Source of the DNA: Ignavibacteriales bacterium
GTDB taxonomy: Bacteria > Bacteroidota > Ignavibacteria > UBA10030
Length of the DNA: 64,000 nucleotides
Direction: 5' to 3'
Assembly: GCA_026390575.1 (NCBI GenBank)
Contig: JAPLFR010000016.1
Span: 186,001-250,000 of the forward strand
Every line of letters starts with the position of its first letter. Within the stretch, counting starts at the first letter, position 1. Made by a program: the position numbers and the translations under genes. Positions 1-64,000 of the stretch are shown in pieces. The notes beneath the pieces were generated by a model that saw only the letters and a list, made by a program, of their open reading frames with translations, searched no databases and was not told where the DNA came from.

Positions 1-164
1 TCGCCCGCGCCGGCGTTGCCGCTGGTTGCGATGCGCTCTTCATCGAGACACATCCGAATCCGGCAGAAGCGTACAGCGACGCTGCCAGCCAGTTGAAATT
101 AGATATGCTTGAAGAATTGGTGAAGCAGGTAAAAGCGATTGATGAAGTTGTGAAAAGATATTGA
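1..164 (+). CDS. kdsA: 3-deoxy-8-phosphooctulonate synthase, C-terminal end (partial)
   Basis: Only the last 53 codons are in the window, read from base 3 and ending in TGA at 162-164. The residues [20 protein letters not shown] followed by an amphipathic helix are the typical end of KdsA, which condenses phosphoenolpyruvate with arabinose-5-phosphate to Kdo-8-phosphate in the cytoplasm. The family call rests on this short segment and is strongly supported by the next two genes, kdsC and kdsD, which act directly after and before it in the pathway. The 5' end lies outside the window. Confidence 0.85.
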
Positions 165-174
165 ATCGATAGCA

Positions 175-675
175 ATGCCGCGAAAACGAACCTTAAGATA
201 CTTTTTGCAAAACATTAAACTCCTTCTCCTTGACGTGGATGGCGTGATGACAGACGGTGGAATTTATTACTCCAATTCCGGAGATGAGTTCAAAAAATTT
301 AATATTCAAGATGGATATGGAATAAGGAAACTGCATCAGGCAGGAATAAAGGTCGGCATCATCACAGGGCGAACGTCAAAGATTGTCGAGAAACGCGCAC
401 ACGATTTAGAAATTACAGAAGTCTATCAGAATCTCGATAATAAACTAGAGGCATACGAATCGATCAAAAAGAAATTTGATCTTACCGATGCAAGCATCGC
501 TTATATCGGTGATGACGAGTTTGATCTTGCCGTATTGAAGCGCGCGGGATTTTCTGCTGCGCCGGCAGATGCAATGCCTGTTGTGAAGAAGCACGTGCAG
601 TATGTCTGCACGCACGGTGGCGGTCATGGTGCAGTGCGCGAAGTCATCGAATTGATTTTAAAGAATCAGAGGTAA
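175..675 (+). CDS. kdsC: 3-deoxy-D-manno-octulosonate 8-phosphate phosphatase (KdsC)
   Basis: HAD-superfamily phosphatase of 166 residues, the usual KdsC length with no cap domain. HAD motif I is DVDGVMTDG (nucleophile Asp20, acid/base Asp22), motif II is the Thr64 of IITGR, and motif IV is GDDEFDL near residue 112. It removes phosphate from Kdo-8-phosphate to release Kdo for lipid A core synthesis. It starts 10 bp after kdsA and 12 bp before kdsD, so the three genes should be co-transcribed. The glycine and histidine-rich end (THGGGHGAVRE) is typical of KdsC, where the C-terminal tail reaches a neighbouring active site in the tetramer. Confidence 0.93.
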   Translation: MPRKRTLRYFLQNIKLLLLDVDGVMTDGGIYYSNSGDEFKKFNIQDGYGIRKLHQAGIKVGIITGRTSKIVEKRAHDLEITEVYQNLDNKLEAYESIKKKFDLTDASIAYIGDDEFDLAVLKRAGFSAAPADAMPVVKKHVQYVCTHGGGHGAVREVIELILKNQR

Positions 676-687
676 CGAGAGAACCCT

Positions 688-1674
688 ATGAACGCACATG
701 CCGCAATAGAAAAGGGAAAAGAAATTGTTCGCGTAGAGGCTGAAGCAGTTGCAGCACTCGAATCGCGCATCAATGGAAACTTTGCCTCAGCGGTAGACCT
801 CATATTCAACGCCAAGGGACGCGTCGTCTTGACAGGGATAGGAAAATCCGGAATCATCGCTCGGAAAATTGCCGCGACGATGAGCTCGACCGGTACACCA
901 TCTGCCTTTATGCACCCATCCGATGCTCTGCATGGCGATTTGGGAATGGTGACACCGAACGACGTAGTGATCTTCATTTCTAAAAGCGGCGATACGGCAG
1001 ATCTGTGGCAGCTTCTCCAGAGCTTTCATCAACTTGGTGTGAAGATTATTGCGATCACAGGCAATGTCACCTCACCGCTCAGCAAACAATGCGACATCGT
1101 TCTCGACGCGAGCGTCAAAGAGGAAGCGTGCCCGTATGATCTCGCACCAACTTCTTCTACCACAGCCGCATTAGTCATGGGCGATGCGCTTGCAATTACG
1201 CTTCTGCAAAAGCGTAATTTCACGCAAGAAGATTTTGCAATGCTCCATCCGGGCGGCAATCTTGGTAAACGACTGCTCTTAAAAGTTGAAATGATGATGA
1301 TTACCGGTGCAAATGTACCGGTCGTTAAAGAAAGCGTTTCCCTTTCCGATGCTATTATTGAAATCAGTTCCAAACGATTGGGTGCCACGTGTGTGGTTGA
1401 TAACGCAGGCGTTCTCTGCGGTATCCTCACCGACGGCGATCTTCGACGTCTGCTTCAGAGAACCACGAACATCACAAATCTTACTGCCCGCCAAGTGATG
1501 ACGCAGAATCCTAAAACAATCCACCAGAATATTCTTGCCGTTCAGGCGCTCAAAGTAATGGAGACGTTCAAGATCACACAGCTGGTTGTCGTGGACGACG
1601 GTCAGCATCCTATTGGCGTATTGCATCTTCATGATTTAGTTGAAGCAGGATTAGGTGGAGAGTCCGGAGCATGA
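688..1674 (+). CDS. kdsD: Arabinose-5-phosphate isomerase (KdsD)
   Basis: 328 residues: an N-terminal SIS sugar isomerase domain (about 30-180, with GIGKSGIIARKIAATMSSTG and SKSGDT) followed by a pair of CBS domains (about 205-325). This is the KdsD/GutQ architecture. It converts ribulose-5-phosphate to arabinose-5-phosphate, the KdsA substrate. Position in the kds-lpt operon favours the Kdo role over GutQ. Its last four bases overlap the start of lptC (ATGA at 1671), which indicates translational coupling. Confidence 0.93.
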   Translation: MNAHAAIEKGKEIVRVEAEAVAALESRINGNFASAVDLIFNAKGRVVLTGIGKSGIIARKIAATMSSTGTPSAFMHPSDALHGDLGMVTPNDVVIFISKSGDTADLWQLLQSFHQLGVKIIAITGNVTSPLSKQCDIVLDASVKEEACPYDLAPTSSTTAALVMGDALAITLLQKRNFTQEDFAMLHPGGNLGKRLLLKVEMMMITGANVPVVKESVSLSDAIIEISSKRLGATCVVDNAGVLCGILTDGDLRRLLQRTTNITNLTARQVMTQNPKTIHQNILAVQALKVMETFKITQLVVVDDGQHPIGVLHLHDLVEAGLGGESGA

Positions 1675-2207
1675 AATCATTCTGTATCTGGATGTACTGT
1701 GCTGTCGCAGTTTCATTTTTGGGTTGTGAAGAAAAAACTCTGCCTTCCGTTATTTCAACAGTTGATAGCCGAACACTCCCGCAACAAGAAAGCTGGAACA
1801 GCACTATCGTTGTATCAGATTCGGGCCGCATCAGCGCCATCATCGATGCCGGATATATTCGAGTATCTGATGTGAGCCGGCAAACACAAATGAGCCAAGG
1901 CGTGAAAGTGCGCTTCTTCAATCGCGAAGGTAAACAAACCTCCGTTCTTACGAGTGACGAAGGAAGCGTGGACGAGACAACCAACAACCTAGAAGCACGC
2001 AAGAATGTAGTTGTTGTGTCCAGCGACTCATCACGTATGACAACCGAACAATTATTTTGGGATAATCAGCGCCAGCTCATTTATACGCCGGAATATGTAC
2101 AAATCAAAACGGCGAAAGAAAAAATGCAGGGACACGGATTTGAATCGGACCAAAGTTTGAAACATTACCGTGTCTTCCGTGTCACCGGGCAAACGCAGGC
2201 GGAATAA
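1671..2207 (+). CDS. lptC: LPS export periplasmic protein LptC, lipoprotein form
   Basis: 178-residue protein with a short hydrophobic N-terminus ending in the lipobox FLGC (Cys19), so it is likely lipid-anchored rather than held by the single transmembrane helix of enterobacterial LptC. The body (DAGYIRVSDVSRQTQMSQGV, VRFFNREGKQTSVLTSDEG, RKNVVVVSSDS) has the alternating strand pattern and the GxVxxxTNNLEARxNVVV style of the LptC/OstA fold. It would pass LPS from the LptBFG transporter to LptA. Six bases separate it from the LptA-like gene. The call rests on fold pattern and operon order. Confidence 0.82.
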   Translation: MKSFCIWMYCAVAVSFLGCEEKTLPSVISTVDSRTLPQQESWNSTIVVSDSGRISAIIDAGYIRVSDVSRQTQMSQGVKVRFFNREGKQTSVLTSDEGSVDETTNNLEARKNVVVVSSDSSRMTTEQLFWDNQRQLIYTPEYVQIKTAKEKMQGHGFESDQSLKHYRVFRVTGQTQAE

Positions 2208-2212
2208 TTTTT

Positions 2213-3487
2213 ATGCGGCTCCATCTTTTATATTCTGCCATCACCATTGTTTGCCTGGCATATCCTGTGCCGGCTCAGCAGAGTAAAATCATCGAGCTTC
2301 GTTCTGCTGACACGCTAAAAGGAAGGACAATCAAAGGTGAAGATGTCCGCGAATTAATTGGCAGGGTTCATTTTGACCAAATTGCATCGGAAGGCGGATT
2401 AGTGAATGTCTGGTGTGACAGGGCGCTTCGTTTTATGAAACAAAATATAATTGAATTGTACGGAAATGTGAAAGTCATCCGAGACAGCGTTACCATCCGC
2501 TCGAAAGAAGGCGTGTACTATGCCGAACGCAGGATGATGGAAGGAAAAAACGGTGTGCAACTGAACCGCGGCAAGACATCTTTAACGGCACGGAACGGAG
2601 AATATTTTGTGGATGAGAAGCGTTCCCATTTTATCGGTGACGTCGTACTAGTGGACACTTCCACAATAATCACATGCAGTGAGATGAATTATTTTGAGGC
2701 AGAGACCCGGTCCGTCGCTACTGGTACTGTGCATGTTTTCGAGAATACAAACGGTGTCAATATCTATGGCGATTCATTAATTCACATCGAGCAGAAAAAA
2801 TTCACGCTCGTATTGAAGCAGCCTCGTCTCATGAAGATAGACACATCCGCCGGCGGCATCATCGACACAATGGTTGTCGTGAGCCGCGAGATGCAATCCG
2901 TTCAAGACACTGCAGAACGCTTTATTGCAATTGATAGTGTACGCTTAGTGAAAGGAGACATGTCTGCACGATGCGGCAAAGCAACATACTTCGTGAAAAA
3001 CGACTTCATCGCACTTCAAACACATCCTATCATTTGGAGCGGCGAGAATCAAATCACCGGCGACTCCATTCGTGTCAGGATGGAAGACAAACGAATCAAA
3101 AGCATGTGGGTTAAAAACCGGGCGATGGCAATCTCCCGCGTGGATACAGCACTGCCCAACCGTTTCAATCAATTAACAGGCAGGGAGTTGACAATGTACT
3201 TCCGGGCAAATAAATTGGAACAGGTAGATGTGCAGAAGAATGCAACGAGTCTCTATTATTTATTTGACAACAAAGAACCGAACGGCGCCAACAAATCAAG
3301 CGGCGACCGTATCTTCATCGATTTTGTTACAGGAGCTGTGGATCGTATAAAAATTGTAGGCGGCGTGCAGGGACAATATTTTCCCGAGAAAATGCTTGGT
3401 AAGCACGAACAGGATTACAATCTTGACGGCTTTCGGTGGTATGAAAATCGTCCAATTCGACAAGGCGTACACATTATAAGCGAATAA
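2213..3487 (+). CDS. LptA/OstA-like LPS transport protein, long form
   Basis: 424 residues with a cleavable signal peptide (about 1-21, ending PVPAQ). Repeated OstA-type segments follow: [60 protein letters not shown] and [13 protein letters not shown], characteristic of the beta-jellyroll that binds lipid A acyl chains in LptA and in the LptD N-terminus. Enterobacterial LptA is about 185 residues, so this protein has roughly twice as many repeats and may span the periplasm with fewer copies. No LptD-type outer membrane barrel is seen in it. Position between lptC and lptB supports a role in the LPS bridge. Confidence 0.8.
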
Positions 3488-3488
3488 C

Positions 3489-4421
3489 ATGGCAAAACAG
3501 ATTCATAAACCTATTTCACGAACAAAGCGATCCGCCGCATCGGTAAAAAGAAAAATCGTTGTGCGCCGCAAATCACAGACAACGAAGCTCCGGGCAGCAA
3601 AACTCATTGAAAAGCGGGTGCGCCGAGTCTCAGTCATTGAAGTTCCACAATCGATAACACCTATCGTGACTGCACCAACAATTCCTCAAATCATTCTTCG
3701 CTCAGACGGATTGGTGAAACGGTACAAAAAACGCACGGTGGTGGATGAAGTCAGCATACAAGTGAAGCAAGGAGAAATTGTCGGATTACTTGGGCCAAAC
3801 GGTGCAGGTAAGACAACAACATTCTATATGATAGTCGGAATGGTTCGGCCGAACGCCGGCAGAGTGTTTATGGATGATACCGAGATTACCAAGATGCCGA
3901 TGTATAAACGGGCGCGTAATGGCATTAGTTATTTACCACAAGAGGCATCCGTATTTCGACGATTATCAGTTCGGGATAATCTTATGGCGATTCTGCAAAC
4001 CACATCGCTTACGCGCGAAGCGCAGGAAGAGAAGTGTCATCGGTTGATGGAAGAATTCGGACTTACGCTTATCGAGGCAAGCAAAGGTTATATGCTCTCC
4101 GGCGGTGAACGTCGTAGAACAGAAATTGCCCGCGCATTGGCACTTGACCCAAAATTTATTTTATTGGATGAACCTTTTGCCGGCATCGATCCCATTGCCG
4201 TGGAAGATATAATGCAGATCGTCATCAAATTGAAAAATAAGAATATCGGCGTACTCATAACAGATCATAACGTGCATGAAACACTTTCCATAACGGACCG
4301 TTCATATTTATTGTTTGAAGGAAAAATTTTGAAATCCGGCACGGCGGAATATCTTGCCAACGATCCTGAAGCAAAGAAATTGTATCTTGGAGAGAACTTT
4401 AAATTAGATAGATACGAATAG
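3489..4421 (+). CDS. lptB: LPS export ABC transporter ATP-binding protein LptB
   Basis: 310 residues. The first 66 or so are lysine/arginine-rich and not part of the ABC fold. The ATPase follows with Walker [10 protein letters not shown] (102-110), the signature LSGGERRR, Walker [13 protein letters not shown] and the H-loop ITDHNVHE, the last two being typical of LptB. It powers LPS extraction by LptFG, which are not in this window. The basic N-terminal extension is unusual for LptB; an internal start near residue 70 is possible, but no better start codon with a ribosome site is evident and the annotated ATG sits directly after lptA. Confidence 0.92.
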
Positions 4422-4487
4422 CAGCGACAAACGGCTCATGACAATTTGACTAATCAACCAATCACCAATTAACGAAGCAGTAAAACT

Positions 4488-5504
4488 ATGATTGTCGTTT
4501 TAGAAACAGGTACCACTGAAAAACAAATTGAAGAAATCATCCGCATTCTGCACGATCACGGATTCGATGTCCATCGTTCTACGGGCGTACAACATACAGT
4601 CTTAGGCGCCATTGGCGTTCACCCGGAGTTCGACCACAGGCAGATCGAACTGCTGGAGGGCGTTGCGGAAGTCGTACGCGTTACCGAACCGTTTAAACTT
4701 GCCAGCCATGCATTCAAACGCGAAGGATCCGTATTCGATATTGGCGGCGTGAAAATCGGCGGGCCGGAAGTTATTGTCATGGCAGGACCATGTGCGGTTG
4801 AGACCGAGGAACAGGTTTTCACAATTGCAAAATATGTTAAGGATGCCGGTGCAAAAATATTGCGCGGCGGCGCGTTTAAACCACGTACATCACCTTATTC
4901 CTTCCAGGGACTTGGTGAAGATGGATTAAAACTCATGCGCGCAGCGGCAAATGAATACAACCTGAAAGTTATTACGGAAGTGATGGACAAGAGCCAGATT
5001 GACCTCGTGGAAAAGTACGCGGACATTTTACAGATTGGCGCACGAAACATGCAAAATTACATGTTTTTGAAAGATCTCGGCAAAGCATCAAAACCGGTCA
5101 TGCTCAAACGCGGTCCTGCTGCAACTATTGAAGAATGGCTGATGTCCGCAGAATATATTCTTGCTGGGGGCAATGAAAAGGTTATTCTCTGCGAACGAGG
5201 CATCCGCACATTCGAGACTGCTACGCGCAATACGATGGACATAAGTTCTATTCCGGTCGTAAAAAAGAAAAGCCATCTGCCCATTATCGCCGATCCATCG
5301 CATGGTGTTGGCATTCGTGACAAAGTGATTCCAATGGCACGCGCTGCTGTTGCCGCCGGTGCGGACGGCATTATGGTAGAAGTACATCATAATCCTGCTC
5401 ATGCACTATCGGATGGACCGCAATCGCTCTATCCGGATCAGTTTATACAAATGATGAAAGAAATCCGTTTGATTGCTCAAGCCATAAACCGCAACATCGC
5501 ATGA
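4488..5504 (+). CDS. aroF: 3-deoxy-7-phosphoheptulonate (DAHP) synthase, type I-beta
   Basis: 338 residues: an N-terminal ferredoxin-like regulatory domain (about 1-85, MIVVLETGTTEKQIEEIIR) and a TIM-barrel DAHP synthase (MAGPCAVE, GGAFKPRTSPYSFQGLG, KRGPAATIEEW, LPIIADPSHG). This is the Thermotoga-like architecture in which the extra domain binds aromatic amino acids for feedback. It condenses phosphoenolpyruvate and erythrose-4-phosphate, the first step of the shikimate pathway. Its stop overlaps the tyrA start by four bases (ATGA), so the two are coupled. A 66-bp gap separates it from lptB. Confidence 0.93.
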   Translation: MIVVLETGTTEKQIEEIIRILHDHGFDVHRSTGVQHTVLGAIGVHPEFDHRQIELLEGVAEVVRVTEPFKLASHAFKREGSVFDIGGVKIGGPEVIVMAGPCAVETEEQVFTIAKYVKDAGAKILRGGAFKPRTSPYSFQGLGEDGLKLMRAAANEYNLKVITEVMDKSQIDLVEKYADILQIGARNMQNYMFLKDLGKASKPVMLKRGPAATIEEWLMSAEYILAGGNEKVILCERGIRTFETATRNTMDISSIPVVKKKSHLPIIADPSHGVGIRDKVIPMARAAVAAGADGIMVEVHHNPAHALSDGPQSLYPDQFIQMMKEIRLIAQAINRNIA

Positions 5505-6622
5505 ACGCAACATCGGCAGAACAACAGCCGCTTTCATTTAAGCGCGTCACCATCATAGGTGTCGGACTCATTGGCGGATCACTCGCACTTGCAATAAAGC
5601 ACCGCTTCCCTTCTGTTCATATTATTGGCGTCGATAAACCGAAAATTCTCAAACGTGCGTTACAACGGAATGTCATTGACATTGCCGAACATTCGGTGGA
5701 GCGGGCTGTATGCTCTGCTGACCTCGTGATTATCGCCGCTCCAGTTTTCGCAATTACAAAACTTCTGCCTCTCGTTGCTAAGAACACAGCACCTCACACG
5801 ATCGTGACTGATACCGGAAGTGTAAAACGGGCAATAGTTGAAAAAGCCCAAAAACTTTTTCCCAACGGCAACTTTGTCGGTGGACACCCAATGGCAGGTT
5901 CAGAGTTCTCCGGCATCGATGCGGCGCATCCTTTATTATTTCAGAACGCAATTTATATCCTCACCCCAACGCGTACGACGAACAAAAAATCGCTTCGAAT
6001 TATTGCAAAATTTTTCACTTCACTTGATGCACGCATCTTCACCATTGATCCTGCGACGCACGACAGCATTATCGCTGCCGTTAGTCATCTTCCGCAGCTT
6101 GCCGCGGTCGCGCTGATGAACACCGTCGGTAAACGACATCCGGACTCACCGGCTCATCTCTCACTTGCTGCCGGCGGTTTCCGTGATATGACGCGTATCG
6201 CATCAAGTAGATTTCTCATGTGGAAGGATATTCTCTCCGGCAACCAAAAAGAAATCGGTAAGGCACTTCGGCTTTTCATCAATCAATTAGAAAAGATGGC
6301 GGCAGATGTGAAATCCAATCCTTCGCGCCTCTCGACGGAATTTAAAACATCACGCAACCTGCGACTACACATTCCTCAATCGATGAAAGGATTTATGTCG
6401 CCGCTTGTTGACTTGTCTATCTTCGTTGAAGACAAACCCGGCGAGCTTGCACGCTTGACTTCATCCTTGGCAAAACGGAAAATTAATATAAAAGATATGG
6501 AACTGCTCAAAGTACGGGAAGGACGCGGCGGGACATTCCGTCTCTCGTTTGAAAATCACAATGTCTCTCACGAAGCTGCGCGTATACTTCAACGAGCTGG
6601 TTTTGATGTCAGCGGGAAGTAA
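5501..6622 (+). CDS. tyrA: Prephenate dehydrogenase with C-terminal ACT domain
   Basis: 373 residues. The Rossmann motif GVGLIGGSLALAI lies near the N-terminus, followed by the TyrA motifs DTGSVKRAIV and GGHPMAGSEFSGIDAA, a helical dimerisation domain, and an ACT regulatory domain at about 300-373 (LSIFVEDKPGELARLTSSLA). It oxidatively decarboxylates prephenate to hydroxyphenylpyruvate for tyrosine. The ACT domain suggests feedback by tyrosine. It is translationally coupled to aroF. Confidence 0.92.
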   Translation: MNATSAEQQPLSFKRVTIIGVGLIGGSLALAIKHRFPSVHIIGVDKPKILKRALQRNVIDIAEHSVERAVCSADLVIIAAPVFAITKLLPLVAKNTAPHTIVTDTGSVKRAIVEKAQKLFPNGNFVGGHPMAGSEFSGIDAAHPLLFQNAIYILTPTRTTNKKSLRIIAKFFTSLDARIFTIDPATHDSIIAAVSHLPQLAAVALMNTVGKRHPDSPAHLSLAAGGFRDMTRIASSRFLMWKDILSGNQKEIGKALRLFINQLEKMAADVKSNPSRLSTEFKTSRNLRLHIPQSMKGFMSPLVDLSIFVEDKPGELARLTSSLAKRKINIKDMELLKVREGRGGTFRLSFENHNVSHEAARILQRAGFDVSGK

Positions 6623-6798
6623 CAATAAACAAAGTATTCCCACGCTTCTATCTCCTGGTTTGTATTGGTACTATAGAGTTGTCAGATCACTTTGAAGGTT
6701 TAAAAATACCTCGGGCGAGGCAGTCCTCGATGGAACAATATTTTCCCGGGAGAACATTGAATTCTATCCATCGACCTCAACTTCAATCTCTCTTGGAT

Positions 6799-7053
6799 CT
6801 ATCTATGTTTGATTTTCATCATGAGAATATAAAAGGCAAGAACAAATGTGACACTATTGGCCAGCAACACCGGGAAAGATTTTATCATGGCACCATAAAT
6901 AATCCAGAGAACAGTGCCACCGCAAAAAAGGAGAAATATTCCTAAAGAGAGATCTTCCGTCTTTTTTGTCTTGAAAACCTTGTATGCTTGTGGAATAAAA
7001 GAACTAGTCGTGCCGATTGCTGCAAGAATACCTTATACTTTAACATAGATCAT
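6799..7053 (-). pseudogene. SemiSWEET sugar transporter with in-frame stop
   Basis: I translated the minus strand from ATG 7053 (GGAG ribosome site eight bases upstream) to TAG 6799: 85 codons, the usual SemiSWEET size. After six codons there is an in-frame TAA (7035-7033). The rest reads as a complete SemiSWEET: GILAAIGTTSSFIPQAYKVF with the PQ-loop proline-glutamine, VLWIIYG with the sugar-binding Trp, and LLANSVT with the conserved Asn. Everything past the stop keeps the family pattern, so the lesion is recent or an assembly error. SemiSWEETs are three-helix half-transporters that dimerise to pass sugars. No alternative start codon follows the stop before helix 1. Confidence 0.75.
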
Positions 7054-7163
7054 TTTGTTTTCTCCAATCATAAAATCGCCTACCTTGGTATAACTACACT
7101 TACATATTACCTGCAGTCATACAATTTTACTGAGAATATTCAGGTTGATAGTTGTAGCTTCGG

Positions 7164-7514
7164 TTATTTTTTTTTGTCTGTCGAAGAAGATGAATCGGGA
7201 GAAGATTTTGACTCGGGTTTAGATGTTGACTCCGGTTTTGATGTTGAGTCAGACTTGGACTCGGATGTGGATTCAGGCTTGGAGTCAGGTTTCGATTCCG
7301 ATTTCGTGCTAGAACTCGAGGATGTATTGGACTTCTTATAATCCGTCAAATAAAACCCGCTTCCTTTAAATATAAGACCGACGCCGCTCGATATCAATCG
7401 TTTGAGGGTCGGTTTAGCGCATTTCGGGCACATTATCAACGGATCTGATGACATAGTTTGAAATTCTTCAAATTCGTGACCACAAGATTTACAACGATAC
7501 TCGTATGTTGGCAT
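7164..7514 (-). CDS. FmdB-family zinc ribbon protein with Ser/Lys/Pro/Glu tail
   Basis: 116 residues. The first 45 form a classic FmdB/CxxC zinc ribbon: MPTYEYRCKSCGHEFEEFQ then IMCPKCAKPTLKRLISSG, with two CxxC pairs. A linker SGFYLTDYKK, also family-typical, leads into about 50 residues of low-complexity tandem repeats built from SKPES, STSKPES and SKSDS. The ribbon is of unknown function in most bacteria. The repeat-rich DNA of the tail (7180-7310) is slippage-prone, so tail length may vary between strains. Confidence 0.85.
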   Translation of the reverse strand: MPTYEYRCKSCGHEFEEFQTMSSDPLIMCPKCAKPTLKRLISSGVGLIFKGSGFYLTDYKKSNTSSSSSTKSESKPDSKPESTSESKSDSTSKPESTSKPESKSSPDSSSSTDKKK

Positions 7515-7676
7515 TCTTTCCTTCTACTATTGGCTTTATAGTTTTAACCTGATAAAATATACTTCTGATTTACCAAGATTACAATGAGATTTTCCAAATG
7601 AGATGAACGGGACTTGGAACCAAAAACATTTCATGATCGTTCATAGGATATCACAACCAATTAAATAGGAGACTAT

Positions 7677-8165
7677 ATGATCAGCAAATCTTTACAAGAC
7701 GCTCTTAATGAGCAAATTAACTTCGAACTATTTTCTGCATATCTGTACCTTTCCATGTCGGCACATTTCGAATCACAGAATCTCTCCGGCTTCGCGAATT
7801 GGATGCGTGTGCAATACCAAGAGGAAACCGGGCATGCGATGAAATTTTATAAGTATGTGTTTGACCGCAACGGCGTCGTCACGCTGAAAGCTCTTGCACA
7901 GCCAGCGACAAAATTTAAAACACCTGTAGAGGTTTTTAAACAAGTTCTTGAGCATGAACAAAAAGTCACATCGCTCATCAACAAGCTGTACGAATTAGCG
8001 GTGAAGGAAAAAGATTACGCTGCGCAGAGTTTTCTACAATGGTTCATCAATGAACAAGTGGAAGAAGAAAAGAACGCAGCCGACATTATTAATATGTTAG
8101 AGATGATCGGCGATTCGTCTGTAAGCTTGATAATGGCTGACCGCCAACTTGGCGCAAGGAAATGA
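7677..8165 (+). CDS. ftnA: Non-heme ferritin
   Basis: 162 residues, the normal bacterial ferritin length, with an AGGAG ribosome site six bases before the ATG. The four-helix diiron pattern is present: INFELFSAYLYLSM (helix A glutamate and tyrosine), EETGHAMKFYKY (ExxH, helix B), LEHEQKVTSLINKLYELA (helix C glutamate) and FINEQVEEEKNAADII (helix D QxxEE). It stores iron by oxidising Fe(II) in a 24-mer shell. No heme-binding methionine of bacterioferritin type is evident. A strong terminator follows. Confidence 0.92.
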   Translation: MISKSLQDALNEQINFELFSAYLYLSMSAHFESQNLSGFANWMRVQYQEETGHAMKFYKYVFDRNGVVTLKALAQPATKFKTPVEVFKQVLEHEQKVTSLINKLYELAVKEKDYAAQSFLQWFINEQVEEEKNAADIINMLEMIGDSSVSLIMADRQLGARK

Positions 8166-8234
8166 TGATCGACTAAAAAATTGTACCATCTGTCTTTATT
8201 GTAGCATTGGCAGACACTGGATTTCTTTCCAATA

Positions 8235-8270
8235 AAAAAGCCGCTTTGTCGAATGACGGAGCGGCTTTTT
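8235..8270 (+). terminator. Rho-independent terminator of the ferritin gene
   Basis: AAAAAGCCGCT (8235-8245) pairs with AGCGGCTTTTT (8260-8270) around a 14-base loop. The A-tract and T-tract on both sides would let it work in both directions, and pckA ends on the opposite strand at 8403. Confidence 0.85.
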
Positions 8271-8336
8271 GGTTACCTTCGGAATGTATTAAAAAGGGAA
8301 ATACGTTTCACGTATTACATTCTCAGGCTTCCAGCT

Positions 8337-8378
8337 CTTCGGAAGATTCTCTCAGATAAACTCAGTGGCCTTCCGAAG
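8337..8378. terminator. CTTCGGAAG / CTTCCGAAG hairpin 3' of pckA
   Basis: Nine-base inverted repeat (8337-8345 with 8370-8378) just downstream of the pckA stop on the minus strand. It lacks a clear T-tract, so a terminator role is tentative. The same stem sequence recurs at 15167 and 53034. Confidence 0.4.
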
Positions 8379-8402
8379 GCTGCCTTGTTTGTCATGGTCG
8401 CT

Positions 8403-10043
8403 TTAAATCTTCGGTCCCGCCTTGATCACTTCCGGTGGACAGTTCACTTCAAACTTCTTGAAGTTTTCTATGAACCGCGTTGCAAGACTCTTATACTTAT
8501 CTTCATGCGCTTTTTTGCTCGGCCAGGAGTCCGCGGGGTTTAAGATGCCTTCCGGAACATCCGGGCACGAGAGCGGCACATCAAAACCAAACACAAAATC
8601 CTTGCGGTACTTCACATTCAACAGTGAGCCATCGAGCGCCGCATTGAGCATTGAACGCGTGTACTTGATGCTGATTCGCTTGCCAATACCAAACGGTCCG
8701 CCTATCCAGCCGGTATTCAACAGCCAGCAATGAACGCCATACTTCAATATTTTTCTCTTCAACAGATCGGCATAAAACGACGGCTGATGTACCATGAACG
8801 GCGCGCCGAAGCACGTGCTGAATGTCATCTCCGGCTCTTTGCCGAGCCCAACTTCTGTCCCTGCAATTTTAGATGTATAGCCGGAAATAAATTGATACAT
8901 CGCTTGCTCGGGTGATAATTTTGCAATCGGCGGCAATACACCGGAAGCATCGCAGGTTAAGAAAACAATATTCTTCGGATGACCTGCCATCTTTTCCGGA
9001 ATTGCATTATCAATATAATCCAGTGGATACGATGCACGGGTGTTCTCGGTAATCGACTCATCATCGAGATCGATATAGCGTGTGACCGGATCGTATACAA
9101 CATTTTCTAAAATCGTACCGAACCGCCGCGTCGTCGCATAAATTTGAGGTTCTGCCGACGGTGAGAGACGAATGACTTTCGCGTAACAGCCGCCTTCAAT
9201 ATTGAAAACTCCTTCATCGCTCCATCCGTGTTCGTCATCGCCGATGAGACCGCGTTTCGGATCAGCCGAAAGTGTTGTCTTGCCCGTGCCGGAGAGTCCG
9301 AAGAAAATTGCCGAATCGTTATTTGTTCCGACATTCGCAGAAGAGTGCATCGTCATAACACCTTGAAGCGGCAGCAAGTAGTTGAGAATCGTGAAAACCG
9401 ATTTTTTAATTTCACCTGCATACGCGGTATTGCCGATGATGCAAAGCTTTTGTTCAAAGTTCAGCACAATCATAGTTTCAGTCGGAGTGCCGTCTATTGT
9501 TGATATGCCTTTGAACGAAGGAAGCGCCAACACAGTAAATTCCGGCACGTGACGCTTATACTCTTCCGCTGTCTGCGGCAGGATGAACATATTGCGGGCA
9601 AACATCGAATGCCAGGCTAACTCTGTTACAATACGGATCGGCATCTTATAATTTGGATCAGCGCCAGCATAACAATCCTGCACGAATACATCGCGTCCTT
9701 GCAAAAATCCCTGCATGCGATTTACAAGACCGTTGAACTTGTCCGTGCTAAAGGGCCGGTTATACTCACCCCACCAAACATTTTCTTCCGTGCTCGCTTC
9801 CTTAACGACAAACTTATCGTTTGCCGATCGAGCTGTATGTTTGCCTGTATTCGCGACGATAGGACCAAGATGGGATATCTTCGCTTCCTGGCGAAACACG
9901 ATCTCTTCATAGAGTGCTTCCGTGGTTAAATTCCAATACACCTTCCGGAGATTGCTAAGACCAAGATTGTCCAATCCATAATCGCCTTTGAGTGCTGACG
10001 CTTCGTTTTCAGCGGGAGTTTTGATATTCAAGATATTGTTCAT
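8403..10043 (-). CDS. pckA: Phosphoenolpyruvate carboxykinase (ATP)
   Basis: About 546 residues, the size of ATP-type PckA. The P-loop GLSGTGKTTLS (kinase-1a) is followed by LIGDDEHGWSDEG (metal-binding kinase-2) and EGGCYAKVI. It interconverts oxaloacetate and phosphoenolpyruvate in gluconeogenesis. I place the start at ATG 10043, which overlaps the stop of the upstream aminotransferase in an ATGA, rather than at the upstream TTG in frame. The pairing with an aminotransferase that could yield oxaloacetate from aspartate makes metabolic sense. Confidence 0.95.
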   Translation of the reverse strand: MNNILNIKTPAENEASALKGDYGLDNLGLSNLRKVYWNLTTEALYEEIVFRQEAKISHLGPIVANTGKHTARSANDKFVVKEASTEENVWWGEYNRPFSTDKFNGLVNRMQGFLQGRDVFVQDCYAGADPNYKMPIRIVTELAWHSMFARNMFILPQTAEEYKRHVPEFTVLALPSFKGISTIDGTPTETMIVLNFEQKLCIIGNTAYAGEIKKSVFTILNYLLPLQGVMTMHSSANVGTNNDSAIFFGLSGTGKTTLSADPKRGLIGDDEHGWSDEGVFNIEGGCYAKVIRLSPSAEPQIYATTRRFGTILENVVYDPVTRYIDLDDESITENTRASYPLDYIDNAIPEKMAGHPKNIVFLTCDASGVLPPIAKLSPEQAMYQFISGYTSKIAGTEVGLGKEPEMTFSTCFGAPFMVHQPSFYADLLKRKILKYGVHCWLLNTGWIGGPFGIGKRISIKYTRSMLNAALDGSLLNVKYRKDFVFGFDVPLSCPDVPEGILNPADSWPSKKAHEDKYKSLATRFIENFKKFEVNCPPEVIKAGPKI

Positions 10044-11257
10044 AGCCAATCTCGCACAAGTTTACGTTCGCCAATATAAATTTCATTAGGTGAACTTGGA
10101 TCCAGCGCCCATTTAATACGCTCGATACCAGTTTTCACATCTTTCACTGTCGTGGAATAACTTATCCGTAAGTGACCTTCCATACCGAATTCTCTTCCCG
10201 GTACCGTTACCACAAGCGCTTTTTTCAACAGGAAGTCCGAGAGCGCTACAGAATCGTTGCTGTAAGCACGAAAATCAGGTAAACAGTAATAGGTACCATC
10301 CGGTGGAATAAGCTTGATGCCGGTGAATGAATTCAATTCTTGAATCATCACGTTGCGGTTATTTTCGAGTGTCAGGCGCAAACTCTCCACTGCGCTCTGC
10401 AGTCCATTCAATGCGCCTTCGGCACCGGCTTGGAGCAAGATGGATGTGCAGGAAGAAATTTGTCCCTGAACATTTGCCATCACTTCAACGATCTCTTTGC
10501 TGGCAACAACCCAACCGACACGAAAGCCTGTCATCCCGTACAACTTTGAAATACCATTGATGGTAATAACTTTTGTGGATTCGATATCTTTCTTTGTGTA
10601 TTTGTATGCGACAGGCGATTTTTTTCCCTCGAAAACAAGTTTCTGGTAGATGTCATCCATTACTAAATAGATTCCCTTATTCTCACAGAACTCTACCAAC
10701 TCAGCAATAAGTGATTCCGGATAGATAACACCAGAAGGATTATTCGGACTATTCACGATAATCATCTTTGTGTATGAACTGACAGCTTCTTTAATATCAT
10801 TCATTGCCGGTACGAAACGTCCGTCATCCGGTTTCACAATGACCGGTACACCGTACACCATGCGAATCATCTCCGGATAGCTCACCCAATACGGCGCTAA
10901 GACAATTACTTCATCTTGCGGATTGATAAGCGTGTAGAGCAGAGCGAAGAGCGCTTGCTTTGCTCCTTGAGAGATAATGACATTATCTGGACTGACCATT
11001 CTGTCATAATTCTCTTCTGTGTATCGGACCACAGCTTTCTTCAATGAACCAATGCCGTCCGTTGGCGTATATTTGATATCACCTGTATTGAGCTTTGCGG
11101 CAGCACTCAGAATTGCGCTGATGGGCGCTTTATTCTTCGGTTCACCCGCTCCGAGATGAATAACCGCTTCACCTTTCTCACGAAGCTTTGCCGCTGCTTC
11201 ATTTAATTTGAGCGTGGGCGATTCAGTAATAGATCCTGCAAGTTTACTGATACTCAT
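10040..11257 (-). CDS. Class I/II aminotransferase, likely aspartate aminotransferase
   Basis: 405 residues, PLP fold type I. Recognisable parts are VIHLGAGEPKNKAP near the N-terminus, NSPNNPSGVIYPES, and the Schiff-base lysine in NGISKLYGMTGFRVGW with the phosphate-binding FRVGW arginine. It resembles the thermophile-type (I-gamma) aspartate aminotransferases; other amino acid substrates cannot be excluded. AGGAGG lies about nine bases before the start. Four-base overlap with pckA shows translational coupling, so transamination of aspartate and PEP formation are co-expressed. Confidence 0.88.
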   Translation of the reverse strand: MSISKLAGSITESPTLKLNEAAAKLREKGEAVIHLGAGEPKNKAPISAILSAAAKLNTGDIKYTPTDGIGSLKKAVVRYTEENYDRMVSPDNVIISQGAKQALFALLYTLINPQDEVIVLAPYWVSYPEMIRMVYGVPVIVKPDDGRFVPAMNDIKEAVSSYTKMIIVNSPNNPSGVIYPESLIAELVEFCENKGIYLVMDDIYQKLVFEGKKSPVAYKYTKKDIESTKVITINGISKLYGMTGFRVGWVVASKEIVEVMANVQGQISSCTSILLQAGAEGALNGLQSAVESLRLTLENNRNVMIQELNSFTGIKLIPPDGTYYCLPDFRAYSNDSVALSDFLLKKALVVTVPGREFGMEGHLRISYSTTVKDVKTGIERIKWALDPSSPNEIYIGERKLVRDWL

Positions 11258-11351
11258 AAGATAAGTATCCTCCTGTTAGATATTGCCGAGTGACCAAAGA
11301 TAACCACTATTTGTAAAACAGCAAAGCGTAACACTTTACTTTACTATAATA

Positions 11352-11380
11352 ATTGTAAGGAAGTTTTATAAAACTGTCAA
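11352..11380 (-). promoter_or_regulatory. Sigma70-type promoter for the aminotransferase-pckA operon
   Basis: On the minus strand TTGACA (11380-11375) and TACAAT (11357-11352) are exactly 17 bases apart, about 95 bases before the aminotransferase start. Confidence 0.7.
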
Positions 11381-11594
11381 TAGACAGCTTAATTTATTTT
11401 AATAAAATCTTGTTTGCATGGATTTGTACTGCGCCTCCTTTTCAATTCTGTATTCCTGGTGTAAGAGAAACTGGGCATTACTTTTCTCACATGGCGTTCA
11501 CGGTGGTGCAATTGACTGAAGTATGGCGTTTGTTTGTGAGAGAATTCTTCTGTATTTTTAAATGAATTTTTTCAACGAAAGACGAAATCAGATT

Positions 11595-12569
11595 ATGAGA
11601 GCGATCATTCCCGTTGCAGGTGTTGGCAGCCGACTGCGTCCGCACACGTACTCCGTGCCGAAAGTACTGCTCAATGTTGCCGGGAAACCGATCATCGGGC
11701 ACATTCTTGATAAAATTATCGAAGCTGGCTTTGATGAAGCCACGATTATTGTCGGGTATCTCGGTGAAATGATCAAAGAATATGTTTTGAAAAACTACAA
11801 AATTAAATTTGATTTTGTGGAACAAGAAGAACGCCTCGGTTTAGGACATGCCATCTACCTCTCTCGGCACACGTTTTCCAGCAATCCGATTCTGATCATC
11901 CTTGGCGACACGATTTTCGATGTTGACCTTACATTGATGATTGCGAACCAACAGACACAAATCGGTGTTAAAAGTGTTGATGATCCGAGAAGGTTTGGAG
12001 TAGCTGAAACGACGGATGGACACATTGTACATTTGGTGGAAAAACCTGAGGATCCAAAAAGCAATCTCGCTATCGTTGGTCTCTATTATATTACACGGCC
12101 CCAACTCTTGGTGGAATGTTTAAAAGAAATGATCAAAAGCAACACACGCACGAAGAACGAGTTTCAATTGACCGATGCACTTCAAATGATGATCGCGCGC
12201 GGCGAACAGATGAAGACCTTCCTCGTGGAGGGATGGTTTGATTGCGGCAAACCGGAAACTCTGCTTTCCACAAACCAGCATCTTCTCGGATTTCAGCCGG
12301 TACCATCGCCTATCACAGGTGTCGTGATTCGACCACCGGTATTTATATCAGAGAACGCAAAAGTGAGTAATGCAATTATTGGGCCGAATGCTACGATCGC
12401 AGATAATGCGATCATAGAAAATTCCATCATTCGCAATTCTATAATCGGCGAGGGGGCGACAGTCGTGAACTCTCTTCTCGAAGAATCTTTAATCGGTATC
12501 AATGCTATTGTACGTGGTAATTACAAACGAATTAACATCGGCGATTCATCTGAGTTAGAGTTTTATTGA
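11595..12569 (+). CDS. Sugar-1-phosphate nucleotidyltransferase with left-handed beta-helix tail
   Basis: About 324 residues from ATG 11595 (MRAIIPVAGVGSRLRPHT). An upstream in-frame ATG at 11562 would add 11 unconserved residues. The Rossmann nucleotidyltransferase domain has the GxGxRLRP loop, VPKVLLNVAGKP and the metal site LGDTIFD. The last 80 residues are hexapeptide repeats (NAIIGPNATIADNAIIENSI) forming a left-handed beta helix. The family includes glucose-1-phosphate thymidylyl-, uridylyl- and mannose-1-phosphate guanylyltransferases; the exact sugar and nucleotide cannot be read from sequence alone. Confidence 0.88.
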   Translation: MRAIIPVAGVGSRLRPHTYSVPKVLLNVAGKPIIGHILDKIIEAGFDEATIIVGYLGEMIKEYVLKNYKIKFDFVEQEERLGLGHAIYLSRHTFSSNPILIILGDTIFDVDLTLMIANQQTQIGVKSVDDPRRFGVAETTDGHIVHLVEKPEDPKSNLAIVGLYYITRPQLLVECLKEMIKSNTRTKNEFQLTDALQMMIARGEQMKTFLVEGWFDCGKPETLLSTNQHLLGFQPVPSPITGVVIRPPVFISENAKVSNAIIGPNATIADNAIIENSIIRNSIIGEGATVVNSLLEESLIGINAIVRGNYKRINIGDSSELEFY

Positions 12570-12656
12570 TTCCCCTGCCGTTCACGGCGATCCTGAATTG
12601 ACTTATCGATTCGCATAAAAAAATATACTAAACAATCAAATATGTACGGAGAAAGA

Positions 12657-13802
12657 ATGAGAAACCTATTTACATCGGAATCTGTGTCAGAAGGACATCC
12701 TGATAAAGTCTGCGATCAGATTTCAGATGCAGTGCTTGATGCACTGCTTGAACAAGACAAGACATCGCGGGTTGCATGCGAAACATTTGTAACGACCGGC
12801 ATGGTTCTCGTCGGCGGCGAGATCACCACGAAAGGTTATATCGAAGTTCAGGAAATTGTGCGCAACGTTATCCGCGACATTGGCTACACGAAAGCAGGCG
12901 TTGGATTCGATGCGGATTCGTGTTCAGTCCTCTCTTCCATTCATTCCCAATCTCCTGATATTGCGCAAGGTGTTGATACAGGCGGTGCAGGTGACCAAGG
13001 GATGATGTTCGGATATGCATCATCAGAAACTCCAGAACTGATGCCGGCACCGATTATGTACGCGCATAAACTTGTACTTCGTTTGGCGAATGTGCGAAAG
13101 AAACAGCCGACAATGATGCCGTATCTTCGTCCTGACGCAAAATCTCAAGTGACCGTTGAATATGATAATAACGGAAAACCGATCCGTGTTGATACTATTG
13201 TCGTCTCTACACAGCACGATCCGGAAGTCACGCAGAAGAAAATCAAAGAAGATGTTATTGAATTGATCGTCCGTAACGTTATTCCATCGGGAATGCTTGA
13301 TAATAAAACGCGCTATTTTGTTAACCCTACAGGCAGATTTGAAGTCGGCGGACCGCATGGTGACAGCGGCTTGACCGGGCGAAAAATTGTGGTCGATACA
13401 TACGGTGGACGCGCTCCACATGGCGGCGGTGCATTCTCCGGCAAAGATCCAACGAAAGTTGACCGCAGTGCGGCGTATGCAGCACGGCATATTGCTAAGA
13501 ATATTGTCGCAGCAAAACTTGCCACTGAATGTCAAATTCAGGTTGCCTATGCTATTGGCGTCTCGGAACCAGTATCTATCCAGATCAACACGTTCGGTAC
13601 TGGCATAATTCCCGATGCGCAGCTCTCGGATTTCGTGATGAAAGAAATCGATCTGACGCCGCGCGGTATCATTAAACGGCTCAACCTGCGCCGGCCTATT
13701 TATCGTCAAACAGCAGCATACGGTCACTTCGGCCGTACTGAAAAGGATTTCACTTGGGAAAATTTGGATTTAGTGAAAACCTTGCAGAAAGCAGCAAGGT
13801 AG
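12657..13802 (+). CDS. metK: S-adenosylmethionine synthetase
   Basis: About 381 residues. The start at 12657 ([17 protein letters not shown]) has GGAG six bases upstream; an in-frame ATG at 12642 overlaps that ribosome site and is less likely. Motifs include [28 protein letters not shown] (methionine/ATP loop) and [16 protein letters not shown]. It makes SAM from methionine and ATP. It is followed by ahcY, so SAM formation and SAH removal are adjacent. I see no SAM riboswitch in its 87-base leader, in contrast to metY at 53.6 kb. Confidence 0.96.
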
Positions 13803-13876
13803 AATTGCTGAGCGATATTGAACAGATGAACCAATTAACTAATTAATGAATGAACAATTGAACTTCTTGAAAAACT

Positions 13877-15154
13877 ATGAACGAGAAAAAAAATAAGTAT
13901 AAAGTGAGAGATCTTTCGCTGGCGAAAGCCGGCAAACTCCGCATCGAGTGGGCGGAATCCCGCATGCCAGTACTGATGGCTCTGATGGAAAAATACAGCA
14001 AGACAAAACCATTCAAGGGCTACAAAATTGCCGGATGCCTGCATGTGACAAAAGAAACAGCTGTGCTCGTGAAAACATTTGCTGCAGCTGGAGCTCAAGT
14101 CAGTTGGAGCGGATGTAATCCCCTTTCCACACAGGACGATGTAGCCGCAGCGCTCGCTGCCGAGGGTATCAGCATCTTTGCCTGGCACGGAATGAACGTG
14201 AAAGAATTTTACTGGTGCATTGAAGAGACGCTCAAATTCAAACCGCAGCTCACTCTCGATGATGGCGCAGATCTCATTTTCACCGTACACAACAAACATC
14301 AGGAATTAATTCCAATCGTCATCGGCGGAACAGAAGAAACAACCACAGGTGTGCATCGCCTCCGTTCGATGGCAAATGACGGTGCGCTTCAATATCCGGT
14401 GATCGCTGTGAACGATGCCGAAACAAAATGGGACTTTGACAATGTGTACGGGACAGGCCAATCGACGCTTGACGGTATTCTCCGCGCAACAAGTGTCTTG
14501 TTGGCAGGAAAGAATTTCGTTGTCGCCGGTTTCGGTCACTGCGGGAAAGGCGTCGCTTTGCGTGCCAAGGGACTTGGCGCAAATGTTATCGTTACAGAAG
14601 TGAAACCAACCGCCGCATTGAAAGCCACATTGGAAGGTTTTCGTGTCATGAAAATGGACGATGCCGCAAAAGTTGGCGACATTTTTGTAACCGCCACCGG
14701 CGTGAAAGATATTATCATTGAGCGGCATTTCAAATCGATGAAAGATGGTGCGATCATTTGCAATACGGGACATTATGATTGCGAGATTAACATTCCGGAT
14801 CTAGAAAAAGTCTCGAAGAGTAAGCGCGAAGTCCGGAAGGACAACGAGGAGTACACATTGAAGAATGGCAAGCGTGTTTTTTTGCTTGCAAAAGGACGTC
14901 TCGTCAACCTTGCCGCAGCAGAAGGACATCCGTCGGAAGTAATGGATATGTCGTTCGCGAATCAATTTATGTCTCAACTCCGGCTCGTGGAAAGTCATAG
15001 GAAGGGCAAGCGGCTAGAAAACAAAGTATATGATATTCCTGCAGCACAAGATCAGGAAATTGCCGGTGTGAAACTAGCAACAATGGGTTATAAGATTGAT
15101 AAGCTCACAAAAGAACAAGTGAAATACAACGACGATTATTCAGCTGGGACGTAA
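13877..15154 (+). CDS. ahcY: Adenosylhomocysteinase (SAH hydrolase)
   Basis: 425 residues. Substrate domain WAESRMPVLMAL and CLHVTKETAVLVKT, the NAD-binding Rossmann motif GFGHCGKGVALRAKGLGA, and the C-terminal dimerisation tail ending near DKLTKEQVKYNDDYSAGT, whose lysine and tyrosine contact NAD of the neighbour subunit. It splits S-adenosylhomocysteine to homocysteine and adenosine, completing the activated methyl cycle with metK 74 bp upstream. A hairpin terminator follows. Confidence 0.95.
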   Translation: MNEKKNKYKVRDLSLAKAGKLRIEWAESRMPVLMALMEKYSKTKPFKGYKIAGCLHVTKETAVLVKTFAAAGAQVSWSGCNPLSTQDDVAAALAAEGISIFAWHGMNVKEFYWCIEETLKFKPQLTLDDGADLIFTVHNKHQELIPIVIGGTEETTTGVHRLRSMANDGALQYPVIAVNDAETKWDFDNVYGTGQSTLDGILRATSVLLAGKNFVVAGFGHCGKGVALRAKGLGANVIVTEVKPTAALKATLEGFRVMKMDDAAKVGDIFVTATGVKDIIIERHFKSMKDGAIICNTGHYDCEINIPDLEKVSKSKREVRKDNEEYTLKNGKRVFLLAKGRLVNLAAAEGHPSEVMDMSFANQFMSQLRLVESHRKGKRLENKVYDIPAAQDQEIAGVKLATMGYKIDKLTKEQVKYNDDYSAGT

Positions 15155-15166
15155 CACCAACTTTAT

Positions 15167-15218
15167 CCTTCCGAATGCATCAGCATACACGCGATAACAT
15201 TCGGAAGGTTTTATTTTG
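15167..15218 (+). terminator. Terminator after ahcY (CCTTCCGAATG hairpin)
   Basis: Perfect 11-base stem CCTTCCGAATG (15167-15177) with CATTCGGAAGG (15198-15208), then TTTTATTTT. Confidence 0.85.
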
Positions 15219-15307
15219 ACTTAAAGAAAAAGATAACTACGTTATACAAAATACCTGCGCGGAATCTGCGCGGATACTATTATTTTGTATCTTAGAGGAG
15301 ACCAGTT

Positions 15308-15523
15308 GTGGAAAAAAATTCTGCCTCATATAAATTTGAGAAACGAAAGAAAGAAATCGCACGCCAGAAAAAGCAGGAAGAAAAGCGGAAGCGTCAGTTA
15401 GAAAAGAAACAAGGAAAACTGGAAGAGGCGCCATTGATTTCTCCTGACGGAACACCAATCACTCCTATAGAAGAAATTGACGCAGAAATACATCTCGATG
15501 ACAGTGTAGACCCAATTGAGTGA
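15308..15523 (+). CDS. Small highly charged hypothetical protein
   Basis: 71 residues from a GTG start, with AGGAG nine bases upstream (15297). Residues 8-42 are almost only Lys, Arg, Glu and Gln (EKRKKEIARQKKQEEKRKR), predicting one long helix or coiled coil; the C-terminal 30 residues are acidic and proline-containing. I do not recognise a family with known function. The ribosome site, clean boundaries and isolation between two genes support it as real. Confidence 0.6.
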   Translation: MEKNSASYKFEKRKKEIARQKKQEEKRKRQLEKKQGKLEEAPLISPDGTPITPIEEIDAEIHLDDSVDPIE

Positions 15524-15767
15524 ACAACCGCCACTTTCTAACCATTGACTTCATACATCAACTTTGTCACGCGGCCTTGTAGATTATTTTAATTCGGATG
15601 ACAAGCAGCGGCCGAGACAATCGTTCGGTTCACAGACACGCATTTTTCAATCCTTATGTTCATCTGAATCCTTTTTCTTTGATCTGCATCTTATAAGAGA
15701 AGGATTCACGGAAGCATCATTTTTTTACATGCACAATTGACCACTCACTGTTTAAAAAGGTCACCCT

Positions 15768-16205
15768 ATGATCAAAGAAATCTTCCTCAAACAACTGAAA
15801 GGCAACACGTTTGCCGCTAAAGCCGGGTCCAATCATTGGGTGATAATGGATACGAAAGCCGAAGTCGGCGGCAGCGATAGTGCCTCAACACCAAAAGAAC
15901 TTCTGCTGATGGCTCTTGCCGGATGTACGTCGATGGACGTCATTCCCATCCTCAAAAAGAAAAAGTCACCAGTGATTGGTTACGAGTGCAATGTCAAGGG
16001 GATCGAGCGGGACGAACATCCAAAAATTTTTACAGAGATTCACATTGAATATGTTTTCTACGGCGACGGTATCAAACCGGAGGATGTGGAACGGGCAATT
16101 GATCTTTCGGTAACGAAGTACTGCTCTGTCTCGGCAATTCTTTCGGCAAGCGCTAAACTGACACATTCATATCGCATCGAACCAACAATGAAACATTTTG
16201 CATGA
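15768..16205 (+). CDS. OsmC-family protein
   Basis: 145 residues. GGSDSASTPKELLLMALAGCTSMD is the first-cysteine motif of OsmC/Ohr proteins, and the second conserved cysteine is in SVTKYCSVSAILSASAKLTHSY. These thiol peroxidases reduce organic hydroperoxides or, in the YhfA-like branch to which this length and motif belong, have unclear substrates. It is a single gene with its own leader. Confidence 0.88.
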   Translation: MIKEIFLKQLKGNTFAAKAGSNHWVIMDTKAEVGGSDSASTPKELLLMALAGCTSMDVIPILKKKKSPVIGYECNVKGIERDEHPKIFTEIHIEYVFYGDGIKPEDVERAIDLSVTKYCSVSAILSASAKLTHSYRIEPTMKHFA

Positions 16206-16333
16206 TCATGCTTTCTGTTGATTCTCTTCTTCTAAAGTGTCACGGAAATAATGCGTCGATCTGAATGCAACAGCATCCTGAATCAATTTACAATTTCAGA
16301 CATATACTTAGAGACACATCGATAGCATGCGCC

Positions 16334-16840
16334 TCATCGATTTTTGCGTCGATACTCCCGGAATTTCTCAGCGCGCGCGCTGTTCCAAAGATCCTGCAAA
16401 GTTGATTCCCTTATTTTGCCGAACATATAGTCAGGAGTATCGACACAGAAGTTTGCGTCTCCGTTGGGCTGGATATCGATCAACTGTTCTGCATTCGAGC
16501 AAGGGAATGATTTCACCGGTATTATTGCATCTTGAAACCAGTTTCTGTATTCATCTTCCGTAAGAGCCAGGTAGGGATAACTGTAAATGTCTCCAAGGTT
16601 TGCTCTATATTTTTGAAATTGATTCTGGAATTCCAAAACATCACACCCGAATTATCATGATGAAATCCCTGCCAGGAAAAAGCTGTGCAACCAAGTTCTT
16701 CCTGCAATTCCTTTTTATAAAGAGTACCGAGATTATCTGTAATATAATTATATGGGACAATGACAAGCGTCTTTATTGATACATGACGCGTTACATTCGG
16801 CCTTTCACCTGCAGAAAAGACATCTCTCCCTGTTGCTCTC
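16334..16840 (-). pseudogene. Radical-SAM/SPASM protein remnant (5' truncated, frameshifted)
   Basis: Reading the minus strand from about 16840, one frame gives GERPNVTRHVSIKTLVIVPY ... LYKKELQEELGCTAFSWQGF and HHDNSG, then a one-base deletion near 16642 moves the coding frame to VLEFQNQFQKYRANLG ... FPCSNAEQLIDIQPNGDANF ... FGKIRESTLQDLWNSARAEK. The second half is a SPASM-type C-terminus with its cysteines and the typical FGKIRE..L.DLWNS segment. The N-terminal core with CxxxCxxC is missing, and stop codons lie just upstream (TAATAA). This is a decayed gene, not a functional ORF. Confidence 0.7.
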
Positions 16841-17042
16841 TGTCGTTATTAAGCGACACTCGTTTTTATTCTTTCTGTCGTTATCTGCGAACATGATAAT
16901 TTGAATTCATAATAATTTAGCTTGTTTATAGGGTTCTTTCCTTTTAATTAGCGGCATAGCAATTGATTATATTGCCGGCGGTTATCACTCTGCTCTCCCA
17001 GGGCAGGATTTTTCTTTCTCCTTCACATATTTGGAGGTCTTC

Positions 17043-19568
17043 ATGAAAACACGTCTTTTGTGGCTTCTTCTTTGCGGGCTCGTCCCCTCTTTCTTTGTAC
17101 CTGCACAGGTGCCGAAATGGAAACTTGATTTTGGCGAGCAAATTAAGGATTACAGCTTTTTGCAGGATGGCAAATTTCTTTTCCTCTCAAACTATGAATA
17201 TTCGTGGCTCTACGATGCAGCGACCGGTGCAAAAGTCTATGAGCTGCAAGTAAAAAAATGGGAAAAGAAAGGCGTACATCAGCTCATCGGTGAAAAGTTT
17301 CTCATCGGCACGAGTAAAGGACTTCAGTGCTATGATGCACTTACTGCCAAATTACTATGGGAACAAGAATATCCCAAGGTTGACCAGGATGAATTCAGCG
17401 ATCTTGATTGGCTCGGTAATGTGCTTGTCGTACGATATGACAAAATTCACATCGGCATCGATCTTACCACCGGTAAGGAATTATGGAGATCTAAAATCGC
17501 ATATAATGGAGATGTCAGTAAAAAAGGTGGGTGGAACTATAAAAAACTTGAAAAACAAAATCTTTTACTCGTATTCATGGATGATGATAAACTGGGTCTG
17601 TTCCAATTTGCCGATGGCAAGCAAGTTTTTGACGCCGAAAAATATGAGATCAATGGCAAATTGATTGAAAAATCGCGCAAGTACTTTTATACTTCACCGG
17701 ACGAACGGTATCTTGTATTTCTTCTTGACGATCAGATAGCCGTTGTCGATGCAGTGGATAGAAAGGAATTGAAACGCGTTCCGATGAAATACGATACCGA
17801 CTTTGGAACCATCATTGAAACTCCTCATGGCTGTATCGTGCTCGGAAAAGAAAAGATTGTATTTGTGAACGATAAAACCGGTGACCTCACAGAAGTTAAA
17901 GCCGATGTGGGTGATTTCCGTACCTATGATATTAGAACAATAGGTACAAAAGATATTTTCTTTGCCGGTCTCTCGGATGCAATGTTTGCAATTGACCTTA
18001 TTGATGGAAAAGTTCTGTGGCAAACAGCAGAAAAAGATAAAAATTTTGAAGGATATGCACATCGTTACCTTAAGTTAGACGGTGACAATTTAATTCTCGC
18101 ATATACGAGAGGAAGTGGCTATTCCGACGACGGAACAAATGTCCATGTCATGAGTGTCAACGCGCTGACAGGTAAAGTAAATTATAGGACACCTGCGATT
18201 TTCAACTCGAAGCTTTACACGCCCAACTGGCAACGATCGGCCGCTAAGTTTATGAAGAAAACAGTAGAGACCTTGTTTACGAATGCACAGACAGGACCGT
18301 TAGATATGTTCGGCTATGAGAACATTGGCTACGATTATACGACAGACGAATTCGAAGGGAATCTCGTGTTTGGATTAGTGTCTACCTACTTGTTGCGCAA
18401 TCCCGACACAAAAGACGAACCCGGTGACGGTGTTGTCATCGTCGATCCAAAGACAGGACAAATTCTGTTTAAGGATTATGTGCGTGTATCGGATTATACA
18501 TCTTCTCCTTCTCAGGCACCGGCGATGAAACCAATGATTGTCGAAAATAAGATGTTCCTCGTCGGAGATGAAAGCATTGCTGCATACGATTTGACATCGA
18601 AAAAGAGAATGTGGTTCAGCGAGAAACTGCTGAAAGGCATTCCACGCGAAGCGATGCTTATCGATCAAACGTTGTTTATTAAGTTCGGCGAACGGAAATT
18701 TAATGTTGGCCTTGAACCACCGAAGGGATTGTTTGGTGGACAGGCAAGCATGAAAATCGATAGCCGCTACGATATCGATCCATATGGATTTGCTGCGTAC
18801 GACCTCGCAAGTGGTAAGCAACTCTGGCGTGTTGAAACAAAAGTGGATCCCTCTTTCTTAACACCCAATTTTTCTCTTAAGAATAATTACGATGAGGCGA
18901 CCAAACGATTATACTTTGCAGACGAGGAAAATATTTACGCACTCCAATGCCGGCCTGATGGTGGCAAGTACGACTACACTCTCAAGCTCGGAAAAATTGG
19001 CGTAGGAGAAATGCCATTCAAAAAAATCTACGCGATACAGGAATGGCCAATTGGTAAAAAGACAACCACGTCGAGTTCTTACAGTATAGGATCAACAACC
19101 TATACAACAACGACGAAACGCACCGAAATCGGTGGCGCTGATTACAACAAATTCATTTCTGAGAAAGAAGAAGCCGACGCCTCCTGTCATTACCCAAGCT
19201 GGGGAGGTGGAATCATATGGGGTGCGACAGCAAAAAAGACTCTACGAGTCGTATTTGCCGGCACGCACTTGTTTGCGATCGGAGAAGAATCTATTGCATT
19301 GCTCGATGCGTCCGATGGTAAAGTTGTATGGAAACTCCCTTGGGATTACGATCCTTCAAATCTGCAATTCGTTCCGAAAATCCTGGGCAATAAGCTCGTT
19401 TATTGTCTCGATCGCCAATTAACGTGTGTAGATATAAGTAATGGCGAAACACTCTGGCAGCAGAAGGAAGCAAAACGACCGCTCTTCTTCAGCGCTCCCA
19501 GCGAGAAGTATCTCTACACGATCGATGAAGAGGTAATCAAGGGCTATGAATTAGAGAAACAAAAATAA
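17043..19568 (+). CDS. Secreted PQQ-like beta-propeller repeat protein
   Basis: About 841 residues from ATG 17043 (GGAGG six bases upstream; an in-frame TTG at 17031 overlaps it). A signal peptide ends near FVPAQ. The body consists of many outer-membrane BamB/PQQ-type blades with the pattern D..TGK.LW: YDAATGAKVYE, LTTGKELWRS, LIDGKVLWQT, LASGKQLWRV, ASDGKVVWKLPW, ISNGETLWQQ. The length suggests two propellers. No catalytic PQQ-dehydrogenase motif is obvious, so an enzyme role is not claimed. A serine/threonine-rich insert lies around 680-695. The protein lacks a T9SS tail. Confidence 0.8.
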   Translation: MKTRLLWLLLCGLVPSFFVPAQVPKWKLDFGEQIKDYSFLQDGKFLFLSNYEYSWLYDAATGAKVYELQVKKWEKKGVHQLIGEKFLIGTSKGLQCYDALTAKLLWEQEYPKVDQDEFSDLDWLGNVLVVRYDKIHIGIDLTTGKELWRSKIAYNGDVSKKGGWNYKKLEKQNLLLVFMDDDKLGLFQFADGKQVFDAEKYEINGKLIEKSRKYFYTSPDERYLVFLLDDQIAVVDAVDRKELKRVPMKYDTDFGTIIETPHGCIVLGKEKIVFVNDKTGDLTEVKADVGDFRTYDIRTIGTKDIFFAGLSDAMFAIDLIDGKVLWQTAEKDKNFEGYAHRYLKLDGDNLILAYTRGSGYSDDGTNVHVMSVNALTGKVNYRTPAIFNSKLYTPNWQRSAAKFMKKTVETLFTNAQTGPLDMFGYENIGYDYTTDEFEGNLVFGLVSTYLLRNPDTKDEPGDGVVIVDPKTGQILFKDYVRVSDYTSSPSQAPAMKPMIVENKMFLVGDESIAAYDLTSKKRMWFSEKLLKGIPREAMLIDQTLFIKFGERKFNVGLEPPKGLFGGQASMKIDSRYDIDPYGFAAYDLASGKQLWRVETKVDPSFLTPNFSLKNNYDEATKRLYFADEENIYALQCRPDGGKYDYTLKLGKIGVGEMPFKKIYAIQEWPIGKKTTTSSSYSIGSTTYTTTTKRTEIGGADYNKFISEKEEADASCHYPSWGGGIIWGATAKKTLRVVFAGTHLFAIGEESIALLDASDGKVVWKLPWDYDPSNLQFVPKILGNKLVYCLDRQLTCVDISNGETLWQQKEAKRPLFFSAPSEKYLYTIDEEVIKGYELEKQK

Positions 19569-19584
19569 AGTTGTTAATAACTAC

Positions 19585-19622
19585 AGTGCGGTCTTGAGAA
19601 GTGTACGGGACCGCACTTCATT
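19585..19622 (+). terminator. Terminator-like hairpin after the propeller gene
   Basis: Nine-base stem AGTGCGGTC (19585-19593) with GACCGCACT (19609-19617), followed by the weak tail TCATTT. Confidence 0.5.
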
Positions 19623-19654
19623 TAAATAACCACAATAATATAGAGGATCTCACA

Positions 19655-20542
19655 ATGAAAATTATGAAATTACTTTTTCTCTTTGGTTTATTTTCTCTCC
19701 CGCTTCTGGCTCAAGGCCCAATTCCGAATGGTGGATTTGAGAATTGGATGAACGGGGCTCCGAATAGCTGGTACTTCAGTCCTAATATTCCCGGGGCGGG
19801 AACAGTGACTCAATCAAATGTACCTCATTCAGGGTCATCTGCCGTGCGACTTGAAGCCATATCTTTTTTCGGCCAAACGCTCCCGCCCATCTTGATTTCA
19901 GGAACCGGATCATCAATGCAAGGATTTCCCTATGCTACCCGACCTGCTTCGCTTAATGGGTATTATCAGTTCTCACCGGTTGCGCAGAGCAACGACTCCC
20001 TGACAATTATAGTAACCTTCTTCAAAACCGATGCAACCGGATCAGCATTTGGCGGAGGAACAATTGGAATAGGAGCGGCGGCGTCATCGTATGTTCCATT
20101 TTCAATCCCGATAGTATATCTTCAGGATGGCAATCCTGCGGTGTGCATGATTTATATTAATATTCGAGGTCCTTTAGTCGGAAGCCAGACTATACCGCAT
20201 GTAGGTTCATTCGCATTGATAGACGATCTTGAGTTTTCAAGTTCAACCGGTGTATCGAATAAAAAATCCGGACAACCATTGCAATTTTCCTTAGATCAGA
20301 ATTATCCTAACCCCTTCAATCCAACAACGACTATCAAATATCAATTGAGTCAAGCCGGTCATGTTACACTAACGGTATTCGATTTGCTTGGACGTGAAGT
20401 AACCACACTGGTCAATGAAGTCCAGAATGCCGGTGCTCACGAGATCACATGCGATGCACATAATCATACCAGCGGTATGTATTTTTACAAATTGACAGCA
20501 GGTAATTTCACCCAAGTCAAGAAAATGACATTACTGAAATAA
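19655..20542 (+). CDS. Secreted protein with type IX C-terminal sorting domain
   Basis: About 295 residues from ATG 19655 (AGAGGA upstream). Signal peptide MKIMKLLFLFGLFSLPLLAQ. Residues 25-195 form a carbohydrate-binding-like jellyroll (PIPNGGFENWMNGAPNSWYF, SGSSAVRLEA, ALIDDLEFS). The last 80 residues are a T9SS type A sorting domain: NYPNPFNPTTTIKYQL, VFDLLGREVTTLV, SGMYFYKLTAGNFTQVKKM. It is therefore expected to cross the outer membrane by the PorSS. The N-terminal domain looks like those that precede lamin-tail or CBM modules; no activity can be assigned. Confidence 0.85.
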   Translation: MKIMKLLFLFGLFSLPLLAQGPIPNGGFENWMNGAPNSWYFSPNIPGAGTVTQSNVPHSGSSAVRLEAISFFGQTLPPILISGTGSSMQGFPYATRPASLNGYYQFSPVAQSNDSLTIIVTFFKTDATGSAFGGGTIGIGAAASSYVPFSIPIVYLQDGNPAVCMIYINIRGPLVGSQTIPHVGSFALIDDLEFSSSTGVSNKKSGQPLQFSLDQNYPNPFNPTTTIKYQLSQAGHVTLTVFDLLGREVTTLVNEVQNAGAHEITCDAHNHTSGMYFYKLTAGNFTQVKKMTLLK

Positions 20543-20723
20543 TTACTTCATCATAAACATGAAAGACATTAGCCTGAATTTCGTACGATTATTCTTTATT
20601 TCCATTATTTGCGCCTCATTTATCGGTGCACAAAATTTCTGATTGATGGGATCCCAAAAGGATATTCGCATTATCTCAACTAATAAACTAATCATTAACC
20701 AATGACAAAAAGGAGCTATTGAA

Positions 20724-21143
20724 ATGAAAAACATTTTATTGTTTGGATTGGTAGTGGTGATGGTATTAAGCATTTTCATCGGAGGATGCAAAAAGGATGA
20801 TTCATCAACCCCATCCTCAAACGATAATTCATCACAAACACAGACGGGCACCATCACAGTCGATGTCGGTAGCGGATTAACCCCAACTTACACATGGGCT
20901 GGAGGTGGCGTTCTTCAACTTAATGTTACGCAGGTGTCAGGCACAGCCGGTCTCGTTTGGGGAATTGCTAGTAATTCCGGATCTAACAACATTGCCTCGC
21001 CTGTAACACATGGAACCGTGCCGTCAGGAACTACTCAAACAACACAGGGCACCGCAGGGAGAACATTGACTGCCGGTGCTTCATATACGGTTACAGTAAT
21101 GCGTTCGGATGGTACATACGGTACTGCGAGTTTCTCTCGATAA
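20724..21143 (+). CDS. Small lipoprotein of unknown function
   Basis: 139 residues with AAAGGAG 12 bases before the ATG and a lipoprotein signal ending in the lipobox IGGC (Cys22). A Ser/Asn/Thr-rich linker (KDDSSTPSSNDNSSQTQT) follows, then about 100 residues of strand-rich, Gly/Thr-rich sequence resembling an immunoglobulin-like or beta-sandwich domain (YTWAGGGVLQLNVTQ ... YTVTVMRSDGTYGTASF). No known family recognised. Confidence 0.75.
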   Translation: MKNILLFGLVVVMVLSIFIGGCKKDDSSTPSSNDNSSQTQTGTITVDVGSGLTPTYTWAGGGVLQLNVTQVSGTAGLVWGIASNSGSNNIASPVTHGTVPSGTTQTTQGTAGRTLTAGASYTVTVMRSDGTYGTASFSR

Positions 21144-21205
21144 CAGTCAACAGATGGTGTCAAAGGTGTGCTCTTCTTCTTCCTAACTCGCCTTATTAAA
21201 AAACA

Positions 21206-21236
21206 AAAGGGCTCTGTAGCAATCCAGAGCCTTTTT
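21206..21236. terminator. Bidirectional terminator between lipoprotein and response regulator
   Basis: GGCTCTG (21210-21216) pairs with CAGAGCC (21225-21231). AAAA precedes and TTTTTATTTT follows, and the flanking genes converge. Confidence 0.8.
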
Positions 21237-21260
21237 ATTTTCATTTTATATCGATTATTA

Positions 21261-21620
21261 TTAAATGTGTTCAATAATCTTTAATAATTCATCCGTCACT
21301 ATCGGTTTCTGAATAAAAGCTTCAACATCCGCAGCAAGAATATCTTGCGGAGAAAAATTTGCCGCATGAGCAGTGACAATAATCACAGGAAAGTCCGGAT
21401 CTGTTTCCTTTACCCATTTTGTAAACTCCATTCCATTCATGACCGGCATTTCCAAATCAACTATTGCCAGATCAACTTTCAACGTCCGCATTACTTCTAA
21501 TCCCTCGGCGCCATTGGCTGCATCTAATACCACATACCCGTTGTTTTCCAATACCCGCCTAAGAATTAAGCTATGGATTTCTTCATCCTCTACAACAAGT
21601 ATCGTTGATCCTTTTTTCAT
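21261..21620 (-). CDS. Single-domain response regulator (CheY-like receiver)
   Basis: 119 residues, a receiver domain with no output domain. Acidic pocket VVEDEE, phospho-acceptor aspartate in LAIVDLEMPVMNGMEF, switch threonine in IIVTAHA and conserved lysine in FIQKP are all present. It likely works in a phosphorelay or by protein contact. No histidine kinase is adjacent; the nearest in this window is at 62.3 kb. Confidence 0.92.
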   Translation of the reverse strand: MKKGSTILVVEDEEIHSLILRRVLENNGYVVLDAANGAEGLEVMRTLKVDLAIVDLEMPVMNGMEFTKWVKETDPDFPVIIVTAHAANFSPQDILAADVEAFIQKPIVTDELLKIIEHI

Positions 21621-21937
21621 TTTATGGGCCGATAGTTCATACCGGAAGATACGTCTCTATCAAATTTATTGCAAGAAAATAACGAACCATCCATAAGTGC
21701 ATGAGGGTTGATAAAAAGATGGAACAGCCGTTAGCGAACAATAACCCAAATTACGTGATATTCCCTATGCAATAGACATTGAATAAAACAAAGCAATTGA
21801 TGTGGAGGAAAATTGAAATTTACAATTTGATACCCTCAACAACCCACCGATCATGACTACGGATCGATAACTTGCCGCTTGCTTCTTTGCAAAAAAAGCT
21901 TCACCCTTGGATAGAAATATTAATATCGGCTCTATTC

Positions 21938-22852
21938 ATGTACACACTCAACCGAATTTTGTGTCCCACAGATTTTTCCGATGCATCGCTGCAAGCGATC
22001 CGATTTGCCGTGTTTCTTGCGAAAAGCGAACACGGGCACATTAAGTTATTATATGTTGATGAAAACGAAAAGGATCCGTTGGGATTCTTTGTGCCCGATG
22101 AGCAGTATCAAGCTCTCTACCGTGAGACAGTGACTACGTTTGCGCAGCGTAAATTCAAAGAAATTTCAGAACGCGCTGCACTTGATCCGCAAACATCAAG
22201 CACACATATTCATTTTGGAACCGCATATCACGAAATCATACAAGAAGCAGAAACCAACAGGTTTGCTGCGGTCGTGATCGCTACAGAAGGATTGGGACAT
22301 GCATCTCCGTATTTACTAGGGCGCACCGTGGAACGTGTGGTTCGTCTCTGCCGTGCACCGGTGATTTCTGTACGCCCGTGCGATCATGAACCGAAATGGA
22401 AAATTAAAACTATTCTATGCCCTACGGACTTTTCGGAATACGCTAATTATGCGATCCCGTATGCCGTCTCAATTGCCCGCCGGCATCATGCAAAAATTAT
22501 TCTTCTTCACATTGTCGATTTAACGGTGCAGCATCCGGAGTTGCTTGTGCAAAAATTTCCCGACCTCAGTGTGTATCACAAACAGGCAAATGAAATTCAA
22601 GTGGAACGAATTGTTGGACGCGATGTTGAGCCGGAGAATTCCATCGTCCGACTCGCAGAGGAATATGAAGCGGATCTCATTATTATGGGTACGCATGGCG
22701 CCCGCGGCATGCGGCGAGTGCAAATTGGCAATGTAACAGAAGAAGTCGTGCGACGTACGCTCACACCCGTTCTCACTATTACACACCCGGTTCATAAGTC
22801 CGTATTTCCGTACCGCTTTAACGAAGAATATACACCTCAGAATTCTCCCTGA
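21938..22852 (+). CDS. Tandem universal stress protein
   Basis: About 304 residues with two Usp domains. Each begins with the typical ILCPTDFS (residues about 7 and 158) and ends in a nucleotide-binding stretch: ATEGLGHASPYLLGRTVERV and MGTHGARGMRRVQIGN. The second matches the ATP-binding G-2X-G-9X-G pattern with Asn in place of the final Ser/Thr. I chose ATG 21938 because homology starts there; a TTG at 21872 in frame adds 22 residues with no ribosome site. Function is stress survival, details unknown. Confidence 0.87.
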   Translation: MYTLNRILCPTDFSDASLQAIRFAVFLAKSEHGHIKLLYVDENEKDPLGFFVPDEQYQALYRETVTTFAQRKFKEISERAALDPQTSSTHIHFGTAYHEIIQEAETNRFAAVVIATEGLGHASPYLLGRTVERVVRLCRAPVISVRPCDHEPKWKIKTILCPTDFSEYANYAIPYAVSIARRHHAKIILLHIVDLTVQHPELLVQKFPDLSVYHKQANEIQVERIVGRDVEPENSIVRLAEEYEADLIIMGTHGARGMRRVQIGNVTEEVVRRTLTPVLTITHPVHKSVFPYRFNEEYTPQNSP

Positions 22853-22927
22853 GCATCTTCGTCATTCGTTCGCGGCTTTGAATTTCTGCAAAGCTTCACT
22901 ATCTTATTTCCACTTATTTTTCATTCT

Positions 22928-24949
22928 ATGGCTGAAAAACCTTCGGAGAAAAACACGATGATTTCAAGACCATTAGATCAACTTTGTATCAATACGATTC
23001 GAACGCTTGCTATGGACGGGGTCCAAAAAGCAAAATCCGGTCACCCCGGTATGCCCATGGGCATGGCACCCGTTGCCTATGTACTGTGGACAAAACATCT
23101 CAACCATAATCCTCTGAATATGCACTGGCAGAATCGCGACCGGTTTATTCTTTCCGGCGGACACGGTTCGATGCTGCTGTATAGTTTGCTTCATCTTACC
23201 GGCTATAAAGTTTCACTCGATGATTTGAAAAGTTTCCGCCAGCTTGGGAGCAAGACTCCAGGCCATCCTGAATATGGCCACACCGATGGCGTGGAAGTAA
23301 CGACCGGACCGCTTGGTCAGGGATTTACAAATGGCATAGGAATGGCAATTGCCCAGAAATATCTCGCTACCCGTTATAATAGACATGGATTCAAAGTTGT
23401 CGATTATCAGATATACGCAACCCTTGGTGATGGTGATTTGATGGAAGGAATCACATCTGAAGCTGCGTCACTTGCCGGACATCTCAAACTCAATAACCTG
23501 ATTTATTTTTATGACGATAACCATATCAGTATAGACGGTCCTACGGAACTTGCATTCACTGAAGACCGGGCAAAACGGTTCGAGGCATACGGATGGTTTG
23601 TTCAAAAAGTAAAAGATGGTAATGATCTGAAAGCAATTGATAATGCTATTCAACGTGCCAAGAAAGAAAAAGGCCGTCCATCTATTATAATGGTGCGAAC
23701 GCATATTGGTTTCGGAAGTCCGAATAAACACGACACTGCCGAAGCCCACGGCTCACCTCTCGGAGATGCGGAAATCAAGTTGACGAAAGAATTTTACGGA
23801 TGGGATCCGGAAAAACAGTTTTACATTCCGGAGAAGGCGCTCGCTCAATTCCGAAAAGCAATTGAAGCAGGAAAAAAGAAAGAAGCGAAATGGAACGAGA
23901 AGTTGGCTGCATACAAACAGAAATTCCCCGAGTTAGCTACCGAATTAGAAAATATTCGCCAAGGAAATTATGGCGAGGAATGGAAAAAAGCATTACCGAC
24001 ATTCACCGATGCAATGGCAACGCGCGAAGCATCGGGTAAGACATTGAATGCCATCGCCCCATTTCTTCCATCGATGATCGGCGGCTCCGCTGATCTTGCG
24101 CCGTCGAATAATACATTTGTTAAAAGTATGGGCGAGTTTCAACCTGGCAGTTACGGCGGACGGTATCTGCGGTACGGTGTACGCGAACATGCGATGGGCG
24201 GCATCATGAACGGTTTAGCTGTCACGGATGGTGTTATACCTTACGGCGGTACATTTTTCGTTTTTTCGGATTATATGCGCGGGGCAATTCGGCTTGCGTG
24301 CATCATGGGCATTCGGCCGATTTATGTTTTCACGCACGACAGTATCGGTGTCGGCGAAGACGGACCAACGCACGAACCGGTTGAGCAGCTTGCAGCATTG
24401 CGCTGCATTCCGAATATGATTTCTCTGCGTCCATCCGATGCAAACGAAACAGTTGCTGCTTGGAAATTTGCAATCGAACATAAAACCGGGCCTATTGCGT
24501 TATTGCTCACACGGCAGAAACTGCCAACCATCGATAGGACAAAATATCCGTCAGCGGATAATCTTACAAAGGGAGCATACGTTCTCGTCGAGAATTCCCC
24601 CACTCCCGATCTCATTCTCATCGGCACCGGTTCCGAAGTCCAGCTCGCACTTGGCGCTTATGAACAATTAGTGAAAGAAGGCGTTAAAGTCCGCGTGGTG
24701 AGCATGCCGTCATGGGAATTGTTCGAGCAGCAATCGAAAGAGTACCGCGACTCCGTTTTTCCACCGAACGTCAAGAAACGCATCGCTGTTGAAGCAGCAG
24801 TTTCGATGGGCTGGGAAAAATATATCGGCGATGCCGGACGATTCGTTGGCATGCATTCCTTCGGTGCTTCTGCGCCGGTGGATGTCATCTTCAAGCATTT
24901 CGGATTCACGGTAGAGAACGTTGTAAAAACAGCGAAAGAGATCCTGTAA
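22928..24949 (+). CDS. tkt: Transketolase
   Basis: 673 residues, full length. TPP-binding [20 protein letters not shown] with the NN of LKLNNL, substrate histidines in [10 protein letters not shown] and TGPLGQG, and the catalytic glutamate region [15 protein letters not shown]. It transfers two-carbon units in the pentose phosphate pathway and supplies erythrose-4-phosphate used by AroF. An alternative start ATG at 22958 (MISRPLDQL) is possible because GGAG lies ten bases before it. Confidence 0.95.
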
Positions 24950-25002
24950 TCCATTTTTTACTCCCTTGTTCCGTCTGCCTTTTTCAGGCAGGCAGAACAC
25001 TC

Positions 25003-25021
25003 CCCCTCGCTGAGGGGGAGA
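25003..25021. repeat. CTCCCC...GGGGAG palindromic repeat
   Basis: CTCCCCCTC GCT GAGGGGGAG lies just upstream of the DUF559 gene. Related palindromes occur at the 3' end of that gene (25428-25490), at 53440-53520 and at 57901-57925. Confidence 0.6.
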
Positions 25022-25041
25022 AAAGTGTAATAAAATATTAA

Positions 25042-25500
25042 ATGATACGCGTCTTCAACAAGTCAGCAGTAAAATCAAGACGAAAATCATTGCGACATTC
25101 GATGCCGGAAGCAGAAGTTATTCTTTGGTCAAAACTTCAACGTCGCCAAGTTGACGGGCTGAAATTTCGACGACAATATAGCGTGGGTAAATTTATTGTT
25201 GATTTCTATTGCACTGAATTAAAGCTCGTCATAGAAGTTGATGGAGACAGTCATTTCCAATTGGGCGCTGAAAAGCGTGATGCGGAACGCGAAGTTTTTA
25301 TCAAGCAATACGGAATCAAATTTCTTCGATTTACCAACTCTGATGTGAAAGAAAATCTTTACGGTGTATTGACACAGATTTGGGAAGCATTACAAGAAAT
25401 GAAAAAAGAGCACATTTTTTTTCTCCCCTGCCAAGGGGAGATGTCCCGGAGAATTGATAATTCTTCGGGACAGAGGGGTTGGGAAAAAAGCATACAGTGA
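25042..25500 (+). CDS. DUF559 (Vsr-like) endonuclease domain protein
   Basis: 152 residues. RRKSLRHSMPEAEVILWSKL, FRRQYSVGKFIVDFYC, LVIEVDGDSHFQ and IKFLRFTNSDVKENL are the successive DUF559 motifs of the very-short-patch-repair nuclease fold, with FIVDFYC and IEVDGDSH holding the catalytic acids. The domain ends near residue 123; the remaining 28 residues (FFLPCQGEMSRRIDN...) are a read-through of a palindromic repeat that overlaps the gene end. The target and biological role of DUF559 proteins are not established. Confidence 0.85.
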   Translation: MIRVFNKSAVKSRRKSLRHSMPEAEVILWSKLQRRQVDGLKFRRQYSVGKFIVDFYCTELKLVIEVDGDSHFQLGAEKRDAEREVFIKQYGIKFLRFTNSDVKENLYGVLTQIWEALQEMKKEHIFFLPCQGEMSRRIDNSSGQRGWEKSIQ

Positions 25501-25536
25501 AAATTGTGACATGGCATTAACGAAAGGTCTATTTCA

Positions 25537-25791
25537 TTGAAAGAGAAGAAGCTCCTAAAAAAGATACTTGCCGGCTCAAAGAACATTTCATTCCGGGATT
25601 TTGTATCTTTATTACGTGCATTCGGCTTTCAATTAACACGGGCGCAGGGAAGTCATCATATTTTTCAGCATATTGGTATTCAAGAACTCATCAACATCCA
25701 AAATGTTCGAGGACAAGCGAAACCCTATCAAATCAAACAGTTTCTTGAATTGATTGAAAAATACAATCTGCAAATCGGAGAGAAGCAATGA
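25537..25791 (+). CDS. hicA: HicA-like mRNA interferase toxin
   Basis: 84 residues, probable TTG start. HicA fold markers are SFRDFVSLLRAFGFQLTRAQ and the catalytic-histidine motif GSHHIFQH, followed by NIQNVRGQAKPYQIKQFL, the equivalent of the HicA NPVKPYQVRQ segment. It overlaps hicB by four bases (ATGA). It would cleave mRNA unless bound by HicB. It lies between a DUF559 nuclease and a nuclease-methyltransferase fusion. Confidence 0.85.
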   Translation: MKEKKLLKKILAGSKNISFRDFVSLLRAFGFQLTRAQGSHHIFQHIGIQELINIQNVRGQAKPYQIKQFLELIEKYNLQIGEKQ

Positions 25792-26009
25792 AAGATTATC
25801 ATATCAACATTTTCTTTAGCGAGGACGACGATGGATACATCGCCGATATTCCCGATTTAAAGTATTGTTCAGCTTTCGGCAAAACTCCCGATGAGGCGCT
25901 AAAAGAAGTCCTTCGGGCAAAACGAGCATGGCTTACAACTGCCCGATCTACAGGTAAAAAAGTCCCTTTGCCAAAATATCGTCCAGCAATTTATCGTATC
26001 GCATCATAA
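25788..26009 (+). CDS. hicB: HicB-like antitoxin
   Basis: 73 residues with the partial RNase H fold of HicB: YHINIFFSEDDDGYIADIPD, CSAFGKTPDEALKEVLRAKR. The C-terminus (LPKYRPAIYRIAS) is short and lacks an obvious helix-turn-helix or ribbon-helix-helix, so autoregulation may depend on another protein. Translationally coupled to hicA. Confidence 0.88.
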   Translation: MKDYHINIFFSEDDDGYIADIPDLKYCSAFGKTPDEALKEVLRAKRAWLTTARSTGKKVPLPKYRPAIYRIAS

Positions 26010-26044
26010 TGAATTTCTTTTGGTAGAGATATCATTGGAATTCT

Positions 26045-28282
26045 ATGAGCACAAGAAAGAACCTTTTTTCTAATTTCGATTTTCGCAGGCTCAATTCTTC
26101 CGATTTCAAAGAAGATAGCGTTCGTGAAGAACTGGTACTTCCTATTCTCAAAGAACTCGGTTATTCAGGCCAGCAGATTGTCCGCAGTAAGTCCCTCTCT
26201 CATCCCTTTGTCAAAATTGGCTCAAAGAAACGGCAGATCAACATTGTACCGGATTACCTCTTAAAGATCGAGGACACGTACGCCTGGGTTTTAGACGCAA
26301 AAGCTCCAACAGAAAATATTCTTCATGGTGAAAATGTAGAGCAAGTTTTTAGCTATTCAATGCATCCTGAGATACGTACCAAGTTTTTTGCTCTCTGCAA
26401 CGGCAAAGAATTCACACTCTTCCGACAAGACACTCAAAAACCCATACTTCATTTTCAGTTGCGCGACATCGAAAGAAATTGGGACAAACTTGAGACCTTC
26501 CTTTCACCCGCCTCGTTCCATATAGGAAAAAGTATTGTCTATCCACTCCCGAGTGCGGAGAAAAAATCTGTCCAAGAATTCGATTACCTCAGCCGGCCTC
26601 TTCCTGAAGAATTTCCGGTGAGAAAACAGGAAGCCAAACGGCACTTTGGTGTGCATGGCTACTTTACAAAGCAATCGTGGAATGTTGTGCAGGAATACAT
26701 CCGTAATTTTACGCAAGCTGGTGATTTGGTTCTTGATCCATTTGGCGGAAGCGGTGTTACATTGATTGAAGCATTGATGACCGACCGGCGGGCAATCAAT
26801 ATCGACCTCAATCCGATGTCAGTATTTATAGTGGATGCATTGATTGCTCCGGTAAAGATTTCGGAGTTAACGGCAGCATTTGACAGAGTGAAGAAGGCTT
26901 TTGTCGAGAAGAAACCGACTACAAAAAAAGAAATCAAAGAAGCACTCAAGAAATATCCATATCCAAAAGGATTTACACTTCCGAAAGGTTCTGACGTTAA
27001 AACGGTTGAAGACTTGTTCAGTGAGAAACAATTAGCTCAATTGGCTTTACTTAAAAGTCTCATTCTCAAAGAAAAAGATAAAGATATTCGGAAATCATTA
27101 CTTCTTGCATTTTCAAGCAGTGTCAATAAATTCAATTTGACTTTTCATTATACAAAAAGTGAAGGTGGCGGTGATAGCGGACCGTTCAGATACTACCGTT
27201 ATCGAATGGCTCCAGATCCAGGTGAACTTGAACTAATCGATATCTTTGAAACAAAATTTAGACGGGTTTCCTCAGCCAAGCGAGATATTGAATCCAAAAT
27301 AAATAATTCCACTATTGCTAATGCCAACGTTATTAAAGGCACTGCGACCGATCTCAAAAACATCAAATCTAAGAGTGTAGATTACATTTATACTGATCCG
27401 CCTTATGGGAAGAAAATCCCATACCTCGATCTATCGGTTATGTGGAATGCATGGCTCGATCTGGAGGTAACAGAAAAAGATTATCAAGAAGAAGCCATCG
27501 AAGGCGGCGAGCATAACAAAAGCAAGGAAGAATACGGCGATCTCATCGGCAAGTCCATTGAAGAAATGTACCGCGTACTCAAGTTTGATCGCTGGATGAG
27601 CTTTGTGTTTGCCCATAAAGACCCGGAGTTCTGGCATCTCATTGTCGATACTGCAGAGAGAGCCGGTTTTGAATACGCAGGAGCTGTGAAGCAGGCAAAC
27701 GGACAAACAAGTTTTAAGAAACGACAGAATCCGTTTACCGTCCTTTCCGGTCAGTTAATCATCAACTTCAAAAAAGTCCGAAAGCCCAAAGCTATTCTAA
27801 AAGCAAATCTTGGAATGAAAATTGGCGACATCATTATGCAAACGATGGAAGGCATCATTGCGAAACATCACGGTGCTACACTCGAACAGATTAATGATGA
27901 GATTATTATCAAAGGATTGGAACTTGGGTTCCTCGATTTATTGAAAAAAGAATACTCCGATTTAACGCCGCTGTTGCTAGAATCCTTCGACTTTGACGAA
28001 GTAACACATCTTTTTTCCATCAAGAATAATGAGAAGTTCAAAACACATATTGACCTGAACTTGCGTGTCCGGTATTATCTTATTTCATTCCTCCGTCGGC
28101 AGAAGCTAGAAAGAAAGCAACCGACATTTGATGAGATTGTTCTTCATATTATGCCGTTGCTCAGAAACGGAATAACGCCGGAGAAACAGACAATCCTGAA
28201 TGTTCTTGAACACATCGGCGAGCGTGTCGGCAAGGATTGTTGGCAGCTTAAACAAACCGGTCAAGGAAGTTTATTCCTGTAA
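26045..28282 (+). CDS. Fused HsdR-N-like nuclease and DNA methyltransferase
   Basis: 745 residues. Residues 20-150 resemble the type I restriction HSDR_N domain: DSVREELVLPILKELGY, then the PD-(D/E)XK site VPDYLLK (Pro69-Asp70) and VLDAKAP (Asp84, Lys86). A methyltransferase follows, with the SAM motif VLDPFGGSGVTLIEALM near residue 230 and the catalytic DPPYGKKIPY near 451, typical of amino (N6-A or N4-C) methylases. Nuclease plus methylase in one chain suggests a single-protein restriction-modification enzyme of type IIG kind, though no separate specificity domain is evident. HicAB and DUF559 lie upstream. Confidence 0.82.
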   Translation: MSTRKNLFSNFDFRRLNSSDFKEDSVREELVLPILKELGYSGQQIVRSKSLSHPFVKIGSKKRQINIVPDYLLKIEDTYAWVLDAKAPTENILHGENVEQVFSYSMHPEIRTKFFALCNGKEFTLFRQDTQKPILHFQLRDIERNWDKLETFLSPASFHIGKSIVYPLPSAEKKSVQEFDYLSRPLPEEFPVRKQEAKRHFGVHGYFTKQSWNVVQEYIRNFTQAGDLVLDPFGGSGVTLIEALMTDRRAINIDLNPMSVFIVDALIAPVKISELTAAFDRVKKAFVEKKPTTKKEIKEALKKYPYPKGFTLPKGSDVKTVEDLFSEKQLAQLALLKSLILKEKDKDIRKSLLLAFSSSVNKFNLTFHYTKSEGGGDSGPFRYYRYRMAPDPGELELIDIFETKFRRVSSAKRDIESKINNSTIANANVIKGTATDLKNIKSKSVDYIYTDPPYGKKIPYLDLSVMWNAWLDLEVTEKDYQEEAIEGGEHNKSKEEYGDLIGKSIEEMYRVLKFDRWMSFVFAHKDPEFWHLIVDTAERAGFEYAGAVKQANGQTSFKKRQNPFTVLSGQLIINFKKVRKPKAILKANLGMKIGDIIMQTMEGIIAKHHGATLEQINDEIIIKGLELGFLDLLKKEYSDLTPLLLESFDFDEVTHLFSIKNNEKFKTHIDLNLRVRYYLISFLRRQKLERKQPTFDEIVLHIMPLLRNGITPEKQTILNVLEHIGERVGKDCWQLKQTGQGSLFL

Positions 28283-28286
28283 CGGT

Positions 28287-29021
28287 ATGGTCAATAAAAT
28301 AAAGACAATGCGTCGATTTCTCTTTTACTTAATTCCTATCACACTTTTCAGAATATCACACGCCGTGGGGGAAGAGAGAAAAGAGTACTTGTTTCATCCA
28401 TCATCCACTCTTCAAGACCAGCCGCAGAATGGACAACCGGAAAGCTCAAAGAGCAGCATATACCTTCAGTTCAATACAAGCGGACTTTATCCTTCATTGA
28501 CAGATTGGAAAAACCAACTCCATTTATCCGACGGTACACATCCCTCAGGAACAAATATTGTTTTTGGTGCAGAGGCAGGTTGGGTTATAAACAGCTATAT
28601 TCAAGCAGCGATTGGGTATGAATTTTTCTTCACCTCAAAAGTCTCAACGATCGAGACCACAGGCGATCAGATCAACAGTACCTATTTCTATGGATCGCTC
28701 CGTGGAAGCATACCGCTTGAATCGATTCAGAATCTATCATTGTTTAGCAGCATCGATGTCGGATCCCTTTCGGCGACCGAAGTGATGGAAAATTACTATG
28801 GACAAGATTTCAACAAAACCGGTTCTACAACCGCCTATCGGTTTATGTTCGGTGCACAATATTTTATGACAGATAATTGGTCCATCATGGCAGGGACCGG
28901 ATATTTTTCTGGTAAAATAAATACAGTCACAGTCAATGGACAAACCTGGCCCAATTTTGCTTTAGACTTGTCCGGTTTTATTCTTCGCTTTGCCGTCAAT
29001 TATCATTTTCAATTATTCTAA
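28287..29021 (+). CDS. Outer-membrane beta-barrel-like protein
   Basis: About 244 residues from ATG 28287 (an alternative is 28308, MRRFLFYLIP). A signal peptide ends near SHAVGEE. The rest alternates short hydrophobic strands with turns: ASIYLQFNTSG-type start, AAIGYEFFFTSKVSTIE, FYGSLRGSIPLE, FMFGAQYFMTDNWSIMAGTG and a terminal strand ILRFAVNYHFQLF ending in Phe, the classic barrel signal. No specific family can be named. It begins five bases after the methyltransferase stop but is probably unrelated. Confidence 0.65.
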   Translation: MVNKIKTMRRFLFYLIPITLFRISHAVGEERKEYLFHPSSTLQDQPQNGQPESSKSSIYLQFNTSGLYPSLTDWKNQLHLSDGTHPSGTNIVFGAEAGWVINSYIQAAIGYEFFFTSKVSTIETTGDQINSTYFYGSLRGSIPLESIQNLSLFSSIDVGSLSATEVMENYYGQDFNKTGSTTAYRFMFGAQYFMTDNWSIMAGTGYFSGKINTVTVNGQTWPNFALDLSGFILRFAVNYHFQLF

Positions 29022-29058
29022 CAACGACATTCATCAAAGAACTATACTAAAGAATCCT

Positions 29059-30459
29059 ATGACTTCATCTGATCTCCCTGTTCACAGTCCGGAATTCCGC
29101 AAACAGCGCGTCATCAACTGGATGTCGCTTGGAGTTCTCTACGCGTTCTTCTATATGACGCGTTACAATTATACCGCGGTTGCTCCCGCTCTCGCAGACT
29201 TGCTTGGCTGGAAGAATACAGAGCTGGGTGTATTCGAAACGATTATGCCGCTTGTGTATGGACTTTCCGTTGTCTTGAATGGTCCTTTCGCTGATCGCAT
29301 CGGCGGGAAAAAAGCATTCCTCTTCGGAGCCGTCGGTGTTGCAATTATGAACTTTCTCTTCGGTCTTGCGGGTCTCGCCGTTATTTCTCCTGCAGTCTGG
29401 GAAGGAATCGGCATAGCTCGGCACGTTGCTATCCCTGCTTCCCTCAAGTTTGGTTTATCCGGTGGGATGATCCTGACACTGATGGCAATTGTGTGGGGAT
29501 TGAATGGATTCTTCCAATCGTTCGGCGCGCTTTCGATTGTGAAAGTGAACGCGCAATGGTTCCATGTTCGTGAACGAGGCACTTTCGCTGGAATATTCGG
29601 TGTACTGATTCGCCTGGGATTGCTGTTGGCATTCCAGGGTGTCCCGATTATTTTGCTCTTTCTTCCATGGCAGTACGCGTTTTGGATTCCAGGTGCGTGC
29701 GTGTTAGTACTCTTTGTCATCAACTATTATTTTATGCACAACTCACCGAAAGATGCTGGATTGGGTGACTTTGAAACCGGTGACGATCCAGAAGACAGCG
29801 ATGGCAAACCGTCGTCTGTCAAGTATGTTCTCAGAAAAGTTTTTGCATCGCGCGTTATGTGGATGATCGCGCTCGGTTCCATGATGATTGGTTTTGTGCG
29901 CCGGAGTGTCGTGGATGCGTGGTGGCCTAAATATTTTGTGGATTTCTATGGCGCAGACAAAGCCCACTTCGCGACGTACCTTCCATACATCATTGCGACA
30001 TGGGGAATTGCGCTCGCCGGCATCGCTGGCGGTTTTGTGTTCGGTATCGCTTCGGACCGCACCTTCGGTGGACGGCGCGCACCGGTGATCACTTTCGGAT
30101 TCATCGGCATGGCAATAGTCCTCGCCCTCTTCGGCATATCGGATCTTCTTAACTTCGGCCCTGTGTTGGCAGCATGCTGTCTCGTGCTACTCTCCTTCTG
30201 CGTCAACGGTGCGCATGGAATGATTGGTGGTGCAGCATCGATGGACTTCGGCGGAAAGAAAGCTGTAGCAACAGCTGCAGGATTATTCGATGGAATGCAA
30301 TACCTCGCCGGCGCATTTGTTGGAATGGGTGTCGGATACATTACTACAAACTGGGGCTGGGAAGCGTGGCATTGGACACCAATTCCATTTGCACTCATTG
30401 GCGCTTATGTGATGTCACGTCTGTGGAATGTAATGCCAAAGGGGAGATCAGGACATTAA
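29059..30459 (+). CDS. MFS transporter of the organophosphate:phosphate antiporter (GlpT/UhpC) type
   Basis: About 466 residues from ATG 29059, twelve predicted helices. The start INWMSLGVLYAFFYMTRYN and the loop GPFADRIGGKKAFLFG between helices 2 and 3 are typical of the OPA family, which exchanges sugar phosphates or glycerol-3-phosphate for phosphate. FQSFGALSIVKVNAQWF corresponds to helix 4-5 of GlpT. The substrate cannot be read from sequence. An acidic loop (LGDFETGDDPEDSDGK) lies between the two halves. Confidence 0.85.
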   Translation: MTSSDLPVHSPEFRKQRVINWMSLGVLYAFFYMTRYNYTAVAPALADLLGWKNTELGVFETIMPLVYGLSVVLNGPFADRIGGKKAFLFGAVGVAIMNFLFGLAGLAVISPAVWEGIGIARHVAIPASLKFGLSGGMILTLMAIVWGLNGFFQSFGALSIVKVNAQWFHVRERGTFAGIFGVLIRLGLLLAFQGVPIILLFLPWQYAFWIPGACVLVLFVINYYFMHNSPKDAGLGDFETGDDPEDSDGKPSSVKYVLRKVFASRVMWMIALGSMMIGFVRRSVVDAWWPKYFVDFYGADKAHFATYLPYIIATWGIALAGIAGGFVFGIASDRTFGGRRAPVITFGFIGMAIVLALFGISDLLNFGPVLAACCLVLLSFCVNGAHGMIGGAASMDFGGKKAVATAAGLFDGMQYLAGAFVGMGVGYITTNWGWEAWHWTPIPFALIGAYVMSRLWNVMPKGRSGH

Positions 30460-30461
30460 CT

Positions 30462-30579
30462 GGTAGAATCCCTGCCTGCGGCAGGCTCGCCTAAGCACAA
30501 AGTGCGTCGGCGAGCAGGCAGGCGGTCACCGACCGGATTTATTCACGCAAGAATATCCTATCTGGTGATCGGATGCTAC
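30462..30579. repeat. Left 118-bp flanking repeat of the REP/RAYT island
   Basis: Runs from GGTAGAATCCCTGCC to GGTGATCGGATGCTAC. It matches 31374-31491 at 116 of 118 positions, in the same orientation. It contains the palindrome CCTGCCTGCGGCAGG and REP hairpins with GTAG at their feet. Confidence 0.85.
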
Positions 30580-30585
30580 GATGAT

Positions 30586-30838
30586 CCGATCTAATGATCG
30601 GATGCTACATTATGATATCTCGTCCGTAGAATGTGATTCCAAAAAGAAGGTCAGGGCATTAATCCGTAGAATCCGGTCACCGACCGGATTCCATCATCAT
30701 CCGATCTAATGATCGGATGCTACATTATGATATCTCGTCCGTAGAATGTGATTCCAAAAAGAAGGTCAGGGCATTAATCCGTAGAATCCGGTCACCGACC
30801 GGATTCCATCATCATCCGATCTGGTGATCGGATGCTAC
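30586..30838. repeat. Tandem 115-bp REP/BIME units
   Basis: Two copies of a 115-bp unit (30586-30700, 30701-30815) and a 23-bp partial third copy. Each unit carries a plus-strand REP (GTAG then a CCGGTCACCGACCGG hairpin) and a minus-strand REP (GTAG then CATCCGATC hairpin), facing each other. GTAG at the foot of a hairpin is the signature recognised by REP-associated tyrosine transposases. Confidence 0.85.
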
Positions 30839-31353
30839 TCGTATCTATCAAATTCCTTTGGCGCATCGAAGTCGCAGAAAACATCTTTGAGCCATCCTTT
30901 TTTAACAATCTCACGAAAATTATGATATGGAAAATCTTTGGGTTTAATACCAAGATGCTTCCACGAATTTGAAAAGATATAAGAAAGATGATTTTCAAAA
31001 TCCTTGTTCTCTAATGAAATCCGTATGCAATGGTCCATCGTTCCTCTCTGCCAGACATGCTTTTCTATCCCATGCCTCATGATCTCATGTGATGTAAATT
31101 TCTTGAAGTCTCTCAAAAACACGGACATTGATAGAACAGTTTTAATTTCTACCAAGAGATGAATGTGATCGGGCATAATAGTAAATGCTATTATATCCTT
31201 AAGCTTCTTCGAATAGAATCGTAATTCTTCGATAAGATATTCCGGAATTTGATTTTTATGAAGAAGTTGTTGTCGATTAAAAGTGCAAAACGTGAGAAAA
31301 TATAAAGAATTAGGATCTTGCCATCTTGGAGGTTTTCTCGAAAACGGTTTCAT
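30835..31353 (-). CDS. REP-associated tyrosine transposase (RAYT, TnpA-REP, Y1)
   Basis: About 172 residues from ATG 31353, chosen because GGGGAA lies seven bases upstream; the open frame extends upstream into the flanking repeat but that part is not family-like. It begins with LYFLTFCTFNRQQ, carries the HUH metal motif PDHIHLL, and has the catalytic tyrosine in HLSYIFSNSWKHLG. RAYTs nick single-stranded DNA at GTAG next to REP hairpins. Here the stop codon TAG is itself part of such a GTAG. REP arrays lie on both sides. Confidence 0.9.
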   Translation of the reverse strand: MKPFSRKPPRWQDPNSLYFLTFCTFNRQQLLHKNQIPEYLIEELRFYSKKLKDIIAFTIMPDHIHLLVEIKTVLSMSVFLRDFKKFTSHEIMRHGIEKHVWQRGTMDHCIRISLENKDFENHLSYIFSNSWKHLGIKPKDFPYHNFREIVKKGWLKDVFCDFDAPKEFDRYE

Positions 31354-31373
31354 TAGCATTTCCCCATTGATTC

Positions 31374-31491
31374 GGTAGAATCCCTGCCTGCGGCAGGCTC
31401 GCCTAAGCACAAAGTGCGTCGGCGAGCAGGCAGGCGGTCACCGATCGGATTTATTCACGCAAGAATATCCGATCTGGTGATCGGATGCTAC
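31374..31491. repeat. Right 118-bp flanking repeat of the REP/RAYT island
   Basis: Direct copy of 30462-30579 with two substitutions. Together the two copies bracket the 115-bp tandem units and the RAYT gene. Confidence 0.85.
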
Positions 31492-31511
31492 GTCATTTAT
31501 GTTATCCTGTT

Positions 31512-32222
31512 CTACTTCTGTAAACTCCACAACTTCGTTGTTACACGCTCAAGCTCGGGAGCAATAAGCGCTGGATCCATTGTCTTCTCCGGCATGTTCT
31601 CAAATGCACAATAGGGAATCGTGTGTCCTTTCACTTCGATGAAATTCGGATCCTTTGCCGTCAATTGTTCCCAATCGTTTGTCTTGTAATAAAACTCCAT
31701 CTTCTCATCCGGCAAAGAATGATAGAGAATGGAATCTTCCTGACCGGGCCGCGCGCGTCTGCGATTCTTGCGAACAGATTCCTCGTATGGTACTTTAATA
31801 TACACCAACGAAGCCTTGCTGAGCATCTCATCAGAAAGAAATGTCAACGCGTGATGGATAGCGTTCTCACCGCCTCGCGCAAATTCCACGAGCGTCGTCA
31901 TCTTATCGTGATATGCAGGGTCTTTCAATACTTTCTTCTTGTAATCCAGTGCCATACGATCCATATACAAATCCCAGATATACTGATCCTTGAACCAATA
32001 CTTTTCATCGCTCCAGATACGCGGCTTCTTGAATCGCGTCATCAAATCATCCAACTCAAACGTTTCCCATACATAGACGAAATCATCAAGCTCTTCAAAG
32101 TTAGCAATGTGGAATTTTTCAAGCCGTAGTATCGGATCGCATTTTTTTAAAAAGTCGATGACTTCAGATTTTCCGGCTGCCGGACGGCCGGTGATAATAA
32201 GGATAGGAAAATGTTGACTCAT
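31512..32222 (-). CDS. P-loop kinase-like protein
   Basis: About 236 residues from MSQHFPILIITGRPAAGKSE (ATG 32222), where GRPAAGKS is a Walker A motif. An arginine-rich lid-like segment VRKNRRRARPGQEDS and LVYIKVPYEESV suggest a nucleoside or polynucleotide kinase-like fold. ARGGENAIHHAL is also conserved-looking. No specific family is recognised. It is probably co-transcribed with the nucleotidase gene 21 bp upstream. Confidence 0.6.
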   Translation of the reverse strand: MSQHFPILIITGRPAAGKSEVIDFLKKCDPILRLEKFHIANFEELDDFVYVWETFELDDLMTRFKKPRIWSDEKYWFKDQYIWDLYMDRMALDYKKKVLKDPAYHDKMTTLVEFARGGENAIHHALTFLSDEMLSKASLVYIKVPYEESVRKNRRRARPGQEDSILYHSLPDEKMEFYYKTNDWEQLTAKDPNFIEVKGHTIPYCAFENMPEKTMDPALIAPELERVTTKLWSLQK

Positions 32223-32242
32223 GGTTGTTCCTTTCAATGTCT

Positions 32243-33754
32243 TTATTTCACGAGTTTGATACGGTGTTCGATCTCGGAGGAGATTTCTTTTACAGCCCGT
32301 ACTTTCATTTCGATAGCAGAGAAGACTGTTTGATTGAGCACGGTGAGTTTCGATAGTTTAAACCCAAAATATTTTTCAGATTCTCCCATCATATAATCGC
32401 TTGCTGCACCGATATAGGTTTTATTTTCATCCAACGGCTTGCCATTCACAAGAAATGTAGTAAATTCAATTCCGCCACCGGTCTTTTTCCGCCACTCACA
32501 TTGAATGCCCGATGTCTGAACACCGGTGTGCTCGTTAAGAAAGAATTCTACCATGGAACGGAGTTGTTTCCCGGTAAGGTCAAACTTCACAAGGATGTTG
32601 CGAAATGGAAGTATCTCAAATATATCCCGTTTTGTAATGGGCCCAGCTGTCAAATCTTTTCTGATGCCCGAGGAATTCATAAAACCGACATCCGCACCCG
32701 CAGCTTCACGCTGCGCATCGGCAATAAAGTTACCGATACCGCTTTCGCCGCGGCCGCGATTCCAATCGGTTTTCAGTGTGGCAATAACTTTTGAATAATC
32801 CTGATCTATCATCATTTTGATAGAATCAATAAAAGCAGAAAGCTCCGTTTTTGGTCTGGCAGCATTGTGCCATAGTTGTACCAAACTTCCATCGTACGAA
32901 ATCACATGATGTTTTTCTACTTTCAAATCGAGAACGCCAAGATTTTCCAAATTTGATCCAGTCTGTACAATCAAAACGCCGTTAACTCTTTTTGGGTGCT
33001 TCAGCCGTGTATGTGAATGTCCGCCGATAATTACATCCAACCCTTGTACATTCACCGCCAGAATTGAATCTTCATCCACACCTTGGTGTGTGAGCGCAAT
33101 CAGTAAATCTGTTTGCGGAAAAAGCAATGCAGCAAGCCGTTTCACCGTCTCAATCGATGGAAGGATTTTGATACCTGCACCGCTGTTTTGATTCACGAGA
33201 TTGTAGAAGTCATCGGACATGATGCCGATAATGCCGATCTTCAATCCGTTTTTCTCGATGATGATGTATTCCTTATTGTTGATGGGAAATTTGTTTAACG
33301 TATCGAGAATATTTGCAGAAATTGTCGGAAACTTAGCAACATTCGTCAGCTTGCGAAGATTGGCCACCGAAATATCAAAATCATGGTTGCCCGGCGTCCA
33401 CAGTTCATAACCGATGCGGTTCATCATTTCAAATAACGCTCCACCTTCAGCACCGCCGTATGTATATTCTGTAATCGGATTTCCCGTCATTACATCGCCG
33501 GCATCAAGCAACAGGGATGCGGATTTCACGCGTCGCAAGCTGTCGACGACAAACGAGAGTTCATTAAATCCGCCGACCAGCGGCTTGGGATTTTCTTTCA
33601 CCCAAAAAGCTTCATGCGGAATAAAACTTGCATGCATATCGTTCGTATGCAAAATGGTGATGGTCTTCGGCTGGCAAAATATCGCCGTCAGTGCCGTCAA
33701 TGTCATGATCAACTGGAGCTTCGTCCGTGTTAACCATCGTGCTGATGATTTCAT
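32243..33754 (-). CDS. 5'-nucleotidase / UDP-sugar hydrolase-like metallophosphatase (UshA type)
   Basis: About 503 residues from ATG 33754 (AGGA upstream), with an N-terminal signal segment (LIMTLTALTAIFCQ). The calcineurin-like dimetal site is seen in ITILHTNDMHA, LLDAGDVMTGNP, GNHDFDISV and LIALTHQG with GGHSHT. The C-terminal 5_nucleotid_C domain has FIADAQREAAGADVGFMNSSGIR and LPFRNILV. It would hydrolyse nucleotides or UDP-sugars outside the inner membrane. A P-loop kinase-like gene follows on the same strand. Confidence 0.9.
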   Translation of the reverse strand: MKSSARWLTRTKLQLIMTLTALTAIFCQPKTITILHTNDMHASFIPHEAFWVKENPKPLVGGFNELSFVVDSLRRVKSASLLLDAGDVMTGNPITEYTYGGAEGGALFEMMNRIGYELWTPGNHDFDISVANLRKLTNVAKFPTISANILDTLNKFPINNKEYIIIEKNGLKIGIIGIMSDDFYNLVNQNSGAGIKILPSIETVKRLAALLFPQTDLLIALTHQGVDEDSILAVNVQGLDVIIGGHSHTRLKHPKRVNGVLIVQTGSNLENLGVLDLKVEKHHVISYDGSLVQLWHNAARPKTELSAFIDSIKMMIDQDYSKVIATLKTDWNRGRGESGIGNFIADAQREAAGADVGFMNSSGIRKDLTAGPITKRDIFEILPFRNILVKFDLTGKQLRSMVEFFLNEHTGVQTSGIQCEWRKKTGGGIEFTTFLVNGKPLDENKTYIGAASDYMMGESEKYFGFKLSKLTVLNQTVFSAIEMKVRAVKEISSEIEHRIKLVK

Positions 33755-33870
33755 AATAAATCCTGTTATGTGATAAGAATTGTTGCGAGCAAGATACAGA
33801 TAAAAAACATCTTTCGGAATAGCGCATGCTGCCATTTATAGTTTACTATTCCATTTTTATAACTCTAAAT

Positions 33871-33904
33871 AAAAAAGGGGGCGAATTGTTCGATTCGCCC
33901 CCTT
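33871..33904 (-). terminator. Terminator of trpB2
   Basis: On the minus strand GGGGGCGAAT, a six-base loop and ATTCGCCCCC are followed by six T. It lies 25 bases after the trpB2 stop. Confidence 0.9.
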
Positions 33905-33928
33905 CTGAAAAATTAATTAAGCGGTGTT

Positions 33929-35242
33929 TTACTTCCCGTTTCCATTGCCGTTGCCAAGCTTGCCGGCGAAATATGCGTCGTAAGCACTCATATCAAAATG
34001 GCCGTGACCGCTCAGGTTGAAGAGAATAATTTTCTTTGTTCCTTCAACCTTAGCTTTCTTTGCTTCCTCAATTGCCGATTTGATGGCATGCGATGATTCC
34101 GGCGCAGGGATAATTCCTTCTGTTTGCGCGAACAGCACTCCAGCTTCGAATATTTCAGTCTGGCTGTATGCCTGCGCTTCAATCAGTTTATCCTTATACA
34201 ATTTGCTGACGATAGGAGACATGCCGTGGTAGCGTAATCCGCCGGCGTGAATCGAGGGCGGCATGAAATCATGTCCGAGCGTGTACATCATAAGCAACGG
34301 CGTCATTCCGGCAACATCCCCCAAGTCGTACCGGTACTCGCCTTTTGTTAATGACGGACACGTGGTCGGTTCAACTGCAATGGCTCGAAGTTTTTTCCCA
34401 CCAATTTTATCTTTAATAAACGGCAGTACAATACCGCCGAAATTCGATCCGCCGCCCACACAACCGATGACGATATCAGGATACACTCCGGCTTTCTCCA
34501 TTTGTTTCTGCGATTCCAGTCCGATGATTGTTTGATGCAGCAGCACGTGGTTCAACACGCTGCCAAGTGCATAATTGGTATCCTGACGGCCTGCGGCGTC
34601 TTCTACTGCTTCGCTAATGGCAAGGCCAAGGCTGCCGGTTGAATTTGGATTCTTTGCAAGTGCATCCCTGCCCGCTTTTGTGTCGGTGCTCGGACTCGCA
34701 ACCACTTCCGCTCCCCACGTGTGAATCATAGAACGGCGATACGGCTTCTGCTCATAACTCACCTTGACCATATATACCTTGCATTCCATCTTGAACATTT
34801 TACATGCCAACGACAGTGCACTTCCCCACTGTCCGGCTCCCGTTTCTGTGGCAATGCGCTTTATCCCGGCTTCTTTATTATAGTACGCCTGTGCAAGTGC
34901 CGTATTCAATTTATGGCTTCCTGCCGGACTGACACCTTCATATTTGTAATATATTTGCGCAGGAGTATCGAGTGCTTTTTCAAGATCAAGGGCACGGATG
35001 AGCGGCGTTGGACGATACGTGGCGTATGCGTTCCGCACTGCATCCGGAATTTCAATCAGCCGTTCTGTGGTTACTTCTTGTTTTATCAATTCCATGGGAA
35101 AGATTGGTGCGAGATCCTGCGGACCAACCGGCTGTTTGGTGCCGGGATGAAGCGGCGGGTCCATAGGTGTAGGCAGATCCGCAAGGATATTGTAATAGTG
35201 AGTCGGAATTTCTTTTTCTTCGAGCATAAATTTACGTGGCAT
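33929..35242 (-). CDS. trpB2: Tryptophan synthase beta chain, TrpB2 type
   Basis: About 437 residues from ATG 35242 (GGAGG six bases upstream). It is longer than TrpB1 and has the N-terminal extension [17 protein letters not shown] typical of TrpB2. PLP lysine in [16 protein letters not shown], phosphate loop [10 protein letters not shown]. TrpB2 makes tryptophan from indole and serine and often lacks a TrpA partner; no trpA is nearby. Expression is very likely controlled by the Trp leader attenuator directly upstream. A gap of Gly/Asn repeats ends the protein (GNGNGNGK). Confidence 0.93.
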
Positions 35243-35334
35243 AACGACCTCCATGTTGTTGAATGTTGATGTTGTTTATGTGATTAATAATTGTGAACAG
35301 AGGTTCCCACGACAGATCGATTCGGCATGAAACG

Positions 35335-35372
35335 AAAAAAGTGGGAACGCTCTCGTCCGCGTTTCCACCTTT
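35335..35372 (-). terminator. Attenuator terminator in the trpB2 leader
   Basis: On the minus strand GTGGAAACGC (35368-35359) pairs with GCGTTCCCAC (35350-35341) with one mismatch, extended by an A-tract pairing with TTTTTT (35340-35335). The competing antiterminator is GTCCGCG (35417-35411) with CGCGGAC (35361-35355), a perfect 7-bp match that overlaps the terminator arm. Confidence 0.85.
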
Positions 35373-35395
35373 GCTGGGTAATCGATGTAAATGAG

Positions 35396-35476
35396 CTACC
35401 TCAGAGGAAGCGCGGACTTTATCCAGCGCCACCACCAAGCCTGTTGCTGACTGCGATATTCTAATTCATTGCTCAT
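35396..35476 (-). CDS. trpL: Trp leader peptide of the trpB2 attenuator
   Basis: A 26-codon ORF from ATG 35476 to TAG 35396, too short for usual ORF calling. It reads MSNELEYRSQQQA, then WWWRW, then IKSALPLR: four Trp codons within five (35437-35423). The antiterminator half-site GTCCGCG begins five bases after the last Trp codon. This is the layout of classical trp operon attenuators: stalling at Trp codons when tryptophan is short frees GTCCGCG to pair and prevents the terminator. No clear Shine-Dalgarno precedes the ATG; the predicted transcript start is very close to it. Confidence 0.85.
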   Translation of the reverse strand: MSNELEYRSQQQAWWWRWIKSALPLR

Positions 35477-35484
35477 TCTGGAAT

Positions 35485-35514
35485 TAGAATAATAAATCTT
35501 TCAAAAAAAGTCAA
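35485..35514 (-). promoter_or_regulatory. Probable promoter of trpL-trpB2
   Basis: Minus strand TTGACT (35514-35509), 17 bases, TATTCT (35491-35486). The leader peptide ATG is about ten bases after the -10 box. Confidence 0.55.
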
Positions 35515-35662
35515 GAACACATTTAAAAATTCTTTCAATTAATTTCTCATATTGATGCACGAAGACAGGACAGACAATAAACACTTACGATCATAGAGGT
35601 TGACAAGGAAGAAATAGTTTATCATTTTTGAATAGTGCTTCATTATTCAGAGGAATAAAAAC

Positions 35663-36247
35663 ATGCGGAAGCGCGAAGGGAACAAAGAACAGGCGATTTT
35701 GGATGCAGCAGTAAAAGTATTCGCAAAGGACGGGTATTACCATGCGAAAATATCGTCCATAGCGGATCTCGCCGGTGTTGCTACCGGAAGCATCTACCTT
35801 TACTACAAGAATAAAGAAGGTATTTTACTCACAATCTTCGACCGTCTGTGGTCTGAATTAACCAATGGATTGCGGATTATCGTAAAACGTTCAGATATAG
35901 ACCCTGCACAAAAACTCGACCTTGTGATTGATAATTTTTTCGGGCTCTTCATCGCAAATCCATCTATCGCCTCTGTGTTTGTTAACGAACAGCACCTTTT
36001 GATCAACAACAAACGAGGAAATGTTGCTAAGCACTATAACGATTTTTTCGACCTTGCCGAAGAAATTATCCGGGAAGGTGTACGAAAGAAAATATTCAGA
36101 ACCGATATAGATATAACACTCTTTCGTCATTTCATCACAGGAGGGCTGCGGAATCTGCTGGGTCAATGGGCGCAGCAATCTCAGACTCTGACTTTGGACT
36201 CCATCCGTCAAAATGTAAAAAACTTCATGAAGCACGGCCTCATGTAA
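35663..36247 (+). CDS. TetR/AcrR-family transcriptional regulator
   Basis: 194 residues. N-terminal helix-turn-helix KEQAILDAAVKVFAKDGYYH ... ISSIADLAGVATGSIYLYYKNKEGILL is a typical TetR domain; the C-terminal domain with IREGVRKKIFRTDIDITLF resembles FadR/YsiA-type fatty acid regulators. Ligand and targets are unknown. It is divergent from trpB2 and upstream of hppA, but nothing shows that it controls either. Confidence 0.9.
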   Translation: MRKREGNKEQAILDAAVKVFAKDGYYHAKISSIADLAGVATGSIYLYYKNKEGILLTIFDRLWSELTNGLRIIVKRSDIDPAQKLDLVIDNFFGLFIANPSIASVFVNEQHLLINNKRGNVAKHYNDFFDLAEEIIREGVRKKIFRTDIDITLFRHFITGGLRNLLGQWAQQSQTLTLDSIRQNVKNFMKHGLM

Positions 36248-36412
36248 ATGATTCGATTCTTTTGCTGTTCCTTTATTCCCACCATGTAAAGACAAATAAT
36301 TTATTTGATTTTTTACTAAAAAAACCTCAATTTACTATGATAGCGATAATTATACCCATCGTTTATTTGCTTCAGTATTTGACAACTTCTTAATCACTTT
36401 ATAGGATGTACA

Positions 36413-38965
36413 ATGAACACCTTACGTAATCTTTTTGTCAATACCTCGAAGACGACACGCCGCAATTATCTTATTGCGATGATGATCTTCTTCGTTGCCG
36501 CGTATGCCTTCATGCCATACACCGGTTACACTCAGAGCACCGAACAAACGGTTGCCCAAGAGTCATTTCGCCCATTTGCTCTTTTCAGCGATGCGCGTTT
36601 TAAACCCATTGAAGTCTATGGACTACTTGCAGTGCTCTGCGTTGCCATTGCCGGTTTGCTCTATGCTCTCTTGCTGGTCAAGCAAGTGCGTAAAGCCGAC
36701 CAGGGCACAAAGAAAATGCAAGAAATTGCAGCCGCTGTGCGTGAAGGCTCGAACGCCTATCTCGCAGCGCAGTTTAAAAAGATCGGACCATTGATCATTA
36801 TTATCACTTTGTTCCTTTATTTCACGTACACAGGAACGATCGATGTCTTCCGTTGGGGACGTTCAGGCGCGTTCCTCGTAGGTTCCATCTTTAGCTTCCT
36901 CGTTGGTTTTGTCGGTATGCGCCTTGCCACACAGGGAAACCTTCGTGTTGCAGCAGCTGCAAAACGCAGTTATGGCGAAGCGCTTCAACTTGGGTACCGC
37001 ACAGGAACTATCACCGGTATGCTCACGGATGGCTTGGGTCTGCTCGGCGGAACCTTGATCTTCATGATGTTCGGTGAACACGCATACGAAGCTCTTTTAG
37101 GATTTGGTTTTGGTGGAACACTGATCGCATTGTTTATGCGCGTTGGCGGCGGTATCTACACAAAAGCCGCAGACGTTGGTGCCGACCTTGTCGGTAAAAT
37201 CGAAAAAGATATTCCGGAAGATGATCCGCGCAACGCAGCCACGATTGCCGATAACGTCGGTGATAACGTCGGCGATTGCGCTGGTATGGCAGCAGATATT
37301 TTCGAGAGTTATGAAGTCACCATCGTTGCTGCAATGATTCTTGGTATGGCAAGCTTCGGACACAAGGGCGTTATTTTCCCGCTGCTCGTTCGCGGTATCG
37401 GCGTTCTTGGTTCCATCATCAGCACGTACACGGTGAAAGCCGGTGCCGATGATACTTCAGATACAGCTTTAAAAAGCGTCCATCGCGGATTCTGGATCGG
37501 TTCTATTATCAGTATTGTTGGATTCGTTGCACTCGGATTTGGCTATCTCTATTTTGATCCAGCATACCTCGCAAGCAACCCAACAGCCGTTGCAGGATTC
37601 TTTCATGCTGATGGAACGGCAATCTCTCTTCCCTGGATTGCAAATTTTGGTATTCCCTATCTTGATTTACGTCCTGCGATCACCTGCATGATTGGTATTT
37701 TCCTTGCCGTTGCATTGAATAAAGTCACAAGTTATTACACGCATACAAGCCATACACCGGTAAAAGGTCTTGCAAAAGCTTGCACTACAGGACATGCAAC
37801 AAACATTATTCAGGGAATTGCGCTCGGCTATGAAAGCACCGTTGCGGCAATCGTTGTTATTGCCGTTGCAATTTTCCTCTCCGTGTTGGTCTATGCAGGC
37901 ACTCCTCCTCTCTTCATCGCCTACGGCGTTGCCATGACCGGTATCGGCATGTTAACATTGACAGGCAACACCATTTCGATGGACGTGTTTGGACCAGTGG
38001 CAGATAATGCAAATGGTATCGGCGAAATGGGTTACGAAAAAGATGAGATGGAAAAAGAAAAACCGGGCAGCTACAAACGCGCCCGACAAATTCTTGCCGA
38101 TCTCGATGCCGTCGGTAACACGACGAAAGCTGAAACCAAAGGTATTGCAATTGGTTCTGCGGTTATCGCGGCGGTCTCGTTGTTTGCAAGTTTCATCGCC
38201 GTCATTGCAGTCGGCAGCGAAGATAAAATTAACCTGATGCAGATTTCACAATATTTCGAAGAAGCCGGTAAGATTACTGTTGCCAATCCGACAGTGTTTA
38301 TCGGATTCATGCTGGGCGGCGCAGTGCCGTTCCTCTTCAGCGGAATGCTTATTCGTGCCGTCGGCCGTGCCGCTTTCTGGATTGTCAAAGAATGCCGCAT
38401 TCAATTCCACGATCCTGAAATTTGGAAAGGTACGAAGAAACCAGATTACGGCCGCGTTGTTAATATCTGTACTCAAACTGCACAGAAAGAACTCATTGGA
38501 CCGGGTCTCCTCGCCATCATGACGCCGATTCTTGTCGGATTCATCCTTGGACCATACGCGCTCGGTGGATTCCTTGCCGGTACGATCCTTGTCGGTCAAC
38601 TGCTTGCTGTGTTTATGGCAAACGCTGGCGGCGCATGGGATAATGCTAAGAAAATGATCGAAGACGGATTGTACGGCGGTAAAGGTTCAGAAGCGCACAA
38701 AGCCGCTGTTACCGGCGATACCGTTGGCGATCCGTTAAAAGATACAGCAGGACCTGCGATTAACCCGTTGATCAAGGTTATGAATATGGTCAGCTTGCTC
38801 ACGCTCGGATTGGTGTTGAAATTCAACATTACGAAAGCGAATATTGGCGGAACTGATCTGTTGACCGGTATCGTTGTTGCGGTTATTGCAGCGGCAGCCA
38901 TTGGCTGGGCAATTTATGAAAGCAAAAAAGAAACCGATGATCTCGATACTGAAGAAACAAAATAA
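36413..38965 (+). CDS. hppA: Membrane-bound proton-translocating pyrophosphatase, K+-independent type
   Basis: 850 residues with about 16 to 17 membrane helices. Pyrophosphate site motifs GGGIYTKAADVGADLVGKIE and DDPRNAATIADNVGDNVGD (DNVGDNVGD), and GDTVGDPLKDTAGPAINPLI near the C-terminus. The sequence GNTTKAETKG has lysine where K+-dependent enzymes have alanine, which indicates the K+-independent class that pumps protons. An N-terminal extension of about 60 residues includes an extra hydrophobic, signal-like segment (IAMMIFFVAAYAFMPYTGY). Two hairpin terminators follow. Confidence 0.94.
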   Translation: MNTLRNLFVNTSKTTRRNYLIAMMIFFVAAYAFMPYTGYTQSTEQTVAQESFRPFALFSDARFKPIEVYGLLAVLCVAIAGLLYALLLVKQVRKADQGTKKMQEIAAAVREGSNAYLAAQFKKIGPLIIIITLFLYFTYTGTIDVFRWGRSGAFLVGSIFSFLVGFVGMRLATQGNLRVAAAAKRSYGEALQLGYRTGTITGMLTDGLGLLGGTLIFMMFGEHAYEALLGFGFGGTLIALFMRVGGGIYTKAADVGADLVGKIEKDIPEDDPRNAATIADNVGDNVGDCAGMAADIFESYEVTIVAAMILGMASFGHKGVIFPLLVRGIGVLGSIISTYTVKAGADDTSDTALKSVHRGFWIGSIISIVGFVALGFGYLYFDPAYLASNPTAVAGFFHADGTAISLPWIANFGIPYLDLRPAITCMIGIFLAVALNKVTSYYTHTSHTPVKGLAKACTTGHATNIIQGIALGYESTVAAIVVIAVAIFLSVLVYAGTPPLFIAYGVAMTGIGMLTLTGNTISMDVFGPVADNANGIGEMGYEKDEMEKEKPGSYKRARQILADLDAVGNTTKAETKGIAIGSAVIAAVSLFASFIAVIAVGSEDKINLMQISQYFEEAGKITVANPTVFIGFMLGGAVPFLFSGMLIRAVGRAAFWIVKECRIQFHDPEIWKGTKKPDYGRVVNICTQTAQKELIGPGLLAIMTPILVGFILGPYALGGFLAGTILVGQLLAVFMANAGGAWDNAKKMIEDGLYGGKGSEAHKAAVTGDTVGDPLKDTAGPAINPLIKVMNMVSLLTLGLVLKFNITKANIGGTDLLTGIVVAVIAAAAIGWAIYESKKETDDLDTEETK

Positions 38966-38977
38966 CTCACTCTTCAG

Positions 38978-39011
38978 CCTTGCGAAGAGTTAATATCCTT
39001 CGCAAGGTTTT
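38978..39011 (+). terminator. First terminator after hppA
   Basis: CCTTGCGAAG (38978-38987) pairs perfectly with CTTCGCAAGG (38998-39007), then TTTT. Confidence 0.8.
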
Positions 39012-39016
39012 AAATT

Positions 39017-39050
39017 AAAAGCCCAATTGAGCAATCAATTGGGCTTTTTT
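39017..39050. terminator. Second terminator after hppA
   Basis: AAAAGCCCAATTGA, a four-base loop and TCAATTGGGCTTTTTT. A- and T-tracts on both sides allow use from both directions; the next genes converge from the minus strand. Confidence 0.9.
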
Positions 39051-39174
39051 GTTTTTCCCCACCGCACTTATGAACCGAAGGTTCGTAGACCTCTGGCTTA
39101 CAAATTTATTCTACACCTCGAACAGCCATGCAAAATGTACCCGCACCTTCCCGCTGGTTGGCAGGCTTATTCTT

Positions 39175-39837
39175 TTATTTGGTTTGCGTAGAGCCGGAAA
39201 TTCCAAATAAGTCATATGGTTGCTTACTAAAATTATCATTGAAGAATAAGGCAACAAGGAAAATGTATGCAGCAAGTCCAACAATAATAAACAACTGAAT
39301 CTTGGAGGTTTTTTGAATGTCGTGTTTTGCTTTTACATCACATACTTCACCGGGGCAGTATTGAACTTTATCTTTAAAAAACATTGGATAAAATTTACAT
39401 CCCAAACAAATACCAAACGCTGATTCAAAGAATAAAAATATCAGGCAGATGAGACAGATAATACCTGTTATCGGGCTATAGGAATTTACGAGCACCATAA
39501 AAACGAACATGAGTGCCGATAACACCACGCCAATGATCCATGCAAACTTTTTTTGTCGAGCCCCGACATATTCCGGGACTTGATTCCCAACAATCAAACG
39601 CCCAATGATTAACGAAGGAGAAAATTTAGGATTAACAAAAACACGTATTATAAAATCTGTAAGGAAGATGGTGATAACATACTTTATCATTATAAAATCC
39701 TGTTTAAAGATAATGAGCATTAAAGACATAAAGACAAATAAAAAATATATTCCTGCTGATGCCCTTATTTCTCGTTCATTTAAAACAGGAATGTTATATC
39801 CTTCTACATCTTCTCCAAATTTTATAATGTTATTCAT
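39175..39837 (-). CDS. DUF4395 membrane protein
   Basis: 220 residues, about five hydrophobic helices. NPKFSPSLIIGRLIVGNQVPEYVGARQKKFAW and ESAFGICLGCKFYPMFFK are the DUF4395 hallmarks. A C-terminal cysteine pair (YCPGEVC) is present. Function unknown; relatives are often near thiol-disulfide or sulfur-transfer proteins. It is the leftmost of the run of minus-strand accessory genes and may be the first member of the cassette array. Confidence 0.85.
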   Translation of the reverse strand: MNNIIKFGEDVEGYNIPVLNEREIRASAGIYFLFVFMSLMLIIFKQDFIMIKYVITIFLTDFIIRVFVNPKFSPSLIIGRLIVGNQVPEYVGARQKKFAWIIGVVLSALMFVFMVLVNSYSPITGIICLICLIFLFFESAFGICLGCKFYPMFFKDKVQYCPGEVCDVKAKHDIQKTSKIQLFIIVGLAAYIFLVALFFNDNFSKQPYDLFGISGSTQTK

Positions 39838-39970
39838 TTTATACTCCTTTTTTTGTTTCTAATGTATTACGCATTAATATCCGGGCTAGTTGCATCAAAG
39901 TGTTGAATATTTTAAATGTTTATAGCGGGGAACGCTTCGTTAGGGGCGCAACAGATTCAATCGATAATTG

Positions 39971-40303
39971 TTACGTTTTGTCGATCAGCGTATTTTTCCA
40001 CCGAACATAGGTTAAACCGAATAGTACGAATACAAGCCACAATACTATTATTCCCATAGTAACTTTATATCCAATATTGGGAATTAGTCGAGGAAGCAAC
40101 ATCCAAAAGACAAAAAAGGCTGCGAACACCAAACCGAAATAAATCCATAACGTTGGAGTAAAGCCTACTATTCGAAGAAGTGCTCCACAGTTACGACATT
40201 TAAGATAACCCTTGATAGCTTGTGGAATACTGACACCGCGCCTGCGCAAAGAACAGAATTGGAATAAACTTATTGCTTGTTGACCACAGGATGGACATTG
40301 CAT
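39971..40303 (-). CDS. Zinc-ribbon protein with two membrane helices (paralogue 1)
   Basis: 110 residues: MQCPSCGQQAISLFQ, then LKCRNCGALLRIVG (two CxxC pairs, a zinc ribbon), then two hydrophobic helices (about 50-72 and 80-100). Two further genes in this array, at 40437 and 43357, have the same plan of CPxCG...CxxCxxxLR plus two helices. Function unknown; such proteins are common integron cargo. Confidence 0.75.
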   Translation of the reverse strand: MQCPSCGQQAISLFQFCSLRRRGVSIPQAIKGYLKCRNCGALLRIVGFTPTLWIYFGLVFAAFFVFWMLLPRLIPNIGYKVTMGIIVLWLVFVLFGLTYVRWKNTLIDKT

Positions 40304-40436
40304 AATGCCTCCAAGTTGTGATTATAGTTTTTATTATTGCTGGCTCATGTGTGGGTGCTCCGACCGTCCCGCTGTTTTGTGGCAGGAAACGCCTCGTTTA
40401 ACGTTACGAATGAAAATTAATGAGAAATAATCATCC

Positions 40437-40766
40437 TCATTTGTTTTTCTCGTCTGCAATCACCCATCCAATAGAGCGCCAAGAAAAATAATTCACTAAA
40501 ATACTCCAACAGAAAAGCCATAGTATCATGACGGGCCAGATGATGCTAAACGCAATAGCCGCTGCAATCATAGCATAATAGAGTGGGAAGCTTATCGCTA
40601 AAAGAAGAACCAACATAATCAGAAGGTAGAGGTACACGCGAGGACTTCGTTTTAGTTTAGTATCACAGCTTCCACAGTTTGAAACTTTGTATGGTTCTGC
40701 TTCGCGTATGAATCGACCATAAGGCATAACTGGCTTTCCACATTGAGGACAAATGTTTCCTTTCAT
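40437..40766 (-). CDS. Zinc-ribbon protein with two membrane helices (paralogue 2)
   Basis: About 109 residues from ATG 40766 (MKGNICPQCGKPVMPYGRFI); the open frame upstream lacks family features. A zinc ribbon (CPQCG ... CGSCDTKLKRS) is followed by two hydrophobic segments (LYLLIMLVLLLAISFPLYY and AAIAFSIIWPVMILWLF). Same architecture as its neighbours at 39971 and 43357. Confidence 0.72.
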   Translation of the reverse strand: MKGNICPQCGKPVMPYGRFIREAEPYKVSNCGSCDTKLKRSPRVYLYLLIMLVLLLAISFPLYYAMIAAAIAFSIIWPVMILWLFCWSILVNYFSWRSIGWVIADEKNK

Positions 40767-41086
40767 TGCGATAACTCCTTGATATGTTTGTTTGTTGTGT
40801 GCCTGTCCGCCATATCCGGGGTTGTCCAAAAAGAAAGAAAATGTCACCCCGAACTCCTGCCTGCCGACTTGTCCGCTGAAACGAAGTGCAAGCGGAAGTG
40901 CATCGGCACGCAGGCAAGTGTTTCGGGGTCTAATTCTTTACAAAAAACAGATGCTGAAACGAGTTCAGCATGACAACTCCGGACTTTTTAGTCAGCCACG
41001 AAACCGCGAAGAAGTCGGGTGAGATTACTGCTTCTATAGTTCATTCAGTACACTTTCAATATTGACTGCCTTCTTCTTGACCTTCC
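40767..41086. other. Gene-free stretch with palindromic repeats
   Basis: About 320 bases without a supported gene. It contains a CCTGCCTGCC ... GGCACGCAGGCA inverted repeat with the AAGTGC motif also found in the REP island, an inverted GCTGAAAC / GTTCAGC pair, and at 41023-41047 a 25-base segment that recurs at 44326-44350 with two mismatches. Confidence 0.6.
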
Positions 41087-41542
41087 TTATAGCCACGGTA
41101 TTTTTACCTTATTGCAGTATTCATTCCAGGTGGTACCAAAAATCTTTGACAATATCTCTTCTTCTTCAGGTGAAAATATTCTAGATCCAATATATACGAT
41201 AATTCCAATCAAGACTCCTAACCATGTGTTCAATAGAAAACCAATCCATGGCAGCACAAGGAAAGCCGCATTTGTATATAATGGGTGCTTCACTAAAGAG
41301 TAAGGTCCATTTGTTATCAGTTCTTTTCGGGGTACTTTTATTAATATCAAAACTACCGACCATATCCAAATAGTAATTCCAGGAATTAAAATAATTATTG
41401 AAATCACTTGTAAAACAATTGATGGACCACCCACACTGAATAAAGATGGAATCATGATATTGAGAATAAAACCAATTATCATAAAAGGCATTGTGAGCAA
41501 TCCAATTTTTTTTCCGCTTCCTACAAGTACTTTCAATTTCAT
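41087..41542 (-). CDS. Isoprenylcysteine carboxyl methyltransferase-family membrane protein
   Basis: 151 residues with four or five helices. KELITNGPYSLVKHPLYTNAAF is the family motif for the SAM-binding region of ICMT/PEMT-like methyltransferases, and the C-terminus EEEEILSKIFGTTWNEYCNKVKIPW (E...FG..W..Y....P) is diagnostic. The substrate in bacteria is mostly unknown, possibly lipids or small molecules. It overlaps the upstream DUF998 gene by four bases, so both form one two-gene unit. Confidence 0.87.
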   Translation of the reverse strand: MKLKVLVGSGKKIGLLTMPFMIIGFILNIMIPSLFSVGGPSIVLQVISIIILIPGITIWIWSVVLILIKVPRKELITNGPYSLVKHPLYTNAAFLVLPWIGFLLNTWLGVLIGIIVYIGSRIFSPEEEEILSKIFGTTWNEYCNKVKIPWL

Positions 41543-42666
41543 ATTCTTTCCTTCCCTTCCTCGTTAGGAATTGCTGCCGTTAACTGCGTCCGGCTCTTTT
41601 CTGACCGCAGGAGGATAATGGCAAGTACTACGACCCAGAGCAGGAAAATGCCGATGTTGATCCGCTCCCAAACTCCGATGAATGGTGTGGGCTGATTTGT
41701 GGAGATGCCCGGCGCATCCAAAAAAGTCAGGATGCCAAAGATAAGAAGGATGACGAAAGTCGCGATGGAATAGAGACGGAACCGCTTTCCGAATGCCGCT
41801 GCTGTGAAACCAAGCGCGGCTAGATAGAGAATCTCGGTCACCACTCCCAGTGTGATATGCATGGTATCGCTGACTGTGCTTCCACCCGCTGCCAGCGTTT
41901 CACGAAGGTGCATCGGAGCAAACGGCCAAAAGACACCGAGGGCGCCATAGGCAACTAACAATTTTCCTGCAGTGCACAAAGCGTGATTTTGACCAGCCGA
42001 TTTCCACACTCCCCACGCGAAAGCAGTCACAAGCAAGGTGTAGAGAATGCCCAGCCACACCCATATTGGCGATGTCGGAGCGTTAACCGCAGAAAGCTCG
42101 CTGATCGTTTGAGAGGCACAATTATAGGCTGGCCATTGCATCGGCACAACAACGTTCATCGCAACATAAAGCAGTGAAGAGAGGATACCACAAATGAGCA
42201 GGGCTTTTGGCATCGTCGCGTATTGGGAAGGAATCAGCGGAATGGCCGCCAAGCCACCCACATAGACAGGCAGACCCCACATGAGGTGTAACCAGTGCAG
42301 TTCCTGCAAAATGGCGATTTCAACAGCGAACCAGATGGCCAGCCCGCCCAAAGCGAGACCCGCCATAACCCAGTCAGCTCGGCTTTTGCGAAAGGCTGCG
42401 ACAAAGGCAGCTGCATTTAGGATACCCAATCCAATGAGGATGATACCGGGGATCAGAAAATCACGGAAGACGCCATGCATGATGCCGACTGGCATGTCCA
42501 TATATCGGCCGTCTGGTGCCGCGACGAGAAGGCTGCCACCCAACAAGGCGCCTATCGCCTCGTAACCAAGAACGCCGAGCAGGGTAATCCGCTGCCATCT
42601 CAGCTGGTCAAACATTCTCCGTGCTTGCATTTCTTTTCTATCGTGTTCAATTGTTGTTAGTTCCAT
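41539..42666 (-). CDS. DUF998-like multi-pass membrane protein
   Basis: About 375 residues from ATG 42666; an upstream in-frame TTG (42717) lies inside the cassette border and is unlikely. About ten helices. The second half has the DUF998 motif YNCASQTISELSAVNAPTSP, usually near the start of that family, so the protein appears to carry an extra N-terminal four-helix domain (YEAIGALLGG ... LHWLHLMWGLPVYVGG). Function unknown. Translationally coupled to the ICMT-like gene. Confidence 0.75.
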   Translation of the reverse strand: MELTTIEHDRKEMQARRMFDQLRWQRITLLGVLGYEAIGALLGGSLLVAAPDGRYMDMPVGIMHGVFRDFLIPGIILIGLGILNAAAFVAAFRKSRADWVMAGLALGGLAIWFAVEIAILQELHWLHLMWGLPVYVGGLAAIPLIPSQYATMPKALLICGILSSLLYVAMNVVVPMQWPAYNCASQTISELSAVNAPTSPIWVWLGILYTLLVTAFAWGVWKSAGQNHALCTAGKLLVAYGALGVFWPFAPMHLRETLAAGGSTVSDTMHITLGVVTEILYLAALGFTAAAFGKRFRLYSIATFVILLIFGILTFLDAPGISTNQPTPFIGVWERINIGIFLLWVVVLAIILLRSEKSRTQLTAAIPNEEGKERI

Positions 42667-42686
42667 ATTCTTGTTCCGAAATAGTG

Positions 42687-42767
42687 GTTTAACTTTGTAC
42701 GGTTTTCTAGAAAACAACGCGCAATACCATTGCGGGCAAGCAGCCAGCGGGGAGTGCCTGGTTAGCG
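42687..42767. other. attC-like site
   Basis: GTTTAAC (42687) to GTTAGCG (42761). The right arm GGGGAGTGCCTG is shared with other sites. The stop codon of the gene at 42762 is formed by the core. Confidence 0.5.
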
Positions 42768-43136
42768 GTCATCGCTGATTTCGTATTGAAGAATCTTTTC
42801 TAACACAAATTCGGACAAAGCTTGCTCGATATTTTTACTTTCCCGGCTAAATCGTTCAGCAACACTCTTGTGGTTAAACATACCGTCCGCTACGAGAACT
42901 GGAGTCGCTTTGCGGTGAGGCTTAGACTCGCCATCGTCCACTCGATGATGAGTATAAGATGATTTTCGTTTCCATGTTAAGGCATGCTCATCATCTTCCT
43001 TATTATAGCAAAGCTGAAATCCCGAGATTTCATTCTTGTCGTCGTACCAGACTATGAGGTCGAAGAATTCATCAGCAAACCATCGTCGTCTTGGTTCACC
43101 TTGAATTTGAGTGACATTGTTTAATTCTTTGAGCAT
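42762..43136 (-). CDS. Hypothetical cassette protein
   Basis: 124 residues, soluble, with a strand-rich N-terminal half (RRWFADEFFDLIVWYDDKNE, GFQLCYNKEDDEHALTWKR) and helices in the second half (KSVAERFSRESKNIEQALSEFVLEKI). I do not recognise a family. The TAA stop is supplied by the attC core (CTAAC), and both cassette ends are complementary (GCGGTCATC with GATGACCGC). Clean cassette structure supports a real gene. Confidence 0.65.
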   Translation of the reverse strand: MLKELNNVTQIQGEPRRRWFADEFFDLIVWYDDKNEISGFQLCYNKEDDEHALTWKRKSSYTHHRVDDGESKPHRKATPVLVADGMFNHKSVAERFSRESKNIEQALSEFVLEKILQYEISDDR

Positions 43137-43155
43137 AGTATTTTTTTAGATGACC

Positions 43156-43340
43156 GCCTAACCCGCCACTAAACATGGCGGGCAGGCAGTCAGCGGTCTA
43201 ATAATGTAATTAATTTCCTAATTCACAAAACCTATACCCGCCATGCGTTCTGGCTTGTTCGCCAAAGCACGAAGTGCGCCCGCCTGCCAAAGAACCTGTT
43301 CGGCGGGCAGGTCGGCGAGCGGGGAACCGCCTGGTGAGGG
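43156..43340. other. attC-like site, long
   Basis: GCCTAAC (43156) to GTGAGGG (43334). It contains CCCGCCA ... TGGCGGG and a large CCTGCC-rich hairpin. A CCTAATTC at about 43218 suggests it may hold two fused sites or the remains of an empty cassette. Confidence 0.5.
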
Positions 43341-43356
43341 TGTAACAGACAAATAA

Positions 43357-43710
43357 CTATTTTTCCTTTTCTTTATCTTCTTTGACAATTTCCAGTACGG
43401 AAAACTTCCACATCCCATAAACAAACAATGAAAAGACCATTATGACAAGTACAATCCAATAAATTGCAACTGCACCCATGCCAAATACCTGGCGAAGATG
43501 ATTCGAAAACAATATTATGAGAGCCATTACAACCACCATTGCAACCAATAGATACCACATTTGCTTGCTATACTTTTTATTTCGCAAGAGTGTTCCGCAT
43601 TGTTGGCACCTCAATTGTCCTTTGAGTGATTGTACAAATGATACACCTTGCAAGGAAAAAGAGTTTCGCATCCATGTGGATGCCATCTTACCACACGAGG
43701 GACATATCAT
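43357..43710 (-). CDS. Zinc-ribbon protein with two membrane helices (paralogue 3)
   Basis: 117 residues. MICPSCGKMASTWMRNSFSL and LRCQQCGTLLRNKKYSKQMW form the zinc ribbon, followed by two helices (YLLVAMVVVMALIILF and IYWIVLVIMVFSLFVYGMW) and a charged tail. The segment QSLKGQLRCQQCGTLLR aligns with QAIKGYLKCRNCGALLR of the 39971 gene, which shows common descent. Confidence 0.75.
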   Translation of the reverse strand: MICPSCGKMASTWMRNSFSLQGVSFVQSLKGQLRCQQCGTLLRNKKYSKQMWYLLVAMVVVMALIILFSNHLRQVFGMGAVAIYWIVLVIMVFSLFVYGMWKFSVLEIVKEDKEKEK

Positions 43711-43743
43711 AGATCCTCCTTTGTTTAATCATTAAACGTTGTG

Positions 43744-43853
43744 CCCTAACAGCCAGCGGCCTAAAATTTAATCCCGCATAGTCCGTCCCGACACCGTTGG
43801 GACAAGACCGCGATGAAGTCGGGCGTTCTAGCGGGGAGCGCATGGTGAGGTTG
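43744..43853. other. attC-like site
   Basis: CCCTAAC (43744) to GTGAGGT (43847), with an internal GTCCCGACACCGTTGGGAC hairpin and the right arm GCGGGGAGCGCATG. Confidence 0.6.
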
Positions 43854-43858
43854 CCTGT

Positions 43859-44221
43859 TTATGTTAATGAACACTTCCATTTCACCATCGCCATTGTTAA
43901 TTGGCTAGAGAGTCTAGCAAAATCGCTTCCAATGAGCATTGCATCCAGAGCCTCTTGCTGCTTCCCTTGTGTTGCAAGTTCTAACAAACGGGCAGCTTCG
44001 ATATGAAAATTTGCATGCAATTGTTGGATGGTGGGCCAGTAAGACGAACTCTTTTCATCTAAAGATAATGAATATAGCCATTTACCAAATTCGCATTGGT
44101 TATCGATTTTTAATTTGTCAACGATGAAATCACTATTCCCTGTTTCTATTGCCCGCCGAAGACGTTGTTTCCATTTACCATGAGCACCAATAGCATTTTT
44201 AATTTCTTCTGGATGTAACAT
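43859..44221 (-). CDS. Stand-alone CZB (chemoreceptor zinc-binding) domain protein
   Basis: 120 residues. The CZB zinc ligands are visible: His in GAHGKWKQRL, Cys in NQCEFGKWLYS, and two His in LHANFHIEAARLL, in the usual order and spacing. CZB domains sense zinc (and hypochlorite) at the ends of chemoreceptors and diguanylate cyclases. Here no signalling partner is attached, so it must act with another protein or as a zinc-binding module alone. It sits in a cassette whose ends match as GGTTGCCTG / CAGGCAACC. Confidence 0.82.
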   Translation of the reverse strand: MLHPEEIKNAIGAHGKWKQRLRRAIETGNSDFIVDKLKIDNQCEFGKWLYSLSLDEKSSSYWPTIQQLHANFHIEAARLLELATQGKQQEALDAMLIGSDFARLSSQLTMAMVKWKCSLT

Positions 44222-44372
44222 ACGTTCCTTTAAAGAATGTACTATGCTATTAAGATAAGCATCGAGTCAGGCAACCTAACAGGCGGAGCCCTGTAACTGT
44301 AATCCCGTCCGTCATCGTCGGGCGGGATTACTCCTTCTATAGATCATTCACTTCACTACTGCTGTAACGCTT

Positions 44373-44780
44373 TTATTTGGCTCCCAATACTTGCGCTGCT
44401 TTTTCGACATCCATGGCATCAACCCAAATGATCGAGCCATATTTTCCGCTCACTGCAATCGCGATTAATGCTTTCATGCTTACATTGGCTTGCGCCAGTG
44501 CTTCAAGACTTTTCAGGAGAACGCCTGTTTTGTCCACACCTGTAATGAAAATTCCCGTTCCTTCTTCTGCAAACACACCCGAAGCTTTCCATGCATTGCG
44601 TAATTTATCCGGATCTTTTGCGATCGCGTAGAGATCTGCGGCTCCTTCGCTTTTCCCAGAACCCCAAAGACTTTTCAATGCAATATTTTTTGATTTCAAA
44701 TCTTTCATGATACCGAGTACCGTACCGGGTTGATCCTTAATATTCGCTTTCAGGATTGTAACACGTTGAGGTTTTGCCAT
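44373..44780 (-). CDS. ACT-domain protein, two repeats
   Basis: 135 residues with two ACT-like units: VTILKANIKDQPGTVLGIMK (residues 7-26) and GIFITGVDKTGVLLKSLEAL with VSMKALIAIAVSGKYGSIIW. Such small proteins bind amino acids or related ligands; this one has no enzyme domain. It has its own upstream leader and is preceded by a decayed attC-like region, so cassette membership is less clear. Confidence 0.78.
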   Translation of the reverse strand: MAKPQRVTILKANIKDQPGTVLGIMKDLKSKNIALKSLWGSGKSEGAADLYAIAKDPDKLRNAWKASGVFAEEGTGIFITGVDKTGVLLKSLEALAQANVSMKALIAIAVSGKYGSIIWVDAMDVEKAAQVLGAK

Positions 44781-45001
44781 TGTATTTCTCCTTTCAAGTT
44801 TGTTGATGATAGAGCGATTGTATGTAAAGAATCATATTCGAAGAGTTTACCCCGCTGCTTTCGCACATTGTTCTTTTCGCATAGTATAATTTGTATTGCT
44901 CTATAAGAATTTGTTTCGCGCTTCGCACGATACATTTTTAATCCTCCGTCTGGGGAGCGCCTAGTTAAGACGCAGCTTCTGAAAATGAATGAAGCAATTT
45001 A

Positions 45002-45406
45002 TTACCCACCAGTCCCAATGTGAGAAAAGGCTATAGATACCCAGATTGTTAATCCTATTGCGATTGTAGCCACTCCAAGAGAGATATAGAAAAATGGAGT
45101 CTTCTCATCAGAAGATATTTTCTCTATGTCACCTAATGGGATAGATCCTTCAAATCTCGTGAATTTGGATTCCTTACGGTGATATTTCTTGGCATATCCG
45201 CTGACAGCTTGAACACTATTTGTGTCTGGAGAGACACTGTATGATCCACCTTCGAAATAGTATCGAGAGCTATCCTTTGTAATAACAACGATATTCTCCT
45301 CAGCGGATTTCTTCAGGGACGAAGGATCATGCAAGACCTCCCGAAAACATCCGATGAAGCTCATTGCAAGTACTAGAATGAAAAACAAATTCACTTCGCC
45401 TTTCAT
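45002..45406 (-). CDS. Hypothetical lipoprotein with C-terminal membrane helix
   Basis: About 134 residues from ATG 45406. Lipobox SFIGC near residue 19. The middle contains DSSRYYFEGGSYSV and SKFTRFEGSIPLGDIEKISS, and the C-terminus a hydrophobic helix YISLGVATIAIGLTIWVSIAF. I recognise no named family. The start was chosen because the signal peptide begins there; the in-frame extension to 45481 runs into repeat DNA. Confidence 0.65.
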   Translation of the reverse strand: MKGEVNLFFILVLAMSFIGCFREVLHDPSSLKKSAEENIVVITKDSSRYYFEGGSYSVSPDTNSVQAVSGYAKKYHRKESKFTRFEGSIPLGDIEKISSDEKTPFFYISLGVATIAIGLTIWVSIAFSHIGTGG

Positions 45407-45432
45407 TTTCAATATCCCTTTAAAATGTCTGC

Positions 45433-45567
45433 GCCCAAACTGATAGGCTCCCGATAAATCGGGATACACCGCTGGTTTCACGTTTTGTGCCTGCCCGGAG
45501 TCTGCCTTTTAATAGAGGCTGGCGTCCCGCTGTTTTCCAATCGGGATTGCATGGAGCGCTTGATGAA
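45433..45567. other. attC-like site
   Basis: GCCCAAAC (45433) to GATGAAAC (45561), with the hairpin CTCCCGATAAATCGGGA and a GCGTCCCGCTGTTTTCC segment also present near 49697. Confidence 0.5.
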
Positions 45568-45606
45568 ACCGCGAATAATTGTTGTGTAAAAATATCAAGC
45601 GCTCAA

Positions 45607-45795
45607 CTATTGATATTTCTTAAAGTTGTATTGGTTTGCTATTTTCGCTCTTTCTTCAGGAGAAAGCGCGGTGAAATACTTCTTCCAACCTGGGCAAAAG
45701 TTGATATGCCAACGCCAGAATCGACCAGCAATGGATTTTGGATTGTTATCATGCTTTGCTCTTAAATTGCAGTCATTACATTTACTTTCAGTCAT
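45607..45795 (-). CDS. Small cysteine-containing cassette protein
   Basis: 62 residues from ATG 45795. MTESKCNDCNLRAKHDNNPK carries a CxxC pair, followed by FWRWHINFCPGWKKYFTALS and NFKKYQ. The cysteines and histidine could bind a metal. The cassette ends CCGCGAATA (45567) and TATTCGCGG (about 45828, with one insertion) are complementary. No function known. Confidence 0.7.
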   Translation of the reverse strand: MTESKCNDCNLRAKHDNNPKSIAGRFWRWHINFCPGWKKYFTALSPEERAKIANQYNFKKYQ

Positions 45796-45836
45796 GGATG
45801 CTCCCAATTGGATAATAGTATTTTATTTTATTCGCG

Positions 45837-45894
45837 GCCTAACGGACAGGCGCTCTACCTATCATGCGTTTTGGCGGTGAGCGCTTGGTTAGGC
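45837..45894. other. attC site, best example
   Basis: 58 bp from GCCTAAC (45837) to GTTAGGC (45888), perfect core complementarity. Inner arms CAGGCGCTC and GAGCGCTTG pair with one mismatch, and a short GC-rich tip lies between them. Confidence 0.75.
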
Positions 45895-45907
45895 GGCCGA
45901 TCATAAA

Positions 45908-46291
45908 TCATTGTTCAACATGCGCGATTGCAAGCACGTGACCATCCAAGTCAAGAGAATAACCTACACGATGTCCCCAATCTCGCAGTTGTGGTGGACT
46001 AAGCTCTGTTGCACCTGCAGCAAGCGCTCGTGAATGCACTTCATCCACATCCGAAACAATTAAGTAAAGTTCGGCTCGTGCATCATGCGATGAAGCAGTT
46101 GATTTAGGTAATGCCGATCCAAGGAGCCTGACGATGCCGGCTTCTGGCATAAGCCCAAGTACACTCGTCGCTGAAAGTGAGAACTCGGTCATTCCTGGTA
46201 CATTCAAATCGGGCTGCTGATTCAAAACTTTAGAATAAAAAGCAGTCGCGCGGGCTTGATCAAACACATAAAATATAAAATGGCTCTTCAT
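45908..46291 (-). CDS. VOC-superfamily (glyoxalase/bleomycin resistance-like) protein
   Basis: 127 residues. HFIFYVFDQARATAFYSKVLNQ and ELYLIVSDVDEVHSRALAAGA, then LRDWGHRVGYSLDLDGHVLAIA, are the paired beta-alpha-beta-beta-beta modules of VOC proteins, with the typical D.DGH..A end. Substrate is unknown; such genes often give resistance to small toxic molecules and are frequent integron cargo. Confidence 0.88.
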   Translation of the reverse strand: MKSHFIFYVFDQARATAFYSKVLNQQPDLNVPGMTEFSLSATSVLGLMPEAGIVRLLGSALPKSTASSHDARAELYLIVSDVDEVHSRALAAGATELSPPQLRDWGHRVGYSLDLDGHVLAIAHVEQ

Positions 46292-46326
46292 AAGGGTTGA
46301 AAATAATTAATACAATTGTATGTTTA

Positions 46327-46360
46327 AGCCGCCCGATGGGCGCTAAGTGGCAAGGCCGCC
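46327..46360. other. Degenerate attC-like site
   Basis: GCCGCCCGATGGGCGCTAAGTGGCAAGG: short, with only partial core sites. It still matches the neighbouring cassette ends (GGCGGCC at 45892). Confidence 0.35.
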
Positions 46361-46401
46361 GCATCCTTTCGTGAAAGAAATATTTTGAGGTGTAACATTA
46401 T

Positions 46402-47643
46402 TTATTTCATCAGAACAAGTTTTTTTGTTTGAGAAAATTCATTCGTTTGCAGATGATAGAAATAAACTCCGCTCGGTAAATCTTTTGCATCGAACTCCAA
46501 TTTGTAGGCACCGTTTGTTTTATCTTCATCGACAAGCGTTCTCAACTCTCTGCCGAGCATATCAACGATCATCATTTTTACGTGTGATTGTTTTGGCAGA
46601 CGATATTCGATAGTTGTTTTCGGATTGAACGGATTGGGATAATTTTGAGAAAGCTCATACGTTGCAGGATTTATACTTTCTCGTACAGTTACTGGATTTA
46701 ATAACGATAAATCGAGACTCCATAAACATCCATTCTTACTTATTAGAAGCTTCTCACCGCTCATGCCATACCAATTGACAATACCAAGTGTATCAAGTCC
46801 AATACTTATATCCCTCCAATATTCCCCATGATCTTCTGACAAATAGATCCTGTTATTCGTAAGCCCCGCGAATAGTAAATTGTTTACAGAGTACATACCA
46901 AGTATGTTATGATTATTAAAAGGTAATCCGGTATTTTTAATCTGAAACGTCGCTCCCGCATCGCTTGAACGGTAAATTTTATCCCAGCAATCGGTAAACA
47001 TGTACTTATCTGTATAAGCAAGAGAAAATGCACTTATATACATCGGATAGACATCGAAATCATGACATAAATTCCATGTTTGGCCTAAATCAAGAGAATA
47101 CCATAAGCCATCCATTGCGGCGGCAAAAAACTTATCACGATAATCCATGTAATTGTAAAAACGGTGCGGCCCTAGATAAACCCATGTTAATCCATTATCT
47201 GTAGAGCGAAAAACTCCTCCGCCTGCCATGGTTGTAAAGACGTACGAGCCTTTAGCGAATATCGACATCATCGACAAAGCTTTTCCCTCCGGTGACGGCC
47301 CAAGCGCCTTCCATGTTCTTCCCGTATCTTGCGAAACATATACACCGGCGTTTGTAGAAGCAAATAAAAAATTGTCATTCTTGCTGAACATACCAGGTGT
47401 TATAAGTATGTCCTCATGATCTGGAATCTTTATTTTATCTATAATATAAAACATCCAGCTTATTCCGGAATCAGTTGAACGGTATATCCCGCTGTCTGAA
47501 GTAACTATAATTACATTTTCGAAAGAAAGGAAACGGCTGCTGATGTTCATTCCGGTATTGAGAAGTTTTTCCCAACCTGCCATGGACCTATATGGAAAAA
47601 GCAAGGAAAACAGAGTTAAAAGAAATAGTAATCGATTTTTCAT
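46402..47643 (-). CDS. Secreted BNR/photosystem-stability-like repeat protein with T9SS sorting domain
   Basis: 413 residues. Signal peptide (LLFLLTLFSLLFPYRSMAG), several propeller repeats with the Asp-box pattern S.D.G.TW (YRSTDSGISWMFY, YVSQDTGRTWKAL, FRSTDNGLTWVYL, YSLDLGQTWNLC, YLSEDHGEYWRDI) and a C-terminal type A sorting domain (NYPNPFNPKTTIEYRL, DLPSGVYFYHLQTNEFSQTK). It is expected to be exported through the T9SS. It is larger than the surrounding cassette genes, yet lies between two attC-like sites. Confidence 0.85.
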   Translation of the reverse strand: MKNRLLFLLTLFSLLFPYRSMAGWEKLLNTGMNISSRFLSFENVIIVTSDSGIYRSTDSGISWMFYIIDKIKIPDHEDILITPGMFSKNDNFLFASTNAGVYVSQDTGRTWKALGPSPEGKALSMMSIFAKGSYVFTTMAGGGVFRSTDNGLTWVYLGPHRFYNYMDYRDKFFAAAMDGLWYSLDLGQTWNLCHDFDVYPMYISAFSLAYTDKYMFTDCWDKIYRSSDAGATFQIKNTGLPFNNHNILGMYSVNNLLFAGLTNNRIYLSEDHGEYWRDISIGLDTLGIVNWYGMSGEKLLISKNGCLWSLDLSLLNPVTVRESINPATYELSQNYPNPFNPKTTIEYRLPKQSHVKMMIVDMLGRELRTLVDEDKTNGAYKLEFDAKDLPSGVYFYHLQTNEFSQTKKLVLMK

Positions 47644-47747
47644 AGCACCTTATTTTTGGTATGGACATTCGTACTGATTGATAACTTTATTTTAGCATTT
47701 GGTAAAGCACCACGCCTGCCTTGCCGGCAGGCAGGCTCATTCGACTT

Positions 47748-47826
47748 GCCCAACGGAGTCGGGGTCAGCTGTTGAACGTTTTAAGTGATGCCCCGCTGCT
47801 TTTCAGCGGGACGCGCCTGGTTTGGC
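47748..47826. other. attC-like site
   Basis: GCCCAAC (47748) to GTTTGGC (47820). Contains GTTGAACGTTTTAAGTGATG, similar to GTTGAACGTTTTGTGTGAAA at 51160, and the hairpin CCCCGCTGCTTTTCAGCGGG. Confidence 0.55.
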
Positions 47827-47836
47827 GCCACACATG

Positions 47837-48280
47837 CTAAAACAAGTTGGAAATTCTTTTCTCCAACATAAAATCCGCGAACTGATTAAGAAACACAGGC
47901 CGAATATGTTTCACTGCAACTTGTGAATCAACGTACATATAGAATTGATATTTGCCAGTTGAATGTTGCTGAGAATACTTAGCAACTTCCATATTCCTAA
48001 ACAGCCAGACGGAGTTTGAAGATAAATCAACAAAAGCGATAAGGTCGGCTGGAGAATCATCTGCCAACCACCAACCAAGTGCAAGCTTCCCTTTTCCGCC
48101 AGCCTTCTTGGGCTTTTCATTCGTCTTGACTTGAATTGTCAACGCATGATTGGTTCTTGACGAATAGGCAATTATATCAATTCCATAATCCGTCGTCATT
48201 GGAGCGGATTCGATTCCATGGAGCAAGAGTTTATATTGAACTAATAATTCTCCACTTCGACCGATTTGTTGCTTATTCAT
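47837..48280 (-). CDS. PD-(D/E)XK-like (DUF4365/resolvase-fold) cassette protein
   Basis: 147 residues. IGRSGELLVQYKLLLHGI (helix with the conserved Glu), DYGIDIIAYS (catalytic Asp) and LTIQVKTNEKPKK (Q-V-K in place of ExK) fit the Holliday-junction-resolvase/PD-(D/E)XK fold seen in DUF4365 and Mrr-like nucleases. Whether it cuts DNA is unknown. Such folds are frequent in defence genes. Confidence 0.7.
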   Translation of the reverse strand: MNKQQIGRSGELLVQYKLLLHGIESAPMTTDYGIDIIAYSSRTNHALTIQVKTNEKPKKAGGKGKLALGWWLADDSPADLIAFVDLSSNSVWLFRNMEVAKYSQQHSTGKYQFYMYVDSQVAVKHIRPVFLNQFADFMLEKRISNLF

Positions 48281-48285
48281 TTGAG

Positions 48286-48340
48286 CCTTTCTCGCGTTCC
48301 GCTGTTTTGTATCGGGATAGTGGGGAGCGCCTGGTTAGGT
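48286..48340. other. attC-like site, one degenerate end
   Basis: The right arm GTGGGGAGCGCCTG and core GTTAGGT (48334) are clear; the left core is degenerate. Confidence 0.45.
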
Positions 48341-48359
48341 GCAAGCACTAATCATATAT

Positions 48360-49343
48360 CTATTTTAAATGAAGAATACTCTTTGAAAGAATATTAAATA
48401 GGATTGTACCATCATATCCAATAGATAATGTATCATCGAGAATTTCTTGATTTACGGTGTTAAGAATAGAGAAAGAATCTGTTGTGTCTGAATGGAACAC
48501 ATCTTTCAATTGCTCCAGAACATAAGTTGCAATTCCGAAAAAGTAATCGGAATTGCCAATAGGAAATACTCGAAAACTGTAGCCACCAATTTCGGCTTCA
48601 AACAAAGTATCCGTCCATTTTTCTATATCAGCAAAAACAGAATAATAGGATCGTAGAAAAGAATTGAATTTGAATTCTATGCGATATCCATGCGATTCAT
48701 TATCTTCGGGATCAATTATTGTAACAAGAAATGGAGATGACGATAAATCCGAATAAACAACTGTTCTTGTCGATGGCGGGACACCATTGATTGCGACAAC
48801 TTGCGATACTTGGTCAATTGCATGTTGGAGTTCTGATGTGTTTACTCCGCTTGAATACCCTTTTGCTTCAAACACATGTGAGTTCTTATTAGAATCAAAA
48901 CCGATAAGGTCGGGTTCTCTTGCAGTTTTTTTGGACGCATAGAGTTGAAATTTAGTCGGAACTTGACCTAGCGAAGTTCCCAAAACAACACCAGAGATGT
49001 CTTTTAGATGAATCAACCAAGGAATTTTCATTAGAATTTCAGAACACGCTTTTGTCAAACCCATTCCAAGATGATAAGAGACTGTCGTCTTTTCGCTTTG
49101 TTGAAGTCTATTAAAAGTGTCAGAAAGAGTCAGTTTACCTTTTATTGAATCTACATTACTATAAGTAAGAGAAAAAAGGGAACAAAGACGCCAAAAATCC
49201 TGATTAAGGACCTTACTATAACCTGATTGCCCAACTGTCATAACACACCTAGCAAGTCCAAGTCGAGAAATTTTGAGTTGTTCGCCCATTTTGTTGATTT
49301 TTGACCAACCCCCTGTAAAACGTGAAATATTTGCCAAAATCAT
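48360..49343 (-). CDS. Large cassette protein with PD-(D/E)XK-like motif
   Basis: 327 residues, no signal peptide or membrane segment. The central region REPDLIGFDSNKNSHVFEAKGYSSG has PD...(12)...EAK spacing, a PD-(D/E)XK nuclease signature. Helices on both sides are not familiar. The cassette ends match (GTTAGGTGCAAG at 48334 with CTTGTGCCTAAC at 49370). A restriction-like or phage-defence role is plausible but inferred only. Confidence 0.65.
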   Translation of the reverse strand: MILANISRFTGGWSKINKMGEQLKISRLGLARCVMTVGQSGYSKVLNQDFWRLCSLFSLTYSNVDSIKGKLTLSDTFNRLQQSEKTTVSYHLGMGLTKACSEILMKIPWLIHLKDISGVVLGTSLGQVPTKFQLYASKKTAREPDLIGFDSNKNSHVFEAKGYSSGVNTSELQHAIDQVSQVVAINGVPPSTRTVVYSDLSSSPFLVTIIDPEDNESHGYRIEFKFNSFLRSYYSVFADIEKWTDTLFEAEIGGYSFRVFPIGNSDYFFGIATYVLEQLKDVFHSDTTDSFSILNTVNQEILDDTLSIGYDGTILFNILSKSILHLK

Positions 49344-49374
49344 ATATCCTCTGATTAAGATGTTTGATACTTGT

Positions 49375-49430
49375 GCCTAACGGATGGGTACGAAACCCTA
49401 CTGTTTTTTATCTGGGAGCGCATGATCACG
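49375..49430. other. attC-like site
   Basis: GCCTAAC (49375), GGATG spacer, and the right arm TGGGAGCGCATGATCACG. The right core is degenerate. Confidence 0.5.
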
Positions 49431-49433
49431 GGC

Positions 49434-49568
49434 TTATTTTTTTCGTCGATAAGATTTAACATGCGCTGAACGTACACGGACAACCTTCTTGCTCTTATTT
49501 TTTCGGGTAATAGTTTTGTATGTACTATTTCGATAGTGGGATTTCGTTCTTGTCATCAATTGCGCCAT
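49434..49568 (-). CDS. 44-residue basic cassette protein
   Basis: Too short for usual ORF calling. ATG 49568 with AGGAAAGGA about ten bases upstream, TAA 49436-49434. It reads MAQLMTRTKSHYRNSTYKTI, then TRKNKSKKVVRVRSAHVKSY and RRKK: 16 of 44 residues are Lys or Arg. It fills the whole space between two attC-like sites. A nucleic-acid-binding role would fit its charge, but nothing more can be said. Confidence 0.55.
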   Translation of the reverse strand: MAQLMTRTKSHYRNSTYKTITRKNKSKKVVRVRSAHVKSYRRKK

Positions 49569-49639
49569 TCCCAAATCCTTTCCTTTGAATAAAAGCAAAT
49601 CTCTTAACCGAAATATTTCTAAATATATTTTTAAATTAC

Positions 49640-49742
49640 GTCTAACGGATAGGCTCCCGATAAATCGGGATGCCCTACTGCTTTCGCTTTTTTTACGTCC
49701 CGCTGTTTTCCAAGCGGGATTGCGGGGAACGCCTGGTTAGGT
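49640..49742. other. attC-like site
   Basis: GTCTAAC (49640) with GGATA spacer and GGCTCCCG, to GGGGAACGCC and GTTAGGT (49736). Two hairpins, CCCGATAAATCGGG and CCCGCTGTTTTCCAAGCGGG, fill the centre. Confidence 0.65.
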
Positions 49743-49763
49743 TGCGTGTCCATTTAATAGATA

Positions 49764-50774
49764 TCAACACTGAAGACGTTGAGAAAGAGATTTTTTAAAA
49801 TTACTAATAAATGGAATAGAGTCAATTATATGAATTTCAAAAGTCTTATGAACGTCAGGAATATGAGTACGAGTGAATGATGCTTCTCGTTTAGGTTCGA
49901 ATTCACTGAAAACAAGCATATTATCTAAGGAACCAATTGATGCTTCTGGATATTGATCCCGAATTCTTTGAAGAGGAATTTTCTCGAGAGAGCAGAGAAT
50001 AATTTTTGATTTTATTTTTAATTTATTTAGCCTAGGATGTTCAGCTAGGATTATTCGCTGAATATCAGATTCTGTAGAATAAAGACTCAACCGGAAAGGA
50101 ACAAATAAGGATTTTAAAAACTTTGAAGAAACGAAAACATGAGCTATTTCAAATATTCCTTTTCTATTTCGCATACCACACCAATGTATAAAGGGAGGCG
50201 CTGAGTTTACCTCTTTGAACCTTAGATTTATGCCCACCTTTTTCGCAACACCATTCAATTGCGAAATACGTGCGTGAATTGAAAGGCCTTTGAATTGTGT
50301 GGTGAGTTGTTCTTCTTTTTCCTGAACCAATATTTCGGTTCTTAACGGTTTGGATAAATAATTAAGTCTATTAAAAAGTTTCTTTCTAAATAATGAATCG
50401 TTTGGTTTAGTCCAAGGAATAATGTTTTTCATTTGAAGATCAAAGTGAATTTTAAAATTACCATACTTATCATGTTTTTGTGGTTTTAGATGGTCTTTGC
50501 GACAAGTATAAACGACAGGAATCAACCTCTCTGCAAAGCCAGCCTCATAATAAACTGAAGGTCTTGCAAATGTTAAATCTGCTATAGCTAATTGAGAATT
50601 CGTAATTTCATTCATGATACGATTGTTTAGGTCGTCGTTATGTTCAATGTAGCTAAGGCAACGGGGTTCGAATCCAATTTTATAAATGATTGGCTCGATA
50701 GAATTATTATAAAGCTCTTCAGTCTCTTCATTAGAGAATGCCATTGCAACGAAACATTTTATTGATTTGCTCAT
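49764..50774 (-). CDS. Nucleoside 2-deoxyribosyltransferase/TIR-like cassette protein
   Basis: About 336 residues from ATG 50774. The N-terminal 110 residues (CFVAMAFSNEETEELYNNSI, GFEPRCL, NRIMNEITNSQLAIADLTFA, RPSVYYEAGFAERL) match the nucleoside deoxyribosyltransferase-like fold, related to TIR/SLOG NADase-type domains; the Y-Y-E-A-G-F motif carries the likely catalytic Glu. The C-terminal 220 residues are unfamiliar and could sense a trigger. Domain order fits phage-defence effectors that deplete nucleotides. The cassette ends are perfectly complementary over 13 bases. Confidence 0.75.
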   Translation of the reverse strand: MSKSIKCFVAMAFSNEETEELYNNSIEPIIYKIGFEPRCLSYIEHNDDLNNRIMNEITNSQLAIADLTFARPSVYYEAGFAERLIPVVYTCRKDHLKPQKHDKYGNFKIHFDLQMKNIIPWTKPNDSLFRKKLFNRLNYLSKPLRTEILVQEKEEQLTTQFKGLSIHARISQLNGVAKKVGINLRFKEVNSAPPFIHWCGMRNRKGIFEIAHVFVSSKFLKSLFVPFRLSLYSTESDIQRIILAEHPRLNKLKIKSKIILCSLEKIPLQRIRDQYPEASIGSLDNMLVFSEFEPKREASFTRTHIPDVHKTFEIHIIDSIPFISNFKKSLSQRLQC

Positions 50775-50797
50775 AACTTTTAAATTAATTGCACGCA

Positions 50798-51215
50798 ACC
50801 TAACGAACTGGCGCTCCGCCCAACAAGATGGCGGACAAGTAAGCTGCCGCGCCCTGCCTGCGTGCCGTAGGCACTACGGCAGGCAGGTGATAACTTTCAA
50901 ATTGTTGAAAATAAAACAAGTTTATACTGAGTTCTTTCAATCCTGTACCGACCTATGCTCGCCATACTTAACGTACCCAACTCATTCATATTTAGTATCT
51001 TTATATAAAAGTTGTATTGCACTTCGTGCAATTTCATTCTCAGGCCTCCGGCTGCGCGATTCATTCTTCCGGACAAGCCGAGTGAGCGCCGAAGGTGCTG
51101 TCGCCTATGGCGCCATCTTCGACATCCCGCTACACTAGAATAATAAATGATAGCGGGACTTGTTGAACGTTTTGTGTGAAACTCCGCTCTGTTTGTGGAA
51201 AGTGCCAAGTTAGGC
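50798..51215. other. attC-like cores bracketing a gene-free remnant
   Basis: ACCTAAC GAACT GGCGCTCC (50798) starts one site, and GTTAGGC (51209) ends another. The 400 bases between hold palindromes (CCTGCCTGCGTGCCGTAGGC..., TTGCACTTCGTGCAA) and no convincing gene; open frames there are short and unlike known proteins. It may be the remains of a lost cassette. Confidence 0.5.
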
Positions 51216-51272
51216 AACCTTGCCCTCATAATGTTGTTGAAATCTAATATTCCTTGAACTGCAGACTGTTGT

Positions 51273-52685
51273 TTATTTCTCTCCAGCTCTAAACTCTGTC
51301 CACGGCTGCGTTGGACGATCTTTGAGCAAACCGGCCATCCATTCGAATTGCGAATGTTCTTCGAGAAATTTCTTCGCATTGAATGCTCTTCCGCAGGCAG
51401 AACCCCAGCGTGCAAGGAAAGACATTTTCTTTGCCATCTTTGAATCGACAACTTTTCCATCAAGAGTCCCAATAGGAATGAAAGGATTCGAACGAGTCGT
51501 TAACTGTGGATCGAGTTCACAATGCGCACAAAGGCCTCTCATACCGGGATTATTATTTTTCAGATACGTATCAAAATGATCGGCGATAAACATTTTCGCA
51601 AGTTTCAAATTTATTTTGCCTTTGTTTTTTCCCATGAATTGTTTCCAGCAAACACGGCGGGCAACATCCGACGATCTGATATTTGTTTCGGCTGTTTTGG
51701 TTTCGAAGCGTAAGATTTTTAGGTCTTCAACAACATTAGACCCAACAAAATAGCCGTCTTTCTTTTTCTCAAATCCAACATATTTCAATCCTAGCTCAAG
51801 CCGGGCAATTTCATTTGTATTGACATCACCTATCAACCATGCATTTGCTAACCCGCCATTGTTTCCCTTTTTCATCATCTCACACCACTCATCTATTGAA
51901 GATGCATACTGTGTGGCGTGACGCATTCGAACAAACTCGGGAACGCCCTTTTCATCGAATGGGAAGAAATTAGAAATTGTTGTTTCCGATCCGACAAGAC
52001 CGGCGTTTGTTACAAAGAAATCTGTTCCGCTATGAATGAAGCCTGCACAGGATTGCATGAACATCCGGTGACCTATATCGGGATGGATATCCAGTATAAT
52101 ATTAAAGAGAGGATAATAGTAATCAGTCATTGTATTGTGTCCAAGTACGACTCCACCATCGGCAGTCATACTTCCCGTAGCAATGAACGAGCTACACGAT
52201 TGCTTCTTTGGATCCGGCGAATTGGGTGATACTGTATTTTTCACTGTTGGCCACCAATACCAAATCAGTTCCATATAACTATTGAGTGCTACAATTTCAT
52301 CCCTGCTTGTGGAGTCACCGTTTGCATCCATCCCTTCTACTATTCCATCTATTTCGACAAGATTTTCCGTATCAACTTTGGCAGTAAACATCCTTCCGGC
52401 TTCATGAACAAGCCACTTCCACTCCATAGCACTTTCGTATTTCCATGCCTCGCTCAATACTCGTATCGATTCCTTTATTTCTTTTGCAAGTAGATATCCA
52501 TGCTGGAAACCACGTTCTCTTGGCTCACCTTCAATATGGAGGTAAATCCAGCCGTTATTCTCGTGACGGTTGGCTTTTGAAAGCCAAGATTTTTGCTCAT
52601 GTGTAAGAGGATTGTTTGTTTGAGTATAAAGAAAATTTGGAAGTAGAAAAACGAACAAACAGAAAAGGATAAGTCGATTTTTCAT
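51273..52685 (-). CDS. Secreted Ntn-hydrolase of the C45 / phospholipase B-like type
   Basis: About 470 residues from ATG 52685 (GGAGG seven bases upstream). Signal peptide to about FLYTQ. GWIYLHIEGEPRERGFQHGY is the typical N-terminal motif of C45 acyltransferases, and KKQSCSSFIATGSMTADGGV contains the probable nucleophile Cys created by self-cleavage before CSSF. It likely hydrolyses amides or lipids outside the cytoplasm; the true substrate is unknown. It lies next to the last GTTAGGC core but has its own ribosome site and is not clearly a cassette. Confidence 0.78.
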   Translation of the reverse strand: MKNRLILFCLFVFLLPNFLYTQTNNPLTHEQKSWLSKANRHENNGWIYLHIEGEPRERGFQHGYLLAKEIKESIRVLSEAWKYESAMEWKWLVHEAGRMFTAKVDTENLVEIDGIVEGMDANGDSTSRDEIVALNSYMELIWYWWPTVKNTVSPNSPDPKKQSCSSFIATGSMTADGGVVLGHNTMTDYYYPLFNIILDIHPDIGHRMFMQSCAGFIHSGTDFFVTNAGLVGSETTISNFFPFDEKGVPEFVRMRHATQYASSIDEWCEMMKKGNNGGLANAWLIGDVNTNEIARLELGLKYVGFEKKKDGYFVGSNVVEDLKILRFETKTAETNIRSSDVARRVCWKQFMGKNKGKINLKLAKMFIADHFDTYLKNNNPGMRGLCAHCELDPQLTTRSNPFIPIGTLDGKVVDSKMAKKMSFLARWGSACGRAFNAKKFLEEHSQFEWMAGLLKDRPTQPWTEFRAGEK

Positions 52686-53033
52686 TATGACCTCCAAGAA
52701 AATGTAATCAAGTCTCTATGGTGGCGATGTAACCTACTATGTGATTAGATATACCGAAGGTATCTGCCAAAGGCATGGCTTCGCCATCTTCAGGAGAATG
52801 AGTCCATATTTTGTTCGTTAAATGCATGATAGGCAGACCTCGCTTCTATCATTTTAGGATTTTCTTGAAGATGGAGAAAAGTAGTAGTTGTTTCGTACTC
52901 CCGTGTAGCCGCAACTACTGGGTGATAATGTAGCTCTGTTTGGAATCAGAGTCAATACTGAAAGCCAATGAGCTGATAACCATTGAGTCGAATGCCGATG
53001 AGCCACCTGCTAATGTTCATTCTGCATTGTTTA

Positions 53034-53078
53034 CCTTCGGAAAGTTACTTAGCGTATGCTGTGTGGACTTTCCGAAGG
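53034..53078. terminator. CCTTCGGAAAGT hairpin terminator
   Basis: Perfect 12-base stem CCTTCGGAAAGT with ACTTTCCGAAGG, then TTACGCTTTTTTC. It is the third copy of the CCTTCGGAA-type stem. Confidence 0.75.
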
Positions 53079-53100
53079 TTACGCTTTTTTCTTGCAGCAC

Positions 53101-53129
53101 TTGACAAGTCGTCTGCCAGATTGTATATT
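53101..53129 (+). promoter_or_regulatory. Sigma70-type promoter of metY
   Basis: TTGACA (53101-53106), 17 bases, TATATT (53124-53129), 55 bases before the SAM riboswitch. Confidence 0.85.
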
Positions 53130-53183
53130 ATTGAAGAACAAGATTGGAGTTCAGTAAAGTAAGATAAACAATTTGACATACGC

Positions 53184-53306
53184 CTCTTATTGAGAAAGGC
53201 TGAGGGCACAGGCCCGTGGACGCCTTAGCAACCGGTCCCGATTCTATCGGGATGCTGGTGCTCCATCCTGCCCCCGACGAGGAATCGGACGAGGGAAAGA
53301 TAAGAG
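53184..53306 (+). promoter_or_regulatory. SAM-I (S-box) riboswitch upstream of metY
   Basis: CTCTTATTGAGAAAGGCTGAGGG ... GGCCCGTGGACGCC ... GCAACC ... GGTGCTCCATCC ... GATAAGAG follows the S-box consensus: P1 closes CTCTTAT with ATAAGAG, and the conserved GAGGGA-like, GCAACC and GGTGC segments appear in order. A variable hairpin (GTCCCGATTCTATCGGGAT) forms one arm. An intrinsic terminator follows at once, so the mechanism should be transcriptional: SAM binding favours termination and shuts metY. Confidence 0.93.
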
Positions 53307-53320
53307 AAGATGCTCTAAGC

Positions 53321-53359
53321 AAGCCTCTTCCGGTTATCGTTTCCCGAAGAGGCTTTTTT
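53321..53359 (+). terminator. Expression-platform terminator of the SAM riboswitch
   Basis: AAGCCTCTTC (53321-53330) pairs with GAAGAGGCTT (53346-53355), followed by a T-tract. Confidence 0.9.
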
Positions 53360-53389
53360 CATTTTATTTTCAACCCCTCCCGCCACAAC

Positions 53390-53520
53390 GACGGCGGGCA
53401 GGCTGTCCCGATGAATGACATTCATCGGGACATCTCCCCTTATAAAGGGGAGAAAATTTCCCCTCCTTACCAAGGAGGGGTGTCCCGATTGCATCGGAAG
53501 ATGCATCGGGACGGGGTGGT
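53390..53520. repeat. Cluster of palindromic repeats between riboswitch and metY
   Basis: Contains CCCGCCACAACGACGGCGGG, GTCCCGATGAATG / CATTCATCGGGAC, CTCCCCTTATAAAGGGGAG, CCCCTCCTTACCAAGGAGGGG, and GTCCCGATTGCATC / GATGCATCGGGAC. The CTCCCC...GGGGAG members are related to those at the DUF559 gene. They lengthen the metY leader to about 240 bases after the terminator. Confidence 0.7.
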
Positions 53521-53569
53521 CGAATATTTTCCATTTTCTTTGTTGAGTAATTACTGGCAACGTTCTTAA

Positions 53570-54913
<1,344 letters not shown>

Positions 54914-54994
54914 TGTGTATGTTTAGTGATGTCAGTCCCGACTGCCAACAACTGTCGGGATTCCTGACATTTATAAAATAACAAATTTAAAAAT

Positions 54995-55112
54995 GCACCA
55001 GGGCGTCACGAACCCCCGCCTGCGTGACTGCGTCAGCAGTCGGGCAGGAATTCGTGACGCAAGGCATTGAAAACAATTCATTTTCGGTGTCACGGTACGG
55101 ACCGTGACACCC
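54995..55112 (+). promoter_or_regulatory. Two-hairpin leader element, copy 1 (upstream of thrA)
   Basis: GCACCAGGGCGTCACGAA ... TTCGTGACGC (55003-55060), then a linker with ATTGAAAACAATTC, then GTGTCACGGT (55087-55096) / ACCGTGACAC (55101-55110). The second hairpin ends about 17 bases before the thrA ATG. The same order, stems and linker occur before metA at 58109-58217. Confidence 0.7.
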
Positions 55113-55127
55113 ATCAATGGTGATCAG

Positions 55128-57575
55128 ATGAAGATTTTAAAATTCGGCGGCTCATCCGTCGGCACTGCAGAACGAATAAAAGCTATTGTCGAAATTATAA
55201 GACAATCGAAAAACCATCATGGCGAGATCGTCATAGTCGGCTCTGCGATGCAAAGTGTAACAAATAAATTAATCGAGGCAAGCCGGCAGGCATTCCGCGG
55301 TGAGAGTTACGAAGAAATTTTAAAAGAACTGGAAGATCAGCACATATCAGCAGCAAACGAACTCATGGGAAACAAGAACAACTCGCATGTACATCGATTA
55401 ATTATAAAAATGTTCAGTGAGCTGCGAGAATTTATTCACGGTATCTGGATTCTTGGCGAGATCACGAACCGCACACTTGATTATGTGATGAGTTACGGTG
55501 AACAGCTTTCATGCTCCATTATCGCAGAAGCGCTGAATTCCTCCGGCATCGCCGCGGAATATGTCGACAGTCGAACACTCATCCGCACCGATTTGACGTA
55601 CGGTGCAGCCAATGTGAATTTTGATCTGACAAATTGGAATATTCTCAACCACTTCAAGGGTAATACTGCCCTACAAGTCATTACCGGGTTTATTGGATGC
55701 GGACCGGAGAACGAAACGACAACGCTGGGCCGCGGAGGCTCGGATTATACAGCATCCATTCTTGGTGCAGCGTTGAATGCAGATGAGATCGAAATCTGGA
55801 CCGACGTTGACGGTGTTCTGACGACGGATCCGCGAAAAGTCCCCGGTGCGTTCTCGCTCGAATCGCTCACGTACGAAGAAGCGATGGAACTCTCGCACTT
55901 CGGAGCGAAAGTAATTCATCCGCCGACGATGCTGCCGGCACTGCAAAAAAAGATTCCCATTCGAATTCGTAATTCCTTTCATCCTGCATTTCCCGGTACG
56001 TTAATTTCTGAGCAGGCAGAATCTTCCAGCCCTTCATTGGTCAAAGGCATCGCATGTATTGATCGCGTCGGTCTGCTGAAAGTTAAGGGCGAAGGCATTT
56101 TGCGCACTGTCGGTATTGCATCTCGTATCTTCACGACACTTGCGCGCAAAGAAATCGAAGTCATACTGATAACGCAATCTTCATCGGAACACAGTATCTG
56201 CCTTGCTATCGCACCTGAACAGACAAGGACTGCGCGGGAGGAATTAGAATTAGAATTCCGTGTAGAACTTCATCTTGGACAAATCTCAACAATCGCGGTG
56301 GAGACAGATGCTTCTGTTGTTGCTGTGGTTGGAGAACATGTGCAGAACATTCCCGGCGTTACAGGAAAAGTTTTTGAAGCGCTTGGTCGCAACGGCATTA
56401 ATCCGCGAGCGATCGCGTACGGATCATCGGAACGGATCATCGGCCTGGTACTTTCTCAGAACGATCTTAAAAAAGCAATGAATGCATTGCATGATCAACT
56501 GTTCCTCTCGCAGCAGAAAACGCTCAATTTATTTCTTATCGGTCCGGGGTTGGTTGGGAGCGCACTGCTGGAACTTCTTCAGGATCAAAAAGACTATGCG
56601 CAAACAACGCTGCGCACGCAATTTAACGTCGTCGGTATTGTGAACAGCCGTAAAATGCTTTTTAATGAAAACGGAATCGATCTCACTCAATGGCGCCAGC
56701 TTCTCAAAGAGAGCAGCACGAAATCCAACCTTGATGAATTCACAAAAACGGTGCGGCAATATAACGCTGCGAATTCAATCGTCATTGATTGCACAGGAAT
56801 CGAGAGCACAGTTCAGCAATATCTCCCGCTCTTTGACGCAAGCGTTTCAGTGATCACTTCCAGTAAAGTTGCGAATACGCTCACGTATGATTTCTACAAG
56901 AGGCTCCGCACCACCGCTTCAGAGCATGGAGCAGAGTTTCGGTACAGCACAAACGTTGGCGCCGCACTGCCCATCATCGATTCAATCAAGAGTATTGTGC
57001 ACAATGGTGATTCTATCGAGCGGATTGAAGCCGTTCTTTCCGGCACACTTAGTTTCATTTTCAATAGTGTCAATGCGGGTACGCTGTTCAGCAAAGCGGT
57101 ACGGGAAGCACAAGCGCATGGTTTCACCGAACCGGATCCACGTATTGATCTTGGCGGAACAGACGTTGGGCGGAAATTGTTAATTTTAATACGAGAAGCG
57201 GGCATCAAAATGGAAATGGAAGATATTATCATTGAACCGTACTTGCCTGACAAAGTATTTAAAGAAACCGACCTTGACAAAGCTCTCGGTGAAGCTGATG
57301 TAATTATCGACCAGAAGAAAGCATCGGCAAATCAGCATGGATGTTCACTTATGGTTCTTGCGCGATATGAAAACGGTAAAGCTCATATTGGTGTTGAAGA
57401 GATTTCTTCTTCGCACCCGTTCTATCATCTTACCGGCAACGACAATATCGTTTCTCTGACAACACGCAGTCTGTATCGACAGCCTCTCATCGTACGCGGC
57501 GGCGGAGCAGGAGCGCGGCTGACAGCATCCGGACTCTTTAACGACATTTTGCATATTTCACATTCAATGAGCTGA
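55128..57575 (+). CDS. thrA: Bifunctional aspartokinase / homoserine dehydrogenase
   Basis: About 815 residues from ATG 55128 (MKILKFGGSSVGTAERIKAI); an in-frame GTG at 55104 lies inside the leader hairpin. Aspartokinase domain with KFGGSSV and GRGGSDYTASILG, ACT domains around 315-460, then homoserine dehydrogenase (FLIGPGLVGSALLELL, YSTNVGAALPIIDSIKSIVH, SGTLSFIFNSV, DLGGTDVGRKLLILIREAG). It supplies homoserine for methionine and threonine. Between metY and metA it completes a methionine cluster, so metL would be an equally good name. Confidence 0.93.
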   Translation: MKILKFGGSSVGTAERIKAIVEIIRQSKNHHGEIVIVGSAMQSVTNKLIEASRQAFRGESYEEILKELEDQHISAANELMGNKNNSHVHRLIIKMFSELREFIHGIWILGEITNRTLDYVMSYGEQLSCSIIAEALNSSGIAAEYVDSRTLIRTDLTYGAANVNFDLTNWNILNHFKGNTALQVITGFIGCGPENETTTLGRGGSDYTASILGAALNADEIEIWTDVDGVLTTDPRKVPGAFSLESLTYEEAMELSHFGAKVIHPPTMLPALQKKIPIRIRNSFHPAFPGTLISEQAESSSPSLVKGIACIDRVGLLKVKGEGILRTVGIASRIFTTLARKEIEVILITQSSSEHSICLAIAPEQTRTAREELELEFRVELHLGQISTIAVETDASVVAVVGEHVQNIPGVTGKVFEALGRNGINPRAIAYGSSERIIGLVLSQNDLKKAMNALHDQLFLSQQKTLNLFLIGPGLVGSALLELLQDQKDYAQTTLRTQFNVVGIVNSRKMLFNENGIDLTQWRQLLKESSTKSNLDEFTKTVRQYNAANSIVIDCTGIESTVQQYLPLFDASVSVITSSKVANTLTYDFYKRLRTTASEHGAEFRYSTNVGAALPIIDSIKSIVHNGDSIERIEAVLSGTLSFIFNSVNAGTLFSKAVREAQAHGFTEPDPRIDLGGTDVGRKLLILIREAGIKMEMEDIIIEPYLPDKVFKETDLDKALGEADVIIDQKKASANQHGCSLMVLARYENGKAHIGVEEISSSHPFYHLTGNDNIVSLTTRSLYRQPLIVRGGGAGARLTASGLFNDILHISHSMS

Positions 57576-57731
57576 TGTGTTAACTTTCAAGAAGTTTAAT
57601 ATTTGGATTTGGAATTTGTTTGTGATTTTCCCAAAGGGATGCCTTTGGCAGAAATCTGGATAATTGATCCTTCGCAGATAAAAAATTAATTAGGTTGAGG
57701 TCAAAGAAAAGAAATGACCCCATCTTAATGA

Positions 57732-57846
57732 GGTTGACCAAAAAGTGTAAAATTAACGGTAGTCGAAACCTTCAGGTTTCGTTGTCAGATAATAAACGAA
57801 GACTAAAGTCTTCGACTACCATGTTTTCGGTACTTTTTGGTCAACC
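57732..57846. repeat. MITE-like inverted-repeat element 1
   Basis: 115 bp with perfect 15-bp terminal inverted repeats GGTTGACCAAAAAGT / ACTTTTTGGTCAACC and nested inner repeats GGTAGTCGAA / TTCGACTACC, plus AAGACTAAAGTCTT. No clear target-site duplication and no gene inside. Confidence 0.75.
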
Positions 57847-57900
57847 ACAAATTATAAAAGAAAAACCTATTGAGAGATTTTGAATAAAAAGCGAACCAAT

Positions 57901-57925
57901 TCCCTCTCCTCATAGGAGAGGGTTA
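57901..57925. repeat. CCCTCTCCT...AGGAGAGGG palindromic repeat
   Basis: CCCTCTCCTCATAGGAGAGGG followed by TTAGGGTGAGGTC, the CTCCCC-type repeat family also seen at the DUF559 gene. Confidence 0.6.
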
Positions 57926-57969
57926 GGGTGAGGTCATATAAGAAATGCATAATATCAACGAAATATATT

Positions 57970-58096
57970 CTAGTGCCGTTTCCATTAAATAATCTTGTGT
58001 TTTAGATAATGCGGTTGCAAATGGAAACGAGCACTACTGCCTTTTTTATTATTTGTTTAATAAAAACACAAGATTTCTTTTTAGAAGTGGCACTAG
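57970..58096. repeat. MITE-like inverted-repeat element 2
   Basis: 127 bp bounded by CTAGTGCC / GGCACTAG. Inner repeats AATCTTGTGTTTT (57991) / AAAACACAAGATT (58063) and GTTTCCATT (57978) / AATGGAAAC (58020) interleave, so two alternative folds compete. Confidence 0.65.
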
Positions 58097-58108
58097 CTAG
58101 GAGTTTTT

Positions 58109-58217
58109 GCACCGGGGCGTAACGAACCATTTCGTGACGCTGAGTCAATGAAAACAATTCTTTTTTTTGTGTCACGGTACGCCTGCCCCGTGTATTTTAC
58201 GGGGGACCGTGACACCC
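58109..58217 (+). promoter_or_regulatory. Two-hairpin leader element, copy 2 (upstream of metA)
   Basis: GCACCGGGGCGTAACGAA / TTCGTGACGC (58131-58140), linker with AATGAAAACAATTC, then GTGTCACGGT (58169) / ACCGTGACAC (58206-58215). The AAGGAG ribosome site of metA starts two bases after the last CC. Confidence 0.7.
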
Positions 58218-58228
58218 AAGGAGTTTTT

Positions 58229-59131
58229 ATGAGCGTTGTACTTCCAAACAAATATGAGCATCGCAATAAATTAGAACAGCGAGGCGTGCTCTGCATTACC
58301 GAAGAAGAAGCCAATCGTGCTGACATTCGCCCGCTGCGGGTCGGCATTCTGAACATTATGCCGAAGGGTGAGACATACGAACCGATTGTTCTCTATCCGC
58401 TCAGCCGCTCGATTATCCAAATAGAGCCGGTTTGGATCCGGCTGCATTCGCACAGCTATAAGAGCAGCGATCATGATCATCTTGATCTCTTTTACGATTA
58501 CTTCGAGAACTCTATTGCCAATGCTCCACTGGACGGGCTTCTTCTCACCGGTGCGCCGGTAGAGGAATTTGCTTACGAAGATGTTCATTACTGGAATGAG
58601 ATTATGAGCATCTTGAAATTTGCGCAGCAGAACATCACTTCCACACTCGGAATCTGCTGGGGCGGCATGGCGCTGGCAAAAATGCTGGGGATTGAAAAGG
58701 AAATATTCAAGGATAAACTCTTTGGTGCATTCGAGACGCGCAATCTTGACCGCTCGCACCCTGTGACCGGAGAGTTAGATGATGTGTTTTGGTGCGCGCA
58801 AAGCAGGCATTCCGGAATTTCCGATCATGTATTGGAAGATGAACAGAAGCGCGGAAAAATCAACCTGCTCGCTCATTCCGAGAATGGCGGTTACACTATC
58901 TTCGAGAGCGTCGACCATCGCTACCTGATGCACTTAGGGCATCCCGAATATGAAGCACAGCGGCTTGTGGAAGAATACCAAAGAGATGCATCGGCCGGAA
59001 GAAAAGACGTTCAGCTGCCTGCTAATATAGATATTAACAATCCGATTAATCGCTGGCGAAGTCATGGATTAGAGTTTTTCGCGCAATGGATTCGATTCAT
59101 TTACGAACCCATAACCGGGAAAACAAAATAA
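58229..59131 (+). CDS. metA: Homoserine O-acyltransferase (MetA type)
   Basis: About 300 residues from ATG 58229 (AAGGAG six bases upstream). Catalytic Cys in TLGICWGGMALAKML, catalytic His in MHLGHPEYEAQRLVEEY with the acyl-site Glu, and the N-terminal RVGILNIMPKGETYEP are the MetA family signature. MetA-type enzymes use succinyl- or acetyl-CoA; pairing with MetY, an O-acetylhomoserine enzyme, favours acetyl. It activates homoserine for MetY. Confidence 0.93.
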   Translation: MSVVLPNKYEHRNKLEQRGVLCITEEEANRADIRPLRVGILNIMPKGETYEPIVLYPLSRSIIQIEPVWIRLHSHSYKSSDHDHLDLFYDYFENSIANAPLDGLLLTGAPVEEFAYEDVHYWNEIMSILKFAQQNITSTLGICWGGMALAKMLGIEKEIFKDKLFGAFETRNLDRSHPVTGELDDVFWCAQSRHSGISDHVLEDEQKRGKINLLAHSENGGYTIFESVDHRYLMHLGHPEYEAQRLVEEYQRDASAGRKDVQLPANIDINNPINRWRSHGLEFFAQWIRFIYEPITGKTK

Positions 59132-59155
59132 GAACCTCCGGCAGGTAAAGACCCT

Positions 59156-59605
59156 TCACTTCTCCGTTTTGTTTTTATCCAGATGAATGTTGAAGAACAT
59201 CGTCGCAACGGGGTAATTGCTGATATTGAGTGCATACATTCCGATTTCACCATGGTCTCTTCTGAGGTATACATCGACCTGAGTCGATTCTCGTTTTCCA
59301 CCTGATGAATAGTTCATCGTGCCCTGACCCGGCAATCCAAAGCGAAAATCAATTGAATCTTTATCAGCAAAGTATTCCTTAAGGAGACTTATTGCTGCGA
59401 TACTGGAGATGCTTTGATACAGCGAGTCCTCAATCCTCATTGTTATACCTGACTGTATCATATCTTCGATAGAGGCAGGGTAACCATCACGAATTGCCCG
59501 TTCAATCCTAAAAAGTGCAGATTCAACATTTCGTGGAACACCGGGCTGCGAGAAAACTTGTGCAGAACAAAGTAGGATTAGCACTCCCATAAGAAGTGTC
59601 TTCAT
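59156..59605 (-). CDS. Secreted hypothetical protein (DUF4783-like)
   Basis: 149 residues with signal peptide (LMGVLILLCSAQVFSQ). The body, with RIERAIRDGYPASIEDMI, SSIAAISLLKEYFADKDSID and YALNISNYPVATMFFNIHL, resembles the NTF2-like fold of DUF4783 proteins of Bacteroidota. The match is tentative. Single gene, function unknown. Confidence 0.6.
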   Translation of the reverse strand: MKTLLMGVLILLCSAQVFSQPGVPRNVESALFRIERAIRDGYPASIEDMIQSGITMRIEDSLYQSISSIAAISLLKEYFADKDSIDFRFGLPGQGTMNYSSGGKRESTQVDVYLRRDHGEIGMYALNISNYPVATMFFNIHLDKNKTEK

Positions 59606-59694
59606 AGCTTACATCCTCCTATCATATTTCTATATGATAGTAAGACGCTATAAAGTACATTTTAGTTCCGATGACGAAAAACCTATCCTCGCTC

Positions 59695-60564
59695 TTACTT
59701 GAAAAGGTTGGCAACCACTTCTTTGAGGTACTGGTCTCGAATCTTGCCGTCAGGACAGTTAATAACACCACAGATATATCGATTGATTACCTGCAGTCCA
59801 ATCAATCCATTATGCGGGTCACGAATCTGATATTTATCCGATTCAAGTTTTGTCACGGCTTCCTTTGGAATAGTATTGAGATATTTTGTAAGCATCTCAT
59901 TTGCCTTTTCCGACGCCGCCGACTCAATCACAAATATTTTGGATGCAGTGCTGTCTTTGTACAGAACCGTGTAGGCAGAATTCATAAAACTGTATCCAAG
60001 AAAATTACGGGCAACGTACTGTTCGGTATTCGGCCGCTTCCCCTCTGCTGGAAACACCTGAAAGAGTTTAGGCATTACATTGTTTTGCTTCAAGTGCTCT
60101 ACAAGCATTCTGCCAATGATCAGCATCGCCTCTTGTGGTTTGCTTCCCGTTTGATACGTTGAGAGCTTGATGTAATAAGAACCGGTGAGGAAATTCAGTA
60201 CACCTTGCTGATGATATCCCTGCACACCTAATTGAATGAAGTTGTATCCCGTATCCCGTTCTTGAGAATACATGCCAAACGCGTCCACATCCGAAGCGTG
60301 TCTGTACAATTCCGTTTTCACTTCTATGCTATCTATGCTGAGATAACGTGCAATATGAAGATCGACAAAAGCGTACTCGAGATATAAATCGGCTGCTCCG
60401 TCGATAATATCCCAAAGATTATTTGCATTATAGACAGGATCATCTAGCGTGATTTTCCAGTCAGGAATTTGCGGAAATAATGATTCCTGACCGTACGAAA
60501 ATGACACCGCAGATAATAAGATGAACAGAGCAGTGCTTCCGTATAATGATATTGCGCGTTGCAT
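59695..60564 (-). CDS. Secreted DUF6599-like protein
   Basis: About 290 residues from ATG 60564; the frame extends upstream without family features. Signal peptide (STALFILLSAVSFSYGQ). WKITLDDPVYNANNLWDIID, GAADLYLEYAFVDL, YRHASDVDAFGMYSQERDTG and YIKLSTYQTG fit the pattern of the DUF6599 family (GAAELYL.Y, AFG.YS.ER). Function unknown. It lies next to a Tat-exported aldo/keto reductase, 120 bp away. Confidence 0.7.
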   Translation of the reverse strand: MQRAISLYGSTALFILLSAVSFSYGQESLFPQIPDWKITLDDPVYNANNLWDIIDGAADLYLEYAFVDLHIARYLSIDSIEVKTELYRHASDVDAFGMYSQERDTGYNFIQLGVQGYHQQGVLNFLTGSYYIKLSTYQTGSKPQEAMLIIGRMLVEHLKQNNVMPKLFQVFPAEGKRPNTEQYVARNFLGYSFMNSAYTVLYKDSTASKIFVIESAASEKANEMLTKYLNTIPKEAVTKLESDKYQIRDPHNGLIGLQVINRYICGVINCPDGKIRDQYLKEVVANLFK

Positions 60565-60687
60565 ATTCTTTAAAGTTATCCACCTCCCCTTCCCGACACG
60601 ATATAATATCGTTTCGGGATTTGTGGTAAAATCTGTTTTATTGCATTTTATATTTATAAGCATATACATTGGTTTGCGCAACATCAG

Positions 60688-61902
60688 TTATGAAATAAAT
60701 TCTTCGGGAACGGTCGTTAATCTCATTACATCAGTTACTCGTTCTGAGATCGCGAAATTCTTAGCGCATGTCGCCGAGCATTGCGCACAATCCGCGCACG
60801 GAGCAGTCGGAATATTGAGGCTCATGAGCAGCTCTTGCGCCTGCCGGCTGTCGCGGTACCCGTACGTGTACATATACGCACGCATAATTTCCGGAATCGG
60901 CAATCCTTTAGGACAATGTGGTACACAATGTTCACATCCCTGGCAATACAAACCGCCTTGTGATTTCCCTACGAGGAGGTCTGCTTCTTCCTGTGCGGTC
61001 ATTGTTAAATCGCGATTAACGCTTACATTCATCGCAAGATGATCGAAGTTAGTATTTCCCGGAATGGCAGTCGTAACATTTTCATCCTGCAGAACAAATT
61101 TCAACGCCGCTTTGCAATTGACCGGCTGCTTTCGTTCTTTATCGTGAAAGCCGCCTGCCATCGTTTTCATTGCAACGATGCCTATGCCTGCCTTCGCTGC
61201 TTGTGCTATCGTCTCTTTTAGTACTGCATAATGTTCCTGTTTATAATTGATTGACGTGAGCACTACTTCATAGACACCGCTGTCAATTGCTGCTTGAATC
61301 ACTTCTGGTTCATTCTTGTGCGTGGAAACGCCGACGTGTCTCGCTTTCCCGGATTTTTTTGCCTCTGTTACCGCGTCGAGCATTTCCGGAAAAAGCACTG
61401 CATCGCGTGTTGCGATGGCATGGACATACAGAATATCCACGTAATCCATTTTCAGCCGAATGAGGCTTTTATCCAACTTTTCAAGAAATGCTTTGCTTGT
61501 GGATGCGGAAGTAAGTTGTCCGGTTTTCCGATCGGTTTCTTCCGGCTGTACTTTCGTAGCAATGACAAAGGAATCGCGTGGATGGTCTTTAAATACTTCA
61601 CCAAGCATCTCTTCGTTCTTTCCGCCCTGATATCCATGCGCGGTATCATAAAAAATTATACCTTCCTTAATTGCGGCTTGCACCAGAGCAGGATTGTCAG
61701 CACGCATCACGCCAAAACTCACAATAGGCATCTCAATTCCCGTTTTTCCGAGTTTACGCGTAATGATCGGTTTATCTTTCGTCTCAGCACGGCTGGCTGC
61801 AAAGCTGGAACTCGTAAAAGAAGCAGACGCAAGCAATGCACTTGTGCCGCCAAAAACCGTCTTTCGTATGAATTCTCTTCTATCAAGATCATTTGTTCCC
61901 AC
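60688..61902 (-). CDS. Tat-exported aldo/keto reductase with C-terminal ferredoxin-type cysteines
   Basis: 404 residues. Twin-arginine signal DRREFIRKTVFGG (7-19). AKR barrel: ITRKLGKTGIEMPIVSFGVM, FYDTAHGYQGGKNEEML (catalytic Asp and Tyr), and YVDILYVHAI with conserved His. The C-terminus has CQGCEHCVPHCPKG and CADCAQCSATC, two cysteine clusters able to hold 4Fe-4S centres. This subfamily is common in Bacteroidota and Firmicutes; its substrate and electron donor are not known. Confidence 0.88.
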   Translation of the reverse strand: MGTNDLDRREFIRKTVFGGTSALLASASFTSSSFAASRAETKDKPIITRKLGKTGIEMPIVSFGVMRADNPALVQAAIKEGIIFYDTAHGYQGGKNEEMLGEVFKDHPRDSFVIATKVQPEETDRKTGQLTSASTSKAFLEKLDKSLIRLKMDYVDILYVHAIATRDAVLFPEMLDAVTEAKKSGKARHVGVSTHKNEPEVIQAAIDSGVYEVVLTSINYKQEHYAVLKETIAQAAKAGIGIVAMKTMAGGFHDKERKQPVNCKAALKFVLQDENVTTAIPGNTNFDHLAMNVSVNRDLTMTAQEEADLLVGKSQGGLYCQGCEHCVPHCPKGLPIPEIMRAYMYTYGYRDSRQAQELLMSLNIPTAPCADCAQCSATCAKNFAISERVTDVMRLTTVPEEFIS

Positions 61903-62055
61903 AAGAGTTCTCCTCTATTTGATGATATCCAACTACATGGATAATATAATAAATGTTGACGAAAAACCACCTTTTCAAACAACGCATAGTATATCAATTA
62001 GTTTTTCAGTTAATCTCTGGACTGACATCACTAACCGACTATGTTCAACAGAGCC

Positions 62056-62190
62056 CCTTTTGTCATTCCCGAAAGTTTTAGTCGGGAATCTTACCGAGAA
62101 CTTCAATAAGATTCCCGCTTACAATCCGCGGGAATGACAGAGCCCTCTTTGTCATTCCCGTCCCGACTTGTCGGGATTATCGGGAATCTA
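62056..62190. repeat. GTCATTCCCG palindromic repeats
   Basis: Three GTCATTCCCG-type units (62061, 62139 inverted, 62152) with GTCCCGACTTGTCGGGA. No gene is seen from 61903 to 62331. Confidence 0.6.
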
Positions 62191-62331
62191 TCTTTTAATT
62201 ATTAACTTTGTGAAAATAGCCCGCTACCAAAAAATCGACTTCATTGTGTTTTCATCGAAATAAGAGTAACTTTTCCAGTAGAGAATTCCGAATATGACAA
62301 TCGGCTTTCCCTACATAGAAAAGTTTAATTT

Positions 62332-63960
62332 ATGATAATGCCTCCAAAATTAGCGCAGCAGTTAATTCTATTTCTTACACTCGTATTGATCAGTGTCGGA
62401 ATGATCTCTGGCTATTTACAGGTTCGAACACAAGAGGACCAGATCCTGAATACCATTATCAACGGTGCAGACCAGCTCTCCAACGGCATCACAAGCGCTA
62501 CCTGGCATGCAATGCTCTCGGACAATCGTGAAGCCGCCTACCAAATCATGCATACGATCGCACTGCGGCAGGGAATTGCAAACATCCGCATTTTTAACCG
62601 TGAAGGACGGATCATGTTTTCTACCGATTCAACGGTAACCGGTGTCGTGGAACGAACCAGTAAAGAATGTGCAGTATGTCATTCGACGCCGACACCGCAA
62701 GTGAATATCACTCCTCCGGACCGCTCCCGGATATTTACCAATGATAAGGGTAAACGCGAACTTGCGATGGTCACACCCATCTACAACGAACCGGCGTGCA
62801 GTAATGCAGCGTGTCATGCACATCCAGTGGAAGTAAAAGTGCTTGGGGTGCTTGACGTAACCTATGGTTTAGAAAATGTGGATCAGATTGTCGAGAACAT
62901 TCAGCGGCGCGCAATATTTACAACCACAATCACGGTCATTGTCATCGGCATCTTTATCTTCTTTTTTATACGTGCGACCGTTCACAAACCTATTGCAAAG
63001 CTAATCGCTGGGACAAGAGCACTCAGTGCAATGCAGCTTGATCACCCCGTCGATATCAAGGCAGATGGAGAAATTGGTGAACTTGCCCATTCCTTCAATT
63101 CCATGCGCGAGCAATTGATGAAAACAGTCGGCGAACTAAATGAATTGACACAGAGTCTTGAGACAAAAGTCCAGCAAAGAACAGAACAATTGAAAGCGAT
63201 GAACCAGAAGCTTTTCCAAAGCGACCGTTTGGCATCGCTGGGACAACTTGCTGCCAGCGTCGCGCATGAAATCAACAATCCCATCGCCGGTGTTCTTAAC
63301 CTTTCCATGCTTGTTGAACGTATTTTAAAAGAAGACGGCATTCCGCCTGAACGAGTTGAAGAAGTCCGGCGCTATCTTATACAAATTTCCAGTGAAACCA
63401 CACGCGTGGGCCGTATTGTCGGCGACCTCCTTGCTTTTTCCCGGCGGCCATCGCCACAGCGTCTGCCGGCCGACTTAAACGCGATCATCCGTCGTACTGT
63501 TTCTATTATTGATCACAAGCTCAAACTTGCAAACGTTGAATTGGAATTACAGCTTGATGAAACCCTCCCCAACATTAAATGCGACAATTCACAAATCCAG
63601 CAAGTCATCGTCAATCTTGTCATGAATGCTTCTGAAGCAACTCATAACCGGGACCACGGCAAAGTAACGGTTCGAACAACGGTGAACACAAACAGAGAGT
63701 CAATTCGATTTGAAGTGAAAGACAACGGTGATGGTATTCCGAAAGAAAACCTTGCAAAGATTTACGATCCGTTCTTTACAACAAAAGGCGAGGGCAAAGG
63801 TGTCGGGCTTGGACTTGCTGTCGTCTATGGTATTGTCGAATCACATGGCGGCGAAATAGAAGTAGATACGAAAGTCGGAGAAGGAACAATATTCCGCGTG
63901 GATCTGCCGATTTCCGGCGGAGCAGAAAAAATACCGCCTCAATCTTCGGGCATCACCTGA
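62332..63960 (+). CDS. Sensor histidine kinase with two periplasmic c-type heme motifs
   Basis: 542 residues. TM1 (about 8-28), a periplasmic domain (29-195), TM2 (about 196-214), HAMP (about 215-268), a coiled coil, HisKA with the phospho-His in SVAHEINNPIAG (about 313), and HATPase with DNGDGIPKENLAKIYDPFFT and GKGVGLGLAVVYGI. The periplasmic part has ECAVCH (CxxCH, 113-117) and CSNAACH (CX4CH, 156-162), so it likely binds one or two c-hemes and senses redox, oxygen or NO. The next gene starts in the stop (TGATG). Confidence 0.88.
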   Translation: MIMPPKLAQQLILFLTLVLISVGMISGYLQVRTQEDQILNTIINGADQLSNGITSATWHAMLSDNREAAYQIMHTIALRQGIANIRIFNREGRIMFSTDSTVTGVVERTSKECAVCHSTPTPQVNITPPDRSRIFTNDKGKRELAMVTPIYNEPACSNAACHAHPVEVKVLGVLDVTYGLENVDQIVENIQRRAIFTTTITVIVIGIFIFFFIRATVHKPIAKLIAGTRALSAMQLDHPVDIKADGEIGELAHSFNSMREQLMKTVGELNELTQSLETKVQQRTEQLKAMNQKLFQSDRLASLGQLAASVAHEINNPIAGVLNLSMLVERILKEDGIPPERVEEVRRYLIQISSETTRVGRIVGDLLAFSRRPSPQRLPADLNAIIRRTVSIIDHKLKLANVELELQLDETLPNIKCDNSQIQQVIVNLVMNASEATHNRDHGKVTVRTTVNTNRESIRFEVKDNGDGIPKENLAKIYDPFFTTKGEGKGVGLGLAVVYGIVESHGGEIEVDTKVGEGTIFRVDLPISGGAEKIPPQSSGIT

Positions 63961-64000
63961 TGAGTCGTATTTACCTTCTTCCTGTAGGTTCCGTTGAGGA
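63960..64000 (+). CDS. Start of a downstream gene (partial)
   Basis: ATG at 63960 overlaps the kinase stop and reads MSRIYLLPVGSVE before the window ends. The I.LLPVGSV pattern resembles the start of archaemetzincin-type metalloproteases, but 13 residues do not allow a firm call. Confidence 0.35.
   Translation, partial: MSRIYLLPVGSVE

Follow-up and report, generated by a model that had tools for sequence, protein, structure and literature searches.

A Trp-codon leader-peptide attenuator upstream of trpB2 in an Ignavibacteriales bacterium, with a proposed relay through a fifth RNA segment

Leader-peptide attenuation is a textbook mechanism, usually thought of as one choice among three helices. 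The trp attenuator of Escherichia coli combines a Trp-codon leader ORF, a competing antiterminator and terminator, and a U-tract. In the trp leader of Bacillus subtilis, TRAP controls a terminator and, on readthrough transcripts, the sequestration of the Shine-Dalgarno sequence; this double gating resembles what we propose below, with a protein as sensor and no leader-peptide stalling. TrpB2, the product of the gene discussed here, is a paralogue of debated role. The actinobacterial trp attenuators are built like that of E. coli, and a candidate attenuator is listed among them before trpB2A of C. diphtheriae, a trpB2 that may encode another protein subfamily (PMC1262725).

We analysed a stretch of 64,000 nucleotides (the window) from an Ignavibacteriales bacterium (GCA_026390575.1, contig JAPLFR010000016.1, positions 186,001 to 250,000), in which trpB2 is preceded by such a leader. 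We propose, with a probability of roughly three in four, that it is a ribosome-mediated (leader-peptide) transcription attenuator coupling trpB2 expression to charged tRNA-Trp, and that it is extended by a relay through further RNA segments.

The attenuator upstream of trpB2 and its conservation

The trp-type attenuator described in the original prediction exists upstream of trpB2 (Table 1). The leader ORF of 26 codons with Trp-Trp-Trp-Arg-Trp is present on the minus strand, the terminator with its T6 lies on the same strand between this ORF and trpB2, and the perfect 7-bp antiterminator overlapping the terminator arm has exactly the coordinates predicted (35417-35411 with 35361-35355). The antiterminator is in fact longer than first noted, by four more pairs (35409-35406 with 35366-35363) beyond one mismatch, and the terminator hairpin GGTGGAAACGC..GCGTTCCCAC (arms 35369-35359 and 35350-35340, minus strand) also carries one mismatch, A35364 with C35345. 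In the predicted fold, a 1:2 hairpin overlooked earlier (35430-35421 with 35417-35409) sets the Arg17-Trp18 codons against segment 2. The leader stop codon lies 7 nt downstream of segment 2, so a ribosome completing the peptide would cover that segment, as in the classical model.

Table 1. Positions of the attenuator and its neighbours (window coordinates unless stated)
Feature	Position	Strand	Basis or remark
Promoter-like site TTGACT-17-TATTCT	35486..35514	-	Sigma-70-like consensus scan, 9 of 12; ends 9 nt before leader ATG
Leader ORF, 26 codons + TAG, peptide MSNELEYRSQQQAWWWRWIKSALPLR	35396..35476 (ATG 35476)	-	Trp codons W14-16 and W18 (WWWRW)
Segment 1, pairs with segment 2 (1:2 hairpin)	35421..35430	-	Predicted leader fold
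Segment 2, antiterminator 5' arm, within leader ORF	35406..35417	-	2:3 covariation
Segment 3, common to antiterminator and terminator	35355..35369	-	2:3 and 3:4 covariation
Segment 4, terminator 3' arm and loop GAG; putative partner of segment 5 in the relay state	35341..35352	-	3:4 and 4:5 covariation
U-tract of first terminator (T6)	35335..35340	-	Sequence reading
Segment 5, GTGGGAACCTCTG	35298..35310	-	Reverse complement of arm 4: 8 bp + 3 bp across a bulged C
Shine-Dalgarno of trpB2, GGAGGT	35247..35252	-	Sequence reading; opening modelled
trpB2	33929..35242	-	TrpB2 profile matches
Terminator-like hairpin after trpB2, GGGGGCGAAT..ATTCGCCCCC T6	33871..33902	-	Sequence reading
Second Trp leader MSQSVNHIVSSNNRWWWRSSVSKRTGMKTDS, with 9-bp terminator, before trpEGDCFBA	L003 14488-14330 (own genome, C7)	-	Upstream of trpE

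The product of trpB2 scored above both curated cut-offs (NCBIfam NF009057, 748.4 bits; TIGR01415, 658.5 bits). Judging from inspection of relatives, its start codon is probably that at 35242, 4 nt after the Shine-Dalgarno sequence, rather than the in-frame ATG at 35254, which overlaps that sequence; the terminator-like hairpin downstream suggests that the gene is probably monocistronic. The consensus scan found two sigma-70-like sites at the score of the promoter-like site in the region, compared with 1.6 expected from shuffles. In 22 of 27 leaders (those of the 29 whose ATG was located by script), a site scoring at least 8 lies 7-17 nt ahead of this ATG, and the leader ORF starts 7-11 nt after the -10 hexamer in 19 of the 27 measured (35476-35491 in the window, and aligned relatives), so that the leader peptides are probably translated from almost leaderless mRNA.

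Folding of the window leader by itself was unremarkable (z -1.58; 12 of 200 shuffles equally good), and the case is therefore carried by conservation. Rfam elements (trp leader, T-box and others) searched at gathering score did not match the attenuator; ten related loci gave one tRNA only, and the only match in the window was a SAM (S-box) riboswitch elsewhere, at 53184-53306 on the plus strand (63.6 bits; gathering score 44.4). The window also encodes a DUF4395 (PF14340) protein at 39175-39837 on the minus strand, and a paper title cited in PMC4833913 ties DUF4395-domain regulation to sulfur metabolism.

TrpB2 was searched for in a set of 61 genomes, in the family (matches in 19 of 32 genomes at E≤1e-60), and in the order (39 of 98 at E≤1e-150). 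In the family, 15 genomes combine a TrpB2 of 65% identity or more with a linked upstream region, and all 15 carry a Trp leader followed by a hairpin; outside these stand G017 (leader L146 at a contig end, unlinked), G002 (gene fragment), and copies about 50% identical (the second copy of G008, G015, and G030), of which the one read, L032 of G030, has W-containing ORFs upstream but no such leader. Outside the family, 24 genomes of the order had a match at E≤1e-150, and a Trp leader with a terminator-like hairpin was found in 7 of the 19 upstreams read (L015-L018, L119-L121). Two more loci were not counted as attenuators: L023, despite a W-rich ORF (..NAWRWWQT), and L024, which has a TGG run and no ORF by the rule used and which nevertheless carried the label 'single' in the TrpB2 tree. 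In a protein tree of 65 TrpB2 rows, 13 sampled rows of the window type cluster with support 94/82, just under the star of the tool, while sampled members of the order that lack the element fall elsewhere.

Alignment A2, built without structure, holds 19 of the 29 leaders finally collected (f3, aroF, out-of-order, and later-found leaders being excluded). The antiterminator 2:3 was 81.0% paired with 8 pairs changed on both sides (count matched by 1 of 500 shuffles), the terminator 3:4 was 88.4% paired with 5 such pairs (16 of 500), and a further helix, 4:5, was 85.7% paired with 6 (2 of 500), compared with 29-52% pairing in slid controls; the covariation score of each helix was reached by 0 of 500 shuffles, and these shuffle counts are not probabilities, the sequences being related. 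Aligning the upstream regions of relatives' trpB2, the check proposed in the original prediction, showed that the Trp codons are kept and that both competing helices covary. Clustered and conserved Trp codons, an intrinsic terminator between ORF and gene, and a mutually exclusive, covarying antiterminator are thus found together here, and the comparison supports, for this TrpB2-family gene, an upstream attenuator of the leader-peptide type with Trp codons, kept in relatives.

The unexceptional fold of the window sequence is what could be said for a chance ORF with WWW beside an ordinary terminator. We regard this explanation as practically negligible, because conservation and covariation already refute it and because W-rich ORFs show a strong strand bias: of 76 named TrpB2 loci for which 150 nt or more of upstream sequence was available, 12 have one on the sense strand and none has one on the opposite strand, and among 68 trpB2 upstreams of Smithella relatives (see below) a Trp leader occurs in 61 compared with one on the opposite strand.

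Segment 5 and the proposed relay

Segment 5, overlooked by the first reading of the window, is the partner of arm 4 in helix 4:5, which by comparison of the aligned leaders covaries about as strongly as the terminator 3:4. This helix takes in bases of the terminator loop (GGAG with CUCC; columns 94-95) that lie outside the pairing of the arm with segment 3, and it is therefore not a mere shadow of 3:4. Comparison shows the leader and the helices 2:3, 3:4, and 4:5. Of 29 leaders, 19, including the window, have a 4:5 duplex better than shuffled downstream sequence at p≤0.05; the other 10 (L006, L007, L012, L013, L119, L149, L153, L155, L017, and L018) do not, L006 and L007 being from the same genus as the window. 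When partners were swapped among 27 leaders (L153 and L155 omitted), the own partner was above the median swap in 22; on average, a fraction of 0.23 of the swaps did as well. A conserved 4:5 helix competing with 3:4 was found both in the window group and in Smithella relatives.

In nascent chains folded to segment 5, the modelled probability of 4:5 rose by more than 0.3 when segment 2 was free in 12 of 19 window-group leaders; this shift was absent in L001 (the window), L011, L013, L020, L030, L119, and L120. In the modelled nascent fold of the window, 4:5 beat 3:4 even with segment 2 covered (1.00 versus 0.00), so that 3:4 would have to act before segment 5 is made.

The proposed mechanism is as follows. 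When tryptophan is short, the ribosome would stall in the WWW run and leave segment 2 free to pair with segment 3; formation of 2:3 would block the terminator 3:4, and the freed arm 4 would capture segment 5 once it is transcribed, leaving the output open. When tryptophan is plentiful, the ribosome would reach the stop codon and cover segment 2, and 3:4 would form and terminate; in transcripts that escape, the free segment 5 would close a second gate. In relatives this gate may be an intrinsic terminator (5:6) or the Shine-Dalgarno sequence of trpB2, and in the genus of the window it is probably the latter. We infer the ribosome stalling, the tRNA response, and the sequence in which the helices fold, as well as what segment 5 acts on in the window species.

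The leader could also be a plain four-segment trp attenuator in which segment 5 is a functionless by-product, e.g., the remnant of a duplicated terminator hairpin. Arms 3 and 5 resemble each other, so a duplication could yield 4:5 complementarity; moreover, the modelled switch is absent in the window, its second hairpin lacks a good U-tract and its Shine-Dalgarno effect is small (see below), and Trp leaders with a single terminator do exist at trpB2 (L017, L018, L153, L155, L069, L095, and L107). We nonetheless consider it unlikely, since 4:5 covaries about as strongly as 3:4, uses loop bases outside the partner of arm 3, and outperforms the median swap in 22 of 27 leaders, and the Smithella-type leaders described below argue against it as well.

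Distal gates and the spread of the architecture

Two gates can be considered for the output of the proposed relay. A second hairpin (5:6) followed by U-rich sequence occurs in L015, L016, L019, L030, L149, and L150, while in L119 and L121 the second hairpin is present with a weaker U-tract. The second hairpin of the window has no good U-tract, and in L016 it is the first hairpin that lacks one.

Segment 5 of the window can form 7 pairs (2 of them G-U) with the Shine-Dalgarno sequence of trpB2. Modelled opening of the Shine-Dalgarno, computed for all 29 leaders, was easier with arm 4 free by 3.6-4.8 kcal/mol in L004, L126, L006, L007, L008, L010, and L011, of which the first four, congeners of the window, gained 3.6-4.3 kcal/mol. 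In the shuffled-arm modelling, which covered 21 of the 29, these seven gains were matched by 0-10% of shuffled arms (7-10% for L006, L007, L010, and L011). The window gained 1.46 kcal/mol (matched by 3%), and its sequestration in the OFF state was matched by 45% of shuffles; other gains were 1.50 (L020), 1.39 (L013), 0.68 (L009), and 0.28 kcal/mol (L012), with nine others from -3.22 to 0.90. Among 19 leaders tested, the own duplex of segment 5 with the Shine-Dalgarno stood out from swaps (no more than 12% did as well, whichever partner was exchanged) only in L010, L011, L012, and L121; that of the window was no better than with swapped partners. The models make a Shine-Dalgarno gate plausible in the genus of the window. 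A role of segment 5 on the Shine-Dalgarno only, as an anti-Shine-Dalgarno CCTCC, was the first idea; it was demoted because of these swap results and because the same bases turned out to have the terminator loop and arm 4 as partners.

The clearest case of the relay, on comparative and modelling grounds, is that of the Smithella relatives. This set comprised 79 genomes (G393 and relatives), 71 of them with TrpB2, and 68 upstreams were read, three partial genes being left out. In Smithella leader L079, helices 1:2, 2:3, 4:5, and 5:6 are four of the five top-scoring ones, 3:4 scores lower, and T8 occurs only after 5:6. In an alignment of 56 Smithella-type leaders (five near-identical ones were dropped), pairing was 99.4% for 1:2, 96.2% for 2:3, 84.5% for 3:4, 89.3% for 4:5, and 95.1% for 5:6, compared with 31-61% in slid controls, and the covariation score of each of the five helices was matched by 0 of 500 shuffles. 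Because the counts of pairs changed on both sides were often matched by shuffles (82, 205, 17, 41, and 149 of 500 for 1:2 to 5:6, respectively), the support rests on the covariation score and on pairing far above the slid controls.

A U-tract of T4 or more follows arm 4 in only 2 of these 56 leaders (L231 and L241), while T4 or longer follows 5:6 in 52 (two more have TTTCTT, and two were shortened by trimming). With no U-tract behind 3:4 in 54 of 56, something must link the sensor to the distal terminator, which counts against a plain four-segment attenuator. Equilibrium folding of the full leader failed as a test of the relay: 5:6 formed regardless of segment 2 (difference >0.2 in 1 of 56), and a relay would therefore have to be kinetic. 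Antitermination generally acts in time. Nascent chains ending before segment 6 were used afterwards, and in these the mean modelled probability of 4:5 fell from 0.85 to 0.08 when segment 2 was covered instead of free; the difference exceeded 0.3 in 48 of 56 leaders, and in 46 with four more columns.

The same data bear on the idea of tandem independent terminators, in which the second hairpin merely catches readthrough without leader-peptide control. Two hairpins with U-tracts do occur in L015, L149, L150, and L045, and the equilibrium behaviour of 5:6 fits it, yet arm 5 would then not need to match arm 4, as it does, and where the first hairpin has no U-tract (L016 and the 54 Smithella-type leaders) an uncontrolled second terminator would abolish regulation. 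We hold this idea to be improbable, even more so than the plain attenuator, and retain the relay.

By our own reading, five or six of the 12 W-rich leaders at named TrpB2 loci are real. In L045, which stands beside a Nitrospirae row in the TrpB2 tree, the terminators are in tandem and arms 4 and 5 share 8 of 9 pairs by eye. The trpB2 leader L150 (G344, same class as the window) has two strong tandem terminators with complementary inner arms (UCACGGC and GCCGUGA). When 391 genomes of the class were scanned with a covariance model built from A2, 70 gave a match at E≤0.01, many of them weak. The scan also found the architecture before genes of the DAHP-synthase type in three genomes of the window's order (L148, L149, and L151): the gene of L148 scores as DAHP synthase (NF006421, 427.9 bits; cut-off 335), those of L149 and L151 are alike by sequence, and the leaders carry Tyr codons (RYYLYYYPW, RYYYYFYF, and RYYFYYF, respectively). 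Segment 5 of this Tyr version is complementary to arm 4, and L148 and L151 passed the shuffle test, whereas L149 fell short of it (p 0.074).

Putative relay-type trpB2 leaders, some of them in distantly related bacteria, occupy four places in the TrpB2 tree (the window's order, the Smithella relatives, L045, and L150). The tree demands at least three label changes, two of them forced by well-supported branches, and the leaders may have one origin with losses. On balance we favour, with less assurance than the mechanism itself, a widespread six-segment relay attenuator, in which a sensing switch (2:3 versus 3:4) would flip a second one (4:5 versus 5:6 or 5:Shine-Dalgarno), on trpB2 in these four places and in the Tyr version, with lineages differing in the working gate (both terminators, the distal one only, or terminator and Shine-Dalgarno).

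Link to tryptophan supply and comparison with known systems

The target was predicted to be a stand-alone TrpB2 and not a trp operon; this is so in the window genome and fails in G006 and G009, where the element, adjoining the same pyrophosphatase gene, heads trpB2-trpE-trpG-trpD-trpC-trpF-trpB1-trpA. Both trpE and trpB1 of G006 pass NCBIfam cut-offs. In the window's own genome, a separate WWWR leader and terminator precede a trpEGDCFBA cluster whose genes were assigned by inspection. By analogy, trpB2 may respond to charged tRNA-Trp and be a real tryptophan source, and the analogy is strengthened because the element heads a trp operon in these two relatives and because the own trp operon has a Trp leader. 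The simplest view is that trpB2 once headed the trp operon or does so optionally. This view favours a role in tryptophan supply but is no proof of it; the element would tie TrpB2 to that supply.

Other sites of the own genome were considered. The trpE leader was rejected as a second relay: besides WWWR it carries a 9-bp terminator, but segment 5 is missing and a clear antiterminator was not found. A third TGGTGGTGGCG site, also rejected, falls inside a coding sequence, presumably that of a pseudouridine synthase. No leader was visible at the two best of the four matches to DAHP synthase. Two ORFs, at window 30835-31410 and at L003 14568-15107 (both minus strand), resemble what we take to be REP-associated (Y1-type) transposases; the former lies about 4 kb from the trpB2 leader, and the latter precedes the trpE leader by about 80 nt.

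The core attenuator is a further member of the known leader-peptide type. A relay attenuator was not found in the open-access literature searched; PMC4833913 attributes 'chains of RNA helices' in attenuation to Lopatovskaya et al. (2010), which may hold a similar idea (helices that follow one another, and regulation that overlaps the ribosome-binding site) and is the main risk to novelty. The original prediction called leader-peptide attenuation unusual for this phylum; this agrees with a 2010 survey, according to which such systems were known only in Proteobacteria and Actinobacteria, with Firmicutes added (PMC2965389), although trpB2 has Trp leaders in Smithella relatives and a few others too. 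A conserved helix that carries the decision onward would show that attenuators can be chained, how evolution can exchange a terminator gate for a translation gate, and that bacteria labelled Bacteroidetes and Smithella relatives make use of the mechanism.

Compared with the attenuators of E. coli and actinobacteria, the window type adds the fifth and sixth segments of the putative relay, a nearly leaderless leader ORF, and a target gene of the TIGR01415 type. The rimP-leader of some Gammaproteobacteria has a tandem second terminator and a potential antiterminator, and one of its motifs is the inverse of the downstream terminator's, so that arms might pair; it precedes another gene, and the passage on it describes no leader peptide (PMC2965389). 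In the tlrB (yxjB) leader of B. subtilis, a leader peptide governs both an intrinsic terminator and a Shine-Dalgarno-sequestering hairpin, as proposed here, while both hairpins are blocked there by the stalled ribosome itself, an overlapping antiterminator was not identified, and tylosin rather than an amino acid is sensed (PMC6851288). The window type, in contrast to tlrB, would pass its state from one RNA helix to the next.
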